From: Pyrobaculum neutrophilum V24Sta
Lineage (GTDB): Archaea; Thermoproteota; Thermoprotei; Thermoproteales; Thermoproteaceae
Direction of reading: 5' to 3'
DNA: 64,000 nucleotides
Assembly (NCBI RefSeq): GCF_000019805.1
Contig: NC_010525.1
Span: forward strand, 558,001-622,000
Shown here: positions 1 to 64,000 of the stretch, piece after piece
Layout of the letters: the number at the start of each line of letters is the position of its first letter
How positions within the stretch are numbered: position 1 is the stretch's first letter
Notes under the pieces: model-generated
Database searches by the model: none
Told to the model about the DNA's origin: nothing
The model's input: the letters and a program-made list of their open reading frames with translations, nothing else
Translations under genes and position numbers: made by a program

Positions 1-1
1 C

Positions 2-520
2 CAGTCCGTCGACATCCCGGTATATGCCCAAGGCGCCGATGTCGAGACGCCGGGGGCGCACACGGCGCATGTGGCCGTGGACAACGTTAAAGAGGCTGGG
101 GCGGCGGGCCTCATCTTGAACCACAGCGAGGCCCCCCTCGCCCTCAGCCAGCTGTCTAGGCTAGCGGCTAGGGCAAAAGCCGTGGGTCTAGACCTGGTGA
201 TATGTGCCCCGGACCCCGACACGTCCCTCGCCGCGGCCGCCCTAAAGCCGCACGCCGTCGCCGTAGAGCCCCCCGAGCTCATAGGCACGGGGAGGGCGGT
301 CTCTAGGTACAAGCCCGAGGCCGTGGTGCAGACCGTGGAAAAGGTGTCGAGGCACTTCCCAGATGTGGCTGTTATAACGGGCGCCGGCATAGAGTCCGGC
401 GAGGACGTTGCCGCGGCCCTCAAGCTAGGCACCAGAGGCGTACTGCTCGCCAGCGCCGCCGTCAAGGCCAAGGACCACTACCAGAAGATCCTCGAGCTGG
501 CGAAGCCTCTGGCCGATTAA
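2..520 (+). CDS. tpiA: Triosephosphate isomerase, 5'-truncated by the window edge
   Basis: Interconverts dihydroxyacetone phosphate and glyceraldehyde 3-phosphate in glycolysis and gluconeogenesis. The reading frame is open from base 2, so only the C-terminal 172 residues are present; archaeal enzymes are about 225 residues. Visible hallmarks are [18 protein letters not shown] near the left edge, the catalytic-glutamate and flexible-loop motif EPPELIGTG, and the C-terminal phosphate-binding stretch [12 protein letters not shown]. The GTG at 71 is internal and not the start. It ends convergently with the gene at 594. Confidence 0.95.
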
Positions 521-523
521 ATC

Positions 524-574
524 GCGGCGGAGCCGCCTGCGGTGTCCGCCGCTCATATGCCCCCGATACGGGGG
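524..574. repeat. Two tandem hairpins between convergent genes
   Basis: Just after the tpiA stop lie two perfect inverted repeats. GCGGCGGA (524-531) pairs with TCCGCCGC (545-552) across a 13-base loop. CCCCCG (560-565) pairs with CGGGGG (569-574) across ATA. Both fall in the 73-base gap between convergent genes, so they may stabilise mRNA 3' ends or separate the two transcripts. That role is inferred, and no long T-run follows. Confidence 0.6.
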
Positions 575-593
575 ATTTACAATACACCCAGAT

Positions 594-1244
594 TTAAGAC
601 TTTTCACACCCCGAGACCCCGTAGAAACGCCCCACGAACTCCTCAAGCGCCCTCTTGAGCTCCCCCAGCAGTGGGAGGAGCTCGGGCGCCGCCTGGGCAA
701 GGAGGAAGGCCCCCGCCAGCGTCCTAATCCCGGCGGAGGCAACCCTGACGCCCCCCCACTCCACAACCACACTTCCGACGGCCATGACCCTGGCCTTGTT
801 TTCGGCGTGCACAACCGCGTCTGGAAAAGGAAATGCGACGTAGCTAAGCGTGAGGGAGTGGCCGGAGTACGGCATATACACCCGCCTTAGGAACCTCCTG
901 ACGGAGAAGGGGCCTACCCCGTCTATAGCCCTGCCCCATCTGGCCCCAGCGACGTCTACGAACTCCACGTGGCTCCTAAGCCAGCTAAACAGATCCCTCC
1001 CGCCCCTCGCGTATTCAACCCCCAGCGCTCTGCCTACCTCGGAGCCGAGCCAGTCATACAGCTCAAGATAAGGCTTGAGCAGGTCTGAGACCTCTTCCGG
1101 GGCCACAGCCCTCTCGTCGTACCCCTCCCTCGTCTTGCCCACAGCCACCACCCGTCCTTCCCTAGCGATGAAGGTGACCTCCTGGAAGTCTCTCCACGGC
1201 CCGCAGAGGGGGACTATAAGCTCCACTGGCTTACAGAGAAACAT
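594..1244 (-). CDS. Conserved hypothetical protein, 216 aa
   Basis: I do not recognise the family. The open frame runs further upstream, but those codons lie antisense to the S6e gene, so the ATG at 1244 is taken as start (protein begins MFLCKPVELIVPL). The predicted protein is soluble with mixed alpha/beta character, has a region rich in Trp, Arg and aromatic residues in its middle, and ends in a helical, Leu-rich segment. It is divergent from S6e with only 28 bases between start codons and convergent with tpiA. Its start codon overlaps the TATA box of S6e. Confidence 0.75.
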   Translation of the reverse strand: MFLCKPVELIVPLCGPWRDFQEVTFIAREGRVVAVGKTREGYDERAVAPEEVSDLLKPYLELYDWLGSEVGRALGVEYARGGRDLFSWLRSHVEFVDVAGARWGRAIDGVGPFSVRRFLRRVYMPYSGHSLTLSYVAFPFPDAVVHAENKARVMAVGSVVVEWGGVRVASAGIRTLAGAFLLAQAAPELLPLLGELKRALEEFVGRFYGVSGCEKS

Positions 1245-1252
1245 TTTTAAAA
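1244..1252 (+). promoter_or_regulatory. TATA box of S6e
   Basis: The AT-only run TTTTTAAAA is centred about 25 bases before the S6e ATG, as expected for a leaderless crenarchaeal transcript. It also contains the first base of the divergent gene's start codon, so the two cannot be mutated independently. Confidence 0.6.
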
Positions 1253-1272
1253 CCGTTTCTCCACAGCGCCTC

Positions 1273-1719
1273 ATGCCTACTTTTAAGCTGGTGCTCTCTG
1301 ACCCCATGTCCGGCAAGGCGAGGCAGTTCGAGGTAAAGGACCCGCTCGCGCAACGCTTCATCGGCTTAAAAATAGGCGATGAGCTTGACGGCCAGGTGCT
1401 GAAGGAGCTCATAGAGCTCCCAAAAGGCGCGAAGGTCAAGATAACCGGGGGTAGCGGCATCGAGGGGGCCCCCATGCACCCCGGCATCCCGGGCCCAGTG
1501 AAGAGGTACGTCCTAGCCGACTCCAGACCCGGCTACCACCCGCCTAAGAGGGGCATGAAAAAGAAGAAGCTCATGAGGGGAAACACGATATCTGACACGA
1601 TAGTTCAGATAAACGCGGTGGTGGTTTACCCGGAGGGCTACGCCGGCCCTCCCGCCATCCCGCTTGGGGCAAAGGAGCTACAGAAGGAAAAGAAAACCGA
1701 GGAGGCCCCAGCCCAGTAG
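1273..1719 (+). CDS. rps6e: Small subunit ribosomal protein eS6
   Basis: Archaeal/eukaryal-type protein of the 30S subunit, 148 residues. It starts MPTFKLVLSDPMSGKARQF and continues with the family signature around GTRIGDELDG-like IGLKIGDELDGQ, then GGSGIEGAPMHPGIPGPVKRY and a basic RRGMKKKKLMRGNT-like patch. The C-terminal 25 residues are a charged Lys/Glu tail. The upstream frame is open to 1075, but the ATG at 1273 sits one promoter spacing (about 25 bases) from a TATA box and matches the family N-terminus. It ends convergently with the Lrp-type domain gene, two bases away. Confidence 0.95.
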   Translation: MPTFKLVLSDPMSGKARQFEVKDPLAQRFIGLKIGDELDGQVLKELIELPKGAKVKITGGSGIEGAPMHPGIPGPVKRYVLADSRPGYHPPKRGMKKKKLMRGNTISDTIVQINAVVVYPEGYAGPPAIPLGAKELQKEKKTEEAPAQ

Positions 1720-1721
1720 CA

Positions 1722-1964
1722 CTACTTTACTATAGACTTCGCTATTATTAACGTGGTTGTGCTCTTTATCTTAGACATCTTCCTAATCTTTTCGGTAATC
1801 AACTTCCTCAGGTTCTCGGCGGTGTCCGTAGAAATCCTCACCACCAGGTCGTAGGGCCCGTAGACTATCATCGCCTCCTTAACCTCTGGGATTTTAACCA
1901 ACGCCTCCATCACCTCGTCCTCCGCCCCAATTTCGGTGTTGACGAACACAAACGCCTCAACCAT
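1722..1964 (-). CDS. Stand-alone Lrp/AsnC ligand-binding (RAM) domain protein
   Basis: 80 residues forming a single RAM domain, the beta-alpha-beta-beta-alpha-beta fold that binds amino acids in Lrp/AsnC regulators, without the N-terminal helix-turn-helix. Visible features are MVEAFVFVNTEIGAED, VYGPYDLVVRI and the final strand STTTLIIAK. Such single-domain proteins form oligomers and may modulate full-length Lrp proteins, one of which is encoded at 38531. The ATG at 1964 is preferred over the longer frame because TTTATAAATATT lies 18-30 bases upstream. Confidence 0.85.
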   Translation of the reverse strand: MVEAFVFVNTEIGAEDEVMEALVKIPEVKEAMIVYGPYDLVVRISTDTAENLRKLITEKIRKMSKIKSTTTLIIAKSIVK

Positions 1965-2028
1965 GTGAAAAAATAGCCCCTCCTTTATAAATATTGCCGA
2001 CTGCCGTAGCTGAGGAGTCATAATGAGG

Positions 2029-2147
2029 TGGTGCCCCGGCCGGGATTTGAACCCGGGTCACGGGCTCGAGAGGCCCGCATCCTTGTCCGGGGTGGAGGCC
2101 ACCCGACCGGGCTAGACTACCGGGTGGGGTAGCCGGCTGGCTACGGC
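2029..2147 (-). tRNA. tRNA-Glu (CUC) with two non-canonical introns
   Basis: The anticodon stem CGGGC/GCCCG encloses loop CTCTCGA, giving anticodon CTC. T-arm CCGGG-TTCAAAT-CCCGG and an encoded CCA (2029-2031) are clear. Read directly, the 5' acceptor strand does not pair. Removing 21 nt (2124-2144) after nucleotide 3 gives GCCCCGG, which pairs perfectly with CCGGGGC. A second 20-nt intron (2085-2104) sits in the D-loop. Both have bulge-helix-bulge geometry: GGGG/CCCC with bulges CCG and ACC for the first, and CCGG/CCGG with bulges TCG and ACA for the second. The mature tRNA is 75 nt plus CCA. Confidence 0.93.
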
Positions 2148-2257
2148 CCCCGGGTCGCCAGGGCGTGCCTACGTAGTGGCTAGTTTATAAGCTTTTCTTG
2201 CTGTATCTTTTGCATCTTGGGCTAAAGATTTTTTAACTCCATGGCAATATCTGTTTT

Positions 2258-2692
2258 ATGGAAGTAGGAGCGTTGGTCCGGAAAAACCCAATAGTTCTCA
2301 AACACGACGGGACTATCCTCGAGGCCGTCCAGCTTATGGCGAAGCACAACGTGGGGGTTGTGCCCATAGTTGACGCAGAGGGGAGGCCGCTCGGCGTGAT
2401 CTCAGAGCGGCACGTGCTTAGGGCGCTTGCCGCCGGGGTGCCTTTGGATAGGCCGGCTCTGGAGGCGGCCAGGAGGGAGCTGGTGACGGTTACGCCCGAC
2501 GCCAACGTCTACGACGCCCTGCTTGAGATGAGGCGGCGCGGCGTCCGCCATGTGTTGGTGGTCGACCGCGACGGTCGGCTGATCGGCGTGCTATCTATCA
2601 GGGACTTCATGAGGGAGGACGTGCTGGCCTACATAGGCTTCCAGGCGTGGCAACCGCCAGACGTGGGAGGCCCAGAGATTATGTCTCTGTAG
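2258..2692 (+). CDS. Two-CBS-domain protein
   Basis: 144 residues made of a tandem CBS pair (Bateman module) with no fused catalytic or DNA-binding domain. Repeat 1 covers about residues 1-60, with GVVPIVDAEGRPLGVISERH; repeat 2 covers about 70-130, with GVRHVLVVDRDGRLIGVLS. CBS pairs bind adenosine nucleotides and regulate partner proteins. The ATG at 2258 follows an AT-rich box (TTTTTTAAC, about 2228-2236) at leaderless spacing. A related two-CBS protein is encoded at 7654-8079. The partner is unknown. Confidence 0.9.
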   Translation: MEVGALVRKNPIVLKHDGTILEAVQLMAKHNVGVVPIVDAEGRPLGVISERHVLRALAAGVPLDRPALEAARRELVTVTPDANVYDALLEMRRRGVRHVLVVDRDGRLIGVLSIRDFMREDVLAYIGFQAWQPPDVGGPEIMSL

Positions 2693-2734
2693 CGCGCCGG
2701 GGTAAAACGTTTTTACCACCTCATCATTACACCT

Positions 2735-2854
2735 ATGGTAGGGGGGAGCGAGTCATGGGAGATCTATCTCCGACGTGATGCGGCACGTGTCGGCGCCTGC
2801 CTGCCAGCCGGCTTGTCTTACATCTGTGAGGGGGCCATATGGAGAGAGTGGTGA
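2735..2854 (+). CDS. Possible 39-aa protein coupled to the downstream MBL gene
   Basis: Open frame beginning MVGGSESWEIYLRRD and ending at TGA 2852-2854, overlapping the start of the metallo-beta-lactamase gene by 16 bases. The ATG lies about 22 bases after the AT-rich element GTTTTTACC (2709-2717), so a leaderless transcript from this promoter would begin at this codon. The downstream ATG at 2839 is preceded by a purine-rich GTGAGGG, consistent with coupling. It contains two cysteines and no recognised domain. It could instead be a structured leader of the MBL mRNA. Confidence 0.5.
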   Translation: MVGGSESWEIYLRRDAARVGACLPAGLSYICEGAIWREW

Positions 2855-3639
2855 GGTTTCTAGGGGGCGAGCCCATAGTGGCCACGTACGTATTTGAGGT
2901 GGGGGGGATGCGGATAGCGGTTGACCCCGGCCCAGCCTCCACCTTAGGCTCTCTCGAGGTGGACGCAGTATTATGCACACACATCCATCTCGACCACTGC
3001 GGGTCGGCGGGGCATCTGGGGAAGCCCGCCTACGTCCACGAAAGGTACGTGAGACATCTCGTGGATCCCGCCAGGCTGTACGAGGCCAGTTTAGCCACGC
3101 TGGGGGTCTACGCGGAGGTGTTCGGCCGCCCTCTGCCGGCGCGTGAGGCGGTGGGGGTACCCGACGGCGCAAGGCTGTTCGATGCCGTTGACGTGTTTCA
3201 CACCCCTGGGCACGCGCCGCACCACGTTATGTACTACTACAGAGATGAGAAGGTGCTTTTCGTGGGAGACGGCGCGGGCGTGTATATACCTGAGCTCGAC
3301 GTCGTCATACCCACCACGCCGCCGCCGTTTAGGCTTCAGCAGTATCTGGAGTCGCTTAGCAGAGTGAGGGGGCTTGACGTAGATCTCCTCTGTTTTCCGC
3401 ATTTCGCGTGCACCAGGAGGGTTGAGATACTTGACGTGCATAGGGAGCAGATCGTGGGTTGGGTCGAGGCGCTGAGGGATCTCGTAGGCGGCTCCGTCGA
3501 CGACGCGGTGAGGGCTGTGGCTAAGGTGGACGAAAACGCGGCTAAGGTACTGCAGACCGGCGGCTTGTATGCCGACTTCTTCTTGAGATACAGCGTCGCT
3601 GGCCTTCTCGACTACCTAAGAAGCGCCTCCTCCTCGTAG
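2839..3639 (+). CDS. Metallo-beta-lactamase-fold hydrolase
   Basis: 266 residues of the MBL superfamily. The zinc motif THIHLDHCG (about residues 47-55) is followed by the third-ligand region FHTPGHAPHH, the bridging aspartate in VLFVGDGAGV, and a late histidine in CFPHFAC. The extended C-terminus after residue 180 resembles the glyoxalase II-like archaeal MBL group with a helical tail. Substrate is not predictable from sequence. It may be translated from the same mRNA as the small frame at 2735, and its 3' end overlaps the convergent amidase gene by 28 bases. Confidence 0.88.
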   Translation: MERVVRFLGGEPIVATYVFEVGGMRIAVDPGPASTLGSLEVDAVLCTHIHLDHCGSAGHLGKPAYVHERYVRHLVDPARLYEASLATLGVYAEVFGRPLPAREAVGVPDGARLFDAVDVFHTPGHAPHHVMYYYRDEKVLFVGDGAGVYIPELDVVIPTTPPPFRLQQYLESLSRVRGLDVDLLCFPHFACTRRVEILDVHREQIVGWVEALRDLVGGSVDDAVRAVAKVDENAAKVLQTGGLYADFFLRYSVAGLLDYLRSASSS

Positions 3640-4823
3640 GCCGACGCGATGGAGAGGAGCACCTCCTCGTCCGCCGCAGCGATCTGGAGACCTACCGGCA
3701 GTCCAGAGACGGGAGCGGGGACGGAAATGGCTGGGTGACCCGTTAAGTTGAAGAGCTCTGTGTATGCCAGTAGCTTGGGTCTAACGGCCACGTTTTCCAC
3801 CTCCTCTATACGGGGGGCCTCGGTGGCGGTAGTCGGCGTTACGACCACGTCGTATTTCTTAAACAGCGAGTTGAAGTAGGCGGTGGCCTCCTCTTTGACG
3901 CGGCGGGCTACGATGTAGGCAACTGCGGGGAGGGCGGCGCCGGCGCTCAACAACGTCGCTACGTCGCGGCCCATCTGGCTTCCCATGCTTCTGAGATATC
4001 CGTAGTAATTCGCCGCGGCCTCTGAGAGCAAGAGGGCGGCTCTGGCGGCTGAATACCTCGCCGCGTTTAAAAATTCCTCGTCTCTCTCGCCCCCTATCGA
4101 CTCCAGCGCGGCCACCGCCCTCCAGAAGGCCTTCTCGACGTAGCGCGTCGGCTCCGAGATCCCCAGCAACACGGCGAATCTGAACCTCTTGGGTCTCTGT
4201 AGCCCGCGGGGCGCCCACCCCACCGCCGATAGAACGTCCACAAGCTCCTTGACGGTTCTGGCGAGGAAGCCGACGTGGTCTAGGCTCTGGGCTAGCGGGA
4301 GGACGCCCTCGGTTGGGATCTTCCCATACGGCGGCTTGTAGCCAACCACGCCGCAGAGCGCGGCGGGGATCCTCACGGAGCCCCCCGTGTCAGTCCCTAT
4401 CCCGAGGTCCGCAGCGCCTACGGCCACCGCGCCGGCGCTCCCCCCGCTTGAGCCCCCGGTTATGCGGCCAGGGTCGTGGGGGTTCTTGGCCGGTCCAAAG
4501 TGTGGATTTACGTTTGTGGCGCCTAGGGCAAGCTCGTGCATGTTTGTCTTTCCCACCACCACAGCCCCCTCGGAGAGAAGCGTTTTCACCACGGGGGCTG
4601 TTCTATCCGACATCTTCTTCATGTAGGGGGCGCCGTTTGTCGTAGGCATCCCGGCCACCTCTATGTTGTCCTTCACGGCGAGGGCGACTCCGCACAGTGC
4701 GCCGCAACGCCCGGACCTCCGTAGCAACTCCAGCTCGTCTACAGCCCTCTCGTTGATGTACAGGTAGTGGTTCAGATCGGCGCGTCTCTTGGCCTCCTCC
4801 AACGCCTTCTCCACCCCCCTCAT
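3612..4823 (-). CDS. Amidase-signature family protein (GatA-like)
   Basis: 403 residues. The Ser-cisSer-Lys apparatus is visible: Lys51 in AVKDNIEVAG, the GGSSGGSAGA loop at about 123-131, and the nucleophile Ser149 in GTDTGGSVRIPA. It is shorter than typical GatA (about 470 residues) and lacks an obvious GatB or GatC partner beside it, so it could be a GatA paralogue or a free amidase acting on small amides. It is the last gene of an operon: its ATG overlaps the stop of a 35-codon frame that itself overlaps the translin gene. Confidence 0.85.
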   Translation of the reverse strand: MRGVEKALEEAKRRADLNHYLYINERAVDELELLRRSGRCGALCGVALAVKDNIEVAGMPTTNGAPYMKKMSDRTAPVVKTLLSEGAVVVGKTNMHELALGATNVNPHFGPAKNPHDPGRITGGSSGGSAGAVAVGAADLGIGTDTGGSVRIPAALCGVVGYKPPYGKIPTEGVLPLAQSLDHVGFLARTVKELVDVLSAVGWAPRGLQRPKRFRFAVLLGISEPTRYVEKAFWRAVAALESIGGERDEEFLNAARYSAARAALLLSEAAANYYGYLRSMGSQMGRDVATLLSAGAALPAVAYIVARRVKEEATAYFNSLFKKYDVVVTPTTATEAPRIEEVENVAVRPKLLAYTELFNLTGHPAISVPAPVSGLPVGLQIAAADEEVLLSIASAYEEEALLR

Positions 4824-4927
4824 GTCAGCCCGAGCTCCCTCAGTATCCGCTCCACCTGCCTCCTCACCTCTTCGCTGTCTGGAGCATGTATTTTGAGCGT
4901 CCTCAGTATGGCTTCTACGTACTCCAT
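4820..4927 (-). CDS. Possible 35-aa protein between translin and amidase
   Basis: The frame begins MEYVEAILRTLKIHAPDSEE, is helical and charged, and ends RELGLT. Its ATG shares one base with the translin stop (TGATG) and its stop overlaps the amidase ATG (ATGA), so all of the gap between the two larger genes is coding. Perfect stop-start coupling on both sides argues for translation. A reduced GatC-like helical partner for the amidase is a speculative possibility; GatC is usually about 95 residues. Confidence 0.55.
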   Translation of the reverse strand: MEYVEAILRTLKIHAPDSEEVRRQVERILRELGLT

Positions 4928-5499
4928 CACTCGGGGCTCTGCCGGCAGGTTGTTGCGTAGAAGAGCTTTTCAGAGATCCAGTTGGCTTGCGAACCCACGT
5001 AGTCTACCTTCTTCCTGAGCTCGTAGTCCCTCGGCTCGAGCGCTAGTAGGTCTAGGTAGAGGCTCTCCACAGCATCTTTGAGGCGCCTAGCCGCCTCCAC
5101 GTTTTTCTTAAGCAGCTCCTCGGTGGCGCTTCTCCCAAGCTCTCCCGCAATGTCGGCTATCCCCATGAGGTAGGTGTAGACGTCTACCCCCAGCTCCTCC
5201 TTCGTCGGGAGTCTGCCCTCCTTTATATATAAATACAGCGCGGTCGCCTCGACGTACTCCTGCAGCCCCGTGGTCGCGTTTCCGTAGAACATTGGCCACT
5301 CCTGGATCAGCCTCTTCAGCTTCGCCACAACCTCCTCCATTTCCCTAAGCGCTTTCTCAGCCGAGGAGAAGTCCTTCCTTATCGTGGAGTATACAACGGC
5401 TTTAGATAGGCGGGCCACCTTGATGGAGGTCTGGATCACCTCGTCCTTCGCCTGCTCATACCTCCTAAGCTCCCCGTGTAGCTCCTCTGCCTTAATCAC
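4927..5499 (-). CDS. Translin-family RNA-binding protein
   Basis: All-helical protein of 190 residues matching the archaeal translin family (COG2178). The diagnostic segment is YLMGIADIAGELGR in the middle and RKKVDYVGSQANWISEKLFY near the C-terminus. Eukaryotic translin binds single-stranded RNA/DNA and, with TRAX, processes small RNAs and tRNA fragments; archaeal translin relatives form octameric shells, and some have RNase activity. A frame start exists at 5511 (GTG), but GTTTAAATAAT at about 5516-5526 fits a leaderless start at GTG 5499. First gene of the translin/35-aa/amidase operon. Confidence 0.85.
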   Translation of the reverse strand: MIKAEELHGELRRYEQAKDEVIQTSIKVARLSKAVVYSTIRKDFSSAEKALREMEEVVAKLKRLIQEWPMFYGNATTGLQEYVEATALYLYIKEGRLPTKEELGVDVYTYLMGIADIAGELGRSATEELLKKNVEAARRLKDAVESLYLDLLALEPRDYELRKKVDYVGSQANWISEKLFYATTCRQSPE

Positions 5500-5526
5500 A
5501 CCGGATCTCACGCCGCATTATTTAAA

Positions 5527-6390
5527 CTATTCTAAGAGAGCTAAGGCTAGGAGCGGCGAGAGCAGAAGCATCGGTATCGGCAACGCCGGTCCGTACCCCC
5601 ACCTCTTTACGAAAACCGCCACGGTGAGCCTCAGCCCCAGGTAGATAAGCGCGGCGCCGACCCCCACGGAGAGAAGCGCGGCGAGCCGACTCTGGTGTAT
5701 AATCCGCGCGGCGATGAAGGTGAGCGCCGCCGCATATACGACGAAGTCCCCCGTGCCCAACGACAGCGACTTCATCCTCACCACGAAGCCGAAGAGGGGC
5801 GAGTCGGCTGATGCGCCGCCTCCTTTTGAGCCGGGAGTAGCGGCCTCTCTAGACCTCTTGATGAGTTTGCCCAGCAGGCCCCTGCTGACCATGAAGTAGT
5901 CGTATATGGGCAGAGCCGCCAACAGAGCCGCCACGGTTGCCTCTGGCAGTAGCCAGGCGAACATCGCGCCGGCGAGAGAGCTGAGGAACCCCAGAACTAC
6001 ATCGCCTCTCCTCTTCTTGACCATGTACAAAACCGCAACGCCGAAGGGGAAGGACAGCCAGAGGAGCAGGAGAGCCGCCGTGTCGCCTATGAGGCCGCTC
6101 CAGTAGTACAACACGGCGTAGAACTGGACAACTCCAACGGATAGGAGGAACCACGTGAGAGATACGAAGAGGCTCATGAGCCTTCTCCTGGAGAAGATGA
6201 CGTATATCAACACGGTGGCTCCCACGAGGAGGCCGAAGAAGACGGCTAGGTTGTACACCGTGGCCGCGGCGTCCTCCGCTCTCACATAGGGCGTCGAGGC
6301 CACGGGCGGAGGCCCCGCCTCTCCGGCTAGGAGAAGCGGCGCTACGGCCAAGAGTGTTGCCGCAACCACAACCGCCACCGCCACCAGCAC
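5527..6390 (-). CDS. Presenilin/signal-peptide-peptidase-type intramembrane aspartyl protease
   Basis: 287-residue protein with about nine predicted membrane helices. The three family motifs are present in order: LPIYDYF (catalytic Asp, helix 6, about residue 164), SLGTGDFV (GxGD catalytic Asp, helix 7, about 215) and PALP (helix 9, about 268). A Ser/Gly/Pro-rich hydrophilic loop separates the two aspartates. Family members cut membrane helices such as signal-peptide remnants. The frame opens at GTG 6405, but TATATAAG at 6411-6418 favours the GTG at 6390. Transcribed divergently from the 47-aa gene at 6466. Confidence 0.85.
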   Translation of the reverse strand: MLVAVAVVVAATLLAVAPLLLAGEAGPPPVASTPYVRAEDAAATVYNLAVFFGLLVGATVLIYVIFSRRRLMSLFVSLTWFLLSVGVVQFYAVLYYWSGLIGDTAALLLLWLSFPFGVAVLYMVKKRRGDVVLGFLSSLAGAMFAWLLPEATVAALLAALPIYDYFMVSRGLLGKLIKRSREAATPGSKGGGASADSPLFGFVVRMKSLSLGTGDFVVYAAALTFIAARIIHQSRLAALLSVGVGAALIYLGLRLTVAVFVKRWGYGPALPIPMLLLSPLLALALLE

Positions 6391-6465
6391 CTGCCTCTGC
6401 TCCACTGATGTATATAAGCATGACGGCGCTACGTAAAAGTTTTTAAACGGGACTCTCGGCGTGGC

Positions 6466-6609
6466 ATGCGGACGGTGGAGAAGCTCGGACCCCTCTCAAA
6501 ACTCCTGATAGAGATCGGCGTCGACCCCAGGCTACCGATACAGCTACTTGTAGCCAGGCTGTACACGGTGGCGCCTAAGCTGGTCTCCAGACTCGCCGAC
6601 GCCTCGTAA
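6466..6609 (+). CDS. Small hypothetical protein, 47 aa
   Basis: Begins MRTVEKLGPLSKLLIEIG and ends VSRLADAS. The composition is helical and amphipathic, with leucines and arginines spaced for a short helical hairpin. GTTTTTAAACG (about 6439-6449) lies one promoter spacing before the ATG, so this would be a leaderless monocistronic mRNA. No family is recognised. It lies between the divergent presenilin-type gene and a C/D box RNA gene, with no competing frame on the other strand. Confidence 0.6.
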   Translation: MRTVEKLGPLSKLLIEIGVDPRLPIQLLVARLYTVAPKLVSRLADAS

Positions 6610-6635
6610 AGATTTAAACTAAACAGGCAACCACA

Positions 6636-6692
6636 GGCGGTGATGAGGAACCTGGGTCTGCGGAGTTTGAAGAGGACATAGGCCGCTGAGGC
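6636..6692 (+). ncRNA. C/D box guide RNA
   Basis: C box TGATGA (6641-6646), 11-nt guide, D'-like CTGC (6658-6661), C' TGAAGA (6668-6673), 12-nt guide GGACATAGGCCG, D box CTGA (6686-6689). A TATA-like GATTTAAACT at 6611-6620 is one promoter spacing upstream. Such RNAs direct 2'-O-methylation, at the base paired five positions before D or D', of rRNA or tRNA, with L7Ae, Nop5 and fibrillarin. Targets were not determined. The RNA abuts the stop of the convergent reductase gene. Confidence 0.8.
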
Positions 6693-7654
6693 TACTTGAG
6701 CAGAGCGGCTATGAGCTTTACGCCGTATCTAGGCCGCTTCGCCGCCGCCGTAAATAGGGTCTTCGCCGTGAGGTTCTCCTCTATGTAGTCCCTCAACACG
6801 GCGTCATCCGCGAGCTCGAGCAACGCCTCTCCCCTATTGAGCAACCTCTCGGCGAGCTTCAAAAGCCTCTTCTGGAACTCTATCTGCTCCACTATCTTCT
6901 TCACGGCCCGTCTGTAGCTATCCAGGGGGCGTTTTGTGGACAAGGCCTCGGCGAGGGCGATCGCCGAGAGCACCCCTGGGCGGATGCCCTCGCCGGTTAG
7001 AGGATACACGAGGCCCGCCGCCTCCCCCACCCTATAACCTCTGCCGTCGTGGAGAACCACCTTGGGGAACGCGGTGAATGGGGCGCCTCTGACATCCAGT
7101 ATTTGGCCTCCCCCGAGCCACCTCTCGACAAAGGCGTAGAGACGGGGGAGGGGGTTGTCTACGCCTAGGAAGCCGCCGCCCACGTTGTAAACACCGCCGT
7201 GGGGAAACGCCCAGTAGAAGCCGACGGCGTCTGGAGGGAATATAAAGTAGGCCGTCTCGTCTTCGAGCCTAGGGCCTTTGACGTATGCCCTAGCTATGTA
7301 TATCTTGTCGCCTAGGCTCTGGTAGGGACCCCCCGCGTTTACAACCACCTCGGGAGGGTCCTGGACCTGCGGCGCGGCCCTCATGGACTCCACCCACGCC
7401 CTCTTGTCGACTATGTACCACCTGGGCTTCGCGTACGCCACCTCCCCCACCTCCCTCTCCCAGTGGTAGAACTTGAACCGCTTGACCTTGTCCACGACAT
7501 ATCTCCCATCTACGAGGGGGGTCTCCACGGGCACCGCCTCGCCGCATGCCTTGAAGTAGCGGGGGCTGAGCTCCACGGCGGCGGCTCTGCCGTAGCTCTT
7601 TAAAAAGGCGGAGCCGGAGGGCCCCAGCCCCACCACCTTCGCTACCGGCTTCAT
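6692..7654 (-). CDS. Geranylgeranyl reductase-family flavoprotein
   Basis: 320 residues. An N-terminal dinucleotide-binding motif VVGLGPSGSAFLKSYG is followed by the family-typical KACGEAVP cysteine segment and the second FAD motif GEAAGLVYPLTGEGIRPG. The family reduces the geranylgeranyl chains of archaeal membrane lipids or related prenyl groups, using FAD. At 320 residues it is shorter than the approximately 390-450 of well-studied digeranylgeranylglycerophospholipid reductases, so the substrate is uncertain. Its ATG overlaps the stop of the CBS gene (TGATG), which suggests co-regulation. Confidence 0.85.
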   Translation of the reverse strand: MKPVAKVVGLGPSGSAFLKSYGRAAAVELSPRYFKACGEAVPVETPLVDGRYVVDKVKRFKFYHWEREVGEVAYAKPRWYIVDKRAWVESMRAAPQVQDPPEVVVNAGGPYQSLGDKIYIARAYVKGPRLEDETAYFIFPPDAVGFYWAFPHGGVYNVGGGFLGVDNPLPRLYAFVERWLGGGQILDVRGAPFTAFPKVVLHDGRGYRVGEAAGLVYPLTGEGIRPGVLSAIALAEALSTKRPLDSYRRAVKKIVEQIEFQKRLLKLAERLLNRGEALLELADDAVLRDYIEENLTAKTLFTAAAKRPRYGVKLIAALLK

Positions 7655-8079
7655 CAAGCCGACATGCCGGGCTCAAATGTCCAGTCGTAGTAGCTGGCTA
7701 TTTCCCTAAGCGCCGAGTCCTCCCTGAGGATATCCCTTATGGACAACACGCCGTAGAGCCGCCCCTCCCTGGTCACCACGACGTGTCTAATGCCGTACCT
7801 CCTGAAGGCCTCAGCTGCTTTAGCAACGCTCTCTCTATAGTCCAGGGCAACGACGTTTTTCGTGGCTATCACCTCGCAGGGCTCCTCTAGGCTGACCCCC
7901 TGCGCCACGGCTCTAACTATGTCCCGCTCCGACACAACCCCCACCACCCTGTGGGGGTTGCCAGGTTCTACCAACACCACGAGACCCACCCTCCTCTCCG
8001 CCATCAGCCTAGCCACCTCTCTGATGGGGGTGGAGGGGTAGGCCTTCACCACGTCCACCTTGGCAAAATCGCCTAACAT
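7654..8079 (-). CDS. Two-CBS-domain protein
   Basis: 141 residues, two CBS repeats. Repeat 1 contains RRVGLVVLVEPGNPHRVVGVV and repeat 2 contains GIRHVVVTREGRLYGVLS followed by IRDILRED. It is similar in length and motif spacing to the CBS protein at 2258, and the two are probably paralogues. It is the first gene of an operon with the geranylgeranyl reductase and may sense adenylate charge for it. GTATATTAAC at about 8099-8108 gives leaderless spacing to the ATG at 8079. Confidence 0.9.
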   Translation of the reverse strand: MLGDFAKVDVVKAYPSTPIREVARLMAERRVGLVVLVEPGNPHRVVGVVSERDIVRAVAQGVSLEEPCEVIATKNVVALDYRESVAKAAEAFRRYGIRHVVVTREGRLYGVLSIRDILREDSALREIASYYDWTFEPGMSA

Positions 8080-8115
8080 GTGGATACCCCCATCTGGAGT
8101 TAATATACGATTCGG

Positions 8116-8295
8116 CTATGGGGGGAGGCGCATTATCGCCTTCCTCACCGTCCTCCCGTCGGGGAGCTTAAACAGCGCTATGACCACCCCCGGCTTGCCG
8201 GGCGGCTGGAGGACCCAGGCCTTGCTGGGCCTAAGCCAGTACCTCTTCCCGCCGTACTCCACCTCGTACTCCCTGTTTAAGATCTCCTCTGCCAT
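8116..8295 (-). CDS. Small hypothetical protein, 59 aa
   Basis: Begins [20 protein letters not shown] and ends MRLPP. The sequence alternates charged and beta-prone stretches ([28 protein letters not shown]), suggesting a compact beta-barrel or SH3-like fold, though no family is recognised. A second ATG codon two residues upstream (8301) is possible. GCTTATAAAC at about 8318-8327 favours 8295. That promoter overlaps the stop codon of the upstream gene at 8317. Confidence 0.7.
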
Positions 8296-8316
8296 GTACA
8301 ACGATGCTCCCCCAGC

Positions 8317-8811
8317 TTATAAACTATCGCCCACCTTTATCACGACGTCGGCCTCGGCGTCGGCCGGCTGGAATATGGAGTCGATGAGCTCGCCCAGGGG
8401 GCCCTCCACCCTCGCGATCACCATCTTGTGCACATACCGCCGCGCTCCAAGCAACGGCGCTCCTGAACAAGCAATGCCTACGTCGAAGGGGCCGAACTCC
8501 TTGAAGACGTCTTCCGCGGTCCAGCCCCCCTCCAACATCACCAAAGCCACCCTATCTGGCAGGGCGGCGACGCCGTCGACGACGGCTGTGTTTTCGAAGG
8601 GGCCTACGGCTACCACATACGGCGCTATGAACAACACATCGCCGTGCCAGCCGCAGGGGTATGTGAACACGAGAGCTCTGGCGGGGGATAGGCGGGCGAT
8701 CTCCTCCAGTATCAAGGCCCTCTGCCTCTGTAGAAGCACCGTGAGGGCTCTGTAGAGCTTGAGGGTCCTCTCGTCGCGCCACTCCCTCGAGTATACCACG
8801 AGCCTCCTCAC
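8317..8811 (-). CDS. Hypothetical protein, 164 aa
   Basis: No family recognised. The protein is alpha/beta with repeated hydrophobic strands ([56 protein letters not shown]), a pattern resembling a small Rossmann-like fold, and has two internal cysteines. GTATGTTCATAG-type membrane segments are absent. The frame opens at GTG 8823, but the TATA-like GCTATAAAAA (8831-8840) fits a leaderless GTG at 8811. Divergent from aIF5B. Confidence 0.65.
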
Positions 8812-8830
8812 GTCTTTCCACACACGCGGC

Positions 8831-8859
8831 TTTTTATAGCCGGCGGCAAAGATTTATAA
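8831..8859. promoter_or_regulatory. Divergent promoters of the 8317 gene and aIF5B
   Basis: GCTATAAAAA on the minus strand (8840-8831) serves the gene ending at 8317, and ATTTATAA (8852-8859) lies 25 bases before the aIF5B ATG. The two boxes are only about 20 bases apart, so binding of TBP/TFB at one may hinder the other. Confidence 0.55.
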
Positions 8860-8879
8860 CTAGCCGCGGCGGTTTGGCC

Positions 8880-10649
8880 ATGGCCGTTAGATCGCCCTTT
8901 GTCGTCGTCATGGGCCACGTAGACGTGGGCAAGACCCTTCTGCTCGACAAAATAAGGGGCACCTCGGTGGCCTACAGAGAGCCGGGGATGATAACACAGC
9001 ACATAGGCATGAGCTTCGTCCCGTGGCAGGCGGTGGAGAAGTACGCGGGTCCTCTAGTGGATAGGCTGAAGCTGAGGGGGAAGATCTGGATACCGGGCTT
9101 CCTGTTTATTGATACGCCGGGGCACGCCGCCTTCTCAAACCTCCGCAAACGCGGCGGATCTGTCGCAGACCTCGCCATTTTGGTCGTGGACATAACCTCG
9201 GGCCTTGAGGACCAGGGGGTGGAGTCGCTTAAGCTCATCCAGAGCCGCGGCGTCCCCTTCGTCATAGCTGCTAACAAGCTGGACAGGGTATACGGGTGGA
9301 AGTCCGTGGAGAACAGGCCGTTTCTAACCGCGGTGGAGGACCAAGAGTGGCACGCCATAGCTACCCTCGAGGAATCCATTGGAAAGCTCGTGGAGCAGCT
9401 ATCCAAGCTGGGGGTCGAGGCAGATAGGTACGACAGAGTGAGAGACTTCGGCAGGCAGGTGCCTATAGTTCCAACAAGCGCCGTAACCGGCGAGGGCATA
9501 GCCGACCTCCTGCTGGTGCTGGCGGGGGTAAGCCAGAGGTTCATCCCCAGGGACAAGCTCACCGTTAGGCCAGGCCCCGCACGCGGCGTCGTTATGGAGG
9601 TGAAGGAGGAGAGGGGGTTGGGCGTCGTCGCAGATGCCATATTGTACGACGGCGTGTTGAAAAAGGGCGACACTGTCGTCACGGCTGGTATAGACGGGCC
9701 GAGGGTAGCCAAGGTGAGGATGTTGGTAATGCCGAAGCCGCTGGAGGAGATGCGGGACCCGGAGGACCGCTATATGGCTGTGGAGGAGGTTAAGGCCGCC
9801 GCCGGCGTCCGCATCGTAGCCGACGGCCTAGAGGGCGTCGTGGCGGGCGCCCCCCTGATGGCGGTGAGAGACCCAGGCGAGGTGCAGGAGGCCGTCAAGG
9901 TGGTTGGGGAAGAGATCTCGGAGATAAAGATAGAGACCGATAGAGAGGGCGTAATAGTGAGAGCCGACACCTTCGGCACGCTGGAGAGCACCGTGCTATT
10001 CCTCAGACAACAGGGGGTGCCCATTAGGAAAGCGGACGTGGGCCCCCCCACGCACAAAGACGTAGTGGAGGCGGTCTTAAGCAGGAGGAAGAACCCGGCG
10101 TACGGCGTGATCCTGGCCTTCAACGTCAAAACGCCGCCGGAGGTTGAGAAGGAGGCTATGTCCTCCGGCGTGAAGATAATAAGGGGGGAGATACTCTACC
10201 GGATATTCGACGAATACATCAAGTGGTCCCAGGAGGTCAAGACTAAGACGGTGGAGCAGATCCTGTCTCAGATGACTAGGCCTGGGAAGATCCAGATACT
10301 GCCGGGGTACGTCTTCAGGAGGAGCAACCCCGCCATAGTGGGGGTGAAGGTGCTGGCCGGCACGATAAAGCCGGGGGTCACCCTCGTGAAAGACGGAAAG
10401 GAGGTGGGGCGCGTCATGCAGATCCAGAAGTCGGGCAAGCCCGTGGGGGAAGCCGCCGCCGGAGACGAGGTGGCGGTCTCTATCCAGGGGGATGTGATGG
10501 TGGGGAGGCAGATAAAGGAGGGCGACGTCTTGTACGTCTATGTGCCAGACGAGCAGGCCCGCCAGTGGCTATTCCAGTACAAGCAGTACCTAAGGGAGGA
10601 CGAGCTGAAGGCCCTCGAGGAGTTCCTAAAGGCGGGGAGAAGGAGGTGA
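8880..10649 (+). CDS. infB: Translation initiation factor aIF5B (IF2-like GTPase)
   Basis: 589 residues. GTPase motifs are G1 GHVDVGKT, G3 DTPGHAAF and G4 ANKLD, followed by beta-barrel domain II, an alpha/beta domain III and a C-terminal barrel (residues about 450-560). It promotes subunit joining and positions initiator tRNA. The alternative TTG two codons upstream is rejected because the ATG at 8880 is 25 bases from ATTTATAA. It ends six bases before the tRNA-Leu gene on the other strand. Confidence 0.97.
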
Positions 10650-10654
10650 CGGGG

Positions 10655-10742
10655 TGGTGCGGGGGGTGGGATTTGAACCCACGCAGGCCTACGCCACAGG
10701 GTCTTGAGCCCTGCCCCTTTGGCCTGGCTCGGGCACCCCCGC
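10655..10742 (-). tRNA. tRNA-Leu (CAA)
   Basis: Acceptor strands GCGGGGG and CCCCCGC pair fully. The anticodon stem CAGGG/CCCTG encloses loop CTCAAGA (anticodon CAA), a long variable arm follows, and the T-arm contains GTTCAAATC. The 3' CCA is encoded (10655-10657). No intron is needed. Length is 85 nt plus CCA. A TATA-like CTTAAAAG on the minus strand lies about 25-35 bases upstream, inside the end of the GTPase gene. Confidence 0.95.
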
Positions 10743-10752
10743 CACTTCCGCC

Positions 10753-11256
10753 TTATCTAGAGACTTTTAAGTTTAACTCCCTCAAGCCCGCGCGGATCGG
10801 CTCCACTACCTTGTCGTAGCTATCCCTTAAAGCGGATATGTAAAACACGCCCACCGCCTCTACAGCCCGCGCCACCTCCTCGCCTCTGACCAGCGGCCCC
10901 GCCAGATCCACCTTATTGCCCACGACCACGGACCTCCTATACGGCTTCACCAGCCGCCCCCTAAGGTGGCTGTTGATCTCCAGCAACGCGTGGAGGGTGT
11001 TGACGTCGGTCACATCATACATAAAAACCGCTAGGTCGAAGTAGAAAGGCCAAGCCCTGGCGAGCGCGTCGGCCACCTCCAGGGCCTTGTCCCCCGGGAT
11101 GTCCACTATACAGAGGGGAATCCCCTCCAGAGACCACCGGTAGATCCCAGGCCTCAACGTGGTTTTAGGCTGTACAGGAACCCCCACAAGCCTGTATATA
11201 TAGGTGGTCTTGCCGACCCCTCCAACGCCGAGCACAACCGCCAGCAGACATCTCAT
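10753..11256 (-). CDS. Small Ras-like GTPase
   Basis: 167 residues with G1 GVGGVGKTT (residues 10-18), G3 VDIPGDK, G4 VGNKVD and a G5-like ISALRD, so it should bind and hydrolyse GTP. Archaeal small GTPases of this size resemble the Rab/Arf/MglA class. The longer frame to 11385 is rejected because it overlaps the upstream gene; the ATG at 11256 overlaps that gene's stop (ATGA). Co-transcribed with a dual-specificity-type phosphatase. Confidence 0.85.
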   Translation of the reverse strand: MRCLLAVVLGVGGVGKTTYIYRLVGVPVQPKTTLRPGIYRWSLEGIPLCIVDIPGDKALEVADALARAWPFYFDLAVFMYDVTDVNTLHALLEINSHLRGRLVKPYRRSVVVGNKVDLAGPLVRGEEVARAVEAVGVFYISALRDSYDKVVEPIRAGLRELNLKVSR

Positions 11257-11744
11257 GTACCTTGGCCACAGCGGCCGCGGGACGCCGCCTCCACCTCCAG
11301 AATTGCGTAGTACTGGAGCTCTGTGATTGCGATGGCTGGGTTCACCGCCTCCACTCTTCTTATCGCATCGTCTGCGCCCATGCACCTCTTCGCCGCTAGA
11401 TACGCCGCTAGAGCGGTGGGCGTCCTCCCCATCCCCCCTACGCAGTGCACCACCACAGGCCCCCTCCTCAGCTCCTCATCTATCAGCTCCACAAGCGCCA
11501 GGAGGTCCCTAGGCGGATAGCCGTCGGGAGTAGGCCAGTGGATCCAATCTACGCCTTGCCGGCGGAGTACGTCGCGGAACTCCGGGAGCGACCAGCCGCC
11601 GTAGTACTCAATTTCCCAAGCCTCTGCAAGCGTGACGACGGATTTTACACCGAGGGAGATCCACCTCTCTACGTCGCTCCGCCTCGGCATACACGAGCCG
11701 CCGAGGTTCTCCACCACCCAGTAGGGACACTCCACTCTCCCCAC
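11253..11744 (-). CDS. Dual-specificity/tyrosine protein phosphatase
   Basis: 163 residues with the cysteine-phosphatase signature HCVGGMGRT (catalytic Cys about residue 101, Arg about 107) and a likely general acid Asp in WPTPDGYPP (about 74). The core is the size of the small DSP family. It hydrolyses phosphotyrosine or other phospho-monoesters. The frame opens at TTG 11759, but TTTATA at 11764-11769 fits a leaderless GTG at 11744. It forms an operon with the small GTPase. Confidence 0.85.
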   Translation of the reverse strand: MGRVECPYWVVENLGGSCMPRRSDVERWISLGVKSVVTLAEAWEIEYYGGWSLPEFRDVLRRQGVDWIHWPTPDGYPPRDLLALVELIDEELRRGPVVVHCVGGMGRTPTALAAYLAAKRCMGADDAIRRVEAVNPAIAITELQYYAILEVEAASRGRCGQGT

Positions 11745-11771
11745 GGCATTAGATGGCAACTCCTTTATAGG

Positions 11772-12998
11772 CTATAGCTTGAAAAGTGCGGAAAATGTCC
11801 CAAGCCCGGCCGCCTCCCCTATGAGGAGCGCGCCGAGGGCTATCGAGGCTATGCCAACGGCGTATTCAAGCCTTCTGCCCCACGCCGCCCACTTCATGCT
11901 CCTAGACGCCCGGCCCGCGCCCCTCTTCAGAGCCCCCACCAGGAGGTGGATAACGACGGCGAGGCCCGCGGCGTAGGCCAAAGTCGAGACGAAAAGCGCT
12001 ATGTAGTTACCGCTTAGTGCTGAAGCCACGAAGTTCGCCACAACGACGGCTCCGAAAAACGGAGCTATACAGGGGGTCCACACCGCGCCGAGGGAGGCGC
12101 CTAGGAGCACGTCGCCGGCTCTGCCCACGGCGCGTTTTGACGCCTTGTAGGCCGACGTCTGGAACCTAGAGGCCCACAAGACGAAGGATCTGTTCAACCT
12201 CTCCACCACCAGCACAAGGCCCATGGCAATTAACACGGCTCCTCCCACGAGGTACAGCGCCGTGTTGACCGCCTGCCCCACCCACGAGGCTAGCGCGGTA
12301 ACCGCGGTGGCTAGAGCCGCAAAGGAGGCGGCCATGCCGGCAAGAACCAGAGGCAGACTCCGCCTAGCTAGATACGTAGTAGCGGCGATCGTAAGCACAG
12401 GTAGAACACAAGGCGAGAAGACGCTGGCTGCTCCCGCCGCAAAAGATGCGGCAAGTTGAACCGCGACGTTGGGCGTAGGTTGAGGCGCCTGCTGGGGCGC
12501 TTGCTGGGGGGTCTTCTGCGCCGCGCCGTAGGCCATCTTCACGAATTCTAGAAAGGTGGGCACATCGGCGGCCCCGATCATGACAAAGGTCACGTGTAGC
12601 TTGCCGTCTTTCACATATCCCATAACCAGCGTGGGGGTTCCCACCACCGGGATCCTCTGGGGGCCCGAGGCCCGCTGTACAGAAAGCGACCTTTCGTAGT
12701 AGATGTAGACCTGGCCGTCTGCCACCACGTCGAGGCTCCGGAGTAGGTACTTGGAAAGGTCGATGGAGATAAGCCTAACTCCCTTGAGAGCCGCGGCGAC
12801 TTGGCCGTTTGGGAAGACTTGGGTCTTCATATATATACAGCCTGGGCAGTCGGGCTGGTGGATAAATATCAAGACGGGGCCCTCCCCCAGGGCGTTGGCG
12901 AGGTCCTGCGCAGAGTTGACGTCTATAAACTGGAGCTGTCCTATCTGCAACGCCAACACAAGAGCTGACGCTATCAGCAGAGCCGTCAACGCCCTCAT
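11772..12998 (-). CDS. Thioredoxin-CcdA (DsbD-like) fusion
   Basis: 408 residues. A signal peptide or anchor (residues 1-20) is followed by a thioredoxin-fold domain with active site CPGC (51-54) and cis-Pro region GTPTLV (120-125), a Gln/Pro linker (160-178), and a six-helix CcdA/DsbD membrane domain carrying the paired cysteines FSPCVLP (Cys197) and WTPCIAP (Cys310). It should move reducing equivalents from cytoplasmic thioredoxin to the cell exterior. In bacterial DsbD the thioredoxin domain is C-terminal; here it is N-terminal. Confidence 0.9.
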   Translation of the reverse strand: MRALTALLIASALVLALQIGQLQFIDVNSAQDLANALGEGPVLIFIHQPDCPGCIYMKTQVFPNGQVAAALKGVRLISIDLSKYLLRSLDVVADGQVYIYYERSLSVQRASGPQRIPVVGTPTLVMGYVKDGKLHVTFVMIGAADVPTFLEFVKMAYGAAQKTPQQAPQQAPQPTPNVAVQLAASFAAGAASVFSPCVLPVLTIAATTYLARRSLPLVLAGMAASFAALATAVTALASWVGQAVNTALYLVGGAVLIAMGLVLVVERLNRSFVLWASRFQTSAYKASKRAVGRAGDVLLGASLGAVWTPCIAPFFGAVVVANFVASALSGNYIALFVSTLAYAAGLAVVIHLLVGALKRGAGRASRSMKWAAWGRRLEYAVGIASIALGALLIGEAAGLGTFSALFKL

Positions 12999-13028
12999 CG
13001 TTTATGTGCCCGAACTTCCTATAAAAAC
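12999..13028. promoter_or_regulatory. Divergent promoters, thioredoxin-CcdA and MBL genes
   Basis: The 30-base gap holds CCTATAAAAACA next to the MBL start, centred about 25 bases from the minus-strand ATG at 12998, and CGTTTATG next to that ATG, centred about 26 bases before the plus-strand ATG at 13029. Each promoter therefore sits against the other gene's start codon. Confidence 0.55.
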
Positions 13029-13643
13029 ATGGAAGTCGAGGTGGTCACCGCCGGGCCCCTTGAGACCAACACATATCTCGTCTGTAGAGGTGACGAGTGT
13101 CTAGTGATAGACCCAGCCGAGGCCGCGCCGGTCGTTAAAGCGCTTGGGCGTAGAGGCGTCGCCGCGGTTGTGGCTACCCACCTCCACTTCGACCACGTCT
13201 CAGGCGTGGGGGAGCTGGTTAAGCTCTACAACGCGCCGTTTTACGCGCACCCCGCCGACTGGGCCGTGTATAGAGAGTTGAACGAGGTGGCGGTCCGCTG
13301 GGGATTCGGCGTGCCTGATATCCCTGAGCCCAAGCCCACGCCGCGGAGGCTCTGGGATCTCGACGTGTTACATACGCCGGGTCACACGCCGGGCTCGATT
13401 TCGCTAGTGGCAGAGGGCTTCGTCTTCACAGGCGACACCCTCTTCAGAAGGTCCGTTGGTAGGACAGATCTACCGCTAGGCGACTGGAGAGCGCTCACAG
13501 CGTCGGTCTGCGCGCTGTATCAACTGCCCAAACACTACCTGGCGTATCCGGGACACGGCCCCGCCACGACCATAGGCGAGGAGGCCTCAGGCAACCCCTT
13601 CATTAGGCACAGCCAATGCAACACGTTGAACAGTACGGCATAG
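13029..13643 (+). CDS. Glyoxalase II-like metallo-beta-lactamase hydrolase
   Basis: 204 residues. Zinc ligands are in THLHFDHVSG (about residues 54-63), LHTPGHTPGS (about 117-126), the bridging FTGDTLF and the late AYPGHGP. The compact length and ETNTYLV start match the glyoxalase II/hydroxyacylglutathione-hydrolase-like group; sulfur-dioxygenase relatives are also possible. Crenarchaea lack glutathione, so the natural thioester is unknown. Leaderless ATG at 13029, divergent from a disulfide-relay gene. Confidence 0.88.
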   Translation: MEVEVVTAGPLETNTYLVCRGDECLVIDPAEAAPVVKALGRRGVAAVVATHLHFDHVSGVGELVKLYNAPFYAHPADWAVYRELNEVAVRWGFGVPDIPEPKPTPRRLWDLDVLHTPGHTPGSISLVAEGFVFTGDTLFRRSVGRTDLPLGDWRALTASVCALYQLPKHYLAYPGHGPATTIGEEASGNPFIRHSQCNTLNSTA

Positions 13644-13778
13644 GCCCAGAGGCGCTCCGGAGGCCCGCTCTCCGGCCTCTCAAACGGGGCCCCGCCTTCG
13701 CGCCCTACGGCGTTTCTCTCAGAGAAGCCCGCGGTCTACGCCGGTTAACAAATATTAACGCGTGCCGCAACTCTAGTG

Positions 13779-14447
13779 ATGCAGACGGCCGTCAGAGCTA
13801 AGCTCCTCCAGTACCCCCCTCCGCCGGTCTTAACTCCTCAGCTGATCACCACGGTGTCTCTGATCTCCACAAGGCTCTACGGCCTCTTCGACCTCGGCGT
13901 CTTCCTCGCTAGGCTCGTAGAAGCCGGCGTGCAGAAGTTCGGCGACAGGCTCGACCCCTGCTGGCTCTACGTGGTTCTCCCCAACGGCTATAAACACTTC
14001 GCCTACTTCTCAAACGACGTGCCGGAGGCGTCGACGTATGCAACGCTGTACCCCGACCCCTATCTGGGGGCGTTGTTCATAGCTGGGTCGGGCCGTCGTG
14101 CGGCCTTTAGACCGCTGGGCAACGACTACCTAGACGGCCTTTTCGAGACGCTGGCGCAGAGCGAGGGGTGGAACATCCACGTGTCTAACTACGTTGAGTA
14201 CGAGAGCCACCAGAACAAACACGTCGTAGATAAGGAGTGTATCGTAGAGCGGCTAAAGTCCGTTTTGCCGAGGGAAGCCACCTACGAAAAAGACGCGTTG
14301 CTGAGCGTCCTCGTCCCCACCATGCCCCAGGCCTTCCTCACCGACCCCCAGCTGATGAAGCTGATCTCGCTGGGGCTGATGGAGTACCGCGAAACCACCA
14401 TCGTGCCTACCCAACTGTTGGTGTCTCTACTCGGGATGCTGTTTTAA
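13779..14447 (+). CDS. Hypothetical protein, 222 aa
   Basis: No family recognised. Begins MQTAVRAKLLQYPPPPVLTP. The first half is hydrophobic and helical, and the centre has an aromatic-rich region (WLYVVLPNGYKHFAYF). The remainder is soluble-looking with no membrane helix that is certain. The GTG immediately before (13776) is less likely, since AATATTAAC (about 13750-13758) is centred about 26 bases before the ATG. It is followed after 21 bases by the FAD oxidoreductase, which has its own promoter. Confidence 0.7.
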   Translation: MQTAVRAKLLQYPPPPVLTPQLITTVSLISTRLYGLFDLGVFLARLVEAGVQKFGDRLDPCWLYVVLPNGYKHFAYFSNDVPEASTYATLYPDPYLGALFIAGSGRRAAFRPLGNDYLDGLFETLAQSEGWNIHVSNYVEYESHQNKHVVDKECIVERLKSVLPREATYEKDALLSVLVPTMPQAFLTDPQLMKLISLGLMEYRETTIVPTQLLVSLLGMLF

Positions 14448-14468
14448 ACACACCACTGGCGTGCGGCT

Positions 14469-15497
14469 ATGAAGGCAGTGGTGGTGGGAGGCGGGATAGC
14501 CGGCGTATTCACCGCCTACTTCCTCAGGCAGGCTGGATTCGAGGTGGTGGGCGTCGGCGGCGAGGTGGCCTACCCGCTGGTGTCCCTGGTGCTTACTCTC
14601 TCGATGCCAAATCGGGAGGACGTGGAGCTGGCGGGGAGAAGCCTCGAAATATATAGGAGGTTTGTACAGCCGCGGGAGATAACCTCCGTGGACATACTCC
14701 CCAGGTGGGTAGATCTGTCGCGGCTGGCCACGCCCCACAGGGTGGCGGACTCGGTGGAGGGCATACGCCTGGAGGAGGGGGAGATGGCGGTCATCACGAG
14801 GGACTACCTGATACCGGTTAGAAAGGTGGTGAAGATGCTTAGGGAAGAGCTGGGCTTCAGAGACTCGTACGCGTTGCTGAAGGTGGAAGACGGCAGAGCA
14901 TATGTCGTGGCCGACGGGAGGAGGCTGGAGGGAGATGTCGTGGTGCTGGCGGCGGGGTACAGAAACAGCATACTGGCGAGGGAGGCCGGCATATCCCTGC
15001 CCCTTGCCCCCTACGAGTGCTACGCAGTGGTTTACATAGCCAGTAGGAAGATCTGGAGATACAGCGTAGGCGACTACGTCCTCGGTTGGTACGGGAGGCC
15101 GCTTGCGCCCCCCCTCTACGCGGCCGGAGACGGCTGCGGCCGCTACGGGCAGGGGCCTCCCCCCAACTACGTCCAGAGGATAACTAACCTGATAAGGCAG
15201 AGGGTCGGCAGAGTGGTGCCGCTCTATCTGAAGACCGGCTACTGCGAGGTGGCCCCCCACGGGGGGCCTCTATACGGGAGGCATCCAGAGGTCCAGAACC
15301 TCTATGTGATAGGCGGCTTCAACGGCTACGGCGCCATGGTTGGGCCAGCTCTCGCGGAGCGGCTCGCCGACCTCATAGCCGGGCAGGGGAGAGATGATCC
15401 CTACCGGCTTGAGAGATACATGGGTACAACAAGCTTTGACCCCTGCGCCGTTTCCGAGCGCCACGACTGGGGCGCCGTCTTGCTACGCAATGCTTAA
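14469..15497 (+). CDS. FAD-dependent oxidoreductase of the D-amino-acid-oxidase family
   Basis: 342 residues. The N-terminal VVVGGGIAGVFTAYFLRQAG is a classical FAD beta-alpha-beta motif. The C-terminal LYVIGGFNGYGAMVGPALAE matches the DAO/glycine-oxidase/sarcosine-oxidase family. It would oxidise a secondary amine or amino acid; the substrate is not evident. The GTTTTAAAC box (14441-14449) is centred 24 bases before the ATG. The next genes downstream are a ribbon-helix-helix protein and an exporter. Confidence 0.85.
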   Translation: MKAVVVGGGIAGVFTAYFLRQAGFEVVGVGGEVAYPLVSLVLTLSMPNREDVELAGRSLEIYRRFVQPREITSVDILPRWVDLSRLATPHRVADSVEGIRLEEGEMAVITRDYLIPVRKVVKMLREELGFRDSYALLKVEDGRAYVVADGRRLEGDVVVLAAGYRNSILAREAGISLPLAPYECYAVVYIASRKIWRYSVGDYVLGWYGRPLAPPLYAAGDGCGRYGQGPPPNYVQRITNLIRQRVGRVVPLYLKTGYCEVAPHGGPLYGRHPEVQNLYVIGGFNGYGAMVGPALAERLADLIAGQGRDDPYRLERYMGTTSFDPCAVSERHDWGAVLLRNA

Positions 15498-15520
15498 AAG
15501 ACAGTCAAAATAGCTACGCC

Positions 15521-15685
15521 GTGGAGAAAAGCCGAGAGAAGATGGTGTTGATATCCTTCCACGTGCCCCAGTCCTACGTCGACGTTTTAGACGAGCTGGT
15601 TAAGATGGGGCTTTATCCAAGCAGAAGCGAGGCCATAAGAGCCGCTCTAAGGGAGCTTCTGAGCAAGTATAAACTAGACGGCTAG
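15521..15685 (+). CDS. Ribbon-helix-helix (CopG-type) DNA-binding protein
   Basis: 54-residue protein with GTG start. It shows the RHH layout: beta-strand MVLISFHVPQ, helix VDVLDELVKMG, the turn YPSRSEAIRAA typical of the family, and final helix RELLSKYKL. RHH proteins bind DNA as dimers and often repress neighbouring genes. TGCTTAAAAG (15491-15500) is centred 26 bases before the GTG, indicating a leaderless mRNA. Sitting between the FAD oxidoreductase and the exporter, it may regulate either. Confidence 0.85.
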   Translation: MEKSREKMVLISFHVPQSYVDVLDELVKMGLYPSRSEAIRAALRELLSKYKLDG

Positions 15686-15714
15686 ATTTATAGACCTCGG
15701 CCCCCCACCCCCCG

Positions 15715-16521
15715 ATGTTTGGACTCGCCTTCGCCGTAGCGGCTGCTGTGGCTTTCTCCATCAACGCACCTCTTGCATATGCAGCGACCAGGAGGGGGGC
15801 AAGCCCCACCGCCTTAGTTGCGGTGAGAAACGTCGTAGCCGCCGCAGTTCTGGCGCCTTTTGCGGACTTCAAGATTTCACAAGGAGCCCTCCTAGCGGTG
15901 GTTCTCTCGTCTATCTTCGGGCCAGGCCTAGGCGACTACTTCTACTTCAAGGCCATGAAAAACAGCGGCGTAGCTACCGCGGTAACAATCGGCTACACCT
16001 ACATATTTACAGCGCAACTCTTTTCTGCGGCTATAGAGGGGGAGAGGATAAAAGCCGGAGCTCTCCTAGGCTCTGCGCTGGCCTTTGCCGGCGTAGCAAC
16101 CGCGCTGGGGGGAAGACCCACCGGGAGGGGGGTCCTCTACGGCGTAGCCACGTCGCTGTCGTGGGGGATGGCCTCGGCGCTCCTTGGCGCCGCGGCGAGA
16201 GAAGCCACGCCATATACAATTGCCGCGGTTAGAGCAGCCGTCTTGATACCGCCATTTCTGGCACTAGCTAGAGGCATCGGCAGGCCAGGCCTCGTTTACG
16301 CGGCTCTGTCGGGTGTTGTGGGGCTGGCGGCGGGCACGCTGGCGTTTGTCAACGCGATAGCCCAGATCGGGGTGGCCCCCACCGTGATAACCACATCCCT
16401 CACCCCTCTGCTCTCCCAGGTCTTTGACAGGGCTATAAACAAGTCGCCAATATCGCCAAAATATATAATGGGGGCGCTACTAGTGAGCCTAGGCATAGCC
16501 TCGGCCGTGATGATTAACTAG
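15715..16521 (+). CDS. EamA/DMT-family transporter
   Basis: 268 residues with about ten membrane helices arranged as two EamA repeats (approximately residues 1-130 and 135-268). The size and motifs (GLGDYFYFKAM near the repeat 1 end, GLAAGTLAFVNA near the repeat 2 end) fit drug/metabolite exporters. Substrate unknown. TAGATTTATAG (about 15683-15693) is centred 26 bases before the ATG and overlaps the stop codon of the RHH gene. Its stop codon lies inside a C/D box RNA. Confidence 0.88.
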   Translation: MFGLAFAVAAAVAFSINAPLAYAATRRGASPTALVAVRNVVAAAVLAPFADFKISQGALLAVVLSSIFGPGLGDYFYFKAMKNSGVATAVTIGYTYIFTAQLFSAAIEGERIKAGALLGSALAFAGVATALGGRPTGRGVLYGVATSLSWGMASALLGAAAREATPYTIAAVRAAVLIPPFLALARGIGRPGLVYAALSGVVGLAAGTLAFVNAIAQIGVAPTVITTSLTPLLSQVFDRAINKSPISPKYIMGALLVSLGIASAVMIN

Positions 16522-16557
16522 ACGGCGGAGGTTTGAAGAGCTGACGACGGGCTGACC
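16506..16557 (+). ncRNA. C/D box guide RNA overlapping a transporter stop codon
   Basis: C box TGATGA (16508-16513), 12-nt guide TTAACTAGACGG, D'-like CGGA (16526-16529), C' TGAAGA (16534-16539), 12-nt guide GCTGACGACGGG (16540-16551), D box CTGA (16552-16555). The C-C' and C'-D spacings are the same as in the other C/D RNAs of the window. The first guide includes the transporter's TAG stop (16519-16521). No separate promoter is obvious, so it may be released from the mRNA 3' end. Confidence 0.65.
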
Positions 16558-16599
16558 GAGAGAGCTACGCCCCTCAGTTACATATAGAGAGACAAGAGG

Positions 16600-16902
16600 T
16601 TAGGAGGCCTTCTTCAGCTCAGCCAGCTTCTTATTTATCTCATCCAACAGCTGCTCCTTTGTCTTGCCCTCGGTCTGTATACCCAACGACTTGGCCATCT
16701 CCACTATCTTCTGGTCTATCTCCTCCTTCTTCTCCGTCCTACGCGGCTCCTCCTCTATGCCGGAGGCGGCCTTTCTAAACTCCCTGATGGCCTCCCCCAT
16801 CCCCCTGGCTAGGGAGGGCAACTTAGAGGGGCCCCAGATCAAGATTATGACAATCGCGATGAGAACTATCAGCCATTCCTGACCTGCTAGTATCAGATAC
16901 AT
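16600..16902 (-). CDS. tatA: Twin-arginine translocase subunit TatA
   Basis: 100 residues. One N-terminal membrane helix (WLIVLIAIVIILIWGPSKLP) is followed by the amphipathic helix SLARGMGEAIREFRKA and a charged tail, the TatA/E plan; the conserved Phe-Gly hinge is present as WGPSKLP. It assembles the pore that passes folded Tat substrates. ATTAATAAAGC at about 16920-16930 is the leaderless promoter. It is divergent from tatC, whose start is 218 bases away. Confidence 0.92.
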   Translation of the reverse strand: MYLILAGQEWLIVLIAIVIILIWGPSKLPSLARGMGEAIREFRKAASGIEEEPRRTEKKEEIDQKIVEMAKSLGIQTEGKTKEQLLDEINKKLAELKKAS

Positions 16903-17119
16903 AGAGACACAGTGAGGACAGCTTTATTAATTTTCTCCCTCCTAGGCGGACGCCTTGTGACTTTAAAGGCTTTTCAGAATCGAGTTGACGAAGTTATCAA
17001 CAAGGCTAGGGCGGCGTCATGATTTGAAACACCAGAAAGTGGCTAACGAGGTTAACTGTTGTGGCGCCCGTCCTGTGGAGCTACCATCAAAGAATTTAAT
17101 ATCCCATGTGGGGCTGTCT

Positions 17120-17968
17120 GTGGAATCTAAGCCGCCGCGCGACAAGGAGATGCCTTTGTGGGAGCATCTCGCCGAGCTTGGCAGAAGGTTAAAACGGGTG
17201 TTGATAGCCTTCGTCGTCGTTTTTATCGTAATGTGGATGCCTGCCCCCAATCTAAGTGGAGGGAGCTTGCTGAGTGTTGTCACATCCTTCTTCGTCTCCG
17301 GCGAGTACAACCCTCTCGCCTATTGGATGTTTATGCAGTCGATTAACCCTCTCTTGGCTGACTTGAACAAGACGGGGAACGTCAAAATCGCCCTAATTGC
17401 AGGTGAGGTGTGGAACCCTCTTGCGGCTGTTATGTACGCCTCCCTCTACCTAACAGCGCTTGTCGTATTTCCGTATTTCGTATACCAGATGTGGCTGTAT
17501 GTACAGCCGGCTCTGTATCCCCACGAGGAGCGGGCTGTTAAGAAGTACCTCTGGGTTGCCCTGCTTCTGTTCTACGCCGGGAACCTATTCGGGATTTTAA
17601 TCATCTACCCCTCCCTCTTTAGGTTCGTCGTCGGTCTTTCCCACGTCATTAAGGTGGAGCAGATATTCAGCGTGGCCTCAGTGGTGAGCACGTGGATCCA
17701 GATAGCCTTCTGGACCGGGTTGATCTTCGAGACGCCTATTGTGATGGCTATACTGTCCGAAATATGTCTTCTAAACCCGTGGACGTTGGCAGAGTACAGG
17801 CCGTTGGTCTACGCCGTGGCGTTGATCTTAATCGCCGTGGTCACGCCCGACACGACTCTTATATCTACCTTCCTCACGTTTATACCCTTCGCCATATTGT
17901 TCGAGGTTGGGCTAGTGTGGAGCAGGAGGATTGTGAGGAGGTGCCCCGACGTTCAGCCGCGGCGGTAG
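17120..17968 (+). CDS. tatC: Twin-arginine translocase subunit TatC
   Basis: 282 residues, six membrane helices, the receptor for RR-signal peptides. MPLWEHLAELGRRLKR is the family N-terminal signature and PFFYQ-like FVYQMWLYVQPALYPHE the diagnostic loop. The long frame from 16985 is rejected because TTTAATATC (17094-17102) is centred about 22-26 bases before the GTG at 17120. The 217 bases between tatA and tatC starts hold the promoters and no convincing gene. The 3' end overlaps the convergent gene by 16 bases. Confidence 0.93.
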   Translation: MESKPPRDKEMPLWEHLAELGRRLKRVLIAFVVVFIVMWMPAPNLSGGSLLSVVTSFFVSGEYNPLAYWMFMQSINPLLADLNKTGNVKIALIAGEVWNPLAAVMYASLYLTALVVFPYFVYQMWLYVQPALYPHEERAVKKYLWVALLLFYAGNLFGILIIYPSLFRFVVGLSHVIKVEQIFSVASVVSTWIQIAFWTGLIFETPIVMAILSEICLLNPWTLAEYRPLVYAVALILIAVVTPDTTLISTFLTFIPFAILFEVGLVWSRRIVRRCPDVQPRR

Positions 17969-18822
17969 AGGCCGTAGAGGTAGAGGAACTTGGGGGTTGC
18001 GCCCCAGCCGCCGGGGAGCTGCCTCACCAGGCCCCATTTGGCTAGGTACCCCAGCTGCAACGGCGTAAGCAGGTCCAACACATAGCTGTGGCTGAGGACG
18101 CTCTGGGCGGCGAGGTCCTCTAAAACGCCTTCTCCCACGCCGAGGATCTCCGCTATCTTCGCCAAGGCGTCTGTGAAGCGTGGTTTTTCGCATTCGGCGT
18201 GGGTGGTGGCCTGCGGCCTCCACTCCCTCAGCTCCACTGGGCCCCTCTGCACGGAGACGTCCCCAGCCGCCCTTATGTACCTCTCGCGGAGGTGCGGCGG
18301 GACTGAGGAGTGGAAGACCAGGTCGCCGTGTAGGCGTAGGGGCACCGCCACGATCAGTTGGACCTCTGCGCCGAGCTCCGCTGCGTGTTGCGCCACCAAA
18401 ACGCCGTATCTCTCGAACCCTCCCCGTAGATCTACGGCGATTTTCCCAACTCCGTGGGACATCAACGATAGCGCAGCCGTGACGGGGTCCGGCCTCGGCG
18501 CGGCGCAGCTTGCGGCCACGCTACAGTGGGGGAGGGCTTTAGCTATCCAGGCATGCTCAAGGGGGAGCTGGCCGTATAGGAGCACCGGGTCCAGCCGCTC
18601 AAGACCCAGGTCGGCTTGGTCCTCCAGCGCCGGACGTATATCTACGCCGTATATGGAGCGGACGGCCTTAGCCACCGCTGTGAACGATATACGGCGGGGA
18701 GCCGGCGGGGGGCTTCCGCATGCGGGGGAGATCAGCGCGTCTATTTCCCCGAGCGTGTGAACGCCGGTTGTGTGATCCACGATCTGGATCACGTTTATAT
18801 AGCCGCGGTTGTTTAAAGCCAT
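17953..18822 (-). CDS. Hypothetical protein, 289 aa
   Basis: I do not recognise the family. It has a central alpha/beta region (KIAVDLRGGFERYGVLVAQHA, AEVQLIVAVPLRLHGDLVF) and a C-terminal helical segment resembling a winged helix (SHSYVLDLLTPLQLGYLAK, ATPKFLYLYGLYRRG). The start ATG at 18820-18822 overlaps by two bases the ATG of the gene on the other strand. CTATATAC at 18847-18854 is its promoter, inside the coding sequence of that neighbour. Confidence 0.75.
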   Translation of the reverse strand: MALNNRGYINVIQIVDHTTGVHTLGEIDALISPACGSPPPAPRRISFTAVAKAVRSIYGVDIRPALEDQADLGLERLDPVLLYGQLPLEHAWIAKALPHCSVAASCAAPRPDPVTAALSLMSHGVGKIAVDLRGGFERYGVLVAQHAAELGAEVQLIVAVPLRLHGDLVFHSSVPPHLRERYIRAAGDVSVQRGPVELREWRPQATTHAECEKPRFTDALAKIAEILGVGEGVLEDLAAQSVLSHSYVLDLLTPLQLGYLAKWGLVRQLPGGWGATPKFLYLYGLYRRG

Positions 18823-18854
18823 GAGCGTAGCCGGGATAAGGTTTGACTATATAC
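18791..18854. promoter_or_regulatory. Interleaved promoters of a head-to-head pair
   Basis: ACGTTTATATAGCC (18791-18804) drives the plus gene with its ATG 18821-18823. CTATATAC (18847-18854) drives the minus gene with its ATG 18822-18820. Each TATA box lies inside the other gene's coding region, so the two transcripts start at almost the same base and cannot initiate simultaneously without collision. Confidence 0.6.
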
Positions 18855-19186
18855 ACGCGGAGAGGCTCGGCGTGCCGCCCCCGGGCGCTCAGCTACAGAT
18901 GAACGTCCAGATAATGATAGAGGGCGAGAGGGCTGTGAAAAGGGGGGGAGTAACCGAGATCCCCTTCACAGTGAGCATATCGTCGAGCCCCGGCGTTGTG
19001 ACCGTGACGATACGGGGGGTGGCCGCCGTTCAAGGCGACGTAGATGTGAAGAACCCCCCGCCCCAGGTGGCGGGGCCCATCATGCAAGCCGCGCTGTTTG
19101 AGGCGGCGCTGGTGATGCGGGAGCTCGGCTTCCCGCCGCCTCTCCCGGTGCAGACCCAGACTCAGCAGACGCCGCACTACGCGTGA
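18821..19186 (+). CDS. Hypothetical protein, 121 aa (weak SecB-like resemblance)
   Basis: Beta-rich protein with alternating strands (QLQMNVQIMIEG, TEIPFTVSISSSPGVVTVTIRGVAAVQGD) and a final amphipathic helix with LFEAALVMRELGFPPPLPV, then a Gln/Thr-rich tail. The strand-rich sheet followed by a Pro-terminated helix is reminiscent of SecB-fold chaperones, but this is only pattern similarity. ATG at 18821, 24 bases after TTTATATAG. Followed after 39 bases by the MFS gene, whose only visible signal is the ribosome-binding GAGGT, so the two may form an operon. Confidence 0.75.
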   Translation: MSVAGIRFDYIHAERLGVPPPGAQLQMNVQIMIEGERAVKRGGVTEIPFTVSISSSPGVVTVTIRGVAAVQGDVDVKNPPPQVAGPIMQAALFEAALVMRELGFPPPLPVQTQTQQTPHYA

Positions 19187-19225
19187 TGAGCCAACCCCGG
19201 CACCGAGGCGTGAGGTAGTACTCGA

Positions 19226-20314
19226 ATGCTGAACTTATTTCTCCTCGTGCTACTGTCTAGGGGAGTGTATGCGTTGATGTGGTTCTACATAGCGCCTCTC
19301 CTCCCAGCCATGTTGAGGGACTACGGCGTTGATCCAGCCTATGCGGGGCTCCTCCCCGCCGCCTTCGTCGTGGGGGCCGCCTTGATGCAACTACCGGCGA
19401 GCTACTTAGGGGCTAGGTACGGCCACAACAAGGTAGCCGGCTTTGGCATGGTGCTGTTCGGCGTCTCTTCCGTGCTCATGGCCCTCGCCCCCAGCTGGGG
19501 CTGGGCTCTGGCCTTCAGAGCGCTGGGGGGAGTCGGCGCCGGCCTCTTCTTCTCCACCGCGGGCGCCGTCTTGGTGGCTCTAAGTCCAAGCTCGGTAGGC
19601 TCCGCCCTGGGTTGGTACGGCGCCTCCTTTAACCTGGGCGGCTTCGTAGGCTTCTACTGGGGGGCCGTCGCAAGCGTTCTTGGCTGGCGCCCCGCTCTTG
19701 CGCTTCCTGGGCTACTCTCAGCGGCGTTGGGCGTGGCACTTGTTAGACACGGCGCTGTTAAAAGCAGACCATCTCTCGAATGGAGGGCGGCGGCCTACGG
19801 CTTGGCGTCTTTCCCCTTCTGGGGGGCGGTCTACGCCGCGAACAACCTCGCCGCCACGTGGCTCCACCTCTACCGCGGCGTTGGGGAGTGGGCGGCGGGG
19901 GCAGTCTCCTCGGCCTCAATGCTGTCGGGGCTCCTGGGCGGGTTGACGGGCAGGCTCTACGACGCCGGCGGCAGAGGCCGGTCGGCCCTACTTGCGGCGG
20001 CTTCTACTGCGTCTATCGCGTTTCTGGCCATGCCCTGGGCTCCGCTGGAGGCGGTTCCGTTGCTCGCCTTCCTCTACGGCTTGTCCTTCTCGACGTATAT
20101 GACCGGGGTCTATGCGGCGTCGTCTAGGGCTGCGCAGAACCCCGCTTCGGCTCTTGCGGTTATAAACGTCACAAACATGGCGCTTGGGCTCCACGTGAGC
20201 TACCTATTCAGCTGGCTTATGGCGCAGTCCCCGGACTACCCGTGGCTTTTCCTCGCCTCTCTCGCCCTGGCCTCGGCCGTTGCCACATACGCCGTGGTGG
20301 TAAGGGCTATATAG
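19226..20314 (+). CDS. Major facilitator superfamily transporter
   Basis: 362 residues with about 11-12 membrane helices. The loop 2-3 motif appears as GARYGHNKVAGFG, corresponding to the family GxxxDRxGRR. Typical glycine-rich helix 4 and 5 segments are present. Substrate unknown. No TATA box is at leaderless spacing; GAGGT at 19212-19216 is a plausible ribosome-binding site, consistent with operon expression from the gene at 18821. Confidence 0.85.
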   Translation: MLNLFLLVLLSRGVYALMWFYIAPLLPAMLRDYGVDPAYAGLLPAAFVVGAALMQLPASYLGARYGHNKVAGFGMVLFGVSSVLMALAPSWGWALAFRALGGVGAGLFFSTAGAVLVALSPSSVGSALGWYGASFNLGGFVGFYWGAVASVLGWRPALALPGLLSAALGVALVRHGAVKSRPSLEWRAAAYGLASFPFWGAVYAANNLAATWLHLYRGVGEWAAGAVSSASMLSGLLGGLTGRLYDAGGRGRSALLAAASTASIAFLAMPWAPLEAVPLLAFLYGLSFSTYMTGVYAASSRAAQNPASALAVINVTNMALGLHVSYLFSWLMAQSPDYPWLFLASLALASAVATYAVVVRAI

Positions 20315-20332
20315 ACTTGACATACTGGACGT

Positions 20333-21229
20333 ATGCTCGTCGTTGTGGCACTTGGCGGCAACGCCTTCAGCAGGCCGGGGGAGCCGGTGAGCCAGGAGGG
20401 ACACATGAGAAACGTGGCGACTGCGGCGCAGGTAGTGGCGAGGATAGTGAAGGAGGGACACAGGGCGGTGGTTACACACGGCAACGGCCCCCAGGTGGGG
20501 TACTTCGCGGAGCTTCAGAAGGGGCGGGAGGCCTTTGGGCTAGATGCTCTAAATGCTGTAACGCAGGGCCTCCTCGGCTACCTCATAGCGCAAGCTATAG
20601 ACAAGCTCCTGGGCGCCGGCATGACGGCGGCCTTGGTAACCAGGGTGGAGGTGGACTGCCGAGACCCCTCCGCCGCAACGCCGACAAAGCCGATCGGCCC
20701 CCTCTACCCAGAGGAGGCCGCTAGGGAGCTGGAGGCTAGGTTCGGGTGGCGGTTCGCCGCAGATCCAAGAGGGGGGTGGCGCCGCGTGGTGCCCTCGCCC
20801 ACGCCGGTGAAGGTGGTCGAGGTAGACGCCATAAGGAGGCTTGTGGACGCCGGGTTCGTGGTCGTCGCCGCCGGCGGGGGCGGCGTCCCTATCTGCGGCG
20901 GGGCTGGAGTTGAGGGGGTGGTGGACAAGGATCTCACCTCTTCCCTCCTCGCCGTTGAGCTGGGCGCCGATTTGTTCATGGTGCTTACTGACGTAGATGG
21001 TATATACCTCAACTACAGGAGGCCCGGCCAGAGGCGGCTTGGGGTGGTGGCCGCAGACGAGCTGGAGCGCTACATGTCCGAGGGCCACTTCCCGCCAGGC
21101 TCCATGGGGCCTAAGGTGAGGGCCGTGGTGGACTTCGTGAAAAGGACCGGAAAGAGGGCGGCTGTGGGGGCTCTGGAGGAGGGGTACGAGGTGTTTAAAG
21201 GCCTTAGGGGGACGCAGGTGGTGCCCTAG
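20333..21229 (+). CDS. arcC: Carbamate kinase
   Basis: 298 residues of the amino-acid kinase fold. The phosphate-binding segment VVALGGNAF starts the protein, THGNGPQVG is the carbamate site, PSPTPVKVVE and AAGGGGVPIC are family-specific, and VDKDLTSSLLA is the nucleotide region. It interconverts ATP plus carbamate with ADP plus carbamoyl phosphate, and in archaea may make carbamoyl phosphate for pyrimidines and arginine. GCTATATAGAC lies 22 bases upstream. Overlaps the hisS stop by 4 bases. Confidence 0.93.
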   Translation: MLVVVALGGNAFSRPGEPVSQEGHMRNVATAAQVVARIVKEGHRAVVTHGNGPQVGYFAELQKGREAFGLDALNAVTQGLLGYLIAQAIDKLLGAGMTAALVTRVEVDCRDPSAATPTKPIGPLYPEEAARELEARFGWRFAADPRGGWRRVVPSPTPVKVVEVDAIRRLVDAGFVVVAAGGGGVPICGGAGVEGVVDKDLTSSLLAVELGADLFMVLTDVDGIYLNYRRPGQRRLGVVAADELERYMSEGHFPPGSMGPKVRAVVDFVKRTGKRAAVGALEEGYEVFKGLRGTQVVP

Positions 21230-22479
21230 AACTCTGCCAGCGGCTTCTCGAACTCCTCGCGCCTCTGTAGATCGCGTATCTTCACGACCCCCCGCTCAAG
21301 CTCCCTCCTCCCCATGATGATGAGGTACTTGGTCCCGACCTTCAGGATGTACTCAAACGCGTCTTTTAGGTTCTTCTCGCCGAGCTCTATGGCTACGCTG
21401 TGGCCAGCCGCGCGGAGCTTTTTCGCCAACGCAACGGCGTGGGGATATGCGCCGTCGTCGAAGATATATATGTAGTAGTCCAGCGGCTTCTCGACCCGCT
21501 CGAGGCCCACCGCCTCCATAAGCCTCTCTACGCCGATTGCGAAGCCAAGAGCTGGCATCTTGACGCCGCTGTAGAGCTCCAGTAGGTCGTCGTAGCGGCC
21601 GCCGCCGCCTACCGCCAGGCGGTATTTTCCGACGTAGGCCTCGAAAACCACCCCCGTGTAGTAGTCTAGGCCTCTGACAATCGACATGTCGAACCTCAGC
21701 CTATCAACAGGAACAGCGGTTGCGAGGTAGCCCACCAACTTTTGGTAGAACGACCCCAAGCCGGCGTCTAGCCTCAATACGGCGTCTACGGCCTCCTCAA
21801 GCGTCATCTCCTCAGAGGCGTCGTATATCCTCTCGGCCTTGTCGATGGGGACGCCGCCGTTTGTCATAATGTCTACGACCTGCTCCCTGGGGAGCTTGTA
21901 CTTCTTGTCCAACGCCCTGTATATGACGTCTCTGTGTTGCAGAACCCCGAGGCTCTCCAACAACTTGTCCACAGCTCGTCTGTCGTTTATCTTAACCACG
22001 TAGTCCCTCGCGCCCGCCGCCTCCAGGGCCTCTATAAACACCTGTATAACCTCAGCGTCTGCCCTGGGGCTCGCCGACCCCACCAGCTCAATGCCAAACT
22101 GGTGGAACTCCCTGTATCTGCCGTGTTGAGGCTCGTCGTAGCGGAAGACCTTGGTGAAGTAGTACCACCTGACGGGGCGCGGTAGATCGAGGTTATACGA
22201 TATGACGCGGGCCACGGGCACCGTCATATCGAACCTCAAGCCGACGTCTCTCCCAGCCTTGTCTTTGAAGTAGTAGATCTCGTTGACCACCTCCTGCCCG
22301 GCCTTCTTTGCGAGCACCTCGAAATGTTCAACCACCGGCGTCTCCACGCGCCTGTAGCCGAACGACTCGGCCACCTTTGACAGCCTCTCCTCCATCTCAA
22401 TTAAGGCGTACAGCTGGGGCGGTAGCCAGTCCCGCATCCCCCGGGGCGGCCGCCTCAGGTGCTCCGGCAGACCGCTCAT
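21226..22479 (-). CDS. hisS: Histidyl-tRNA synthetase
   Basis: 417 residues, class II synthetase. Motif 2 region FRYDEPQHGRYREFHQFG, the HisA motif RGLDYYTGVVFEAY and GGGGRYDDLLELY are intact, and the C-terminal anticodon-binding domain follows from about residue 325. Charges tRNA-His with histidine. The ATG overlaps the stop of the upstream saccharopine-dehydrogenase-like gene (ATGA), so both come from one mRNA. Confidence 0.97.
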   Translation of the reverse strand: MSGLPEHLRRPPRGMRDWLPPQLYALIEMEERLSKVAESFGYRRVETPVVEHFEVLAKKAGQEVVNEIYYFKDKAGRDVGLRFDMTVPVARVISYNLDLPRPVRWYYFTKVFRYDEPQHGRYREFHQFGIELVGSASPRADAEVIQVFIEALEAAGARDYVVKINDRRAVDKLLESLGVLQHRDVIYRALDKKYKLPREQVVDIMTNGGVPIDKAERIYDASEEMTLEEAVDAVLRLDAGLGSFYQKLVGYLATAVPVDRLRFDMSIVRGLDYYTGVVFEAYVGKYRLAVGGGGRYDDLLELYSGVKMPALGFAIGVERLMEAVGLERVEKPLDYYIYIFDDGAYPHAVALAKKLRAAGHSVAIELGEKNLKDAFEYILKVGTKYLIIMGRRELERGVVKIRDLQRREEFEKPLAEF

Positions 22480-23522
22480 AGCTCCGCCCTCTCTACGACC
22501 TCCTGGACCGCCGTGACGCCCTCCTGCTTGATATAAGCTAGAAGCCTTGGAAAGAGCTTGTTAGACATGCCGATGTGCTCCGGCGGCGTCACCCCCGGCT
22601 CCAGCTCCTTTATTACGTAGGTCGTTGCGACCGCCACGCCGCCGGCGGCTATCTGCATCGCGGACCAACCGCCTCTCGGCCTTACCAACACCTCGTACTG
22701 AACTCTCCTCGCTCCTTTTGCCCCAACCACCTTCATGTACACGACGTCTGGAACGTTGAACCTAAGCCGCGACAGCAACCTCGCCGTGATTAAGCGCGGG
22801 GGCGGCTCCCCAGCCTCGTCTAGGAAGCCGAGCTCCTTGAGGAGGCGTATCTTCTCCACGTGGCCGGGCCACCTTAGCGTTTTTTCGTACATGAGCGAGG
22901 CCCTGTCGGCAAGCGTCCTCAGGAGCGTGCGGAGGCCGTCTGTGTAGAAGGCCTCGAGGGGGCCCATGGGCGACTCCACGCGCTCCACTTCCCTAAGAGG
23001 ATCCACAGTCTCAACTCTCCCACCTCGTATGACGCGCGCCGGCCTAACGTACTCCTCTATGAGGTCGGTGGGGCTCCACGTTATAGAGTAGCCTAGGGGC
23101 CCCACCGGCTTCTCCGGGATGCCGCCGACGTATATCCCCAGCTCGTCTAAATACCCCAGCTCTGCGACTAGCCTGCCCGCCAACATGTTGCTTAACCCTG
23201 GCGCAACCCCCGCGTCTGGCACATACCGGGCTCCAGACTTGGCCGCCACATCTTGAAGCGTGAAGGGGTCTTCCCCATAGTACGAAACGTCTATGGTATC
23301 GATACCCGCCTCCACGGCTCTCCGGGAGGCCTTGTAAGCAACGCCGCCGGGCAACGCGTTAACTACGAGGTCGTACGACCCCAGCGGGATCTCCAACGCG
23401 TCTTGTGGAACCGCCGCCGGGCAAGCCTTCGCCTTGTCCACCGCCACGACCTCGTGTCTCGCAGACAGCTTCTCGTAGATGTATCTCCCTATGTTGCCAC
23501 AGCCCAGCAACAGCACCCTCAC
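22476..23522 (-). CDS. Saccharopine dehydrogenase-like oxidoreductase
   Basis: 348 residues. An N-terminal Rossmann motif VLLLGCGNIGRYIYEKL is followed by family segments DLVVNALPGG and DAGVAPGLSNMLAG, matching the short saccharopine dehydrogenase/lysine 6-dehydrogenase group. Probably an NAD(P)-dependent enzyme acting on an amino-acid derivative; the exact substrate is uncertain. The GTG at 23522 follows GTATAAATAG (23545-23554) by about 26 bases. First gene of a two-gene operon with hisS. Confidence 0.85.
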   Translation of the reverse strand: MRVLLLGCGNIGRYIYEKLSARHEVVAVDKAKACPAAVPQDALEIPLGSYDLVVNALPGGVAYKASRRAVEAGIDTIDVSYYGEDPFTLQDVAAKSGARYVPDAGVAPGLSNMLAGRLVAELGYLDELGIYVGGIPEKPVGPLGYSITWSPTDLIEEYVRPARVIRGGRVETVDPLREVERVESPMGPLEAFYTDGLRTLLRTLADRASLMYEKTLRWPGHVEKIRLLKELGFLDEAGEPPPRLITARLLSRLRFNVPDVVYMKVVGAKGARRVQYEVLVRPRGGWSAMQIAAGGVAVATTYVIKELEPGVTPPEHIGMSNKLFPRLLAYIKQEGVTAVQEVVERAEL

Positions 23523-23541
23523 GCACTTGGGCTACGCCCTT

Positions 23542-24564
23542 CTATTTATACTTGAAGACTACTACCTCAGAAAGCGCGTAGTTGGCGGCGAAGCCCAGCG
23601 TGACGCCGGCTAGATACGCGACGTAGAGGGGAGCGCCCAGCATGTGGAGCGCCAGCGTCGTTATATAGTTCGTGGCGTTTCCAACCGCCGTGGCCGCGTG
23701 GTACCTCAGCCAGCCTGTTAACGCCGGCGTCTTCCTCCCCGCGAAAGTCCAGAGGCGGTTCAGTATGTAGTTTGAGGTGAGGGACGTCTCTATGGCCGCG
23801 GCCACTGAGAGGTGGGGCGGCAGTGGTAAGGCGTAGAGGACCGCCCAAGCCACAAAGACGCCGCTTGCCCCCACGGCGGCGAACTTAAGGGGGCGCCACC
23901 TGCTCAGCCTAAACAGCTGCCTTAGGAAGTCCAGCACGTGTCTAGTGCCCAGCTTCGACCGGCCGCGCGTCCTTAGGCCGAAGACGTAGGGCACCTCCAC
24001 GACGCACCTCGGCCTGCACTGGACGAGGACGTCCAGCAAGATCTTGTAGAGGCCGGTGGGCTTTATCTGGGCTAGACACTCTCTGCTGTAGGCGAAGAAG
24101 CCGGAAACCGGGTCGTGGACCGCCCTAGCCTCGGGCAGTAGAAGCCTCGCCAGGAAGACGGCGCCTCTAGACACGACACGTCTATGGAGAGGCCAGCCTC
24201 TGACCCCGCCGCCTTTCACATACCGCGACGCCACCGCCAGACAGCCCCTCTCGGCGATCTCCGCCAGCTTAGGCACTAGCTCGGGCGGATGCTGGAGGTC
24301 CGCGTCCATGACGACAACGACGTCGCCGCCCGCGCGCCTAGCCCCCTCCACCACCGCGGAGGACAGCCCCAGGCGGCCTTCCCTCGTGATGACTACCACT
24401 GGGTAGCTGTGTGCCAGGCTTGCCGCTATCTGGGCCGTGCCGTCTGGGCTCCCGTCGTCCACCACGACCACCTCGTAGTTGTTCTGTAGCGCCTTGTGCA
24501 ACCTCTCCACAAGCTCTCTTATGTTTTCCGCCTCGTTGTACGTTGGAACAACGACAGATATCAT
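23542..24564 (-). CDS. Dolichol-phosphate mannosyltransferase with GtrA membrane domain
   Basis: 340 residues. An N-terminal GT2 domain (MISVVVPTYNEAENI, VVDDGSPDGT, VMDADLQHPPE) makes polyisoprenyl-phosphate sugars. From about residue 220 a four-helix GtrA/DPMS domain follows (KFAAVGASGVFVAW, ALSEVVVFKYK). Full DPM1-GtrA fusions are known in archaea. The long frame start at 24711 is rejected, because it overlaps the divergent ATPase gene; ATG 24564 gives the family N-terminus. It may supply lipid-linked mannose to the PMT-type transferase at 52297. Confidence 0.9.
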   Translation of the reverse strand: MISVVVPTYNEAENIRELVERLHKALQNNYEVVVVDDGSPDGTAQIAASLAHSYPVVVITREGRLGLSSAVVEGARRAGGDVVVVMDADLQHPPELVPKLAEIAERGCLAVASRYVKGGGVRGWPLHRRVVSRGAVFLARLLLPEARAVHDPVSGFFAYSRECLAQIKPTGLYKILLDVLVQCRPRCVVEVPYVFGLRTRGRSKLGTRHVLDFLRQLFRLSRWRPLKFAAVGASGVFVAWAVLYALPLPPHLSVAAAIETSLTSNYILNRLWTFAGRKTPALTGWLRYHAATAVGNATNYITTLALHMLGAPLYVAYLAGVTLGFAANYALSEVVVFKYK

Positions 24565-24632
24565 AACGCTTTTGGGCCCACCTCCATCTTGCGTGGGTTT
24601 TCCAACGCTTTTAAAATGTGCTAACCGCAAAA

Positions 24633-24642
24633 CTTTAATAAA
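24633..24642 (+). promoter_or_regulatory. TATA box of the RecA-like ATPase gene
   Basis: CTTTAATAAA is centred 23 bases before the GTG at 24660, which decides that start. A second AT-rich element (ATTTTAAAAG, 24608-24618) on the other strand may serve the mannosyltransferase gene. Confidence 0.5.
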
Positions 24643-24659
24643 CTCTGCCCAGCACCCGT

Positions 24660-25676
24660 GTGGACTTGAGGAGAGTTTTTGCCGAGAGGGTATCCTTTGT
24701 CTACGGCGCAAGCGGCTCCGGGAAGACGGTGCTTGTCTCGAAGGTAGCTTTCGACTTCGCTAAGGAGGGGAGGAGGGTTGTCTGGGTTACCTTCAACGAG
24801 GGGAAGGACACCCTGTATGAGACCTGGAAGAGCTTTGGGTGGAGGGCGGAGGACGTGGTGGTGTTTGACTACCCCTTCGTCCCCCAGTACAGGGAGACCC
24901 TTTTTAACCAGGTGGTAGATCTGGCCTACAAGGAGAGGGCAGACGTCTTCGTCGTAGACGGGATAGAGGCTATAGTGTTCGACAGAGCCTCCGCAGACGC
25001 CTTGACCAAGATAGGGCTTTACAGCGTGATAGGTATCGAGGCCAAGTACAACCCCCTGGCCGACATAGCCGACGTGATAGTAAAAATGGAGGCGAGGTAC
25101 ACGGACCACGGCACCATAAGGCGCATCAAGATCGAGAAGGCGAGGGGGATAGAGGTGCTGAAGCCCATCTACTACCTGGCCATACTCCCCACAGGTCCTG
25201 TGGTTCTCACCAACGAGTTCACGCCTACCGCCGAGGTCAGAACCGTGCCCCCGCCTGGCCTCCTGGGTCATCTAGTGAGGGAGATCCCCCTTGGGGCCCA
25301 GATCGCCGTATATGGGCCGCATCAGAGGCTCACCGCGGCTGTGGTAGATAGCTTAAACGCCGTGGCGTACGTCCACAAGCCTCACCAGCTCGGGTATTTC
25401 AAGAAGGCGAGGCCGCGCCTCGTCTCACTTGCTGAACATAGGAGGCTGGAGCACTACGCCCAGAAGGTTGTCTCCACCTACGTGATTACTCTAGACGCCG
25501 AGGAGGTCCCGCGGTGGTTTAGGAAGTTTAGAGAGCCTAGACACGTGTGGATAGACGTGTACACGTCTGTACCCGACCTAACGGGCTACGACTACGTATT
25601 TTATGTAGATGTTGAGAAGATCAGAGTAGAGCGCTCCCCCGACCCTGTCACACAACAGGAGATCCGCCTACAGTAG
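24660..25676 (+). CDS. RecA/KaiC-like ATPase
   Basis: 338 residues. Walker A GASGSGKT (residues 16-23) and a hydrophobic Walker B strand ADVFVVDGIEA (about 98-108) identify a RecA-superfamily P-loop ATPase. The core is near the archaeal KaiC/RadA-like 'gas vesicle/circadian' ATPase group, but a second Walker A is absent, and the C-terminal 130 residues (YVHKPHQLG..., YDYVFYVDVEK) are not recognised. DNA repair or signalling roles are known for relatives; the role here is not assigned. Confidence 0.8.
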   Translation: MDLRRVFAERVSFVYGASGSGKTVLVSKVAFDFAKEGRRVVWVTFNEGKDTLYETWKSFGWRAEDVVVFDYPFVPQYRETLFNQVVDLAYKERADVFVVDGIEAIVFDRASADALTKIGLYSVIGIEAKYNPLADIADVIVKMEARYTDHGTIRRIKIEKARGIEVLKPIYYLAILPTGPVVLTNEFTPTAEVRTVPPPGLLGHLVREIPLGAQIAVYGPHQRLTAAVVDSLNAVAYVHKPHQLGYFKKARPRLVSLAEHRRLEHYAQKVVSTYVITLDAEEVPRWFRKFREPRHVWIDVYTSVPDLTGYDYVFYVDVEKIRVERSPDPVTQQEIRLQ

Positions 25677-25689
25677 CTCAATACAAAAC

Positions 25690-25775
25690 ACGGTGAACCA
25701 TATATAAGCTTTATCAGCCTGCTGGGTTCCCCGCGCAAACCTAATTCTACGGCGAAAAAGACGCGGTGAACCAGC
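25690..25775 (+). ncRNA. Candidate structured RNA with direct repeat at its promoter
   Basis: A 13-bp imperfect stem pairs 25721-25735 with 25762-25775 (GCTGG/CCAGC, TTC/GAA, CCGCG/CGCGG, one bulged G, one C/T mismatch) around a 26-nt loop. TATATAAGC (25699-25707) lies about one promoter spacing upstream, so transcription could start at the stem. The ten bases CGGTGAACCA occur in the promoter (25691-25700) and again in the 3' arm (25764-25773). It could be a guide RNA or a regulatory site; no C/D boxes are present. Confidence 0.4.
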
Positions 25776-25811
25776 TTTAGCCCTTAAAACGGGCGCTTAT
25801 GGGCCAGAACG

Positions 25812-26201
25812 ATGGAATATATAGCCCTCACCCGGGGGCCTGCGCGTGGGCTCTACTACATTGCGGCGGGCGCCCCCCGTTGCGGTCAGATAAGAGTGAG
25901 GTTGGCGGAGTTGCCTACAGACGCTGAGCCGCCTTTCAAGGCCAGGCCAATGAAATACGGCGTGGTAGTGGAAAAAACAGACCTCGAGTCGTACCTCCTA
26001 CAACACATCGATCAACTGATAGAGGGGGAGATACGCGGAGGGGTTTTAGACGGCGTTGTGTGCAACAGGAGGGTAGCGATTAGGGTGCTGGACCCAACAA
26101 TCTCCGGCCCAGTTCTGGCGGCCATTCCAGTGACTAGGATTGGTAGGTTTCCGCCTAAGGCCGCTCTCACGTTGCTGGCCTACAAGCTACAGCTAGTCTA
26201 G
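25812..26201 (+). CDS. Hypothetical protein, 129 aa
   Basis: No family recognised. Begins MEYIALTRGPARGLYYIAAG; alpha/beta with no membrane helix and two cysteines. The ATG follows CCCTTAAAACGG (25781-25792) by about 25 bases, so it is leaderless. The 3' end overlaps the convergent NDK gene by nine bases. A short stretch LDPTISGPVLAAIPVTRIGRF in the C-terminal half is the most likely conserved core. Confidence 0.7.
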   Translation: MEYIALTRGPARGLYYIAAGAPRCGQIRVRLAELPTDAEPPFKARPMKYGVVVEKTDLESYLLQHIDQLIEGEIRGGVLDGVVCNRRVAIRVLDPTISGPVLAAIPVTRIGRFPPKAALTLLAYKLQLV

Positions 26202-26744
26202 GATCTCCTCTTCCCTAAACCAGAACTTTATCTCCCGCTCCGCCTCGGCGGGGCTGTCCGAGGCGTGAACTAGGTTATAGACAACTCTGTCCTCCTCTGC
26301 GGCGAGGTCAGGAGAGTCTATCGAGTAGTCGCCTCTTATTGTGCCAGGCGGCGCCGCATGGGGGGAGGTCGGCCCAACGAGCTTCCTCACGACCTCCACA
26401 GCTCTATTCCCCTTCAGCACTAGAACAACTATGGGCCCCGACGTCATGTACTTCACGAGTCTTCCCTTTATGAGTCTGCCGGCCTCGGCTGGGTCATCGG
26501 TTCCAATCCTCAGCCTTGGGTCGACGCCTATCTCCTGATAGGCCTTAAGGAGCTTAGAGCCCGCCGATCTGTACCAATCCTCGCTGGAGGGGTAGAACCT
26601 CTCCATCTGTTCTGGGGTAGCCCTAACCATCTTCATCGCGACGATCTTGAGACCCGCCTTTTCGAACCTCGTAATTATCTCGCCCACGAGGCCTCTAGAC
26701 ACCGCGTCTGGCTTGAGTATAACCAGTGTTTTCTCCACAGGCAT
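26193..26744 (-). CDS. ndk: Nucleoside-diphosphate kinase
   Basis: 183 residues. Family motifs are ERTLVILKPDAV-like EKTLVILKPDAVSRG, PHAAPPGTIRGDY and the active-site NLVHASDS (phosphohistidine near residue 160). The length exceeds the usual 140-150 because of an insertion around residues 60-90 (AGSKLLKAYQEIGVDPRLRIG), a feature seen in some crenarchaeal NDKs. Equilibrates nucleoside triphosphates. GCTTTTTATCC on the minus strand (26764-26773) gives leaderless spacing. Confidence 0.93.
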   Translation of the reverse strand: MPVEKTLVILKPDAVSRGLVGEIITRFEKAGLKIVAMKMVRATPEQMERFYPSSEDWYRSAGSKLLKAYQEIGVDPRLRIGTDDPAEAGRLIKGRLVKYMTSGPIVVLVLKGNRAVEVVRKLVGPTSPHAAPPGTIRGDYSIDSPDLAAEEDRVVYNLVHASDSPAEAEREIKFWFREEEILD

Positions 26745-26775
26745 GCCCCCCAGCCCTCAACAGGATAAAAAGCTA

Positions 26776-27993
26776 TTAGACAACGAAGAGCCAAGCCGCT
26801 ACGGGGGCCGCCAGGCCTAGTGCTATGGATAGCGCCGCCGTGTAAGTCGATGTGGCGTTTTCCGCAGGGGGGCCCGGCGTGTCGAGCATTATCTTAACCG
26901 CTCTGAAGTAGTACGGCGTCGCCAACACGCTGTTTATAACCACCCAGAGGGCCACTGCAAGCGCCTGGGGAGTGCCGTAGGTCAGCGCCAAGAGGATTAG
27001 CAGTAGCTTTGGCCAAAAGCCGAGGAGCGGCGGCGCCCCCAGTAGAGATAGGGCGTTCACAACGTTTAGTAGGCTTTTCCTCGGGGGCGCCACGTCCGCA
27101 GTGGGGGACCCCATATGGCCAAATATGCCGGCCTTAGCCAGGCCCGAGGCCAGGGCCTCCAACACGACCACTAGGGCGGCCAGCTGCGCCGTGTCTCTAG
27201 CCCCAAAGACCTCGGCGTTTTTCGGCCCCAGCCACCAGACCATGGCCACCGCCGTGAGGGCGTACGACATATGGGCAATAGAGGAGTAGGCCATTAGGCG
27301 GCCTATCGTCCTTGCGGTGAGGCCTGCGACGTTGGCGACAAACATGGAGAGGAGCGAGATCGCCAAAAGCATTTCCCCCACCGCGGTAGGGCCTCCAACG
27401 CGGTTGAAAACTGAAAGGAGGAGGTAGAGGGCGGCCACCTTGCTGAAGGCGGTCAACGCGGCTAATCCCCGAGGAGAGCCGGTGGCGTAGGCGTCTACCA
27501 CCCATGCGTGGAATGGGAAGATACCCAGCTCAAACATGAACCCCAGGGTGGCCAAGTAGAGGCCCCAGTCGGTGGGATAGAGGAGTCCGAGGACTATTAA
27601 TAACTTCCCCACGCCGGAGAAGACTAGGTATTTCACGGCCCCCTCGACGTTTTCCCTCGTCTTCTCCATGGCCAAAAGACCGTAGACAGCCGCGGTTGTT
27701 AGAAATAGGCCGAGCAACGCATAGAGGGGAGATGCCGAGCTGTAGTAGGCATACATCGCAAGCGCCGCACCAACAGCAGACATCGCAAGCGCTACGCCCA
27801 ACGTCCCCCACCGCCAATCTAGGGCCAGGGTTAGCGCCACCGCTACTATGACCAAAGCCGCCGTTGCACCGCCGTAGGCAGACAGGGCGAGAAGCGCCAG
27901 AGATATGGCCGCCGCTATGTGCCTACCTCCGCCCCGTAGCGCAAGCGGCGAGAGAAGTATGGCGGCAACCGCTAGATACGTCAGCTCCATCAT
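26776..27993 (-). CDS. nuoN: NADH dehydrogenase-like complex I subunit N (antiporter-type)
   Basis: 405 residues with about 12-13 membrane helices of the Mrp-antiporter-like family. Conserved-type segments are the discontinuous helix FHAWVVDAYATGSP and the lysine-bearing AFSKVAALYL, which form part of the proton channel. Shorter than bacterial NuoN (about 480). Last gene of the complex I operon; its ATG overlaps the nuoL stop. The neighbouring order L then N is used with the divergence from NuoM and NuoL to assign the letter. Confidence 0.85.
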   Translation of the reverse strand: MMELTYLAVAAILLSPLALRGGGRHIAAAISLALLALSAYGGATAALVIVAVALTLALDWRWGTLGVALAMSAVGAALAMYAYYSSASPLYALLGLFLTTAAVYGLLAMEKTRENVEGAVKYLVFSGVGKLLIVLGLLYPTDWGLYLATLGFMFELGIFPFHAWVVDAYATGSPRGLAALTAFSKVAALYLLLSVFNRVGGPTAVGEMLLAISLLSMFVANVAGLTARTIGRLMAYSSIAHMSYALTAVAMVWWLGPKNAEVFGARDTAQLAALVVVLEALASGLAKAGIFGHMGSPTADVAPPRKSLLNVVNALSLLGAPPLLGFWPKLLLILLALTYGTPQALAVALWVVINSVLATPYYFRAVKIMLDTPGPPAENATSTYTAALSIALGLAAPVAAWLFVV

Positions 27994-29834
27994 AGCGCGG
28001 CCAGCAGAACCAACGTCAGAAGTATTCCAACTACGGCGTATAGGACGTAGGTGCTTATGTTGCCCGTCGCAAGCCTCCTCAGACCTCCCGAGGCGGCCTT
28101 GAACAAGCCTGGCAAAACGACGTGGTAAATCCCGTCAAACAGCGCTTTATCGAACACAACGTAGACGGCCTTCGCGGCGGCTGTGTAGACATATGGGAAT
28201 ACTCCGTCGTAGAGAATGGGCAGGTAGAACCTCCTATATGCAACCTCCCAGAGCGGCCTCAGCGCTTCAGATCTAACGCCGGGCGCCACCACGTAGAGCG
28301 CAACGCCAACGACAAAGCCCGCCAATGTGGCAAAGAGGGCGGCAGATAGAGGCGGGAACTTACCAACGGCGGCGAAGTAGCCCCCCAGCGCCGCCGTGGC
28401 CGCCGCCAGCGCGGCGTATGGGATCCACATAAGCGCTGGGGCTTCGTGGACCTCCTCGGCCTCTCTGCCATGGAGGAAGGTTAGGCCAAACAGGCGTAGT
28501 CCGTAGATAGGCGTGAGGAAGAGCAGTAGGTAGAGCGCCGGCGCCAATGCAACTAGGCCTAGCTCGAATACGTTTTCTAGGGCGAGCTCTTTCGTGACGT
28601 AGCCTAGGAGGGGCGGAATTCCAACGAGGCTCAAGGTGGAGAGGGCCATCGCGGCGGCTGTTATCCTCATATGGCGCCCAAGCCTTCCAACTTCGCCTAT
28701 GAATCTGGTTCCAGCTTCGTGTATAACTGCGCCGAATCCCATGAAGAGGGATGCCTTAGATACGGCGTGTCCTACTATGTGGAGGAAGGCGTAGGTAAGC
28801 AGGAGCTCGAGCTCGTGTCCCCCGTGGTGCGCCAGAAGGCCGGCGGCCCCCGCGGCCGCCGCTATGACGCCTAGGTTGGCAGCTGTGGAGCCGGCGAGCA
28901 CCAGCTTAAACTCTACCGAGGTCAACGCGATGAGTGTAGCCACAAGGGCCGTGGCCACCCCGAGTGCCGTCAGAACCCAGAAGTAGAGGGAGGAGCCGGC
29001 CACGTGGAGGAAGATGGGCGTTGTTATAATCAACACGTAGACCCCCGCCTTGACCATGGTGGCGGCGTGTATAAGGGCTGACACGCTGGTGGGTCCCGTC
29101 ATAGCCGTGAGCAACCACTCGTGGAAGGGGAACTGTGCGCTTTTGGTCAACGGCCCCATGGCGAAGAATATCAGCGGGATAACCCCCAGCGCCTTTAGGC
29201 CTTCTGCGGAGAGCAGGCCTGTCAACGAGGCGGTGCCTGTGGCGACGTAGAATATGGCCATGGCCGTGAGGAAGAAGGAGTCGCCTAGGCGGACGGTCAA
29301 TATGGCGCGGAGGCCCGCCTTGCTCGGCGTCCACCAGTAGGGCACCCCCAGCACCCTCTCCTCTTTTCCAACCCACTTGTCCTGCTCGTCGCGGTACCAG
29401 TGGCCTATCAACGCCCAGGAGGCGAGCCCAACCCCCTCCCAGCCCGCCAGGAGGAGCCACAGATTGTCTGCATATACCACTACCAACATCGACGTGGCGA
29501 AGAAGCCGAAGAAGAACCAGTACCACCCCGGCCTGTAGTCTCCCTCCATGTATTTGACAGAGTAGAGAGAGATGGCGGCTATGAGCCAGGTCACGAGGAG
29601 GCCCATGGGGAGGCTGAAGCCGTCTAGCCTAACCTCTATCCTCGCCCCGACCGCCTCTATCCAGTTCACTCCATATGTGCCATGGGGGGCTGAGAAGAAG
29701 AGGTGGGTCGCCAAAAGCGCCGATACGAAGGCGCTTAGAGTCACGATCCACGATTTGAACTTCTCCGAGGAGCTAAACAGCGAAATTACCGACGCAAGCA
29801 ACGGGATGAAAATCGTAAGTAGCACTACCTCCAT
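27990..29834 (-). CDS. nuoL: Complex I subunit L (antiporter-type, longest)
   Basis: 614 residues with about 15-16 membrane helices. The conserved region GWEGVGLASWALIGHWYRD, KSAQFPFHEWL and the AMTGPTSVSALIHAATMVKAG segment are typical of NuoL/Mrp antiporter-like proton channels. The C-terminus carries the long lateral helix and one or two anchors. It overlaps nuoM by ten bases at the start and nuoN by four at the end, so translation is coupled. Confidence 0.93.
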   Translation of the reverse strand: MEVVLLTIFIPLLASVISLFSSSEKFKSWIVTLSAFVSALLATHLFFSAPHGTYGVNWIEAVGARIEVRLDGFSLPMGLLVTWLIAAISLYSVKYMEGDYRPGWYWFFFGFFATSMLVVVYADNLWLLLAGWEGVGLASWALIGHWYRDEQDKWVGKEERVLGVPYWWTPSKAGLRAILTVRLGDSFFLTAMAIFYVATGTASLTGLLSAEGLKALGVIPLIFFAMGPLTKSAQFPFHEWLLTAMTGPTSVSALIHAATMVKAGVYVLIITTPIFLHVAGSSLYFWVLTALGVATALVATLIALTSVEFKLVLAGSTAANLGVIAAAAGAAGLLAHHGGHELELLLTYAFLHIVGHAVSKASLFMGFGAVIHEAGTRFIGEVGRLGRHMRITAAAMALSTLSLVGIPPLLGYVTKELALENVFELGLVALAPALYLLLFLTPIYGLRLFGLTFLHGREAEEVHEAPALMWIPYAALAAATAALGGYFAAVGKFPPLSAALFATLAGFVVGVALYVVAPGVRSEALRPLWEVAYRRFYLPILYDGVFPYVYTAAAKAVYVVFDKALFDGIYHVVLPGLFKAASGGLRRLATGNISTYVLYAVVGILLTLVLLAAL

Positions 29835-31249
29835 AGCCCCAACTCCCTGGCCGTGTTATATATGTTGTCGGCTAGAGCGCTTGAGAAAGGCGGTAGTAGA
29901 AAAAGCACTGAGATGAAGGCCACCGCTGTGATCGACGCCAGCGCGATGTCTATGGGTCCTTTCCCCTCGTACCTATGCGGCCCGAAGAACACGAGACGAG
30001 TCGTGTTAAAGGCGTAGACGCCGGTTACGACCAACATCAGCGCATAGGGGATGTAGTATACGTAGTTGCTTCTGAAGTAGCTGGCGTAGGCCACCGTCAG
30101 GAGGATCTCCGAGATCATGCCGATGGTCAAAACGCCGGCTAGATTTAGGAACCCCACCACGGAGGCCCCCGCCAACTCCGGCCGCCAGCCGTAGAGACCG
30201 CCCATCTTCTCCAGGTCACGGGTATGGAGGTGCATTATGAGGTACCCCGCCGTCATGAAGAGGACGGCTTTGCCTAGGCCGTGGCTTAGGTAGAGCAGTG
30301 CTACTGCGGTGTAGCCGTACGCATTCTTTAGGGATACCCCGAGGAGCATGTAGCCCATCTGCGACACCGTCGAGTAGGCGAACAGCCTCTTGAGGTCTTT
30401 CTGGAGGTACGCCATGAGGCCGCCGTATACGGCGGTGGCCAACGCGTAGTATACAACCCACCTTTCCCACCCAGGAGGCACGAGGTACATGCCCACTGCC
30501 GCTATTATGTACCCGCCGACGCCCACTAAGACGGGAGACAGCAAGGCGGATAGGGGAGTCGGCGCCTCAGCGTGGACGTAGGGCAACCACATGTGGACTC
30601 CCAGGGCCGCCATCTTTATCAGAGATCCAACTAGTATCAGTAGAAACGCGGCTTGGTCTACCCCTGGGGCTACGCCGCTGAGGAGCGGCACGTAGTAGAC
30701 CCCTCTCAGGTAGAGGAGGAGGAAGCCTGCGAGCATAAGCAGCGCCCCAACGTGCGACCACACCAGATACATAACAGATATCCTCACCCTGTCTCCATAC
30801 CCGTAGTACAAGATCTGGAAAAGCGAGGCAACAAGCGCCACCTCTATAAATATATACACGGTTATTAGGTTAGCCGCGGCAAACGCCCCGGCGAGCCCGC
30901 CGAGGAAGAACCCGTAGGTTAGGTAGAAGATGGAGGTGTCTCTCCCCAGCTCGTGGCCTCTGTGTTCCATATACGGCGGAGAATACAGCGCCACGAAGAC
31001 CCCGACAAGCGCCACAGTTAGTAGGAAAACGCCGTTAAACGGCGTGACTTTAAACGACAACAGGTTGAACCCATCCATAGCCCCCTCGGCCACCGTCCCT
31101 CCTCCAAAAGCCACGGCAGATGAAATAGCTAAGAGGGGCAATAGAGCGGCGGCTGATATATAGCCCGCTATATACGGTGACCTTTTAGCCGCCACGTAGG
31201 CCGCCAGCGACAGCGCCATCGGCAGTAGCAGAGACGCCAGGATCGTCAT
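29825..31249 (-). CDS. nuoM: Complex I subunit M (antiporter-type)
   Basis: 474 residues with about 13-14 membrane helices. The antiporter-type motifs are YIFIEVALVASLFQ (the key glutamate of helix 5), KMAALGVHMWLPYVHAEAPTPLSALLSP and HGLGKAVLFM. It follows nuoK with ATGA overlap. The order K-M-L-N differs from bacterial K-L-M-N. Confidence 0.93.
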   Translation of the reverse strand: MTILASLLLPMALSLAAYVAAKRSPYIAGYISAAALLPLLAISSAVAFGGGTVAEGAMDGFNLLSFKVTPFNGVFLLTVALVGVFVALYSPPYMEHRGHELGRDTSIFYLTYGFFLGGLAGAFAAANLITVYIFIEVALVASLFQILYYGYGDRVRISVMYLVWSHVGALLMLAGFLLLYLRGVYYVPLLSGVAPGVDQAAFLLILVGSLIKMAALGVHMWLPYVHAEAPTPLSALLSPVLVGVGGYIIAAVGMYLVPPGWERWVVYYALATAVYGGLMAYLQKDLKRLFAYSTVSQMGYMLLGVSLKNAYGYTAVALLYLSHGLGKAVLFMTAGYLIMHLHTRDLEKMGGLYGWRPELAGASVVGFLNLAGVLTIGMISEILLTVAYASYFRSNYVYYIPYALMLVVTGVYAFNTTRLVFFGPHRYEGKGPIDIALASITAVAFISVLFLLPPFSSALADNIYNTARELGLWR

Positions 31250-31539
31250 ACCTCCCGCCCGCTCGTTATCGAAGACACATCTGTGTCCTTCGTAAGGCTG
31301 TAGTTACGGTATATCAGAGCCGCCAGTATGGCTGCCTCTGACACAGACGCCATAACTAGGAACAAAACGCCGTATAGGGCCGATGCGGGGTCTTTGACGG
31401 CTACGGGCGCCAGCGCGGCGAACGCCCCTACTGTGGCCAACTCAAGAGATATCAAGATCCTCACGAGGTTTCTAGTGACCGCTATTCCGTACAAGCCGAG
31501 GAGTATCAGGACGAGCCCTACAGCTGTGGCCACCGTCAT
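31246..31539 (-). CDS. nuoK: Complex I subunit K
   Basis: 97 residues, three membrane helices, with the family-typical glutamate in the middle helix (LISLELATVGAF) and a second in SVSEAAILAALIYRNY. The C-terminal tail DVSSITSGREV is polar. Part of the proton-pumping chain next to NuoJ and NuoM. Overlaps both neighbours by four bases. Confidence 0.9.
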   Translation of the reverse strand: MTVATAVGLVLILLGLYGIAVTRNLVRILISLELATVGAFAALAPVAVKDPASALYGVLFLVMASVSEAAILAALIYRNYSLTKDTDVSSITSGREV

Positions 31540-31982
31540 GACCTCCTGGCGATCTCAACGCCCACTATCAGCGAGAGGGCCGCCACGCTGAATAGTAGAA
31601 CGGCCACCTCGGCGAGGTTTACGCCCTGAAGAACGCCGACGGCTTCGCGGTGCCCCATCTGGAGGAACAACGCGGCTAAAGCCGTGGCCGCCAGAAGCAC
31701 GGTAGAAGCCGCGATTCTTCTGGCTCCCCACCTATGGACTCCCCCGTACATCGCCGCTGTGACGATCACCAAGAGCATCACTGCGCCGATGTATATGACG
31801 AAGATGAGAAGGGCAGGCGCGAACTGACCGAGGTACGCGTAGTAGGCCCCCACCGCTCCGGCTGATACAGCTAAGGATGACGCCGAATATACATTATCTC
31901 GCGAAAAAACAGCTACAATACCGAAGAGGAGAGCCGCCAAGAGAAGCAAGTCGCCTAACATATCGCCGGTTTGGAGTAGCAT
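31536..31982 (-). CDS. nuoJ: Complex I subunit J
   Basis: 148 residues, five membrane helices. The pi-bulge-type segment FVIYIGAVMLLVIV in helix 3 is the most recognisable feature. It begins after a 27-base gap behind nuoI, the only sizeable gap in the operon. That gap contains AATATTTTAAAAT (about 31983-31995), which could act as an internal promoter for an mRNA starting near the second methionine (31961). Confidence 0.88.
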   Translation of the reverse strand: MLLQTGDMLGDLLLLAALLFGIVAVFSRDNVYSASSLAVSAGAVGAYYAYLGQFAPALLIFVIYIGAVMLLVIVTAAMYGGVHRWGARRIAASTVLLAATALAALFLQMGHREAVGVLQGVNLAEVAVLLFSVAALSLIVGVEIARRS

Positions 31983-32009
31983 TTTAAAATATTGTTACTA
32001 GTGTATGTG

Positions 32010-32480
32010 CTACTGAACTCTGACCTTCCTAGGGAGACCCCCGACGTATTTTATAGCTACTTTTACAGCCTTGTAGGGCGAGTGTATCTTCGGCGGTTCC
32101 CTCTCCATGTCCGGCGTATAGATCATCTCCTTGTAGTCGTACCAAGCCAGCTCCTTAATGTCCGTGGGGTATAGAGCGTCAGTTGGACATACGTCTATAC
32201 AGAAGTGGCACATTATACAGCGTCCGTAGTCTATGCCGGGGTAGCGTTTTCCGTTTGGCTCCATATACATCTTAATAGCGTTGGTGGGGCATATACGGGC
32301 GCACAACATACACGAAGTGCACTTCTCTGTCCAGAGCCCTATCCAGCCTCTCATCCGCCCATATTCAAGCTTCTCGTATGGGTAGAAGACCGTGATGCGC
32401 TCCGGCTTTGCGAAGTTCCTCGCCGCTACGGCGAGCGCGTCCAACGTCGCTTTCACAATATAGCCGAGCTTCCCGCTCAT
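32010..32480 (-). CDS. nuoI: Complex I subunit I (two 4Fe-4S ferredoxin)
   Basis: 156 residues. Two [4Fe-4S] motifs, CTSCMLCARICP and CIMCHFCIDVCP, carry electrons between the peripheral arm and NuoB. The frame opens at 32552, but those 24 codons overlap nuoH; the ATG at 32480 overlaps the nuoH stop (ATGA) and gives the family N-terminus MSGKLGYIVKATLDAL. It would pass electrons to a NuoB encoded elsewhere. Confidence 0.93.
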   Translation of the reverse strand: MSGKLGYIVKATLDALAVAARNFAKPERITVFYPYEKLEYGRMRGWIGLWTEKCTSCMLCARICPTNAIKMYMEPNGKRYPGIDYGRCIMCHFCIDVCPTDALYPTDIKELAWYDYKEMIYTPDMEREPPKIHSPYKAVKVAIKYVGGLPRKVRVQ

Positions 32481-33526
32481 GGTATACCCAGAAGTCTCAG
32501 CACTGCTGACCAAGCCACGGCGGCTAGGCCCAGCGCAAACAGGCCCCTCCACCCCAACACAAGCGTATGGTCTAGCCTAAGCACCGGCATCGCGGCTCTC
32601 AAGAAGGCGTAGAAGAACATGACAAGCCCGGTCTTGGCCAAAACCCAAGCCGCAAGCAACAGGTGGCCGAACATGTCTTGAGGCCAGGGCCCGGCGCTAT
32701 ACCCAGGTATTGCCCAGCCTCCGAGGAACACAAGCGACGCCAGGAGGGAGTAGGAGAAGGTGGCGTAGTAGGTACCTCCGGCGAAGGAGAGCACTAGGTA
32801 GACGCCGCCGTAGTCGCTGTAGGGCCCCGTGGCCACATCGCCTTCGTAGTCCGCTATCTCGAAGGGAAAGCGGGCGGTGGCCATGGCTACCGCTATTATG
32901 AAGACTAGGAAGGCCAGGGGGTTGAGCAACGCCCCTACGACAAAGGTCTGCTTCTCTACGATCTGTATGGGGTCTAGCGTCCCGTAGAGTATGGCCATCG
33001 CCAGGATGGAGAGGAGGAGGGGGAGCTCGTATGCGGCAACCAGCAACGCCTCGCGGGCCGCTCCCACGTATGCGAACTTGTTGTTAGCGGCCCACCCTAT
33101 GACGACAACCGCTATGGAGACTAGCAGAAGGATGACAATGGAAAAGAGGAGGCCGTACTGGAGGAGGCTATTGTCCTTTATCAGCTTAAGCGAAGGCGTG
33201 AGAGGTAGGAGGAGGGAAGCGCCGAAGGCCAGCGTGGTGAATATGGCTGGGCCCAGTGTAAATAACGTCTTGTGGGCGCCTCTCGGCACTATGGGCTCGC
33301 TGGAGAGGAACTTCAGCGCGTCAGCTAGCAACTGCAGATAGCCGCCCAGTTGCGGCGACACGTGGTACGGCCCGACGCGCATCTGCACCCTGGCTGCGGC
33401 CTTACGTTCGAACCACACCACGGTGAGCAGTATGCCTCCCGAGGCCGCTAACATCAGTACGAAAAACCAGAGGCGAGGCGAGAGGAGGAGGCCCCCTAGA
33501 TCCATAGCCCAATCCATGTTCTCCAT
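32477..33526 (-). CDS. nuoH: Complex I subunit H
   Basis: 349 residues, eight membrane helices. Family signatures ERKAAARVQMRVGPYHVSP (quinone channel), SSEPIVPRG and PFEIADYEGDVATG-like FPFEIADYEGDVATGPYSD are intact. It joins the membrane and peripheral arms at the quinone site. Starts nine bases after nuoD, with the purine-rich GGTAAGG before the ATG acting as a possible ribosome-binding site. Confidence 0.93.
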   Translation of the reverse strand: MENMDWAMDLGGLLLSPRLWFFVLMLAASGGILLTVVWFERKAAARVQMRVGPYHVSPQLGGYLQLLADALKFLSSEPIVPRGAHKTLFTLGPAIFTTLAFGASLLLPLTPSLKLIKDNSLLQYGLLFSIVILLLVSIAVVVIGWAANNKFAYVGAAREALLVAAYELPLLLSILAMAILYGTLDPIQIVEKQTFVVGALLNPLAFLVFIIAVAMATARFPFEIADYEGDVATGPYSDYGGVYLVLSFAGGTYYATFSYSLLASLVFLGGWAIPGYSAGPWPQDMFGHLLLAAWVLAKTGLVMFFYAFLRAAMPVLRLDHTLVLGWRGLFALGLAAVAWSAVLRLLGIP

Positions 33527-33534
33527 TTTTAACC

Positions 33535-34743
33535 TTACCTATCTTGCTCGGGCGGGAAGTAGCCGAAGGATCCGTATATGGCTGGGAGATCCATCAGCCT
33601 AGATCCCACGAAGGCCTTCACCATCGCCCGGACGTTTTGCCAAGAGGGGGTGGATATCCTCACCCTATACGGCTTCTCTGTGCCGTCTCCAAAGACGTGG
33701 AAGAAGTAGCGGCCGCGCCCCCCCTCGCTCACGCCGAGGCCCTCCGCCTGAGGAAGCGTCGTTGTGAAGAAGGCGCCTAGCTTGATGTGCTCGTTCGCCC
33801 TCTCCTTGTGCTTAGGCGGTAGCCTGTGGAGAACGGCGTCCCCTACTAGGGGGCCTTCCCTGGGGACGCGGTCTAGGGCCTGCCTTATTATCTTGACGCT
33901 TTCGCGGATCTCGCAGATCCTAACCATCGCCCTAGCCAGGGAGTCCCCCCCGTCTTCAACGCAGACGTTCCACTCCAACTCGTCGTAGACGCCGTATTTG
34001 TAGACCCGGCGGGCGTCCCACTCTATCCCGGAGGCCCTAGCCGCCGGCCCCGTCGCCATGAGCCTAGCGGCGTCTTCTCTACTGAGGTACCCCACGTCCT
34101 TAAGTCTATAGTACCCCACCGGGTTTTTCACGACAACTCTGACGAACTCGTCCACCTTCTTCTCGAGGTACTCCAGGAAGCCTCTGGTCTGTTCGTAGAA
34201 GGCGTCCGGCGGCGCCGTCCTCACGCCCCCGGGCACGACCCAGCTGGGCGTTGTTCTCGACCCCGTTGCCATGGCCCACAGCTGTACCAGGAGCTCCCTT
34301 AGCCCAAACCCCCACATAAAGCCTGTGGAGGAGCCGATCATTATGGCGTGTAGCCCCAGGTCGTAGAGGTGTGTAGATATGCGGCTCAGCTCCCCCATTA
34401 TGACGCGCAGATACTGAGCCCTAGGCGACACGTCCAGCTTGGCCAGCTTCTCGACGGCCATGGAGTATGCCCAGGTGACGTTTATCGCATCTGGCAGAGA
34501 AAGCCTCTCGAAGAGGGGTATGTTCTGTATCCAGTGGCGCGTCTCGCCAAGCTTCTCCATAGTTCGGTGGACGTATCCGGGGTCAGGCGTCACGTTTACA
34601 ACTATGTCTCCGTCTACCTCCACAATAAAGCGGGTGTGCCCCGAGGAGGGGTGTTGCGGACCCCAGAATATGTCTAAAACGCGGCGGCCGCCCCCCAGCC
34701 TCTCCTCCCTCAAAACAAGGCCATAGTCCTCCTGCCTAATCAT
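33535..34743 (-). CDS. nuoD: Complex I subunit D (49-kDa-like)
   Basis: 402 residues. Begins MIRQEDYGLVLREERLGGGR and carries WGPQHPSSGHTRFIVEVDGD, ELSRISTHLYDLG and the GxR quinone-region histidine-bearing loops found in the NuoD/hydrogenase large-subunit family; the NiFe cysteines are absent as expected. The longer frame to 34905 is not used, since AATATTTAT (34762-34770) sits 23 bases before ATG 34743. First gene of an eight-gene operon lacking nuoA, nuoB and nuoC. Confidence 0.93.
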   Translation of the reverse strand: MIRQEDYGLVLREERLGGGRRVLDIFWGPQHPSSGHTRFIVEVDGDIVVNVTPDPGYVHRTMEKLGETRHWIQNIPLFERLSLPDAINVTWAYSMAVEKLAKLDVSPRAQYLRVIMGELSRISTHLYDLGLHAIMIGSSTGFMWGFGLRELLVQLWAMATGSRTTPSWVVPGGVRTAPPDAFYEQTRGFLEYLEKKVDEFVRVVVKNPVGYYRLKDVGYLSREDAARLMATGPAARASGIEWDARRVYKYGVYDELEWNVCVEDGGDSLARAMVRICEIRESVKIIRQALDRVPREGPLVGDAVLHRLPPKHKERANEHIKLGAFFTTTLPQAEGLGVSEGGRGRYFFHVFGDGTEKPYRVRISTPSWQNVRAMVKAFVGSRLMDLPAIYGSFGYFPPEQDR

Positions 34744-34761
34744 GTAGACCCCAGGTTTTGG

Positions 34762-34770
34762 AATATTTAT
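34762..34770. promoter_or_regulatory. Symmetric TATA element shared by nuoD operon and a glycosyltransferase
   Basis: AATATTTAT reads as a TATA box on both strands. It lies 23 bases before the nuoD ATG on the minus strand and 24 bases before the GTG at 34790 on the plus strand. No second box exists in the 46-base gap, so one element appears to serve both directions. Confidence 0.6.
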
Positions 34771-34789
34771 CTGTGAATACCTGGAGACC

Positions 34790-35710
34790 GTGGTGCTTCC
34801 GCTCATAGCCGCCATCGCTATATACGACTTTATACATCTACTTACAGAAATTCGGATACGTCCAGGCCGGCTTGCGCCATGTCGCTCCGTGGTGGTCATG
34901 GCCACGAGGGGGGTAAAGGGATGGGGTCGGTATCGGGACTTCGTCGACTATGTCGTTGTTGACGATAGGCGCACAGCCGAGGAGGCGGAGGCCGCAGGTC
35001 TAAGGGCTCTCCTGAATAAATACGGCGGAAAATCGGGGGCTTTGGCCACAGCCTTGGAGGAGTTGGAGGCAGAACTTTACATCTTCGTAGACGACGACGC
35101 CGTGCCTGGCCCCTGGCTGGACCTCTTGAGGAGGTCGTGTGGTAGGTTCGCAACGGCGTATAGATGGGTGCTAGACCGTTTTCAAAACGCCTTTTCGCTG
35201 GGGGGGTTCGACTGGATGGTGTGGAAAAAGACGAGGTTTATGTACGGCGGCGCGATGGCCATACCTGGCCATCGGCGGAGGGAGGTCGCCGAGGCGCTTA
35301 AGGTATGCCCCGTGGACGACATGGCGGTCACCGCCGTCGCGGAGGACATAGAGGTCCTGCCGTATCTGGTGCCCATGGAGCCCGCCGACGGCGCTTGGGA
35401 GTTTTTCATAAGGCAGGCGACTGCGGCTAAAATAGGCAACGCGGCGCTGTGGGCCATGGAGCTGGTCTACTACGGTCTGTGGACGGCGGCGGCTGTATTA
35501 TTCCCTCCGCTTTTCCTGCTACAAGCGGCGAGAACAGCCTTGAGGTCGCGGAGGGCCTTGGGTAGGGTCGACTGGGTGCAGGTGCTCCTCTCGCCCATAG
35601 AGCGCCCTCTGCAGTTCGCCGTATTCCTCGCCACTATCCCACGGAGGTGCTTCCGGTGGAGGGGCCGGATTGTGTGCGGTTGCAGTAGGCAATCCAGGCT
35701 GCCGTCTTAA
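34790..35710 (+). CDS. Family 2 glycosyltransferase, ceramide glucosyltransferase-like
   Basis: 306 residues. The donor-binding IFVDDDAVPGPWLDLL (DxD-type), a substrate-positioning TAYRWVL, and EDIEVLPYLVPM with the later FFIRQATAAK match the membrane-bound ceramide-glucosyltransferase-like GT2 group. N-terminal and C-terminal hydrophobic helices anchor it. The acceptor is probably a lipid or S-layer glycan. Divergent from nuoD across one AT element; GTG codons at 34790 and 34793 are both possible starts. Confidence 0.8.
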   Translation: MVLPLIAAIAIYDFIHLLTEIRIRPGRLAPCRSVVVMATRGVKGWGRYRDFVDYVVVDDRRTAEEAEAAGLRALLNKYGGKSGALATALEELEAELYIFVDDDAVPGPWLDLLRRSCGRFATAYRWVLDRFQNAFSLGGFDWMVWKKTRFMYGGAMAIPGHRRREVAEALKVCPVDDMAVTAVAEDIEVLPYLVPMEPADGAWEFFIRQATAAKIGNAALWAMELVYYGLWTAAAVLFPPLFLLQAARTALRSRRALGRVDWVQVLLSPIERPLQFAVFLATIPRRCFRWRGRIVCGCSRQSRLPS

Positions 35711-35738
35711 CATATTTTTAAATTGACAGTTCGGAGTC

Positions 35739-36308
35739 GTGTCCGTGGTTTTGGAGAAGAGAGGCGTGGTAAAGCCCGAGGAGGGGGTCAGGGCGCTTCT
35801 GGAACACCTCGGTGAGGATGTGACAAGGCCTGGGGTTGTCGATACGCCTAAGAGGTTCGTGAAGGCTCTTGGGGAGCTCACCAGGGGGCTGAGGGAGCCT
35901 CCCCCCGAGGTGGTATTTTTCCCTCTTGAGTACGACGCGGAGCCCGGCCCCGTCGTGATTGAGAACATAAGCGCCGTCTCCCTCTGCGAGCACCACCTCC
36001 TCCCAATACTCTTGAGCGTTTCTGTGGCGTATATCCCAGGGGATGGGGTGCCGGGGCTGAGCAAGGTGATCAGGTTGGTGAAGTGGGCGGCCGCCAGGCC
36101 CATAATGCAGGAGAGGTTTACGGAGTGGCTGGCTGATCTGCTTATGGAGAAGCTGAGGGCTAGAGCCGTAGCCGTTGAGGTCTGCGGCGTGCATATGTGC
36201 TCGTTTATCCGCGGCGTACGTGATGAACACCACAACATGGTCACGAGGGCGAAGAGGGGGGACATCGACGTGAAGCTGAGGTGCAGGAGGCCCCCCCTCT
36301 GTAGATGA
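35739..36308 (+). CDS. folE: GTP cyclohydrolase I (bacterial/eukaryal type)
   Basis: 189 residues of the type IA FolE family. SLCEHHLLPILLSV carries the zinc-ligand Cys and His, and EVCGVHMCSFIRGV the second Cys and catalytic region. It converts GTP to 7,8-dihydroneopterin triphosphate, the first step to pterins. Most archaea use MptA (type IB) instead, so this variant is notable. GTG 35739 follows CATATTTTTAAA (35711-35722). Overlaps the SDR gene by four bases. Confidence 0.92.
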   Translation: MSVVLEKRGVVKPEEGVRALLEHLGEDVTRPGVVDTPKRFVKALGELTRGLREPPPEVVFFPLEYDAEPGPVVIENISAVSLCEHHLLPILLSVSVAYIPGDGVPGLSKVIRLVKWAAARPIMQERFTEWLADLLMEKLRARAVAVEVCGVHMCSFIRGVRDEHHNMVTRAKRGDIDVKLRCRRPPLCR

Positions 36309-36979
36309 GGATTGTCGTAACTGGGGCAAGCGGGGGGATAGGGGGCACCCTCGTCAGATTGGCTAAAAGCCGCGGCGACTATGTGGTTGGGATCTCCAGG
36401 GAGAGGTCAGACGCCGACGTCCACTACAGATGCGATGTGCTTGACGTGGCGTGCCTGAGGGGGGTGGCGGAGGAAGTGGGGAGGGTAGACGGCTTGGCTC
36501 TGGCCCACGGCCACGGGGAGGAGGGACTGTGGAAGAGAGATGTCGCGTCGTTGTCGGCCGAGGATCTCCTCGACGTCTTTAGAGTCGACGTCGTGGGGAG
36601 CTTCAACGCCGTTAAGGCCTTCCTCCCGGCTCTGGGCCCCTCCGCCTCCGTTGTCCTCGTCGCCTCTACGCCAGGTATAGTCGGCGATAGATACGGCATA
36701 CCCTACGCCGTGGCTAAGGGAGCCCTCATCGCCTTAGCCAGGAGCTTGGCCAAGGCCCTGGCGCCAATTAGGGTAAACGCGGTGGCCCTCGGCCCAATAG
36801 AGACCAGGTGGACCAGCTGGGTTACGCCGGAGGAGCTCGACGAGTTCAGATCTAGAACAGTGCTAAGAAGGCTGGGGCGGCCTGAGGAGGCCGCCGAGGC
36901 GATATACTGGCTTCTCTCGCCCGCCTCTAGCTACGTCACCGGCCACGTCCTTGTCGTTGACGGCGGCGAATCCCTATAG
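36305..36979 (+). CDS. Short-chain dehydrogenase/reductase
   Basis: 224 residues. The cofactor motif TGASGGIGG (residues 6-14), catalytic Ser of VLVASTPG, Tyr-Lys pair YAVAKGAL, and C-terminal HVLVVDGG identify a classical NAD(P)-dependent SDR. Overlap with folE (ATGA) suggests a role in pterin reduction, analogous to sepiapterin reductase, though the sequence does not specify the substrate. Its 3' end is antisense to the last 44 bases of the surface-protein gene. Confidence 0.85.
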   Translation: MRIVVTGASGGIGGTLVRLAKSRGDYVVGISRERSDADVHYRCDVLDVACLRGVAEEVGRVDGLALAHGHGEEGLWKRDVASLSAEDLLDVFRVDVVGSFNAVKAFLPALGPSASVVLVASTPGIVGDRYGIPYAVAKGALIALARSLAKALAPIRVNAVALGPIETRWTSWVTPEELDEFRSRTVLRRLGRPEEAAEAIYWLLSPASSYVTGHVLVVDGGESL

Positions 36980-38213
36980 CGACGGCCACCAATGCGGCCA
37001 GCGCCATCGCTGAAACTACCCCGGCAAAGGCGTAGGACGTTGGGGCCTCCGTCTGCTCTTGTCCCCTCCCCTGCTTCGCCGGAGTTATGGTCAGCTGTAC
37101 AGTCTCCCCAGGCCTCAGAGTGACTATGTATGTAGAATTTCTGCCTCCCGCCTCCACGTAGACCTTGTATGTGCCGGGGGGTAGCTCAACCCGGCGCGGT
37201 ATCTGCGCCACCGTCGTGTAGTTCCCAACTATGTACACCTTGTCGACCGGCTGCTGGTAGTTGAAAATGAGGTAGGCGTTTTCAACCTCCACAGTTAGCA
37301 CCTCTGTTGGGTTAGACGCCGCCACTGTCAAGTTTCTTCTGGCGAAGCCGGCGTCTACCGCCACCGTGTAGATATCATGCGGCAGAATCCACAGCTCCGC
37401 CTGACCTTTATACGCCCGCCCGGCGACGTAGATAGTCCAGTCGGTTCTAGTAACGCCGAACGAGTCCACAGCCCGTATCACCAGCCTCGACGCGTTCACC
37501 ACGATAGTCCGGCCGCAGTAGAGCAACGGGTTGAACTCCGCCCTGTAGAAATCGCCGTTTGGCAGAAGAACGCGGGTCTCAGCTACGCCGAGGTAGGACG
37601 CGCCTCTGGGTAGGTATGCTGTGACGTTTGCCGCCCCCGACGCGACTGTTGTGTTGCCCTGCAAAATGGCGATCCTCGTCACCGGGGACAGAGACGCTAT
37701 TGTGCACCTCTCCACTAGGCCTAGGGCCAACAGATCCGCACCCATGTTCCAGAGGTCTCTTCTAACAACCGTCGCGTTTCTCAGCCTCACTCCGCCCACC
37801 TCCGTGAGGTAGATCTCCACGGGGTAATCCACCCCGCCCACGGGGATGGCGCGCTCCAGCTTGTTGTTGGAGAACGGTATCTTCAACTCGCCGTATGTCC
37901 CGTTTAGAAACTTCACAATCTTAAGCACCACGTAGCCGCTTGCGTTCACGGGCGAGATGCTGACATGGTCTATGTCGCTAACCGTAACCACGTCGTGTCC
38001 GGAGGAGTAGGTCTTCCACGTCAGTAAACCTCCGACGTAGATCTCCACCTCCGCCCCCAAAGGCACGACGGCGACCCCCGAGGCGTTGGTGCTGACGCAA
38101 CGCCCTTGGAAGCAAACGGTGGCGTTAGGTATGGGGAAGCCTAAGCCGTTGCGCACCTCCACCACAGCCCCCAACGCGACAGCCGTGAGAAGGAGCGCGA
38201 AAGCCAACCTCAT
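36936..38213 (-). CDS. Secreted, C-terminally anchored surface protein
   Basis: 425 residues. A Sec-type signal peptide (MRLAFALLLTAVALGAVV) is followed by an extracellular region of beta-sandwich character with repeated carboxypeptidase-regulatory or PEGA-like modules (the first is FPIPNATVCFQGRCVSTNASG, a later one PPGTYKVYVEAG), many N-glycosylation sequons, and a single C-terminal helix (SYAFAGVVSAMALAALVAVAIG) with a basic tail. Suggests a cell-surface protein; function unknown. Convergent overlap with the SDR gene. Confidence 0.8.
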   Translation of the reverse strand: MRLAFALLLTAVALGAVVEVRNGLGFPIPNATVCFQGRCVSTNASGVAVVPLGAEVEIYVGGLLTWKTYSSGHDVVTVSDIDHVSISPVNASGYVVLKIVKFLNGTYGELKIPFSNNKLERAIPVGGVDYPVEIYLTEVGGVRLRNATVVRRDLWNMGADLLALGLVERCTIASLSPVTRIAILQGNTTVASGAANVTAYLPRGASYLGVAETRVLLPNGDFYRAEFNPLLYCGRTIVVNASRLVIRAVDSFGVTRTDWTIYVAGRAYKGQAELWILPHDIYTVAVDAGFARRNLTVAASNPTEVLTVEVENAYLIFNYQQPVDKVYIVGNYTTVAQIPRRVELPPGTYKVYVEAGGRNSTYIVTLRPGETVQLTITPAKQGRGQEQTEAPTSYAFAGVVSAMALAALVAVAIGIRRRQRQGRGR

Positions 38214-38530
38214 GGCCTACCCACATCAGCCTTGGTTTTCACGCTGGGGGATTTTCCGCAGGATTTAAAGCTTACCGTCCGGATAGCCCGCAAGCTTCTT
38301 GCTGTATTTGCCAAAGGATTTGTCTGGAGTAGTTTCCGTCTTCTATATCTTTCGATACGCCTGCCTTACTGCGTTAGGAGATCTAGAAAAAGTTTTTATA
38401 TGTACAGATGTTTGGAAGGCGCCGTCTGGGATGCGCTTTTCTACAGCGTTATTCTTAACTAAATAAATACAGAAGCCTATGCCTTTCAATTTAGCGATAC
38501 ATTTAAATATCTCTAATTCACTCGATTAAT
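38214..38530. other. AT-richer non-coding stretch
   Basis: No gene is supported. It contains AT-rich elements at about 38259-38269 (GGATTTAAAG), 38392-38402 (AGTTTTTATATG) and 38498-38512 (ACATTTAAATATCTC). The last is the promoter of the Lrp-type regulator, centred about 26 bases before its ATG. The first two could start unmapped RNAs or an upstream transcript. An open frame from 38232 to 38462 has no convincing codon use or motif. Confidence 0.5.
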
Positions 38531-39001
38531 ATGACCGAGGAGGTAAAGCTAACAGACCGGCAGTACCAACTGCTGAACCACCTATTGCAGAGGGCTCAGC
38601 CTATGAGGGTGTACACCGTCTACGGCGACCAAGACGAAATAGCGAGAGAGCTCGGCATGACTCGGCAAGCCCTAGCTATACACCTCAAGCGGCTTAAGGA
38701 GCTTGGCCTCGTGAGGACTGGCAGGGAGTTCGTGGACATCACCGAGAAGGCCGTTAAGCTTCTGAAGGGCCAATCCAGCGATGTGATAATCCTCGTCAAG
38801 ATAGAGCCTAAGTATAGGGAGAAGGTCTACGAGGCCACGAAGAAGCTGCCTATCGAGAAGGCCATGAGGCTAGCTGGCGACTACGACTTAGCCGTCATCA
38901 CGCAGGAGACGGTGCTAGACAAGGTGCTCGACGCCGTGAACAACATGGAGGGCGTGAAGGAGACGAAGACCTTTATCTCCATCGGCGCGATTAAGGAGTA
39001 G
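38531..39001 (+). CDS. Lrp/AsnC-family transcriptional regulator
   Basis: 156 residues. A winged helix-turn-helix (MTRQALAIHLKRLKELGLV, about residues 40-65) is joined by a linker to a RAM ligand-binding domain (VIILVKIEPKYREKV to TFISIGAI). Full-length Lrp proteins of this type sense amino acids and regulate metabolism. Possible partner of the RAM-only protein at 1722. Convergent with the gene at 39002, one base apart. Confidence 0.9.
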   Translation: MTEEVKLTDRQYQLLNHLLQRAQPMRVYTVYGDQDEIARELGMTRQALAIHLKRLKELGLVRTGREFVDITEKAVKLLKGQSSDVIILVKIEPKYREKVYEATKKLPIEKAMRLAGDYDLAVITQETVLDKVLDAVNNMEGVKETKTFISIGAIKE

Positions 39002-39694
39002 CTACAGGTTTTCAACCGGAGTGTTTAATATAGCGAAAAACGCCGGCGTTACATATTTCAACTGTTTTAGCCTTGCCACGTCCTGGGGAAGCTCTACATC
39101 GCGTGCCACAAGTTTACCCTCCTCGGTGAGCACGTACCTATTGCCGTCTCTCATGACGTAGCCCTTCTTCTCCATTTCGGCGAGGACTCCAAGGATTACG
39201 GCGTTGTCTAGGACTTTTTCAAGCGGGGGCAGTAGTCTGGTTCTTGTTGCCATAATATGCCACGTGGATGCGAGAAGCTCAGGCGACGTCTCCCCGAGCG
39301 CTTTGATGATGCCGGCAAGCGTGGGCACGAGGCTGTCTATATCTATCTTGTTTGTGAAAACCGCAATCTCGGTAGGCATTACGCCCCTCTCGACGTAGTT
39401 CACCACTGTAGTGAGGCGGTGGTCCCCTCTTTCAACGTCGTAAAGCGCGAGGCTTAGGATAAACGCGGCTTCCCCCTGGCGTAGGTACTTGGCTATGTCG
39501 TAGCTGTAGAGTCTCATAAACGCCGCTTCGCAGAACTTCCTGTCTTTTTTGCTACACCACTTAGCCGCCATGGCTTTTGCATACAGCTCCTTCAACGCGG
39601 GAAGTCTCTTGTGGCTTCTCACGCCGATGGTGTAGAGTAGCCACGCTATCTGGTACTCTATCTTCGTCTTTAGCTCCGCCAAGAGTAGCTCCAT
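39002..39694 (-). CDS. Hypothetical protein, 230 aa, C-terminal winged helix
   Basis: No family recognised. The first 150 residues are helical and include a Cys-Ser-Lys-Lys cluster (AKWCSKKDRKFCEAAFMRLYS) with two cysteines. From about residue 170 a winged-helix-like segment follows (AVILGVLAEMEKKGYVMRDGN-type, ending LTEEGKLVARDV). Possibly a regulator with a sensor domain. The gene is divergent from the M1 peptidase gene, 80 bases away. Confidence 0.75.
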   Translation of the reverse strand: MELLLAELKTKIEYQIAWLLYTIGVRSHKRLPALKELYAKAMAAKWCSKKDRKFCEAAFMRLYSYDIAKYLRQGEAAFILSLALYDVERGDHRLTTVVNYVERGVMPTEIAVFTNKIDIDSLVPTLAGIIKALGETSPELLASTWHIMATRTRLLPPLEKVLDNAVILGVLAEMEKKGYVMRDGNRYVLTEEGKLVARDVELPQDVARLKQLKYVTPAFFAILNTPVENL

Positions 39695-39774
39695 CTCCGC
39701 CTTCCTGTGAGGTTGAGGCTTTAAGTTTTACGGTTTCGGCTCAACACTTTTAAAGGGAGGTCTCGGCCCACGCG

Positions 39775-42249
39775 ATGAAGTACCTAGTGGGGAGGGACTT
39801 CGCCTTTCCCGAGTACACGCCGAGGTTCCCCCCGTTTTACGAGTTCGAGGTTCTCCACATGCGGCTAGATGTGTCAATAGACGTGGCCAACAGATCAGTC
39901 GACGGCCTCGTAAAATACAGGCTGAGACCTAGGAAAGACGGCGCTAGAGTTGTGCTAGACGCCGTTGAGATGGACGTGTTAAGCGTAAGCCACGACTTCT
40001 ACTACGACGGGGAGAAGATAGAGATTAAGCCGCAGTGGAAAGCCGGCGAGGTTGTTGAAGTGGCGGTGAAATACAGAGCTAGGCCTCGGGCTGGGATATA
40101 CTTCGTCACCCCCCACGGCCAGAGGAGGGGCGTCTACGTGTGGACCCAGGGGGAGAGCGAGTACAACCGCTACTGGGTCCCGTTGCCCGACTCCCCCAAC
40201 ATAAAGTTTCCTTGGACCGTGGCGGTGACGGTGCCTAAGCCCCTCGTCGCTGGGAGCAACGGGCTGTTGGTTGAGGTCAAGGAGGGGGAGGACAGCCGGA
40301 CCTACGTCTGGGAGATGAGACACCCCATGTCTCCATATCTCTTGGCCATAGCCGCCGGCGACTTCGAGATATATAGCGAGAAGTGCGGCGAGGTTTTGCT
40401 GGAGTACTACATCCCGAGGTACGTCGGCGGCGAGTGGCGCCACAGCTTCTACAACACCTGCGAGATAATGCGGTTCTTCTCTGAGTACCTCGGCGTTCCC
40501 TACCCCTACGAGCGATATGCCCAGGTGGTGGTGCCGGAGTTCATATACGGAGGGATGGAGAACACGACGTTTACCATACTGACGGACTGGACTATACACG
40601 ACAAACACGCCCACTGCCCCTACGGCGAGTTCCCCTGCCCCGGCCAGGAGGACTTCTCCTCCGATCCGCTGGTTGCCCACGAGATGGCCCACATGTGGTT
40701 TGGCGATTTAGTCACGGCAAAAGACTGGGGGCACATAGCGATAAACGAGTCCTTCGCGACCTTCATAGAGGCGCTGTGGACCGAGAGGTCCAAGGGCCGG
40801 GAGGAGTACCTCTACGAGATCTACACAAACTTCAGGACGTATCTGGGCGAGTACTCCCGCCGCTATTCGAGACCCATCGTCACCAACGTCTACAAGATCC
40901 CCGACGAGGTGTTCGATAGACATGCCTACGAGAAGGGGTCCGTCGTCCTCCACATGCTGAGGAGCCTCCTCGGCGACGACGACTTTAGGAGGGGGCTGAA
41001 GGTGTTTCTAGAGCGGAATAGGTATAGGGCTGTCGATATTGAGGATCTTCGGAAGGCCCTGGAGGAGGCGTCGGGGAGAGATCTGGAGTGGTTCTGGAGG
41101 CAGTTCTTCTACGCAGCGGGCCACCCGGTGTTGAAGATCTCGTGGAGCTATTCAGACGGCGTTCTGAGGTTGCAGATCAAGCAGAGCCAGGGAGAGGATA
41201 GCTACCCCGTGTACACCATCCCGCTTGAGGTTAAGGTCGTGTATGAAGACGGGAGGAGGGAGGTGAGGGAGCTTCAGCTGGGCGAGAGGGAGGTGGCTTT
41301 ACAGATCCCGGGGGGCAAGCCCAGGTACGTATGTGTGGACCCCGCCTTCAAGGTCATGAAGGCGCTTGACCTACAGTATCCTCTGGAGTCCGCTATAGCT
41401 ATGTTAAACGACGAGGATCTCTACTGCAGGTTGCAGGCCGTAGAGGCGCTTAAGAGAAACGGGAGCCCTAAGGCTGTGGAGGCGCTGGCGAAGGCGCTTG
41501 GCGATGGGTTCTGGGGGGTGGCTGCTGAGGCCGCGCGGGCTCTGGGCGAGATAGGCACGGGGGAGGCCGTGTATAAGCTCATTGAGGGGTACTGGAGGGC
41601 GCGGCACCCCAGGGTTAGGCGCGCCATTGTGGAGGCTCTTGGCAATGCCAGACGGAAGGAGGCCGCCGAGTTCCTCGACAAAGTTCTCCACAGCGCCGAG
41701 GAGAGCTACTACGTGAGGGCTGAGGCCGCGCGGGCGCTTGGCAGAATCAGGTGGGAGTACGCCGAACACAGCCTAAGGAAGGCGCTGGAGTACAGTAGCC
41801 ATCTAGATGTGATAAAGAGGGGGGCGCTGGAGGGGTTGGCCGAGCTCGGCTCTGACGACGCGCTAAGGGTGGTCCTTAGGCATACCGAGTCCGACATGCC
41901 GACGTATGTGAGAGCCTCCGCCGTGCAGTCTCTCGCAAAGTTCGGCCCACGTAGGGAGGTTCTCGACGCCGTTAAGGCCGCCCTCCGCGACGAGAACTTC
42001 AGGGTGAGATACGCGGCTGTGACCGCGGCTCTTGAGCTCCTGGACCACCGCCTCATACCTGACCTCCAGGAGCGCATGGAGAGAGACGTAGACGGCAGGA
42101 TTAGGCGCGTAGCCAGGGAGGTGGTCGAGAGGATTAGGAGGGCAATGGAGAGGGGCGCCGAATACCAGAAGCTTAGGGAGGAGGTGGAGAAGCTACGGGA
42201 GGAGTACAGGAAGCTGCTCGACCGCGTAGGGAAATCCTATGCCGGTTAA
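39775..42249 (+). CDS. M1-family aminopeptidase with C-terminal HEAT repeats
   Basis: 824 residues. The N-terminal sheet domain (about 1-200) is followed by the thermolysin-like domain with GGMENTTF (259-266), [12 protein letters not shown] (302-313) and the third zinc ligand in NESFATF (about 325). From about residue 545 a chain of HEAT/PBS-lyase repeats (for example [20 protein letters not shown], then [19 protein letters not shown]) runs to a short coiled coil. It removes N-terminal residues from peptides. Its last bases overlap the upp gene. Confidence 0.92.
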
Positions 42250-42871
42250 GGTAATCGACCACGTCTACGCACAGTACATCCTCACCCAGCTGAGGAACAG
42301 ACACACGTCCGGCACAGACTTTAGGAAGGGACTTGTGAGACTTGGGCGGATCGTTGGGTACGAAATCGTGAAGACTTTTCCAACTAGGGAGGTGGAGGTG
42401 GAGACTCCCCTCGGCAAAGCCATTGGGATAGACATCGTGGGCCTTGACAGAGTTGTCATTGTACAAATCCTCAGGGCCGCGATGCCCTTCGTAGAGGGGC
42501 TACTAAAGGCGTTTCCCCAGGCGAGACTCGGCGTGGTTGCCGCAAGGAGGAGGGAGGAGGGCGGCTCGGTAGACGTGGAGATCTTCTACTCCAAGATCCC
42601 CCACATCGACGGGGACTCCGTCTTGGTGGCCGACCCCATGTTGGCGACTGGGATAACGATGAGTAAAGCGATAGAGGAGGTGTACCGCGCCGGGAGGCCG
42701 GGGAGGCTGATCGTCGTCTCTGTGATAGCCACACCTGTCGGCATAGAGCGCGTCTTGTCTAAATACCCCGAGGCTGAGGTGTTCGTGGTAGCCATAGACC
42801 CCGGCCTCAACGACAAGGCCTTTATCGTGCCCGGTCTGGGAGACGCCGGCGACCGCGCCTTCTTAACCTAG
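42239..42871 (+). CDS. upp: Uracil phosphoribosyltransferase
   Basis: 210 residues. [35 protein letters not shown] (PRPP loop) and the C-terminal [20 protein letters not shown] are the diagnostic motifs. It salvages uracil to UMP. The ATG overlaps the last 11 bases of the M1 gene in another frame, so the two may be co-transcribed. The 3' end overlaps by nine bases the convergent peptidase gene. Confidence 0.96.
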
Positions 42872-43441
42872 CGCCCGCGCTACCAAGTAGACCCAGTACC
42901 CCACGGCTAGGTAGACCAGGTAGGGGAGGCCGTATTTAGCCTTTATCCACTGCCCCTCCACCCTAGCCGCAGTCGGGTCGTATTTTTCCATGTCTTTAAC
43001 CTCCCCCACGATGTATTTAAGCGGGTTTTTTGCAAACTCCTCGCGGGTTACGCAGATGTGCGTTATCTTCTCAAGCGCCGACATGCGGCAGGGCCTCCTC
43101 CTGTTGTTTAGAAAAAGCCAGAGCATCGTGGCCGGTAGCAGCGCGGAGCCGGCCATAACTACCACAAAGGGGGTTGGTAGAAAGAATATGGGCGGCGCAG
43201 CGCTGATAAGCGCCAGCGCTATGGAGTCGGCGTATCCAGACCCAAGTGCCCTCATTAGCAGAGCTAGGGAGGCTCCCACGGCGAGTGAGAAGAGGTATAG
43301 GGGGTTTCCCCAGTTTAGGTATATCAACGCGGCGGCGGGAGCCGCGGCCGCTAGGAAGATCCGAGGGTCTATCTCCCTCGTCTTGACGTCTTGGAGCGCA
43401 GCCAGCGTTATGAAGACGCCTAGGGCCGCCTCCGCTATCAT
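42863..43441 (-). CDS. Type IV prepilin peptidase-like membrane protease (A24)
   Basis: 192 residues with about six to seven membrane helices. Candidate catalytic aspartates are Asp18 in [10 protein letters not shown] and Asp72 in [10 protein letters not shown], matching the spacing of archaeal preflagellin/prepilin peptidases (FlaK/PibD). The cytosolic loop [16 protein letters not shown] lies after helix five. No flagellin or pilin gene is adjacent. Overlaps the PGI/PMI gene by four bases. Confidence 0.8.
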
Positions 43442-44340
43442 CGCTGAAGTCTTCTCTTTAGTGCGTCTATCCGGGGGGTAGCAAGCGGGTCGACTCCTCT
43501 GGACTCAGCCAACTTAATAGACGCGACTCCTACCTCTCTAAGGAAGGCGAGTATCCCCCTTGGGCGCATCTCCACCGTGTACTTCACCCCGCCTACTATC
43601 TCCAGCGTTGCCTCTACTCTTTCTCTGTGCTCGGGGGGTATGTGGGGGCTTGTCAACGCCACGACGGGCCTTTCGGCCCCCTCGATCCAGTTGTGGTGAG
43701 CCTCGGGGAGGATCTCCACGGATGGCTCTATCTTGCTGTTTTCGTTGAACTCGTTTTTCACGCGGTATGCCACGCCCCTCATGCTCTCAGGCGCCACGAC
43801 GGTCGGTCTGCTCTGGAAATCCCTCGCCAGGTTTTCCACAAGGGTTTGGTCTACCGGGCCCAGCGAGCTTGGGACGTCGACGTCTACGCCGTAGATGTGC
43901 CGTATAACGTGCAAAGCGGCTGTGAACAGCTGAGGTAGCGCCGCGCGAGGCGCCGAGGCTTTAGGCACTATTATCGCGGGCACGCCGGCTTGCGCCAGCC
44001 GGCCCCCCGTAGTTATCGCGATGGTCGGCATCCGCCTCTTCTTGGCGTATTCCACGGTGTGGAGGGTCTCTACGGTGTTTCCGGAGTAGGATACGGCGAT
44101 GAGGAGGCCGTCTCTAGCTCTTAGGAAGTAGTCCTTCACAACCACCACCTCGAAGTCCCAGTTCCATACGAGGGATAGGTCTCTGAGGAGGTCCCCCACA
44201 ACGCCGGAGCCCCCCATGCCGCTGATGTATAGCCGAGGCGCCGGCTGTATCTCCACCTCTGCCCCGTCCACCGTGTACCTCCTGGGGACATCGACCTCTG
44301 TAAGTAGGTAGCGCTCCCAGTTCAAGTAGTCCTCAAGCAC
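43438..44340 (-). CDS. Bifunctional phosphoglucose/phosphomannose isomerase
   Basis: 300 residues of the crenarchaeal PGI/PMI family, characterised in Pyrobaculum aerophilum. YISGMGGSGVVGDL and AVSYSGNTVETLHT (sugar-phosphate loop), a catalytic glutamate in KNEFNENSK, and the histidine-containing EAHHNWIEG are visible. Interconverts glucose-6-P or mannose-6-P with fructose-6-P, linking glycolysis to the mannose used by the glycosyltransferases here. Confidence 0.93.
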   Translation of the reverse strand: MLEDYLNWERYLLTEVDVPRRYTVDGAEVEIQPAPRLYISGMGGSGVVGDLLRDLSLVWNWDFEVVVVKDYFLRARDGLLIAVSYSGNTVETLHTVEYAKKRRMPTIAITTGGRLAQAGVPAIIVPKASAPRAALPQLFTAALHVIRHIYGVDVDVPSSLGPVDQTLVENLARDFQSRPTVVAPESMRGVAYRVKNEFNENSKIEPSVEILPEAHHNWIEGAERPVVALTSPHIPPEHRERVEATLEIVGGVKYTVEMRPRGILAFLREVGVASIKLAESRGVDPLATPRIDALKRRLQR

Positions 44341-44385
44341 GTACAGAGCAGAGGCGACTTTTTTAAAACATGCGGAGGTGATGAT

Positions 44386-46344
44386 GTGCCGCGTTTCAGC
44401 GTTGTGGTCAACGGCGTTGAGGTTGTTAGAGAGTGGGGGTGGGACCGCATTTCTAGCGTGAAGGAGGAGCTGAAGAGGTTGGGCTTTAGGTGGGACGGCG
44501 CCAGCTGGAGGGGGAGGACCAGAGACCTCGGCGTTTTAGCGAGGCTGAGACAACTGCTTGAGCTAAGCCAAGAAGAGTACGTGTCGATTCTTTCAACAGT
44601 CGCCTACGACGTCTCCGGCGGCGCCGTGCTTGTGGTGGGCGCGCTTCCGGAGGAGCTAAAAAGCCATGTGATCTCCAGCGAGGGCGACGTCCATCTGGTG
44701 TCTCTCTCTGGGTTCCTCCGTAGGTTTATAGCCGAGGGCAGAGGCGTGGGCCGCGTCTCCACCTTCGAAGAATTTGTGGAAGAGGGCGGCGAGAGGCTTA
44801 GGGCCGTACTTAGGGGGGTGCAGACGCTTGGGGACGTAGACGCCGCGTTGAAAAGCGCGAAGGAGCTTGTACTTTCGTCGGATAAACTACGCGAGCTGTT
44901 TATCCGACGGAGGAGGTGGTGGACCGCCTCAGTTGGCCTAAACTACGCCAGGGTTAACTTCCTCGCCTCAGGTCTCTTGAAAAAGTTGGGAGAGGTCAAG
45001 CTCAGATACAACGTAGTCAACAAAGAGGGCGAGTTGGAGGAGCGGGATATAAAGCTCGTTAAAGTAGCTCGAGAGGGGAGCTCCCACCTGTTGAAGTTCC
45101 CCGTCTTCGTTAGAGGTAGAGTTGCCGAAATTCTGGAGGAGTTTGGCTACGCGGTTGAATACGTAGGCGTTGAGCACCCGCGTGTGGCATACAAGAGGTC
45201 CTTTTCCCTATATCCCTTCCAACAAGAGGCCGTGGAAAGGTGGGTTTCAAGCGGCATGAGGGGTACCGTGGTCATTCCCACGGGAGGCGGCAAAACCTTT
45301 ATCGGTCTAGATGCGATGTATAGAGCCGGCGTATCCGCCCTAGTCCTGGTGGTCACGCGGGAGCTCGCTCTGCAGTGGGTTGAGCGTATCAGACGCCACT
45401 TAGGCATATCGCCGGGTATGCTTGGAGGCGGCGCTAGAGAGGTGAGGGAGGTCACCGTCGCTATATACAACTCCGCGGTTAAGTACATAGAGGATCTCGT
45501 GGGGAGGTTTGGGTTGGTTATTTTCGACGAGGCCCACCACGTCCCAGCCGAGACCTTTAAAGAGGTGGCGCTTGGCCTAGATTCGCCCTATAGGCTCGCC
45601 CTCTCGGCGACGCCGGAGAGGGAGGACAAGAACGAACACCTTATCTTTGAGTCGGTGGGACCTATCGTATACAGAGCCTCCTACCGCTCCATGGTGGAGG
45701 CCGGCCTCGTCGTGCCTGTGGAGCACTATAGAGTCTATATTAGGCTGTCCGAAGAGGAGGAGGCGGCTTACCGTACTCTGCCGAACGACAACGTCATAGT
45801 TCTGAGGAACACGGCCGCGAAAAGCGCCAGGAAGATAGAGGCGGCTTTGCGCATTATAGCTAGGGAGGTCTCCCTTGGGTCTAAGGTGTTGGTGTTTACC
45901 CAGTTTATCGACCAGGCCGAGGAGCTCCATAGGAGGATAAGGGAGTTGGGCATTTCTGCCGAGCTTATAACTTCAGAGGAGGGGAACCGGGAGATCTCGC
46001 TTAGGCGGTTCAGCTCCGGCGTCAGCAGAGTTGTTGTTACTACGACGGTTCTTGACGAGGGCGTCGACGTGCCAGACGCAGAGGTCGCGGTGGTTGTGAG
46101 CGGCACTGGATCGAAGAGGCAGATGATCCAACGCGTCGGCCGCGTGGTCAGAGCCGCCCCCGGCAAAAAAGTTGCTAGGGTCTACGAGCTCGTTGCAAGG
46201 GGGACCGTAGAGGAGGCTCTATCGGAGATGCGCCACTTCGACGATGTAATAGAGGAGACCATCTGCAGAAGGGTCACAGAGCAGGACCTAGACGCGATTC
46301 TGAGGAAGGTCGCCCCCCTAACTACATGGCTTAGGAGAAGCTAG
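44386..46344 (+). CDS. XPB-type DNA helicase (SF2)
   Basis: 652 residues. An N-terminal domain of about 270 residues is followed by helicase motifs: Walker A PTGGGKTF (about residues 298-305), DEAHH (381-385), the RED-like SATPERED, and C-terminal QMIQRVGRVVRAAPGKK. XPB opens DNA in transcription initiation and repair in eukaryotes; archaeal XPB1/XPB2 often partner with Bax1. No bax1 gene is adjacent. GTG 44386 follows GGAGGTGATG (ribosome-binding-like) and TTTTTTAAAAC (44359-44369). The start is the least certain part. Confidence 0.88.
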   Translation: MPRFSVVVNGVEVVREWGWDRISSVKEELKRLGFRWDGASWRGRTRDLGVLARLRQLLELSQEEYVSILSTVAYDVSGGAVLVVGALPEELKSHVISSEGDVHLVSLSGFLRRFIAEGRGVGRVSTFEEFVEEGGERLRAVLRGVQTLGDVDAALKSAKELVLSSDKLRELFIRRRRWWTASVGLNYARVNFLASGLLKKLGEVKLRYNVVNKEGELEERDIKLVKVAREGSSHLLKFPVFVRGRVAEILEEFGYAVEYVGVEHPRVAYKRSFSLYPFQQEAVERWVSSGMRGTVVIPTGGGKTFIGLDAMYRAGVSALVLVVTRELALQWVERIRRHLGISPGMLGGGAREVREVTVAIYNSAVKYIEDLVGRFGLVIFDEAHHVPAETFKEVALGLDSPYRLALSATPEREDKNEHLIFESVGPIVYRASYRSMVEAGLVVPVEHYRVYIRLSEEEEAAYRTLPNDNVIVLRNTAAKSARKIEAALRIIAREVSLGSKVLVFTQFIDQAEELHRRIRELGISAELITSEEGNREISLRRFSSGVSRVVVTTTVLDEGVDVPDAEVAVVVSGTGSKRQMIQRVGRVVRAAPGKKVARVYELVARGTVEEALSEMRHFDDVIEETICRRVTEQDLDAILRKVAPLTTWLRRS

Positions 46345-46376
46345 CCTCTTAACAGCGCAGGCCCTCCCCCGGGAGC

Positions 46377-46446
46377 TCGGGGCACGTCTGTAAAAACCCA
46401 GGAGCAGGGGGCACGTCTTCAACCGCCTGGGGGACAGCCCCCTTTT
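46377..46446 (+). ncRNA. Candidate small RNA with direct repeats and a T-run
   Basis: CTCTTAACA (about 46347-46355) could start a transcript near 46377. GGGGCACGTCT is directly repeated at 46379-46389 and 46408-46418. CCCAGG (46397-46402) pairs with CCTGGG (46426-46431), and GGGGACAGCCCC followed by TTTT (46430-46446) resembles a terminator. No reading frame is supported. An H/ACA-like guide is possible, given the ACA after the helix, but the lower stem is absent. Confidence 0.35.
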
Positions 46447-46519
46447 CTCCTCTACGTAACATACGTCCATGAGCCAAACGCGCAGGCAAAAGGCTTTAGA
46501 TATGTGTGCACGTCCTTAC

Positions 46520-46680
46520 AGCTGTGAGGGGCGGCGTCTCATGAGGGGCCGCGCCCCGACCGGGCCTGCGCCCAGAGAGGGGCCGCGTGCCGTCTGGCCC
46601 CTCGACCCCGCGCCCGAGGTAGCCTGGCTACCCATGACGGCGTGGGCGAGGAGAAACTCCACCCTATAAGGCGGCGAATA
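46520..46680 (+). ncRNA. GC-rich highly structured candidate RNA gene
   Basis: Between the helicase and a convergent regulator gene, 160 bases fold into successive hairpins: GAGGGGCC (46543-46550) with GGCCCCTC (46596-46603), GGGC/GCCC (46562-46573) within it, GGTAGCC/GGCTACC (46618-46632), CGCCC/GGGCG (46611-46615/46644-46648) and GGAG-AAA-CTCC (46650-46660). A TATA-like GCTTTAGATA (46492-46501) lies about one spacing upstream. It is much more GC-rich than its flanks. Identity is unknown; a reduced RNase P RNA, as described for Pyrobaculum, is one testable idea. Confidence 0.45.
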
Positions 46681-46685
46681 GACGG

Positions 46686-47258
46686 TTAGGCTGTCTGCTC
46701 GTATGTCTCGTATTTCTTGACGAGCTCCGGCGAGTCCCGCTCCTCTGGTAGAAGGATTATGAACTCCACGTCTCCCTCGGCATATCTGTAGCTCCTCCAG
46801 TACCTGAACTTGAGGTCTTTGGGCAGGTAGAGCATAGCCAGCTTCCTTTCTCCGAAGGCGTGGCGCATTTTACATTCGCAACCCTCTATAGGCTGGTCTG
46901 TAACTATGCTGTAGCCTACGCCGCAGTCGCACAACCAGTACTCCCTGTTCTTTACGTGTGTAAATATGAAGGCGTCTACTCTGTCCTGCACCCTTCTATA
47001 TATGGGCTCGATGACTCCCTCGATGTATAGCACAGGCTCTATCGATAGATGGAGCGGCGCCACGGCTACGTAGCCTGTCGCTAATCTCCAGTAGTACTTT
47101 CTGTTTTTCTTCACGGGCTCCACCGCGCCCTCGAAGTAGAGCTTATTGAGCACCTTAAGCACTCTGTGCCTCGGCTGCTTAAGTGCGTTAACTATCTCGG
47201 TGGTGGTGACCTCACCTCTCTCGCGCAATAGACGCAACACCTCCTCCTTCAAATCCAT
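46686..47258 (-). CDS. Winged-helix DNA-binding protein with Cys cluster
   Basis: 190 residues. An N-terminal wHTH (residues 1-55, with TTTEIVNALKQPRHRVLKVLNKLYFE) is followed by a C-terminal domain with four cysteines in CDCGVG and CECKM arrangements, which could bind zinc, and aromatic-rich strands (FRYWRSYRYAEGDVEFIILL). Function unknown; probably a transcription regulator. AAATTTATATG (minus strand, about 47280-47290) is the leaderless promoter. Convergent with the structured RNA locus. Confidence 0.8.
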   Translation of the reverse strand: MDLKEEVLRLLRERGEVTTTEIVNALKQPRHRVLKVLNKLYFEGAVEPVKKNRKYYWRLATGYVAVAPLHLSIEPVLYIEGVIEPIYRRVQDRVDAFIFTHVKNREYWLCDCGVGYSIVTDQPIEGCECKMRHAFGERKLAMLYLPKDLKFRYWRSYRYAEGDVEFIILLPEERDSPELVKKYETYEQTA

Positions 47259-47377
47259 ATTTTTGCTACTCGTCTGAACATATAAATTTTTAACGCCTAG
47301 CTGGGGCAGCCCCTGTAATATCTAGGTTCTATCCTGCTCCCGGCCGTCACCCTTTAAGCTCCTGTTTAGCCTTAGTT

Positions 47378-48055
47378 GTGGCCGCCGCCCTACAGCGCTC
47401 GATTACGTTTCCCCCCATAAGAATACAAAAGTTGGACAGCTACGTTATACATGTCGCTAAAAACGCCGTCTCTCTCAAGGAGCTGAGAGAGGCGGGTCTT
47501 GAATTCGGGAGGGGTAGAGGCGACATCACCCGCTTCCTGGAGAGACTTGGGGTCGTGGAGGTGGCCGACGGCGTTGTACGTCTGACCGGCCTAGGGATGC
47601 GGCTCGTCTCGCTGAGGGAGCTCATCGGCGTCTCGGTATACTACGCCCTGTTTTATCAAAGAGTGCCCCAGTTCAAGCTTCTTATGGAGGTCTTGAGGGA
47701 ACGCAGCGCCGTGGAGAGGGAGGAGTTGTACAAGTTGGTGAACGGCAAGCTTTCCGAGTTGTCGCCTACAGCCTGGTTAAACAAGGTGGCTTTTAGGACG
47801 TTGTTGCAGTTGGCGGAGGAGCTCGGGGCGGTTGATAGAGACGGCGGAAGCTATCGCTACCTGGGGGATCCCGTGGAGAGGGCCGTCGCTACTTACTACG
47901 GGAGACACGGCGTTAAAATCGGCCAGTCCCTCTATGTGCCACCCGATAAGGTGTTGACTAGGGAGTGCGGCAGGGAGAAGCCGCCTCAGGGCCTTTACGA
48001 GGTGGATCTCAGGTGTACGGTCTGGAGCTTATATAGCATCTTTGCCACTACATGA
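47378..48055 (+). CDS. Hypothetical protein with winged-helix-like segments, 225 aa
   Basis: No family recognised. The N-terminal half contains a helix-turn-helix-like segment (AVSLKELREAGLEFGRGRGD) and VVEVADGVVRLTGLGMRLV, a wing-like pair. A second such unit is around residues 110-160 (SAVEREELYKLVNGKLSEL, LLQLAEELGAVDRDGGSYRYL), and CGREKPPQG and CTVWSLY follow, so four-helix tandem wHTH is plausible. GTG 47378 follows CCTTTAAGC (47350-47358). The next gene starts two bases after its stop. Confidence 0.75.
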   Translation: MAAALQRSITFPPIRIQKLDSYVIHVAKNAVSLKELREAGLEFGRGRGDITRFLERLGVVEVADGVVRLTGLGMRLVSLRELIGVSVYYALFYQRVPQFKLLMEVLRERSAVEREELYKLVNGKLSELSPTAWLNKVAFRTLLQLAEELGAVDRDGGSYRYLGDPVERAVATYYGRHGVKIGQSLYVPPDKVLTRECGREKPPQGLYEVDLRCTVWSLYSIFATT

Positions 48056-48056
48056 C

Positions 48057-48341
48057 ATGAAGAAGAGGGAGGAGAGGCGCGGGCCAACCCTCTTCGACTT
48101 TGTGGAAAAGAGGGAGGAGCCGGCGCGGAGGAATGTCCAGCAACAGAGAGACGTAGCAGACGAATTCTACAAACTGCTGACGAGCAGAGAGGCGGTTACT
48201 AAGGAGGAGGCGTTGCGTTGGGCAAAAGAGAGGGGTATAACAACGGCCGAACTTATTAGAGCCGTGGAGAAGCTCGTGTCGGAGGGCAAGATAAGGAAGC
48301 GGCTTGATGAAGAGGGCAATCTTGTCTATACACTTAGTTAA
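48057..48341 (+). CDS. Small winged-helix-like protein, 94 aa
   Basis: Begins MKKREERRGPTLFDFVEKRE. A charged N-terminal segment precedes a winged-helix core (AVTKEEALRWAKERGITTAELIRAVEKLVSEGKIRKRL then the wing NLVYTLS), suggesting nucleic-acid binding. The frame starts at TTG 48042, but ATG 48057 is preferred: it lies two bases after the stop of the upstream gene, with ACATG context. Operon with 47378. Its end overlaps the micro-ORF cassette on the opposite strand by eight bases. Confidence 0.75.
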   Translation: MKKREERRGPTLFDFVEKREEPARRNVQQQRDVADEFYKLLTSREAVTKEEALRWAKERGITTAELIRAVEKLVSEGKIRKRLDEEGNLVYTLS

Positions 48342-48573
48342 CCGTGATATTGTAGGGAATTACTTCGAAGGTCCCGTTGAAGCCCAACTTGAGACAAGTG
48401 GCCACCACTAGGGAACCTGTGGAGTTGGCGGCGGCTTTGCACTGGGCGTGGCGCGTAGCTTCAAAGACGTACTTCTCATATGCCAGCGCTGTAGTGAGGG
48501 TGCCTATATATATCTCAAGTATTACGCATAGGGCGAAGAGCAACGAGGCGAGGGCGATTTCCAGCGCATTCAT
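48334..48573 (-). CDS. Small membrane-anchored protein, 79 aa
   Basis: One N-terminal hydrophobic helix (IALASLLFALCVILEIYIG) followed by an extracellular-looking segment with two cysteines (CKAAANSTGSLVVATC), spaced 15 apart, and a sequon. The pattern is pilin-like: a hydrophobic helix with a short C-terminal globular tail. There is no prepilin peptidase cleavage motif with positive residue. Third gene of the overlapping micro-ORF cassette; its ATG overlaps the stop of the 36-aa frame. Confidence 0.65.
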   Translation of the reverse strand: MNALEIALASLLFALCVILEIYIGTLTTALAYEKYVFEATRHAQCKAAANSTGSLVVATCLKLGFNGTFEVIPYNITVN

Positions 48574-48680
48574 GGCCAGAAGACCTCCCTCAGCGTCGCC
48601 ACTTGGTGGAAGGCTAGTACGGCGATATATAGCGTAGCTACTGCCAGTATTGTGAGCAAGAGGTGGTACAGGAGCCTCAT
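48570..48680 (-). CDS. 36-aa single-helix membrane protein
   Basis: Starts MRLLYHLLLTILAVATLYIA and ends LREVFWP, essentially one membrane helix. Too short for standard gene finding, but its ATG overlaps the stop of the 54-aa frame (ATGA) and its stop overlaps the ATG of the 79-aa frame (ATGA). The perfect two-sided coupling supports translation. Confidence 0.6.
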   Translation of the reverse strand: MRLLYHLLLTILAVATLYIAVLAFHQVATLREVFWP

Positions 48681-48841
48681 AGCGTAGATATGAAAGTCCT
48701 CATGTGTTCTATGTCGATAAACGCGGCTTTTAATACGGCGGCAAGATCGCCGAGTGGAAACAAGGAGGCGAGGGCTAGCAGAAGTGCCGTCACCACCGCC
48801 GATACCACTGCGTTGTATAGGGACTCCTCTACCGTTTTCAC
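48677..48841 (-). CDS. 54-aa membrane protein opening the micro-ORF cassette
   Basis: GTG start, then MKTVEESLYNAVVSAVVTAL and LLLALASLFPLGDLAAVLKA, one long or two short hydrophobic helices, and a charged end EHMRTFISTL. TTTTTAATAATT on the minus strand, in the element shared with ileS, lies about 33 bases before the GTG. Its stop overlaps the ATG of the 36-aa frame. No family recognised. Confidence 0.6.
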   Translation of the reverse strand: MKTVEESLYNAVVSAVVTALLLALASLFPLGDLAAVLKAAFIDIEHMRTFISTL

Positions 48842-48866
48842 GTCACTACTCTGGGTTTAAAAGCTA

Positions 48867-48880
48867 ATTATTAAAAACTT
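48867..48880. promoter_or_regulatory. Bidirectional AT element, ileS and micro-ORF cassette
   Basis: ATTATTAAAAACTT is centred 26 bases before the ileS ATG (48899) on the plus strand. Its complement AAGTTTTTAATAAT serves the micro-ORF cassette on the minus strand, with GTG 48841 about 33 bases away. A second box, TTTAAAA at 48856-48862, is nearer the cassette. Confidence 0.55.
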
Positions 48881-48898
48881 AAATTCAGCCGCCATCTC

Positions 48899-51832
48899 AT
48901 GTCCCGTGGGGATTTTAAGCTACAGCCTACCTACGTCCCATACGAGGTTGAGAGACGTGTCCTAGAGTACTGGCGGACAAACGGGATATTCCAGAAGTGG
49001 AAGAGCTGGCGCGGAGGCCCCATCTTCGCCTTCCTTGAGGGCCCGCCTACCACCAACGGGATGCCGCACGTAGGCCACGTCAGAGGACGGACTTACAAAG
49101 ATGTGGTGCTTAGGTTCCACAGGCTTCTGGGCTACGACGTCTGGCCGCAGGGTGGTTGGGACATGCAGGGCATGCCGGTTGAGTGGGAGGTGGAGAAGAG
49201 GCTTAAGCTAAGGAGCAAGAAGGAGGTTGAGCGATATGGGCTTGAGCAGTTCGCCAAAAAGTGCAACGAGCTTGTGGAGGAGTATCTCACATACTGGAGG
49301 GAGTGGGGGACCGAGAGGCTGGGGCTCTGGCTTGACGTAGAAAACGCGTACGAAACCAGGCAGCCTACATACATTGAATACGCTTGGCGCGTGATCAAGA
49401 AGGCGTATGAACGCGGTTTGTTGGTAGAGGACTACAGAGTGTTGTGGTTCTGCCCCCGGTGTGAGACCTCGCTCAGCGACCACGAGGTGGCCCTTGGCTA
49501 CGAGGAGAGGAGAGACCCCTCGATATACGTCAAGTTTAGGGTTGAGGGCCGCGGGGACGAGTACCTCGTCATCTGGACCACGACCCCCTGGACCCTAGTC
49601 GACAACGAGGCCGTGGCGGTTCACCCGGAGTACGCCTACGCCAAGGTCGAGGTTGAGAACGGGGAGAAGTGGTGGGTCGCGGAGCAGCTAGCGCCAAGGC
49701 TGATGGAGCTGTTTGGGATAAGGAGGTGGCGCATCGTAGAGGTGAAGAGGGGCTCCGAGCTCTTCGGCCTCCGCTACACGCACCCACTTGCTGAAGAGGT
49801 GCCGGAGAGGGCGGGGAGGACATACACGGTGGTCACCGCCGATTTTGTGACTCTAGACCAAGGCACGGGACTTGTACACATGGCGCCCGGCCACGGCCCC
49901 GAGGACTTCGAAGTCGCGAAGAAGTACGGTCTCAGGGTTACTAACAGCGTGGAGATCAACGGCATATACAACGAAATGGGCGGCAAATACGCTGGGAAGT
50001 ATGTACACGACGTAGATAAAGAAATCATCGAAGACCTCCGAAAGAAGGGACTCCTAGTCAAGGCGGAGGAGATAAAGCATGAGTACCCCCACTGCTGGAG
50101 GTGCGGCACCAAGCTCATACTTAGGGCAGATAGGCAGTGGTTCATCGCTATATCTAAGATCAGGGAGCACATGTACAAAGAACTAAGGGGGGTAAACGTG
50201 GTCCCCCAGAAGCTCAGGGATAGATTCGACATCTTTGTCCAAAACGCCCGCGACTGGAACATCTCAAGGAGCAGGGTGTGGGGCACCCCGCTCCCGATAT
50301 GGCGCTGTAGAAAAGACGGGAGGATCCTCGTCGTGGGGTCTCTGGAGGAGCTGAAGAGGCTGGCTAAGGAGCTCCCGCCAGTAGACGACTTCTGGCTTGT
50401 GCACAGGCCCTGGATAGATAGAGTAGTGCTGAAGACCGAGGACTGCGACGAGTGGGTTAGAGAGCCCTATGTGATGGACGTGTGGCTAGACAGCGGAGTT
50501 GCTTGGATCGCAGCCGTAGACGGAGAGAGAAACGGAGAACTCTGGTCTAGGCTGTTCCCATACGACTTCGTAACAGAGGGCATAGACCAGACCAGAGGGT
50601 GGTTCTATTCGCTACTGGCCTCCGCGATGGTTTACGTCGGAAAGGCCCCATACAAAACCGTATTGATCCAGGGCCTCATCCTAGACAAACACGGCCAGAA
50701 GATGTCTAAGAGCAAGGGCAACGTCATATGGGCGAGGGACCTCTTTGAGAAATACGGCGCGGACCCGGTCCGGCTCTACATCCTATCGAAGGCGGCCCCC
50801 TGGGAGGACCTTGCCTTTGACCCCGACGAGGTGAAGACCACAATAAGCGATTTAAACATCCTATGGAACGTCGTAAAATTCGCAGACACCTACATGGCGC
50901 TAGACGGCTTCACAGCCGAGAAGTACCCACTCGAGAAGTGGCTCAGTAAGGCGCTAGAGGAGGATAGATGGCTGCTCTCCGAATTCAACCAGCTTGTGGA
51001 GGCGTTTACACAATACATGAAAAACTACGAGTTCCACAAGGCCGCCAACCTCTGGAGAGAGTTCGTTGTCGAGACGCTCAGCCACCGCTACATAAGACTA
51101 CTACGTAGGCGCGTCTGGAGCGAAGAACCAAGCGACGACAAATACGCAGCATACGCCGTCTTACACCACGTGCTGAAAAACGTGATAGTACTCGGCTCTA
51201 TATTTACGCCCTTTGTGGCGGAGTACCTATGGCAGGCCTACGTGAAAAAGTACGAAGGTGGAGCCGCCGAGTCGGTGCACCTCGCGAGCTACCCAACCGC
51301 GGGCCCCATCGAGAGAGAGCTGGTGGACGCCTTCCGCGAACTGTTCACGGCTTTTTCAGCCCTAGCCGAAGCCAGAAACAGAGCCGGTATAAAACTCCGC
51401 TGGCCGATAAGAGAGGTCTACATAAACGGCGGAAGATATCTCGATAGATACAGGGAGCTTCTGAAATACCTCGGCAACGTGAAAGAGGTGAAGACGGGGA
51501 GTTGCCCCAGTGGATATGTAAAAGCCTCTGAAGACGCCGTCGAGGCTTGTATACCCCCCAAGCTTGAGCCAGAGCTTTACTACGAGGCGTTGGCTAGGGA
51601 GATCGTCCGCAGGATCCAGGTGATGCGTAAGGAGGCTGGGCTAGAGATAAACGACATGATCAAGGTCGCCGTTGGCACCAAGTCGGAAGACGTCAGAAAG
51701 GCTGTGGAGACGCTTAAGGACTACATACAGCGGGAGACCCGTGCAGTGGAGCTGACTATTGGAGAGGAAGTAGACGGCAAGGTGTGGGAGATATCAGGCG
51801 AAAAGGTGGCCATAGCGATAAGGAAGGCCTAG
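48899..51832 (+). CDS. ileS: Isoleucyl-tRNA synthetase
   Basis: 977 residues, class I synthetase. The HIGH motif appears as PTTNGMPHVGHVRGRTYKD (about residues 43-61), the editing domain contains TTTPWTL, WDMQGMPVEWEVEKRL is conserved, and KMSKSKGN lies near residue 600. A C-terminal anticodon domain follows. It charges tRNA-Ile and edits valine. The stop codon TAG lies within a tRNA D-arm-like sequence. Confidence 0.98.
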   Translation: MSRGDFKLQPTYVPYEVERRVLEYWRTNGIFQKWKSWRGGPIFAFLEGPPTTNGMPHVGHVRGRTYKDVVLRFHRLLGYDVWPQGGWDMQGMPVEWEVEKRLKLRSKKEVERYGLEQFAKKCNELVEEYLTYWREWGTERLGLWLDVENAYETRQPTYIEYAWRVIKKAYERGLLVEDYRVLWFCPRCETSLSDHEVALGYEERRDPSIYVKFRVEGRGDEYLVIWTTTPWTLVDNEAVAVHPEYAYAKVEVENGEKWWVAEQLAPRLMELFGIRRWRIVEVKRGSELFGLRYTHPLAEEVPERAGRTYTVVTADFVTLDQGTGLVHMAPGHGPEDFEVAKKYGLRVTNSVEINGIYNEMGGKYAGKYVHDVDKEIIEDLRKKGLLVKAEEIKHEYPHCWRCGTKLILRADRQWFIAISKIREHMYKELRGVNVVPQKLRDRFDIFVQNARDWNISRSRVWGTPLPIWRCRKDGRILVVGSLEELKRLAKELPPVDDFWLVHRPWIDRVVLKTEDCDEWVREPYVMDVWLDSGVAWIAAVDGERNGELWSRLFPYDFVTEGIDQTRGWFYSLLASAMVYVGKAPYKTVLIQGLILDKHGQKMSKSKGNVIWARDLFEKYGADPVRLYILSKAAPWEDLAFDPDEVKTTISDLNILWNVVKFADTYMALDGFTAEKYPLEKWLSKALEEDRWLLSEFNQLVEAFTQYMKNYEFHKAANLWREFVVETLSHRYIRLLRRRVWSEEPSDDKYAAYAVLHHVLKNVIVLGSIFTPFVAEYLWQAYVKKYEGGAAESVHLASYPTAGPIERELVDAFRELFTAFSALAEARNRAGIKLRWPIREVYINGGRYLDRYRELLKYLGNVKEVKTGSCPSGYVKASEDAVEACIPPKLEPELYYEALAREIVRRIQVMRKEAGLEINDMIKVAVGTKSEDVRKAVETLKDYIQRETRAVELTIGEEVDGKVWEISGEKVAIAIRKA

Positions 51833-51849
51833 CTCAGTTGGGTAGGGGC
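51830..51849 (+). other. tRNA D-arm-like fragment at the ileS stop
   Basis: TAGCTCAGTTGGGTAGGGGC is an exact consensus D-arm (stem GCTC/GGGC, loop AGTTGGGTA, T8-A9 in front). No matching anticodon arm or T-arm follows in the next 200 bases, and the seven bases before it (coding) do not form an acceptor. It could be a remnant of an integration event or chance. Confidence 0.5.
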
Positions 51850-51905
51850 ACGCTCACGTCAATCGCAGTAGAACCACGTCATCACAATTATATTTACACG
51901 CTACA

Positions 51906-52109
51906 TTAAAAACCGTGATGACTTCGACCGCTCTGGAACGATGACGAAGGTATGCAGCGCTGATTCTGCACCAAAACACGCAGATCTTTGACAGGTAGGC
52001 GGAAATCCTCAGAGACTTTAGGACAACGACGTGAACAAGCGGTTATCCAAGCCACATTAGGAAATCCTCCAGAAACTACCCGCTTTTCCTTCCCTGAATC
52101 ATCAAACTT
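51906..52109 (-). pseudogene. Possible decayed frame in AT-richer gap
   Basis: An open frame of 67 codons on the minus strand with no ATG (GTG at codon 19), reading about KFDDSGKEKRVVSGGFPNV at its N-terminal side and QSGRSHHGF at the end. It is antisense to the C/D box RNA, has lower GC than neighbours and no family. It may be a gene remnant or simple chance; there is no promoter at leaderless spacing. Confidence 0.25.
51911..51966 (+). ncRNA. C/D box guide RNA
   Basis: C box TGATGA (51916-51921), 11-nt guide, D'-like CTGG (51933-51936), C' TGACGA (51942-51947), 12-nt guide AGGTATGCAGCG (51948-51959), D box CTGA (51960-51963). AATTATATTTA (51886-51896) is centred about 26 bases before the C box. 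Same architecture as the guide RNA at 6636. The spacing between C and C' is 20 nt. Confidence 0.8.
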
Positions 52110-52133
52110 TTAACCTGATACCATTCCTCGTAC

Positions 52134-52289
52134 ATGAGCGGCGGCTGGCCTCTGGAGCGGCTGATGAGGGCGCTCAGACGGCGAATGCCGACCATTCGGC
52201 GCCGCGTCCCCCATATGACACGCCCTCTTCTCACGGCGCGCTGTGGGCAAGCCCCTGGGGGCCCCGGAGAGGGGCCAAGAGGGGGATAG
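52134..52289 (+). CDS. Possible 51-aa Arg-rich protein upstream of the PMT gene
   Basis: The frame starts MSGGWPLERLMRALRRRMPT, with a very basic first half and Gly/Pro-rich tail, ending at TAG 52287-52289. ACTTTTAACC (52107-52116) lies about 23 bases before the ATG, so a leaderless mRNA would begin here. The PMT GTG follows eight bases later, behind purine-rich GAGGGGGATAGGGG. Composition is poor for a folded protein, so this may instead be a 5' leader of the PMT mRNA. Confidence 0.3.
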   Translation: MSGGWPLERLMRALRRRMPTIRRRVPHMTRPLLTARCGQAPGGPGEGPRGG

Positions 52290-52296
52290 GGGCGTT

Positions 52297-53499
52297 GTGA
52301 AGGTCTATCTTGCCTTGGCCGTGGTGGTTGGCGTCTTCCTCTACTTCGCCTATTCGGTGGCTACTCTGCCCGGGTCTGATGGTCTGCCGGGAGACGGCGG
52401 CTATATAAGCGACGAGGTTTGGTACGTCACGTCGGCGAGAAACATCTTGCACGACTTCTTTAAAACTCCGGCGAACTCGCCGTATTACACCACCACGTTG
52501 GACTGTCTCACCAACGGGAGCAAGATCGTGAAGGAGTACTCCAACTTAAACGCCGTCACAGTCACGGGCGAGGTTAAATGCTATATAAGGAGGGGGTTCC
52601 CATATCCAGACAAGGAGGGGATACTCAGCTACTACAACTTTGAACATCCCCCGCTAGCGAAATACGTGATTGGGCTTATGGAGGCCATCCGCGACGAGCC
52701 GCTCTTCTGGAGGATCCCCTCTATGGCGCTTGGGGCGGCCACTCTCGTGCTCGTGTTCCTCTCAGCAAGACGTGTGGCAGGCGAGACGTGGGCGCTCGTG
52801 GGCACGGGGCTTATGGTTTTAGACAACACCTTTAGGGCAATGTCGGGCATTGCTATGCTGGACATATACCTCTCGTTTTTCACAGCCCTCCTCGTCTACC
52901 TCCACCTCTCCGGGAGACCGCTGGGCGTTGGAGCGGCGCTGGGCCTCGCCGCCTCTGTGAAATACTCCGGCGCCTTCCCCCTCTTCGGGCTCGCCTACAT
53001 ATACGGGAGGAGGAGCCTCTGGAGCTTCGCCGCAGTTTTCCTCATGGCCACCTCGACGTTTATATTAGCGAATATGCCTATAGCGGGCCAGTTGGGGGTC
53101 CAGAGGTGGATACATGAGGTCCTCGCGGCGTTATCTTGGCACACAACCTCTAGACCCCCAGGCCCCGTGGCGTCCAACCCCCTAGACTGGCTCTACATGC
53201 ACAACAGCTTTGCGCTATATATCAACCCCGACATCTACGCGTCAGGTACCCCCGCGTATCTCGTCGCGCTTGTCTACTCCCTCTACAGGAGAGACGACGT
53301 ATCGCTACTCTACCTATCCACCTACGGCGGCTACTGGCTTGTGTACCTACTCGGCAACCACACCCTCTACAGCTTCTACACAACGCAGTTCTCGCCGCTT
53401 GCCCATATACTCGTCGCAGAGCTCTTAGCAGAGGTGGCTAGGAGGGGGCGGGCGTCCTCCGCCGGAGATGCGCAAGGCGTTGCAGCTGTAGAAAACTAG
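52297..53499 (+). CDS. PMT-type (dolichyl-phosphate-mannose) protein glycosyltransferase
   Basis: 400 residues with about nine membrane helices. The catalytic DEVWYVTSARNIL (DE motif of the first extracellular loop), FEHPPLAKYVIGL (HPPLAK motif) and the family-typical SVKYSGAFPLFGL are visible. It uses a polyprenyl-phosphate sugar, so it is a natural partner of the DPM1-GtrA enzyme at 23542. The frame opens at 52243, but the GTG at 52297 is preferred, because the earlier codons overlap the upstream frame. Confidence 0.85.
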   Translation: MKVYLALAVVVGVFLYFAYSVATLPGSDGLPGDGGYISDEVWYVTSARNILHDFFKTPANSPYYTTTLDCLTNGSKIVKEYSNLNAVTVTGEVKCYIRRGFPYPDKEGILSYYNFEHPPLAKYVIGLMEAIRDEPLFWRIPSMALGAATLVLVFLSARRVAGETWALVGTGLMVLDNTFRAMSGIAMLDIYLSFFTALLVYLHLSGRPLGVGAALGLAASVKYSGAFPLFGLAYIYGRRSLWSFAAVFLMATSTFILANMPIAGQLGVQRWIHEVLAALSWHTTSRPPGPVASNPLDWLYMHNSFALYINPDIYASGTPAYLVALVYSLYRRDDVSLLYLSTYGGYWLVYLLGNHTLYSFYTTQFSPLAHILVAELLAEVARRGRASSAGDAQGVAAVEN

Positions 53500-53527
53500 G
53501 ATTTGCGGCCGTTGATCCTCAGCGGCA

Positions 53528-53902
53528 CTAGGTAGCGGCGTGCCGTCTGCTTGACTCGGACTGGACTCGGCTTAGCCTCTCGTATATGTCAAGAAGCAAC
53601 GACATAGAACGCAAGTGGTCCACCATCTCAGATGCGGAAAGCTTCTCAAGCTCTCTACCAAGTTGAAGTATTTTGTCGAAGACTATCCTTCTCACCTCCC
53701 TAAGCTGTATTACCTCAAGCTTCTCCTGGGCCTCCTCCTCGGTTTTCACCAACACCACCGTCTTTTCGCAGTTGGCGCAGTAGAGCTCCCCAGTTTTCAA
53801 TCTAACGAGGACCGTGCCGCAGGCTGGGCAGGTGTACGGAGTAAGCGCCGCGCCCGCCCTAACCAATTGCGCTATCTTCTTCACGACATCGCTCCTCTCC
53901 AC
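53528..53902 (-). CDS. Zinc-ribbon protein, Sjogren/scleroderma autoantigen-1 family
   Basis: 124 residues. A zinc ribbon TCPACGTVLVRLKTGELYCANC (four cysteines, CPAC...CANC) follows an N-terminal helix with VVKKIAQLVRAGAALT, then a helical C-terminus. This matches the archaeal members of the autoantigen p27 family, of unknown biochemical role. The GTG at 53902 is selected because GTTTATATGTC (53926-53936) is 29 bases upstream; the frame itself opens at 53953. Confidence 0.85.
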   Translation of the reverse strand: MERSDVVKKIAQLVRAGAALTPYTCPACGTVLVRLKTGELYCANCEKTVVLVKTEEEAQEKLEVIQLREVRRIVFDKILQLGRELEKLSASEMVDHLRSMSLLLDIYERLSRVQSESSRRHAAT

Positions 53903-54129
53903 GGCCTCTCGCGGAGGAGAGACATATAAACACTTGCGCCGCAGTAAAACCACCGCTACTTTTCCCAGCCCTAGAGGGTCTCTGCTGTAGGAGCTAGGCA
54001 GAGCGAAGGGGGACGCAGCGACGTCTGCAAGGCGCGCCTTATCGGCTTCTCATTTCCCCGCCTGCTAAATGGTTTTATTTTTGTACATTGAACGCCGGAT
54101 ATGGCGCTCCCCTCTAGCCTCAGGTGGCT

Positions 54130-54807
54130 ATGGCGGTTGTAGAGACGCTTCTGCTTGCTCTGGGGGGCGGCGTGGAGCACGCCCTAGGCGTGTATAAACA
54201 ACTCAGGGAGCTCCAGCTGGAGCTAGAGGTGGGGGGTACGGTGTTGGTAAACGGGGTGTGGGCCGTTGGGAAGGGCACAAACAGCGTTGTTTTTAGGTGT
54301 AGGCCTGCGGTTGGCGCGTTGGAGCTGGCGTGTAAGCTGAGGAGGGGGGACTCCTCAAGGGCTTCTCTAGCCTTGGAGGGCCAGTTTCTACATCTGGCAA
54401 ACACGGCGGGCGTGGGCCCCAAGGTCTATACCTATTCTAGAGATGTTGTGGCGTATCTCTTCGTGAGGGGGGTCCACCTCGATGCGTGGTGGAGCTCCGC
54501 GCCTCGGGAGAAGAGGCGGGCATTCGTCGAGGAGCTACTGTGGCAGACCTATAGGCTGGACCTCGCTCGTATATCCCACAACGAGCTTTCTAGGCTGGAG
54601 AGGCACGTGTTGGTTGAGGGCGACAGGCCTGTCATCATCGATTTCGAATCGGCAACGTTGGGAGGTGGAAACAACCTAACCCAGGCGGCGAATGGGCTAA
54701 TGCGCCTAGGCCTTAGACCGCCTGTCGACGCCTTGAGGAGGTACAAGAGGTGCTTGTGTGAGGACGCCTATAGGGAGGTGCTAAGGCTTTTCCTTGACCA
54801 GCTTTAG
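54130..54807 (+). CDS. Predicted serine/threonine protein kinase-like protein
   Basis: 225 residues. Kinase features are the loop VGKGTNSVVFRCR (ATP-binding region), a lysine in LACKLRRGD, the catalytic-loop-like HNELSRLERHVLVEG and IDFESATLGG (Mg-binding DFG-equivalent). It matches the archaeal COG2112 predicted kinases. GTG at 54124 is an alternative start. GGTTTTATTTTTG (about 54070-54082) is the likely promoter, so a 5' leader of about 20 bases would precede the ATG. The 3' end overlaps the convergent PUA gene. Confidence 0.75.
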   Translation: MAVVETLLLALGGGVEHALGVYKQLRELQLELEVGGTVLVNGVWAVGKGTNSVVFRCRPAVGALELACKLRRGDSSRASLALEGQFLHLANTAGVGPKVYTYSRDVVAYLFVRGVHLDAWWSSAPREKRRAFVEELLWQTYRLDLARISHNELSRLERHVLVEGDRPVIIDFESATLGGGNNLTQAANGLMRLGLRPPVDALRRYKRCLCEDAYREVLRLFLDQL

Positions 54808-55299
54808 GGAGAGGTCCCAGATCTTGTCGCCGAGGTGGTGGACGTTTAGGAGCACCTTGCCCTTCTGCATCTGCTCCATCTCTGCCCGCGGGTACAGCGC
54901 TACCGATATGGCTATAACCCTGCCCTTGCCGTCTGCGACAAGTACAACGTCGCCTTTGTTAAAATCGCCTATAAACTGCTGAATTCCAGGCCGCATGACG
55001 TCTGCGCCGTTGACAATACGCGCAACAGCCCCTGGGTCTACAACCGCCCTTGGGTAGTTGGGGAGTAGCCTCCCCCTTTGCGACTTGTGTATTAGGTACA
55101 GGGTTGGGACGATGAAAGCCCCCAGCTCCCCCGCCGTCGCCTTTAGGAGGAGGGGTTCCCCGTCGACTAAATACAGCGCGCTGTTTTCCGATATCTGAAC
55201 AACCTCCACCACGTCGGCGCTCTCTAACACAGGCGCCAGCTGGCTGTATGTCTCCTTGAGCGTCTTGACTTCCTTATTGCTCAGCCGGACGCGCTTCAT
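54781..55299 (-). CDS. PUA-domain RNA-binding protein
   Basis: 172 residues. An N-terminal domain (residues 1-85) precedes a PUA domain (about 90-165, RAVVDPGAVARIVNGADVM then GDVVLVADGKGRVIAISVAL). The architecture matches the archaeal PUA proteins near MCT-1/Tma20. Probably binds RNA during tRNA or rRNA modification or translation. GCCAAAACATTAAAAC is the AT region upstream. Convergent overlap of 27 bases with the kinase-like gene. Confidence 0.85.
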   Translation of the reverse strand: MKRVRLSNKEVKTLKETYSQLAPVLESADVVEVVQISENSALYLVDGEPLLLKATAGELGAFIVPTLYLIHKSQRGRLLPNYPRAVVDPGAVARIVNGADVMRPGIQQFIGDFNKGDVVLVADGKGRVIAISVALYPRAEMEQMQKGKVLLNVHHLGDKIWDLSLKLVKEKP

Positions 55300-55344
55300 T
55301 GAAAATCCAACCCTCTCCGTTTTAATGTTTTGGCTTTATGTGGC

Positions 55345-55398
55345 AGTCAGCGCATAAATACGTCGTCATCTATAGGCCTTGCCAGGTTTCGTCACCGT
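55345..55398 (-). ncRNA. C/D box guide RNA (antisense orientation)
   Basis: On the minus strand: C box TGACGA (55394-55389), 20 nt, C' TGACGA (55368-55363), 12-nt guide CGTATTTATGCG (55362-55351), D box CTGA (55350-55347). The internal D' is degenerate. AAAAAATTAAAG (55415-55426) lies one promoter spacing upstream and also serves the gene at 55447 on the other strand. Confidence 0.7.
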
Positions 55399-55446
55399 GG
55401 TATTACGGCGCTTTAATTTTTTAAATGTTTAACCAACTACCATTTA

Positions 55447-56196
55447 GTGGAGAAGTTGCTCGAGGCTACCCTCAACATTGTTAGGAACATGGGAGAGGAG
55501 CTGTTTATTGACACATCGAGACCTTATGCCTACACCCTTGTCGCTAAGTTCGGTAGCAAGAAGTACATAATGAGGGTAGCCTCAGACGCTGATCAGATAC
55601 CTACCAGCGCCGTAAGAGACTTGAAGATCCTCAGCGCACATACAGACGCCACCAGCGTCTGCCTTGTCTCTGGAGTGAGGGGGCAGATCCTCCAGAGGGG
55701 GGTGGTCTACGTTAAGGATAACGTCGTATTTCTCTCCCTATCTACCTTTACAGACGCTCTGGGAGGGAGACTACCCGCGTTCAAGCTAGGCCGCGGCTCT
55801 GTGACAGCGGTAATAAACGGTGAAGAGCTGAGGAGGAGGAGAGAGGGGGCCGGCTTAAGCCTCGGCGCTTTAGCCGCCGAGCTTGGGGTAACGCGGGAGA
55901 CGGTGTATAGGTATGAAAGAGGCGAAATCGAGGCCCCTCTGAGAGTTGCGCAGAAGCTGATAAGCATGTTCGGGGAAGAGGTGGTTAAGAAGTTCGATGT
56001 TGAGGGAAAGCCCAAGATAGAGCCGGAGGAGCTGAAAAGCAGGGAGGAGGGTAGGGGGACCTACAAGCTGTTAGAGAGCCACCCAGACGCTGTAAAAGTC
56101 GAGGATGGTGTGGTGTTTATTTCGAGAGACCGCGAGAGGTACAGGAAAACAGTAGAGCTGGCGTACGCTCTAGGCGCGGATGTTGAGACGGCGTGA
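55447..56196 (+). CDS. HTH transcriptional regulator, COG1395-like
   Basis: 249 residues. The N-terminal half (1-120) is a nuclease/sensor-like domain; the XRE-type helix-turn-helix is residues about 130-185 (LRRRREGAGLSLGALAAELG, VTRETVYRYERG). A C-terminal segment follows. This architecture is conserved in archaea and probably regulates its own operon, which includes Trm1. GTG start 55447 is 23 bases after TTTTTTAAATG. The stop overlaps the Trm1 start. Confidence 0.85.
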   Translation: MEKLLEATLNIVRNMGEELFIDTSRPYAYTLVAKFGSKKYIMRVASDADQIPTSAVRDLKILSAHTDATSVCLVSGVRGQILQRGVVYVKDNVVFLSLSTFTDALGGRLPAFKLGRGSVTAVINGEELRRRREGAGLSLGALAAELGVTRETVYRYERGEIEAPLRVAQKLISMFGEEVVKKFDVEGKPKIEPEELKSREEGRGTYKLLESHPDAVKVEDGVVFISRDRERYRKTVELAYALGADVETA

Positions 56197-57248
56197 ACCT
56201 GGTTCTTAGGCGCGAGGGGGCTGTCCAGTTCTACGCCCCCGATCCGCAGAGGTACGGAAGTATATACTCAGCGCCTGTGTTTTACAACCCCGCGATGGAG
56301 AAAAACAGGACCTTGTCTGTGCTCCTCCTGAGGACCTTGGGAGGTGGACTCACCGTATGTGAACCTCTAAGCGGTACAGGCGTAAGGGGAATTAGGTATG
56401 CCGTCGAAAGCAAGGCCGTGGCAAGGCTTGTGCTTAACGACATCTCTAGGGACGCCGCAGAGCTGATAAAGAAGAACCTCGAGCTAAATGGGGTAGACGG
56501 CGAAGTGTACAACGACGACGCAAACGTCCTGCTACATAGGCTGAAAAACGTGTGCGACGTCGTCGATATAGACCCCTTCGGATCTCCAGCGCCCTATATA
56601 CACGCGGCTTTTAGAGCGCTTAGAGACGAGGGGCTTCTCTGCGCCACAGCCACAGACACGGCTGTTCTCGTGGGGCGGTATCCCAGGAAGTGTCTACGCC
56701 GGTACTGGTCTACGGTTAGGAAAACCCCGTTCTACATCGAGCTCGGGCTACGGAACCTCGTCGGGTTTATCGCTAGGGTCGCCGCCTCTGAGGATTTCTC
56801 GATACGCCCCCTCATGTCCTACTGGGAGGGCCACTACTTTAGGACATGTGTCGCAGTTGCAAGAGGGGCCAGAGACGCCGACGACGCCCTACAAAACGTG
56901 GGCTACGTGGTGTACCGCAGAGGCATGAGGCAGACAACACAGCTACCCGACGAGAGTTCGTCCGGGCCGCTTTGGCTGGGGCCCCTGGGAGATCCGCTTA
57001 TCATGCACCAGATGGCTCAACACGGCGTATACAGCGATTTCTTAGGCGTCTTGGAGCAAGAGTACTCCATAGAGGCGCCTTGGCACTACAGGTTGCCTGA
57101 GTTCGCGGTAGAGGGCGTCAGCCCTACCTTAGCCGAGGCGCTGGATCTGCTGAGGCGTAGCGGCATATATGCCACGGCGACGCACATGGCCAAAGACGGC
57201 TTTAAAGCCGACGCCGGCTACGGCGAGGTAAAGAGAGCCCTATTTTAA
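56193..57248 (+). CDS. trm1: tRNA (guanine26-N2)-dimethyltransferase
   Basis: 351 residues. SAM-binding CEPLSGTGVRGIRY, the NDISRDAAE motif and catalytic DIDPFGSP (about 125-132) match Trm1; the C-terminal part contains no zinc-finger cysteines of note. It forms dimethylguanosine at position 26, which stabilises tRNA folding in thermophiles. GTG 56193 overlaps the stop of the upstream regulator. Confidence 0.95.
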   Translation: MNLVLRREGAVQFYAPDPQRYGSIYSAPVFYNPAMEKNRTLSVLLLRTLGGGLTVCEPLSGTGVRGIRYAVESKAVARLVLNDISRDAAELIKKNLELNGVDGEVYNDDANVLLHRLKNVCDVVDIDPFGSPAPYIHAAFRALRDEGLLCATATDTAVLVGRYPRKCLRRYWSTVRKTPFYIELGLRNLVGFIARVAASEDFSIRPLMSYWEGHYFRTCVAVARGARDADDALQNVGYVVYRRGMRQTTQLPDESSSGPLWLGPLGDPLIMHQMAQHGVYSDFLGVLEQEYSIEAPWHYRLPEFAVEGVSPTLAEALDLLRRSGIYATATHMAKDGFKADAGYGEVKRALF

Positions 57249-57270
57249 TAAACGGTTTCCAGTGGTGGAC

Positions 57271-57783
57271 ATGGCGAAGATCTTCGCAGTTGCCGGTCTA
57301 CCAGGCTCAGGCAAGACAACGGTTGCTAAACTAATAGAGAGGAGGGGGTATGCCTACTACAGCCTTGGAGATGTGGTCCGCATGGAGGCGCAGAGGGCGG
57401 CCACGGCCCCCGACCGCGCGGCGGTCGTGTTGAGAATCGAGGAGGGAAGGAGGGCAATAGTGCGGCGTCTAGTAGACATCATGAAGAGGGGTACAAACGC
57501 CGTTGTAGACGGCGTGAGGGGCATCGAGGAGGTTGAGGCGCTTGAGGAGCACCTAGGCCCCGTGACTTTGATATATGTAGTTGCGTCTAGGGAGACCCGC
57601 TTTAGGAGGCTTGCCGGGAGAGGCAGAAGCGACGACCCCTCTACCTACTCTCAATTCCTAATGCGAGACATAAGAGAGCTTAAGTTCGGGCTTGCCGATC
57701 TCCTAGCTAGAGCGGATTACATACTGGTAAACGAGGGCAAGGACATAGAGGCACTAGAGGCCGAGGTTGCGCGGCTGTTATGA
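57271..57783 (+). CDS. Nucleotide kinase of the UPF0200 / AAA-like P-loop group
   Basis: 170 residues. P-loop GLPGSGKTT, a DVVRMEAQ lid-region and INPDR-like DPSTYSQFLMRD segments fit small nucleotide kinases near dephospho-CoA kinase and adenylate kinase. The product is probably a phosphotransferase on a nucleotide, substrate uncertain. The frame opens at GTG 57262, but ATG 57271 is 25 bases from TATTTTAATAA. Overlaps the UPF0201 gene by four bases. Confidence 0.85.
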   Translation: MAKIFAVAGLPGSGKTTVAKLIERRGYAYYSLGDVVRMEAQRAATAPDRAAVVLRIEEGRRAIVRRLVDIMKRGTNAVVDGVRGIEEVEALEEHLGPVTLIYVVASRETRFRRLAGRGRSDDPSTYSQFLMRDIRELKFGLADLLARADYILVNEGKDIEALEAEVARLL

Positions 57784-58211
57784 AGGTGGAGGCCGTTGTG
57801 GAGGTTAGATATACGGAAGACAAGGCGAAGGTCTTGAAGGCCTTGGAAAACGTCTTCACCCCAAAGAGGGTTGAGGAGAGAGAAAGCGATTCGGGGATGT
57901 TGCTAGTGGCCAGTTGCGAAGGCGCAGGATGTCTAGAGAAGCTAAGAAGCGCGATATGGCGCCAGGGGATCCAAGACGCCGCTAGGAGCGTTTTGTCGAA
58001 AGGCGTAGTTGGCGAAGACACGGTCGTCTTCTCCGTGAATAAGCAGGCGGCGTACGTCGGCGTTGTATCCTTCGTCACAGAACCCGGCGAGTCGCCCCTG
58101 GGACCCATCACCTTTACTGTGAAAACAAACAACGTGAGGCAGTTCTTGGATTGGCTAGCGCCTAGGACGTATAGAGGCAGGGTGTACTACGAGGCCCCGC
58201 CTCCCGACTAA
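57780..58211 (+). CDS. UPF0201-family protein
   Basis: 143 residues of an archaeal-conserved family related to COG1325, a predicted exosome-associated RNA-binding protein. Alternating beta-alpha pattern with RYTEDKAKVLKALENVF at the N-terminus and SPLGPITFTVKTNN near the C-terminus. Function not proven. Co-transcribed with the kinase (ATGA). The 3' end is four bases from the start of an overlapping convergent gene. Confidence 0.85.
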   Translation: MKVEAVVEVRYTEDKAKVLKALENVFTPKRVEERESDSGMLLVASCEGAGCLEKLRSAIWRQGIQDAARSVLSKGVVGEDTVVFSVNKQAAYVGVVSFVTEPGESPLGPITFTVKTNNVRQFLDWLAPRTYRGRVYYEAPPPD

Positions 58212-58882
58212 GCCCTTTCGATGTAGATGACCCTATAGAGGCCGCCGTGTAGATACATGGCACAACTTCTGAGAAGAGGCATGTCTATGTAGACAGGCGA
58301 CGCGAACACTAAGTAGCCGCCTTTTTCCACATGCGACCGCGCCACCTCCAAAAAGACGTTGAGCAACGGCCTTACGTCCATAGCGGACGCCGTGAGGCGG
58401 CCATATGGGGGATCGCCCACCACTGCGTCGAACTTCGAAACTGGTGGTAGGAGGACGTCGCTAAGCACCACGTCACCCCGTATGTTCAACTTGGCTATCT
58501 TAAGCGCTTTCTCATCCACGTCTCCGCCAACGACGTAGCCCCCCGCCCTCTCCACCTCATACGCTATAGCGCCGGTGCCTACGAAGGGCTCCCATACCCT
58601 GTGGCCCGGTTTAACCCTGGCCAGGTTTACCATCAGTCTAGCGGTTATGTGGTCGAGGGTTTTCACGGATCTGCGAATGGCGGGAGCTTCCCTCTTGACC
58701 TTGATCCCGTTTACCGACTTTATTAGAGCCCCCCTGGCGAAGATCTCGCAACTTCCGCAGATGAAGGTCGCCGACCCGTCTCTAAGCTCTACAGGTGTAC
58801 AACCGCCGAGTTCGCCTAGCGCCAGCGCTTCTTCTCTGGCGAGACATGGATATCTACGGCTCAACTCCACTCTACAGATCAC
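58208..58882 (-). CDS. Trm-G10-like SAM-dependent methyltransferase
   Basis: 224 residues. SAM motif WEPFVGTGAIAYEVERAG, motif II GGDVDEKALKIAK and the catalytic GDPPYGRL (DPPY) are typical of N2-guanine tRNA methyltransferases (Trm11/TrmG10). Shorter than family members (about 330), and the THUMP domain is reduced or absent; four N-terminal cysteines (CPC... and ICGSC) suggest a different RNA-binding module. Overlaps DUF373 gene (ATGA). Confidence 0.8.
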   Translation of the reverse strand: MICRVELSRRYPCLAREEALALGELGGCTPVELRDGSATFICGSCEIFARGALIKSVNGIKVKREAPAIRRSVKTLDHITARLMVNLARVKPGHRVWEPFVGTGAIAYEVERAGGYVVGGDVDEKALKIAKLNIRGDVVLSDVLLPPVSKFDAVVGDPPYGRLTASAMDVRPLLNVFLEVARSHVEKGGYLVFASPVYIDMPLLRSCAMYLHGGLYRVIYIERA

Positions 58883-59874
58883 CTCCTCGACAGAGCCCTC
58901 ACCATGTAAACAACGACAACCGCGACGAAGGTAGACGCGGTGAACAAGGCAACCGCTATAAACGTCTCCACGATATCTCTAGGCGGTTTGACCAAAACAG
59001 GGAGGAGGAAGTAGAAAAAGGATACCGTTGCAACGCCTGCGATAACCCCCCCATATCTTATCTTGCCCGTCGTGATATACGCCTCTGCGAGATATGAAAC
59101 GTAGGGCAACGCCGCCGCTAACAAAGCCGCGTAGTCAGGTATCCAAGAGACGTGAAGCACTATCGATACCAAGTATATAACAATGACGAATAGAGATACC
59201 AGCGTTATAATAAACGTTATTTCAAACCTCCTTAATACATCCCTCAAAAAGTCGTATATCCCGAACCCGTAGAGAGTTGCGAAAAAAGCTACAAATAGAA
59301 ATACTGCGTTGATAGCGCCTTTGACCACTTCCAGGTTGAAAAAAGCCCCGAGGAGAGCCATAAATACCAACAGGGCGGGCACCCCTACGGTGTATCGCCT
59401 ATACTCCGGCTCTCTTACCGCCTTGTTTAGGTAGTACTTAAACAGAGTCACCGTCTCCTCCACGCCCCTCGCCTGTTTAACGACAACCCGTTGGACAGAT
59501 ATCACAGGCCTCTTGCTCTGTATCGCCGGCAGAGCCGCCTCGTCGCTAGGCCCGTCTGATACAAAATATATGGCGTCGGCCTCAAAGGAGGCCAACACCT
59601 GCTCCAGCTCCCTAAGCACAACCACATCCGCGACCGCAGGATCCGGCGATCCGCTTACCACCGCCACATTTACGTTTTCAACGCCGTACTCAGACGCCAA
59701 CCTGTCGTGGATCTTCACGGCTGCAAATATGGCGTTTGCGTCTGAGTCGTCGGGGTTCTGGAGGATGTACCTAATGCCCAACCTCAAAACGTCGTCTCTC
59801 CCTAAGACAGGAGTCTCTATGCCCTGGCTTTTCAGATCTCCATCACGATCAACATAGAGGACGAGGACGCGCAC
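58879..59874 (-). CDS. DUF373 membrane protein
   Basis: 331 residues. The N-terminal 150 residues are soluble (VLYVDRDGDLKSQGIETPVLG at the start) and bind no recognised ligand; nine or so membrane helices follow. DUF373 is an archaeal-specific family of unknown function. It shares a base with the coiled-coil protein gene upstream and overlaps the methyltransferase, so the three form an operon. Confidence 0.85.
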   Translation of the reverse strand: MRVLVLYVDRDGDLKSQGIETPVLGRDDVLRLGIRYILQNPDDSDANAIFAAVKIHDRLASEYGVENVNVAVVSGSPDPAVADVVVLRELEQVLASFEADAIYFVSDGPSDEAALPAIQSKRPVISVQRVVVKQARGVEETVTLFKYYLNKAVREPEYRRYTVGVPALLVFMALLGAFFNLEVVKGAINAVFLFVAFFATLYGFGIYDFLRDVLRRFEITFIITLVSLFVIVIYLVSIVLHVSWIPDYAALLAAALPYVSYLAEAYITTGKIRYGGVIAGVATVSFFYFLLPVLVKPPRDIVETFIAVALFTASTFVAVVVVYMVRALSRR

Positions 59875-60863
59875 TACTCCTCAGGCAGATACCCCGCCTC
59901 TATCAATATCTTTATCTCGTCGTGGGTCAACCGCTCGCCGTTGAGTAGCTTGTTGAACAGGTGATCGGCCCTCTCCTTGAGGCTCTGGGTAGCCGCCGCT
60001 TTAGCCTGAGCCCTAGCTTTGTTCTTCTCCGCCAGCTCCAGCGCCTTAAGTAAAATGTTGTACTTGTCCAACTCCTCTTGTATAGCCCTTCTCCTCTCCC
60101 TAAGCTCCTTGCGCCTTAGGGCAAGCTGGAGAATTGCGGCTTTCACCTCCTCACGTTGCTTCTTCAGCTCCTCTCTCTTCTCTTTAAGCTTGGCCAGCTC
60201 CTTATATATCTCCTGCCTACTCGCCTTCAGTTGCGCTAGCTCCTGTTTTACCGTGGTGAGGTCCTGGACAAGTCTCGCAATTTCGTTACGTATAGACTCA
60301 CGCTTGTTCTTATACTCGTCAGCCTGCTTCTTCAGCTCGGCGATATGGGCCTTCACCTTCTCCATAGAATCGACGAGGTTCAGCTCCTTCTCTATCTGGC
60401 TGACGTATTTTATGAACTGGCGCTCCCACTCGGGGTTTGTCGGCGAGGTCTCGAAGAAGTACTCCAGCTGTTCAATGATGCGTTTGAGCTTTTCCTTCTC
60501 CAGAGTCTTACCCCCGGCGTACTCGTTGAGCGTCGATAGCAGGTTCCTATAAACCACCAGCTTCTCCCTGTATTTCTGCAACGTGATGTTTATCTGTATA
60601 AGCTCGTTACGTAAGCCACGTATCTGGTTTATTATCTGGCTTTTCTTCTCCACAAGGGACCCAATCAGCTCCCTGGTCTTCTGAAGCTGATTTCTCTTTC
60701 CCTCTATGAGCGATCTAACCTCCGCAAGCTGTTTACGGATCTCCGCGAGGAGGTTCTTCTTCGCGTTTATCTCGTTAGTGATGTCGTCAATCTGTCTCTG
60801 GATCTCGTCCAGACGAGAATTCACCTCACGAATCTTCTCAAGCAACTCTTCCCTACTATACAC
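59874..60863 (-). CDS. Archaeal coiled-coil protein (COG1340-like)
   Basis: 329 residues, predicted as one long coiled coil with heptad Leu/Ile/Ala spacing from residues 1 to 280, rich in Lys, Glu, Arg and Gln. It lacks SMC or Rad50 ATPase motifs. Similar proteins are found in most archaea with no assigned role; a structural or membrane-tethering function alongside the DUF373 protein is possible. CTTTTAAATAAA upstream of the ATG on the minus strand is the promoter. Confidence 0.85.
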   Translation of the reverse strand: MYSREELLEKIREVNSRLDEIQRQIDDITNEINAKKNLLAEIRKQLAEVRSLIEGKRNQLQKTRELIGSLVEKKSQIINQIRGLRNELIQINITLQKYREKLVVYRNLLSTLNEYAGGKTLEKEKLKRIIEQLEYFFETSPTNPEWERQFIKYVSQIEKELNLVDSMEKVKAHIAELKKQADEYKNKRESIRNEIARLVQDLTTVKQELAQLKASRQEIYKELAKLKEKREELKKQREEVKAAILQLALRRKELRERRRAIQEELDKYNILLKALELAEKNKARAQAKAAATQSLKERADHLFNKLLNGERLTHDEIKILIEAGYLPEE

Positions 60864-60956
60864 GCCTCTGGGAAAGCTCTTTTAAATAAATTTTAACACT
60901 AAGGCACGCCCCTCCGGGAATCGGCAAATTTTTTAAAAACTTCTCATAACGCAACG

Positions 60957-61670
60957 ATGAGCTACCAACACATTGGAGTTTATATAGCAGGCGACATAAT
61001 TATGTCGGACAACCCAGGGGAGGCTATTAAAAAGTGGCGTTTAATCTTCGGCTTGACGCAAACCGCCGTTGCCTCACGGCTTAACACCTCGCCCAGCGTA
61101 ATAAGCGACTATGAGTCGGGTAGGAGGAAGTTCCCCGGATCTAGGTTTGTGAAGAAGTTTGTCCAAGCGTTGATAGACAGCGATCTCGAGCGTGGGGGGC
61201 TTGTGCTCAGCCTACTAGAGAGGCAACTACTGAGGGAGAAGTTCTGGGTTGCCGTGCTCGACATGAGGGAGTTCAGCGAGCCTGTTCCCATCTCGACGTT
61301 TCTACAAGCCATAGAGGCGGAGGTGTTGGTAAGACCCGCACAGGATTCAGACATCCACGGATACACTGTCGTAGACAGCGTTAAGCTTGCCCTGGAGGTG
61401 CCCCCAGTGGAGTACGTCAGGCTCTACGGGAGTACGTCGCAGAGGGCGGCGGTGTTTACAAAGGTTTCCACAGGTAGATCGCCGATGATAGCGATTAAGT
61501 CCATGTCCTCTGTGCTAAGCATAAGGCCGTCCATCGTCGTGCTACACGGAATTAAGCCGGAGGCTGTAGACCCGCTCGCCGTAGAGATAGCGAAAAGGAG
61601 CTATATACCGCTGGCGGTTACAACAATGCCCATTGAGAAGCTAATTGAAAACCTTAGACAGCTGAAATAG
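60957..61670 (+). CDS. XRE-type HTH transcriptional regulator (COG1709-like)
   Basis: 237 residues. The helix-turn-helix is at about residues 22-65 (IKKWRLIFGLTQTAVASRLN, TSPSVISDYESGRRKFPG). The C-terminal 130 residues form a mixed sheet domain, possibly ligand-binding. Function unknown. The ATG at 60957 is 22 bases after TTTTTAAAAACT. Ends one base before the L13e gene on the opposite strand. Confidence 0.88.
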   Translation: MSYQHIGVYIAGDIIMSDNPGEAIKKWRLIFGLTQTAVASRLNTSPSVISDYESGRRKFPGSRFVKKFVQALIDSDLERGGLVLSLLERQLLREKFWVAVLDMREFSEPVPISTFLQAIEAEVLVRPAQDSDIHGYTVVDSVKLALEVPPVEYVRLYGSTSQRAAVFTKVSTGRSPMIAIKSMSSVLSIRPSIVVLHGIKPEAVDPLAVEIAKRSYIPLAVTTMPIEKLIENLRQLK

Positions 61671-62135
61671 CTACTTCTTTAGTATTCTTGATATTCTCAA
61701 CAGGTTGCCGAGACCCTTGGTAGCCTCGTGCCTCTTCTTCAGCCGTCTCTCCCTCGCCTTCTTGTGGTACTTGTAGTTGTGCGTCTCTCTGAACTTCGTG
61801 GTCATCAAGCCGCGGGATCTCCGCCCAGCTGCTGTGAGCCCTCTGAAGGCGCGGCCTCTCTTTTGCTTCACTACCTCGACTCTGGAGATGGAAGGCGGCT
61901 GGGTTCTGCCCTCCAGCAGATCTACAAGCCATTTACGTAGTGCTTCGACGTTCTGCGGCCACGTCGAGTCTCTTCTTTCGTCTACGGGTAGGCCGAGTAG
62001 GCGGGCTTGCTCCACGTTTAGCCCTACCGCCTTCAGCTCGCCTAGGGAGAACCCTCTGCCGGTTTTCCACCTGGTAATTCCACCGCTACTTATCTTGGCA
62101 GGCGCCTTAACAAGCGGCTTAGGCACCTCAGCCAT
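61671..62135 (-). CDS. rpl13e: Large subunit ribosomal protein eL13
   Basis: 154 residues. ITRWKTGRGFSLGELKAVGL and ARLLGLPVDERRDSTWPQNVEAL are the L13e signature, and a long basic C-terminal tail (RRSRGLMTTKFRETHNYKYHK) binds rRNA. The ATG is 26 bases after GTTTATAAAG on the minus strand. L13e is absent from many euryarchaea but present in crenarchaea. Confidence 0.93.
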   Translation of the reverse strand: MAEVPKPLVKAPAKISSGGITRWKTGRGFSLGELKAVGLNVEQARLLGLPVDERRDSTWPQNVEALRKWLVDLLEGRTQPPSISRVEVVKQKRGRAFRGLTAAGRRSRGLMTTKFRETHNYKYHKKARERRLKKRHEATKGLGNLLRISRILKK

Positions 62136-62216
62136 ATGCCGCTACATAGCCCCTCTTTATAAACTTTCCACATGCGGGCGGCTCTAAACTTATTACTGCC
62201 TACCAACTTTCCCAAG

Positions 62217-62525
62217 ATGCACAGGGCTTTAGCCACCGTAGCCGTGTTTAAGCTCATCATAGCCCTAGTGATTTTCATAGCTACGGTAAACCTAGACGCG
62301 GTCCTGTTGGTGAGCTGTATCCTCATGGCCGTGGCCGCTGCGATAATCAGAAGTGTACAAGAGGGGGAGGTCGCGCTTGTGTTAGTCAGCCTAATTCTCT
62401 TGATAGACGCCATTGGGTTTTTCCTCTCTATGGCCTCGGCGGCTGTGCTCCAGATAGTGGCGTATACGTTCCTCCTCGCTTGGGATGTACAGATAATAAT
62501 GCTTTTCCGCCAGCTGGAGACCTAG
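62217..62525 (+). CDS. Small membrane protein, 102 aa
   Basis: Starts MHRALATVAVFKLIIALVIF and contains three or four hydrophobic helices (LIIALVIFIATVN, VLLVSCILMAVAAAIIR, VALVLVSLILLIDAIGFF, VLQIVAYTFLLAWDVQI). No family recognised. The frame also opens at 62172, but TAAACTTATTA (62185-62195) gives leaderless spacing to ATG 62217. Its stop overlaps the convergent gene by four bases. Confidence 0.75.
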   Translation: MHRALATVAVFKLIIALVIFIATVNLDAVLLVSCILMAVAAAIIRSVQEGEVALVLVSLILLIDAIGFFLSMASAAVLQIVAYTFLLAWDVQIIMLFRQLET

Positions 62526-62860
62526 GCGACCACCTTCACCACTCTCCGGACTCTATAGAAGTCTAGGTACCCCCACGCCTCGAGGTTTATCACCACCTCG
62601 CCTGTCCCCGCCACGATCCTCACCATGTGGTTTTTCACCTCAACTTCAACCGTGCCTCTCGTCTCTATCCTGTAGCTGAAGTTTTGGACAAATATGTACA
62701 GCTTCTCTAGATCTATAATGCCGCCGCTTTTGGCAACCGCTGGGAGGGGATACCTTTTGAATATTGCCACGAGTTTGTAGTCGTGGAGAATACGTTGCGT
62801 CAATAACATTCCCAGGGCGACCACCGCCAAGATGGAGAGGGAATCCAGCGTCAGATTCAT
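62522..62860 (-). CDS. Single-helix membrane protein with beta domain, 112 aa
   Basis: Begins MNLTLDSLSILAVVALGMLL, one N-terminal membrane helix, followed by an extracytoplasmic or cytosolic beta-rich domain (RIETRGTVEVEVKNHMVRIV, AGTGEVVINLEAWGYL) and C-terminal RRVVKVVA. No family recognised. Translationally coupled to the HIT-like gene (ATGA). The long frame to 62950 is not used, since it overlaps that gene. Confidence 0.7.
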   Translation of the reverse strand: MNLTLDSLSILAVVALGMLLTQRILHDYKLVAIFKRYPLPAVAKSGGIIDLEKLYIFVQNFSYRIETRGTVEVEVKNHMVRIVAGTGEVVINLEAWGYLDFYRVRRVVKVVA

Positions 62861-63165
62861 ACCTCCCGGGCCAGCCTCTCCAGATCCTCCCTTGACTGCG
62901 GAATGACCTTCATCCCTCCGAAAAAAGCCACGTTTACATCGCCGCACCAACGCGGTATTATGTGTATCTCGCTATCCGAGATATATATGTTGAAACCCTC
63001 TGGCCTCAGCTCACGCTTCTCCGCCTGTATCACCGAGTCTATCTTTTTCTTTAAAGTGGCTAGCTCTTCAAACCTCATCTCGTATATCGGCTTGGAGAGC
63101 TTAACCACTAGGTGCCCCCCGTTGAAAGGCCTGAGGGGGACCTCGACTGAGGAAACCGGATCCAC
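62857..63165 (-). CDS. Reduced HIT-like protein lacking the catalytic histidine
   Basis: 102 residues with strong similarity in plan to the C-terminal half of HIT hydrolases: RPEGFNIYISDSEIHIIPRW then CGDVNVAFFGGMKVIPQS. The usual HxHxHxx becomes D64-S-E66-I-H68-I-I, so the nucleophilic middle histidine is glutamate and the Gly-rich loop is shortened. At 102 residues it lacks the N-terminal lid of about 40. It probably does not hydrolyse nucleotides. GTG start 63165 is 25 bases after ATTAAAAC. Confidence 0.75.
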   Translation of the reverse strand: MDPVSSVEVPLRPFNGGHLVVKLSKPIYEMRFEELATLKKKIDSVIQAEKRELRPEGFNIYISDSEIHIIPRWCGDVNVAFFGGMKVIPQSREDLERLAREV

Positions 63166-63192
63166 TTGGCATAGAAAAACCCGTGATTAAAA

Positions 63193-64000
63193 CTATTTGA
63201 CTGGGACCTTTATGTTTAAGGCCTTTGCAAGCTCCTTGTACCTGTTTCTCACCGTGACCTCGGTGACTCCAGCGGCCACTGCGAAGTCCTTCTGTGTCCT
63301 GTTGTCGCCGTGCATAAGAGAGGCTATATACACGGCAGCGGCCGCTAAACCTGCCGGGTCTTTGCCCGCGGTGATGCCGGCTTTTTTGGCCTTCTGCAAT
63401 ATGTCTATGGCCGTCTTCACCACCTCCCCGCTTAGTTTAAGCTGCTCTGCTATCCTGGAGATGTAGAGCGTGGGATCGCTTATTGGCACTTTTACGTTGA
63501 GCTCGCGTAGGAGTAGGCGGTAGCATCGCGCAACCTCCCTCCTGGAGGCCTTTGTGTACCTCACCAGCTCGTCAAGCGGCCTTGGCATCTTCATCATGCG
63601 GCATGCCATGTATAGAGCGGCGGCGGCCATGGCCTCCACGGACCTCCCTCTGACGAGCTCTTTCTCAAGCGCTTGTCTGTATATCTCTAGGGCTTGCTCT
63701 ATACATGGCCTCGGTATACCCATGGAGCTCCTTAGCCTCTCCAGCTCTTGAGCCGCCTGTATGAAGTTCCTCTCGTAGGAGGTCTGGACGCGAGCCCTCG
63801 TCTGCCACTTCCTTAGCCTAATGACCTCCAGCTTGCGTTTTATGTCTAGCTCTTTGCCGGAGACGTCTTTATCTCTCCAGTCTATCACCGTGGTAAGAGC
63901 CTCCGAGATAAGCCTAGTTAGAGGGGCGCCGGTGCGGGCCCTCTGGCCTCTCTCCTCTGAGGTGAAGGCCCTCCACTCGGGCCCTAGGTCTAGCAACTGC
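63193..64000 (-). CDS. tfb: Transcription initiation factor B (TFB), N-terminus off window
   Basis: The frame continues past base 64000, so 269 C-terminal residues are present. The B-finger/linker GPEWRAFTSEERGQRARTGAPLT is visible, followed by two cyclin-like repeats (RRVLAQ-type helices; YMACRMMKMPRPL and YIASLMHGDNRTQKD are the conserved cores). The N-terminal zinc ribbon would lie to the right of the window. Binds TBP/TATA complexes and recruits RNA polymerase. Confidence 0.95.
   Translation of the reverse strand, partial: QLLDLGPEWRAFTSEERGQRARTGAPLTRLISEALTTVIDWRDKDVSGKELDIKRKLEVIRLRKWQTRARVQTSYERNFIQAAQELERLRSSMGIPRPCIEQALEIYRQALEKELVRGRSVEAMAAAALYMACRMMKMPRPLDELVRYTKASRREVARCYRLLLRELNVKVPISDPTLYISRIAEQLKLSGEVVKTAIDILQKAKKAGITAGKDPAGLAAAAVYIASLMHGDNRTQKDFAVAAGVTEVTVRNRYKELAKALNIKVPVK

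Follow-up and report, generated by a model that had tools for sequence, protein, structure and literature searches.

A minus-strand tRNA-Glu(CUC) gene, interrupted twice, lies at positions 2147-2029 of the window, i.e., the whole stretch of 64,000 nt of Pyrobaculum neutrophilum V24Sta DNA that was analysed (genome of 1,769,823 bases). The features of the locus, in the direction of the gene, are as follows.

2184..2191, minus strand: TATA-box core CTTATAAA, from the sequence; its centre and the acceptor copy downstream are ~23 nt apart, as is usual for related genes
2158..2164, minus strand: GCCCTGG, a copy of the 5′ acceptor strand within the leader, where the transcript is predicted to begin
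2148..2157, minus strand: remainder of the leader; of the four bases in the central helix of the intron 1 bulge-helix-bulge (BHB), three are at 2150-2148, and leader positions covary with the intron
2145..2147, minus strand: exon 1, GCC, tRNA positions 1-3
2124..2144, minus strand: intron 1, 21 nt, position 3/4 of the acceptor stem, assigned from the BHB and its covariation
2105..2123, minus strand: exon 2, from position 4 to the D-loop, assigned from ARAGORN on the spliced form and from relatives' sequences
2085..2104, minus strand: intron 2, 20 nt, D-loop; the spliced sequence matches intronless relatives exactly
2032..2084, minus strand: exon 3, to the discriminator A, from the sequence and from ARAGORN on the spliced form
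2039-2033, minus strand: 3′ acceptor strand CCGGGGC, within exon 3, from the sequence
2029..2031, minus strand: encoded CCA, from the sequence

Elsewhere in the window, an Rfam asR3 (Pyrobaculum asRNA3) match of 70.6 bits is found at 519-575 on the plus strand.

Deletion of 2144-2124 and 2104-2085 gives the spliced form GCCCCGGTAGTCTAGCCCGGTCAAGGATGCGGGCCTCTCGAGCCCGTGACCCGGGTTCAAATCCCGGCCGGGGCACCA, of 78 nt with the encoded CCA and 75 nt without it. ARAGORN reads this form as a complete tRNA-Glu(ctc) whose acceptor stem is paired throughout, and calls no tRNA in the unspliced gene or in the whole pre-tRNA; the Rfam tRNA cut-off is reached by the 3′ part of the unspliced gene alone, with 33.9 bits. 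Removal of the introns thus restores an intact tRNA, by ARAGORN and by the match to intronless relatives, and the sequence and the spliced tRNA agree with the intron coordinates of the original prediction. The gene is neither split nor permuted, as its exons are in order, on one strand and within 119 nt. A second intact tRNA-Glu(CUC) gene, which the original prediction had counted as evidence against itself, was sought in the genome and not found. The sole other tRNA-Glu found there is a UUC gene at ~70,201-70,340, which also has two introns. The locus is best explained as encoding a functional pre-tRNA-Glu(CUC).

In the tRNA-Glu(UUC) region (genome positions 70,100-70,450), both introns are identical in sequence to the two of Glu(CUC) and the leader differs, which suggests gene conversion between the two genes.

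The D-loop intron has the motif first proposed for it, a CCGG/CCGG helix whose bulges are TC^G and AC^A. One step farther out, C2111 would have to pair with A2083, and the motif is therefore of the relaxed type. Comparison with intronless relatives confirms the intron, their exon sequence being 100% identical across the junction.

Intron 1 is inserted between tRNA nucleotides 3 and 4, i.e., at position 3/4. Its BHB is as originally drawn: GGGG (2150-2147) pairs with CCCC (2129-2126) in a 4-bp central helix, with 3-nt bulges CC^G and AC^C on opposite strands and a predicted cut after the second base of each bulge. The intron is also confirmed by comparison with relatives whose match begins only at position 4, and with Vulcanisaeta-type genes, in which GCCCCGG is uninterrupted. 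Just three tRNA nucleotides precede the intron, and the central helix must therefore draw most of its 5′ strand from the leader.

The motif was compared in 27 distinct related sequences. The central helix is paired in 100% of cells, a figure that is partly built in, as the search behind the alignment required central-helix pairing; two-sided changes were not built in. The third pair takes its 5′ base from the leader and occurs as A-U (15), G-C (8), C-G (2) and G-U (2); a two-sided change is also present at the first pair. Covariation over the whole motif is 0.415, as against 0.177 for shuffled and at most 0.107 for slid alignments. The inner helix is 89% paired, shows two-sided changes and covaries. 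The outer CCG/CGG helix, which the original prediction had included in the motif, is conserved in 68% of cells with zero two-sided changes; without covariation, the outer pairs are therefore not a conserved part of the motif. The 5′ strand of the central helix varies among GGGG, GGAG, GGCG, CGCG and AGCG while exon 1 remains GCC in 37/37 genes. The need for the leader in building the 3/4 BHB, the central claim of the original prediction, is well supported by this comparison: three of the four central-helix pairs use leader bases, and the leader covaries with the intron.

The original account of the leader identified these BHB bases and missed its less expected part, a copy of the 5′ acceptor strand farther upstream. 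The copy, GCCCYGG, is present upstream in 37/37 distinct genes with a 3/4 intron (34 plus L287, L289 and L327), as GCCCCGG (30), GCCCTGG (4), GCTCCGG (1) and GCCCCGC (2). It is present in none (0/113) of the sampled comparison genes with an uninterrupted acceptor, a set that is not limited to Glu and Asp and in which 53 genes carry the CCGGGGC strand. The copy has a pairwise identity of 94%, vs 29% and 32% for the 7-nt stretches just upstream and just downstream. When genes are shuffled one by one, the signal for the copy is weak (median p ~0.08) since the leaders are GC-rich, and the case for it rests on recurrence and placement.

As to placement, nearly all 3/4-intron genes have the copy about 23-27 nt downstream of the TATA box, the spacing at which mature tRNA 5′ ends occur in this genome, while its distance to exon 1 ranges from 17 to 38 nt. 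The copy therefore probably forms the first seven bases of the transcript; the predicted start here is 17 nt upstream of exon 1, vs mature nucleotide 1 for a leaderless tRNA. The copy at 2164-2158 can pair 7/7 with the 3′ strand at 2039-2033, with one U-G pair. This capacity is 7/7 for 35 genes and 6/7 for the other two; all C-to-U (C-to-T) changes in the copy keep the pairing with the 3′ strand. All 3/4-intron cases found share the acceptor GCCCCGG and so offer no variation for covariation between copy and acceptor.

The fold predicted before splicing joins the copy to the 3′ strand, at 37 °C in 33/34 genes and at 85 °C in 34/34. In the fold predicted after splicing, the copy still beats the rebuilt strand in most genes, and the exchange of strands is therefore not explained by secondary-structure energies alone. 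A role of the copy in enabling BHB formation is not supported, as its removal in silico leaves BHB pairing undiminished; the sole effect of the removal is that the 3′ strand becomes unpaired or mispaired.

The following order of maturation is proposed. Transcription would start at or beside GCCCTGG (2164-2158), and in the primary transcript the copy would act as a placeholder by pairing with the 3′ acceptor strand, a role suggested by its conservation and pairing capacity. The leader G-run would pair with the intron C-run, giving a BHB made of leader, exon 1 and intron. EndA would cut at 2145/2144 and 2124/2123, with ligation of the exons, and the joined GCC and CCGG, the real acceptor strand, would displace the copy. 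RNase P would then cut at 2148/2147 and remove the 17-nt leader. The D-loop intron would be excised through its own relaxed BHB. In Thermoproteaceae, the linker G-run freed by excision of the intron can pair with the copy, and this hairpin may release the 3′ strand. Genes for an EndA-family subunit and for a minimal type T RNase P RNA are present in the genome.

The comparisons show the introns, the use of the leader, the covariation, and how the copy is conserved and placed; from these we infer the transcription start, the pairing in vivo, the strand exchange and the order of the steps. Splicing before RNase P cleavage, as originally proposed, would follow from leader-dependence and is strengthened by the probable start at the acceptor-strand copy, which could keep the 3′ strand occupied up to splicing. 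As a whole, the account with a placeholder copy, EndA splicing, strand exchange and then RNase P is the best explanation of the sequence comparisons, and we consider it about as apt to be right as wrong. The specific proposal that, as long as the intron is in place, the copy makes the acceptor stem whole and masks the RNase P site, with the order EndA, strand exchange, RNase P, is more tentative, at somewhat below an even chance.

A less probable but serious alternative retains the BHB and its leader-dependence and gives the copy another role: it may form a leader hairpin with the freed G-run after splicing, helping RNase P or stability, or the constraint on it may come from the start of transcription or from Glu and Asp genes recombining with each other. 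A copy-linker helix of 4-6 bp is possible in almost all Thermoproteaceae genes, but L094, L110 and L327 have a linker helix of just 3 bp and yet a full copy. Leader-plus-intron units look common to different genes and genera, and an identical leader stretch is found in the Glu(UUC) gene of this genome, in the Asp and Glu(UUC) genes of G004 and in a gene of G016; however, the copy is invariant in seven f4/f7 genes despite their diverged flanks. It is improbable that the upstream GCCCYGG is itself the true exon 1 of a leaderless tRNA, with one longer intron that ends before the downstream CCGG or U8. The copy does sit where the mature 5′ ends of leaderless tRNAs sit, and direct repeats leave the exon border ambiguous, but a matching BHB is lacking: the sole BHB-like alternative found is an all-wobble helix in L094 (borders after GCC were searched, and other borders were inspected by eye in two genes). 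In addition, the inner GCC is invariant and its BHB covaries, and C-to-U and G7-to-C changes are tolerated in the copy but not in exon 1. A chance hairpin as the source of the acceptor stretch, or a pseudogene, is very improbable, since the low unspliced Rfam score is outweighed by recurrence of the structure with covariation in related genomes and by the status of the gene as the sole tRNA-Glu(CUC) found in its genome.

In a survey of 81 genomes from the class, such 3/4 introns occur in most Pyrobaculum, with P. oguniense TE7 and Pyrobaculum sp. WP30 among the carriers, as well as in several members of the family's third genus and in four f4/f7 genomes; families f2 and f3, which belong to the same order, yielded none. 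Their presence in f4/f7 but not in f2 points to two separate gains or to one old gain followed by loss. In G010 (2,009,313 bases), the Glu and Asp acceptors are uninterrupted. As to 3/4 introns beyond Glu and Asp tRNAs, the strong covariance-model matches in the 81 genomes are all Glu, Asp or a Glu remnant, save L343 (G001), which is outside a tRNA context; weaker matches are also outside such a context and were set aside. A pattern search of 398 genomes of the phylum gave the extra matches L350, L353 and L354, which are not tRNAs, and L351, which was left out of the inspected set.

Several loci display other states of these genes. The tRNA-Asp(GUC) gene at genome positions 1,131,600-1,131,950 has no 3/4 intron and keeps a long leader, which starts with GCCGCGG, one base off the acceptor copy, and has a GCCGCG/CGCGGC hairpin. 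The intron looks to have been lost precisely, with the leader left behind, and the Glu(CUC) gene of G006 (L075) looks similar. In G004 (1,202,110-1,202,450), only the 5′ part of a tRNA-Glu gene is found, with a decayed BHB that has CCCA for CCCC; with the same upstream region, it looks like the matching locus. In the tRNA-Glu(UUC) of G007 (L112), the 3/4 intron is accompanied by an additional T-loop insertion, which resembles an intron as well.

The gene shows leader bases that are under selection for splicing, and a fixed order of splicing and 5′ processing is suggested. If the placeholder role is true, the copy would be a built-in processing checkpoint; as a conserved element, it is a simple sequence feature open to testing. 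Most parseable tRNA genes in this genome look leaderless, and the few genes with real leaders, including those with 3/4 introns, may therefore help explain the retention of a minimal RNase P in these archaea.

Introns at position 3/4 in Thermoproteales have already been published (Sugahara 2008, cited in PMC4090602), and the 3/4 intron itself is therefore not new; its reliance on flanking sequence is likewise known, or at least implied. For the acceptor-strand copy, no earlier description was found in the literature searched, a set that the primary 2008/2010 papers lie outside. tRNAscan-SE 2.0 adds 60-nt flanks to candidates to find introns near the 5′ end (PMC8450103).

The present gene is similar to the published Thermoproteales cases in intron position, order of archaea and BHB-type splice sites, but differs in the leader copy of the acceptor strand, of which no mention was found in the literature searched. 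Multi-intron tRNAs are common in Thermoproteales (PMC3218864). With the multiple-intron pre-tRNAs of Pyrobaculum (PMC3218864, PMC8450103) the gene shares two introns per tRNA and BHB-type splice sites; unlike those, its acceptor intron needs the leader and is accompanied by the acceptor-strand copy. As in the split tRNAs of Nanoarchaeum and Caldivirga and the permuted tRNAs of Thermofilum (PMC3218864), the BHB is built in part from leader bases outside the tRNA, but here the tRNA would come from one transcript, with its parts in normal order and spliced in cis.
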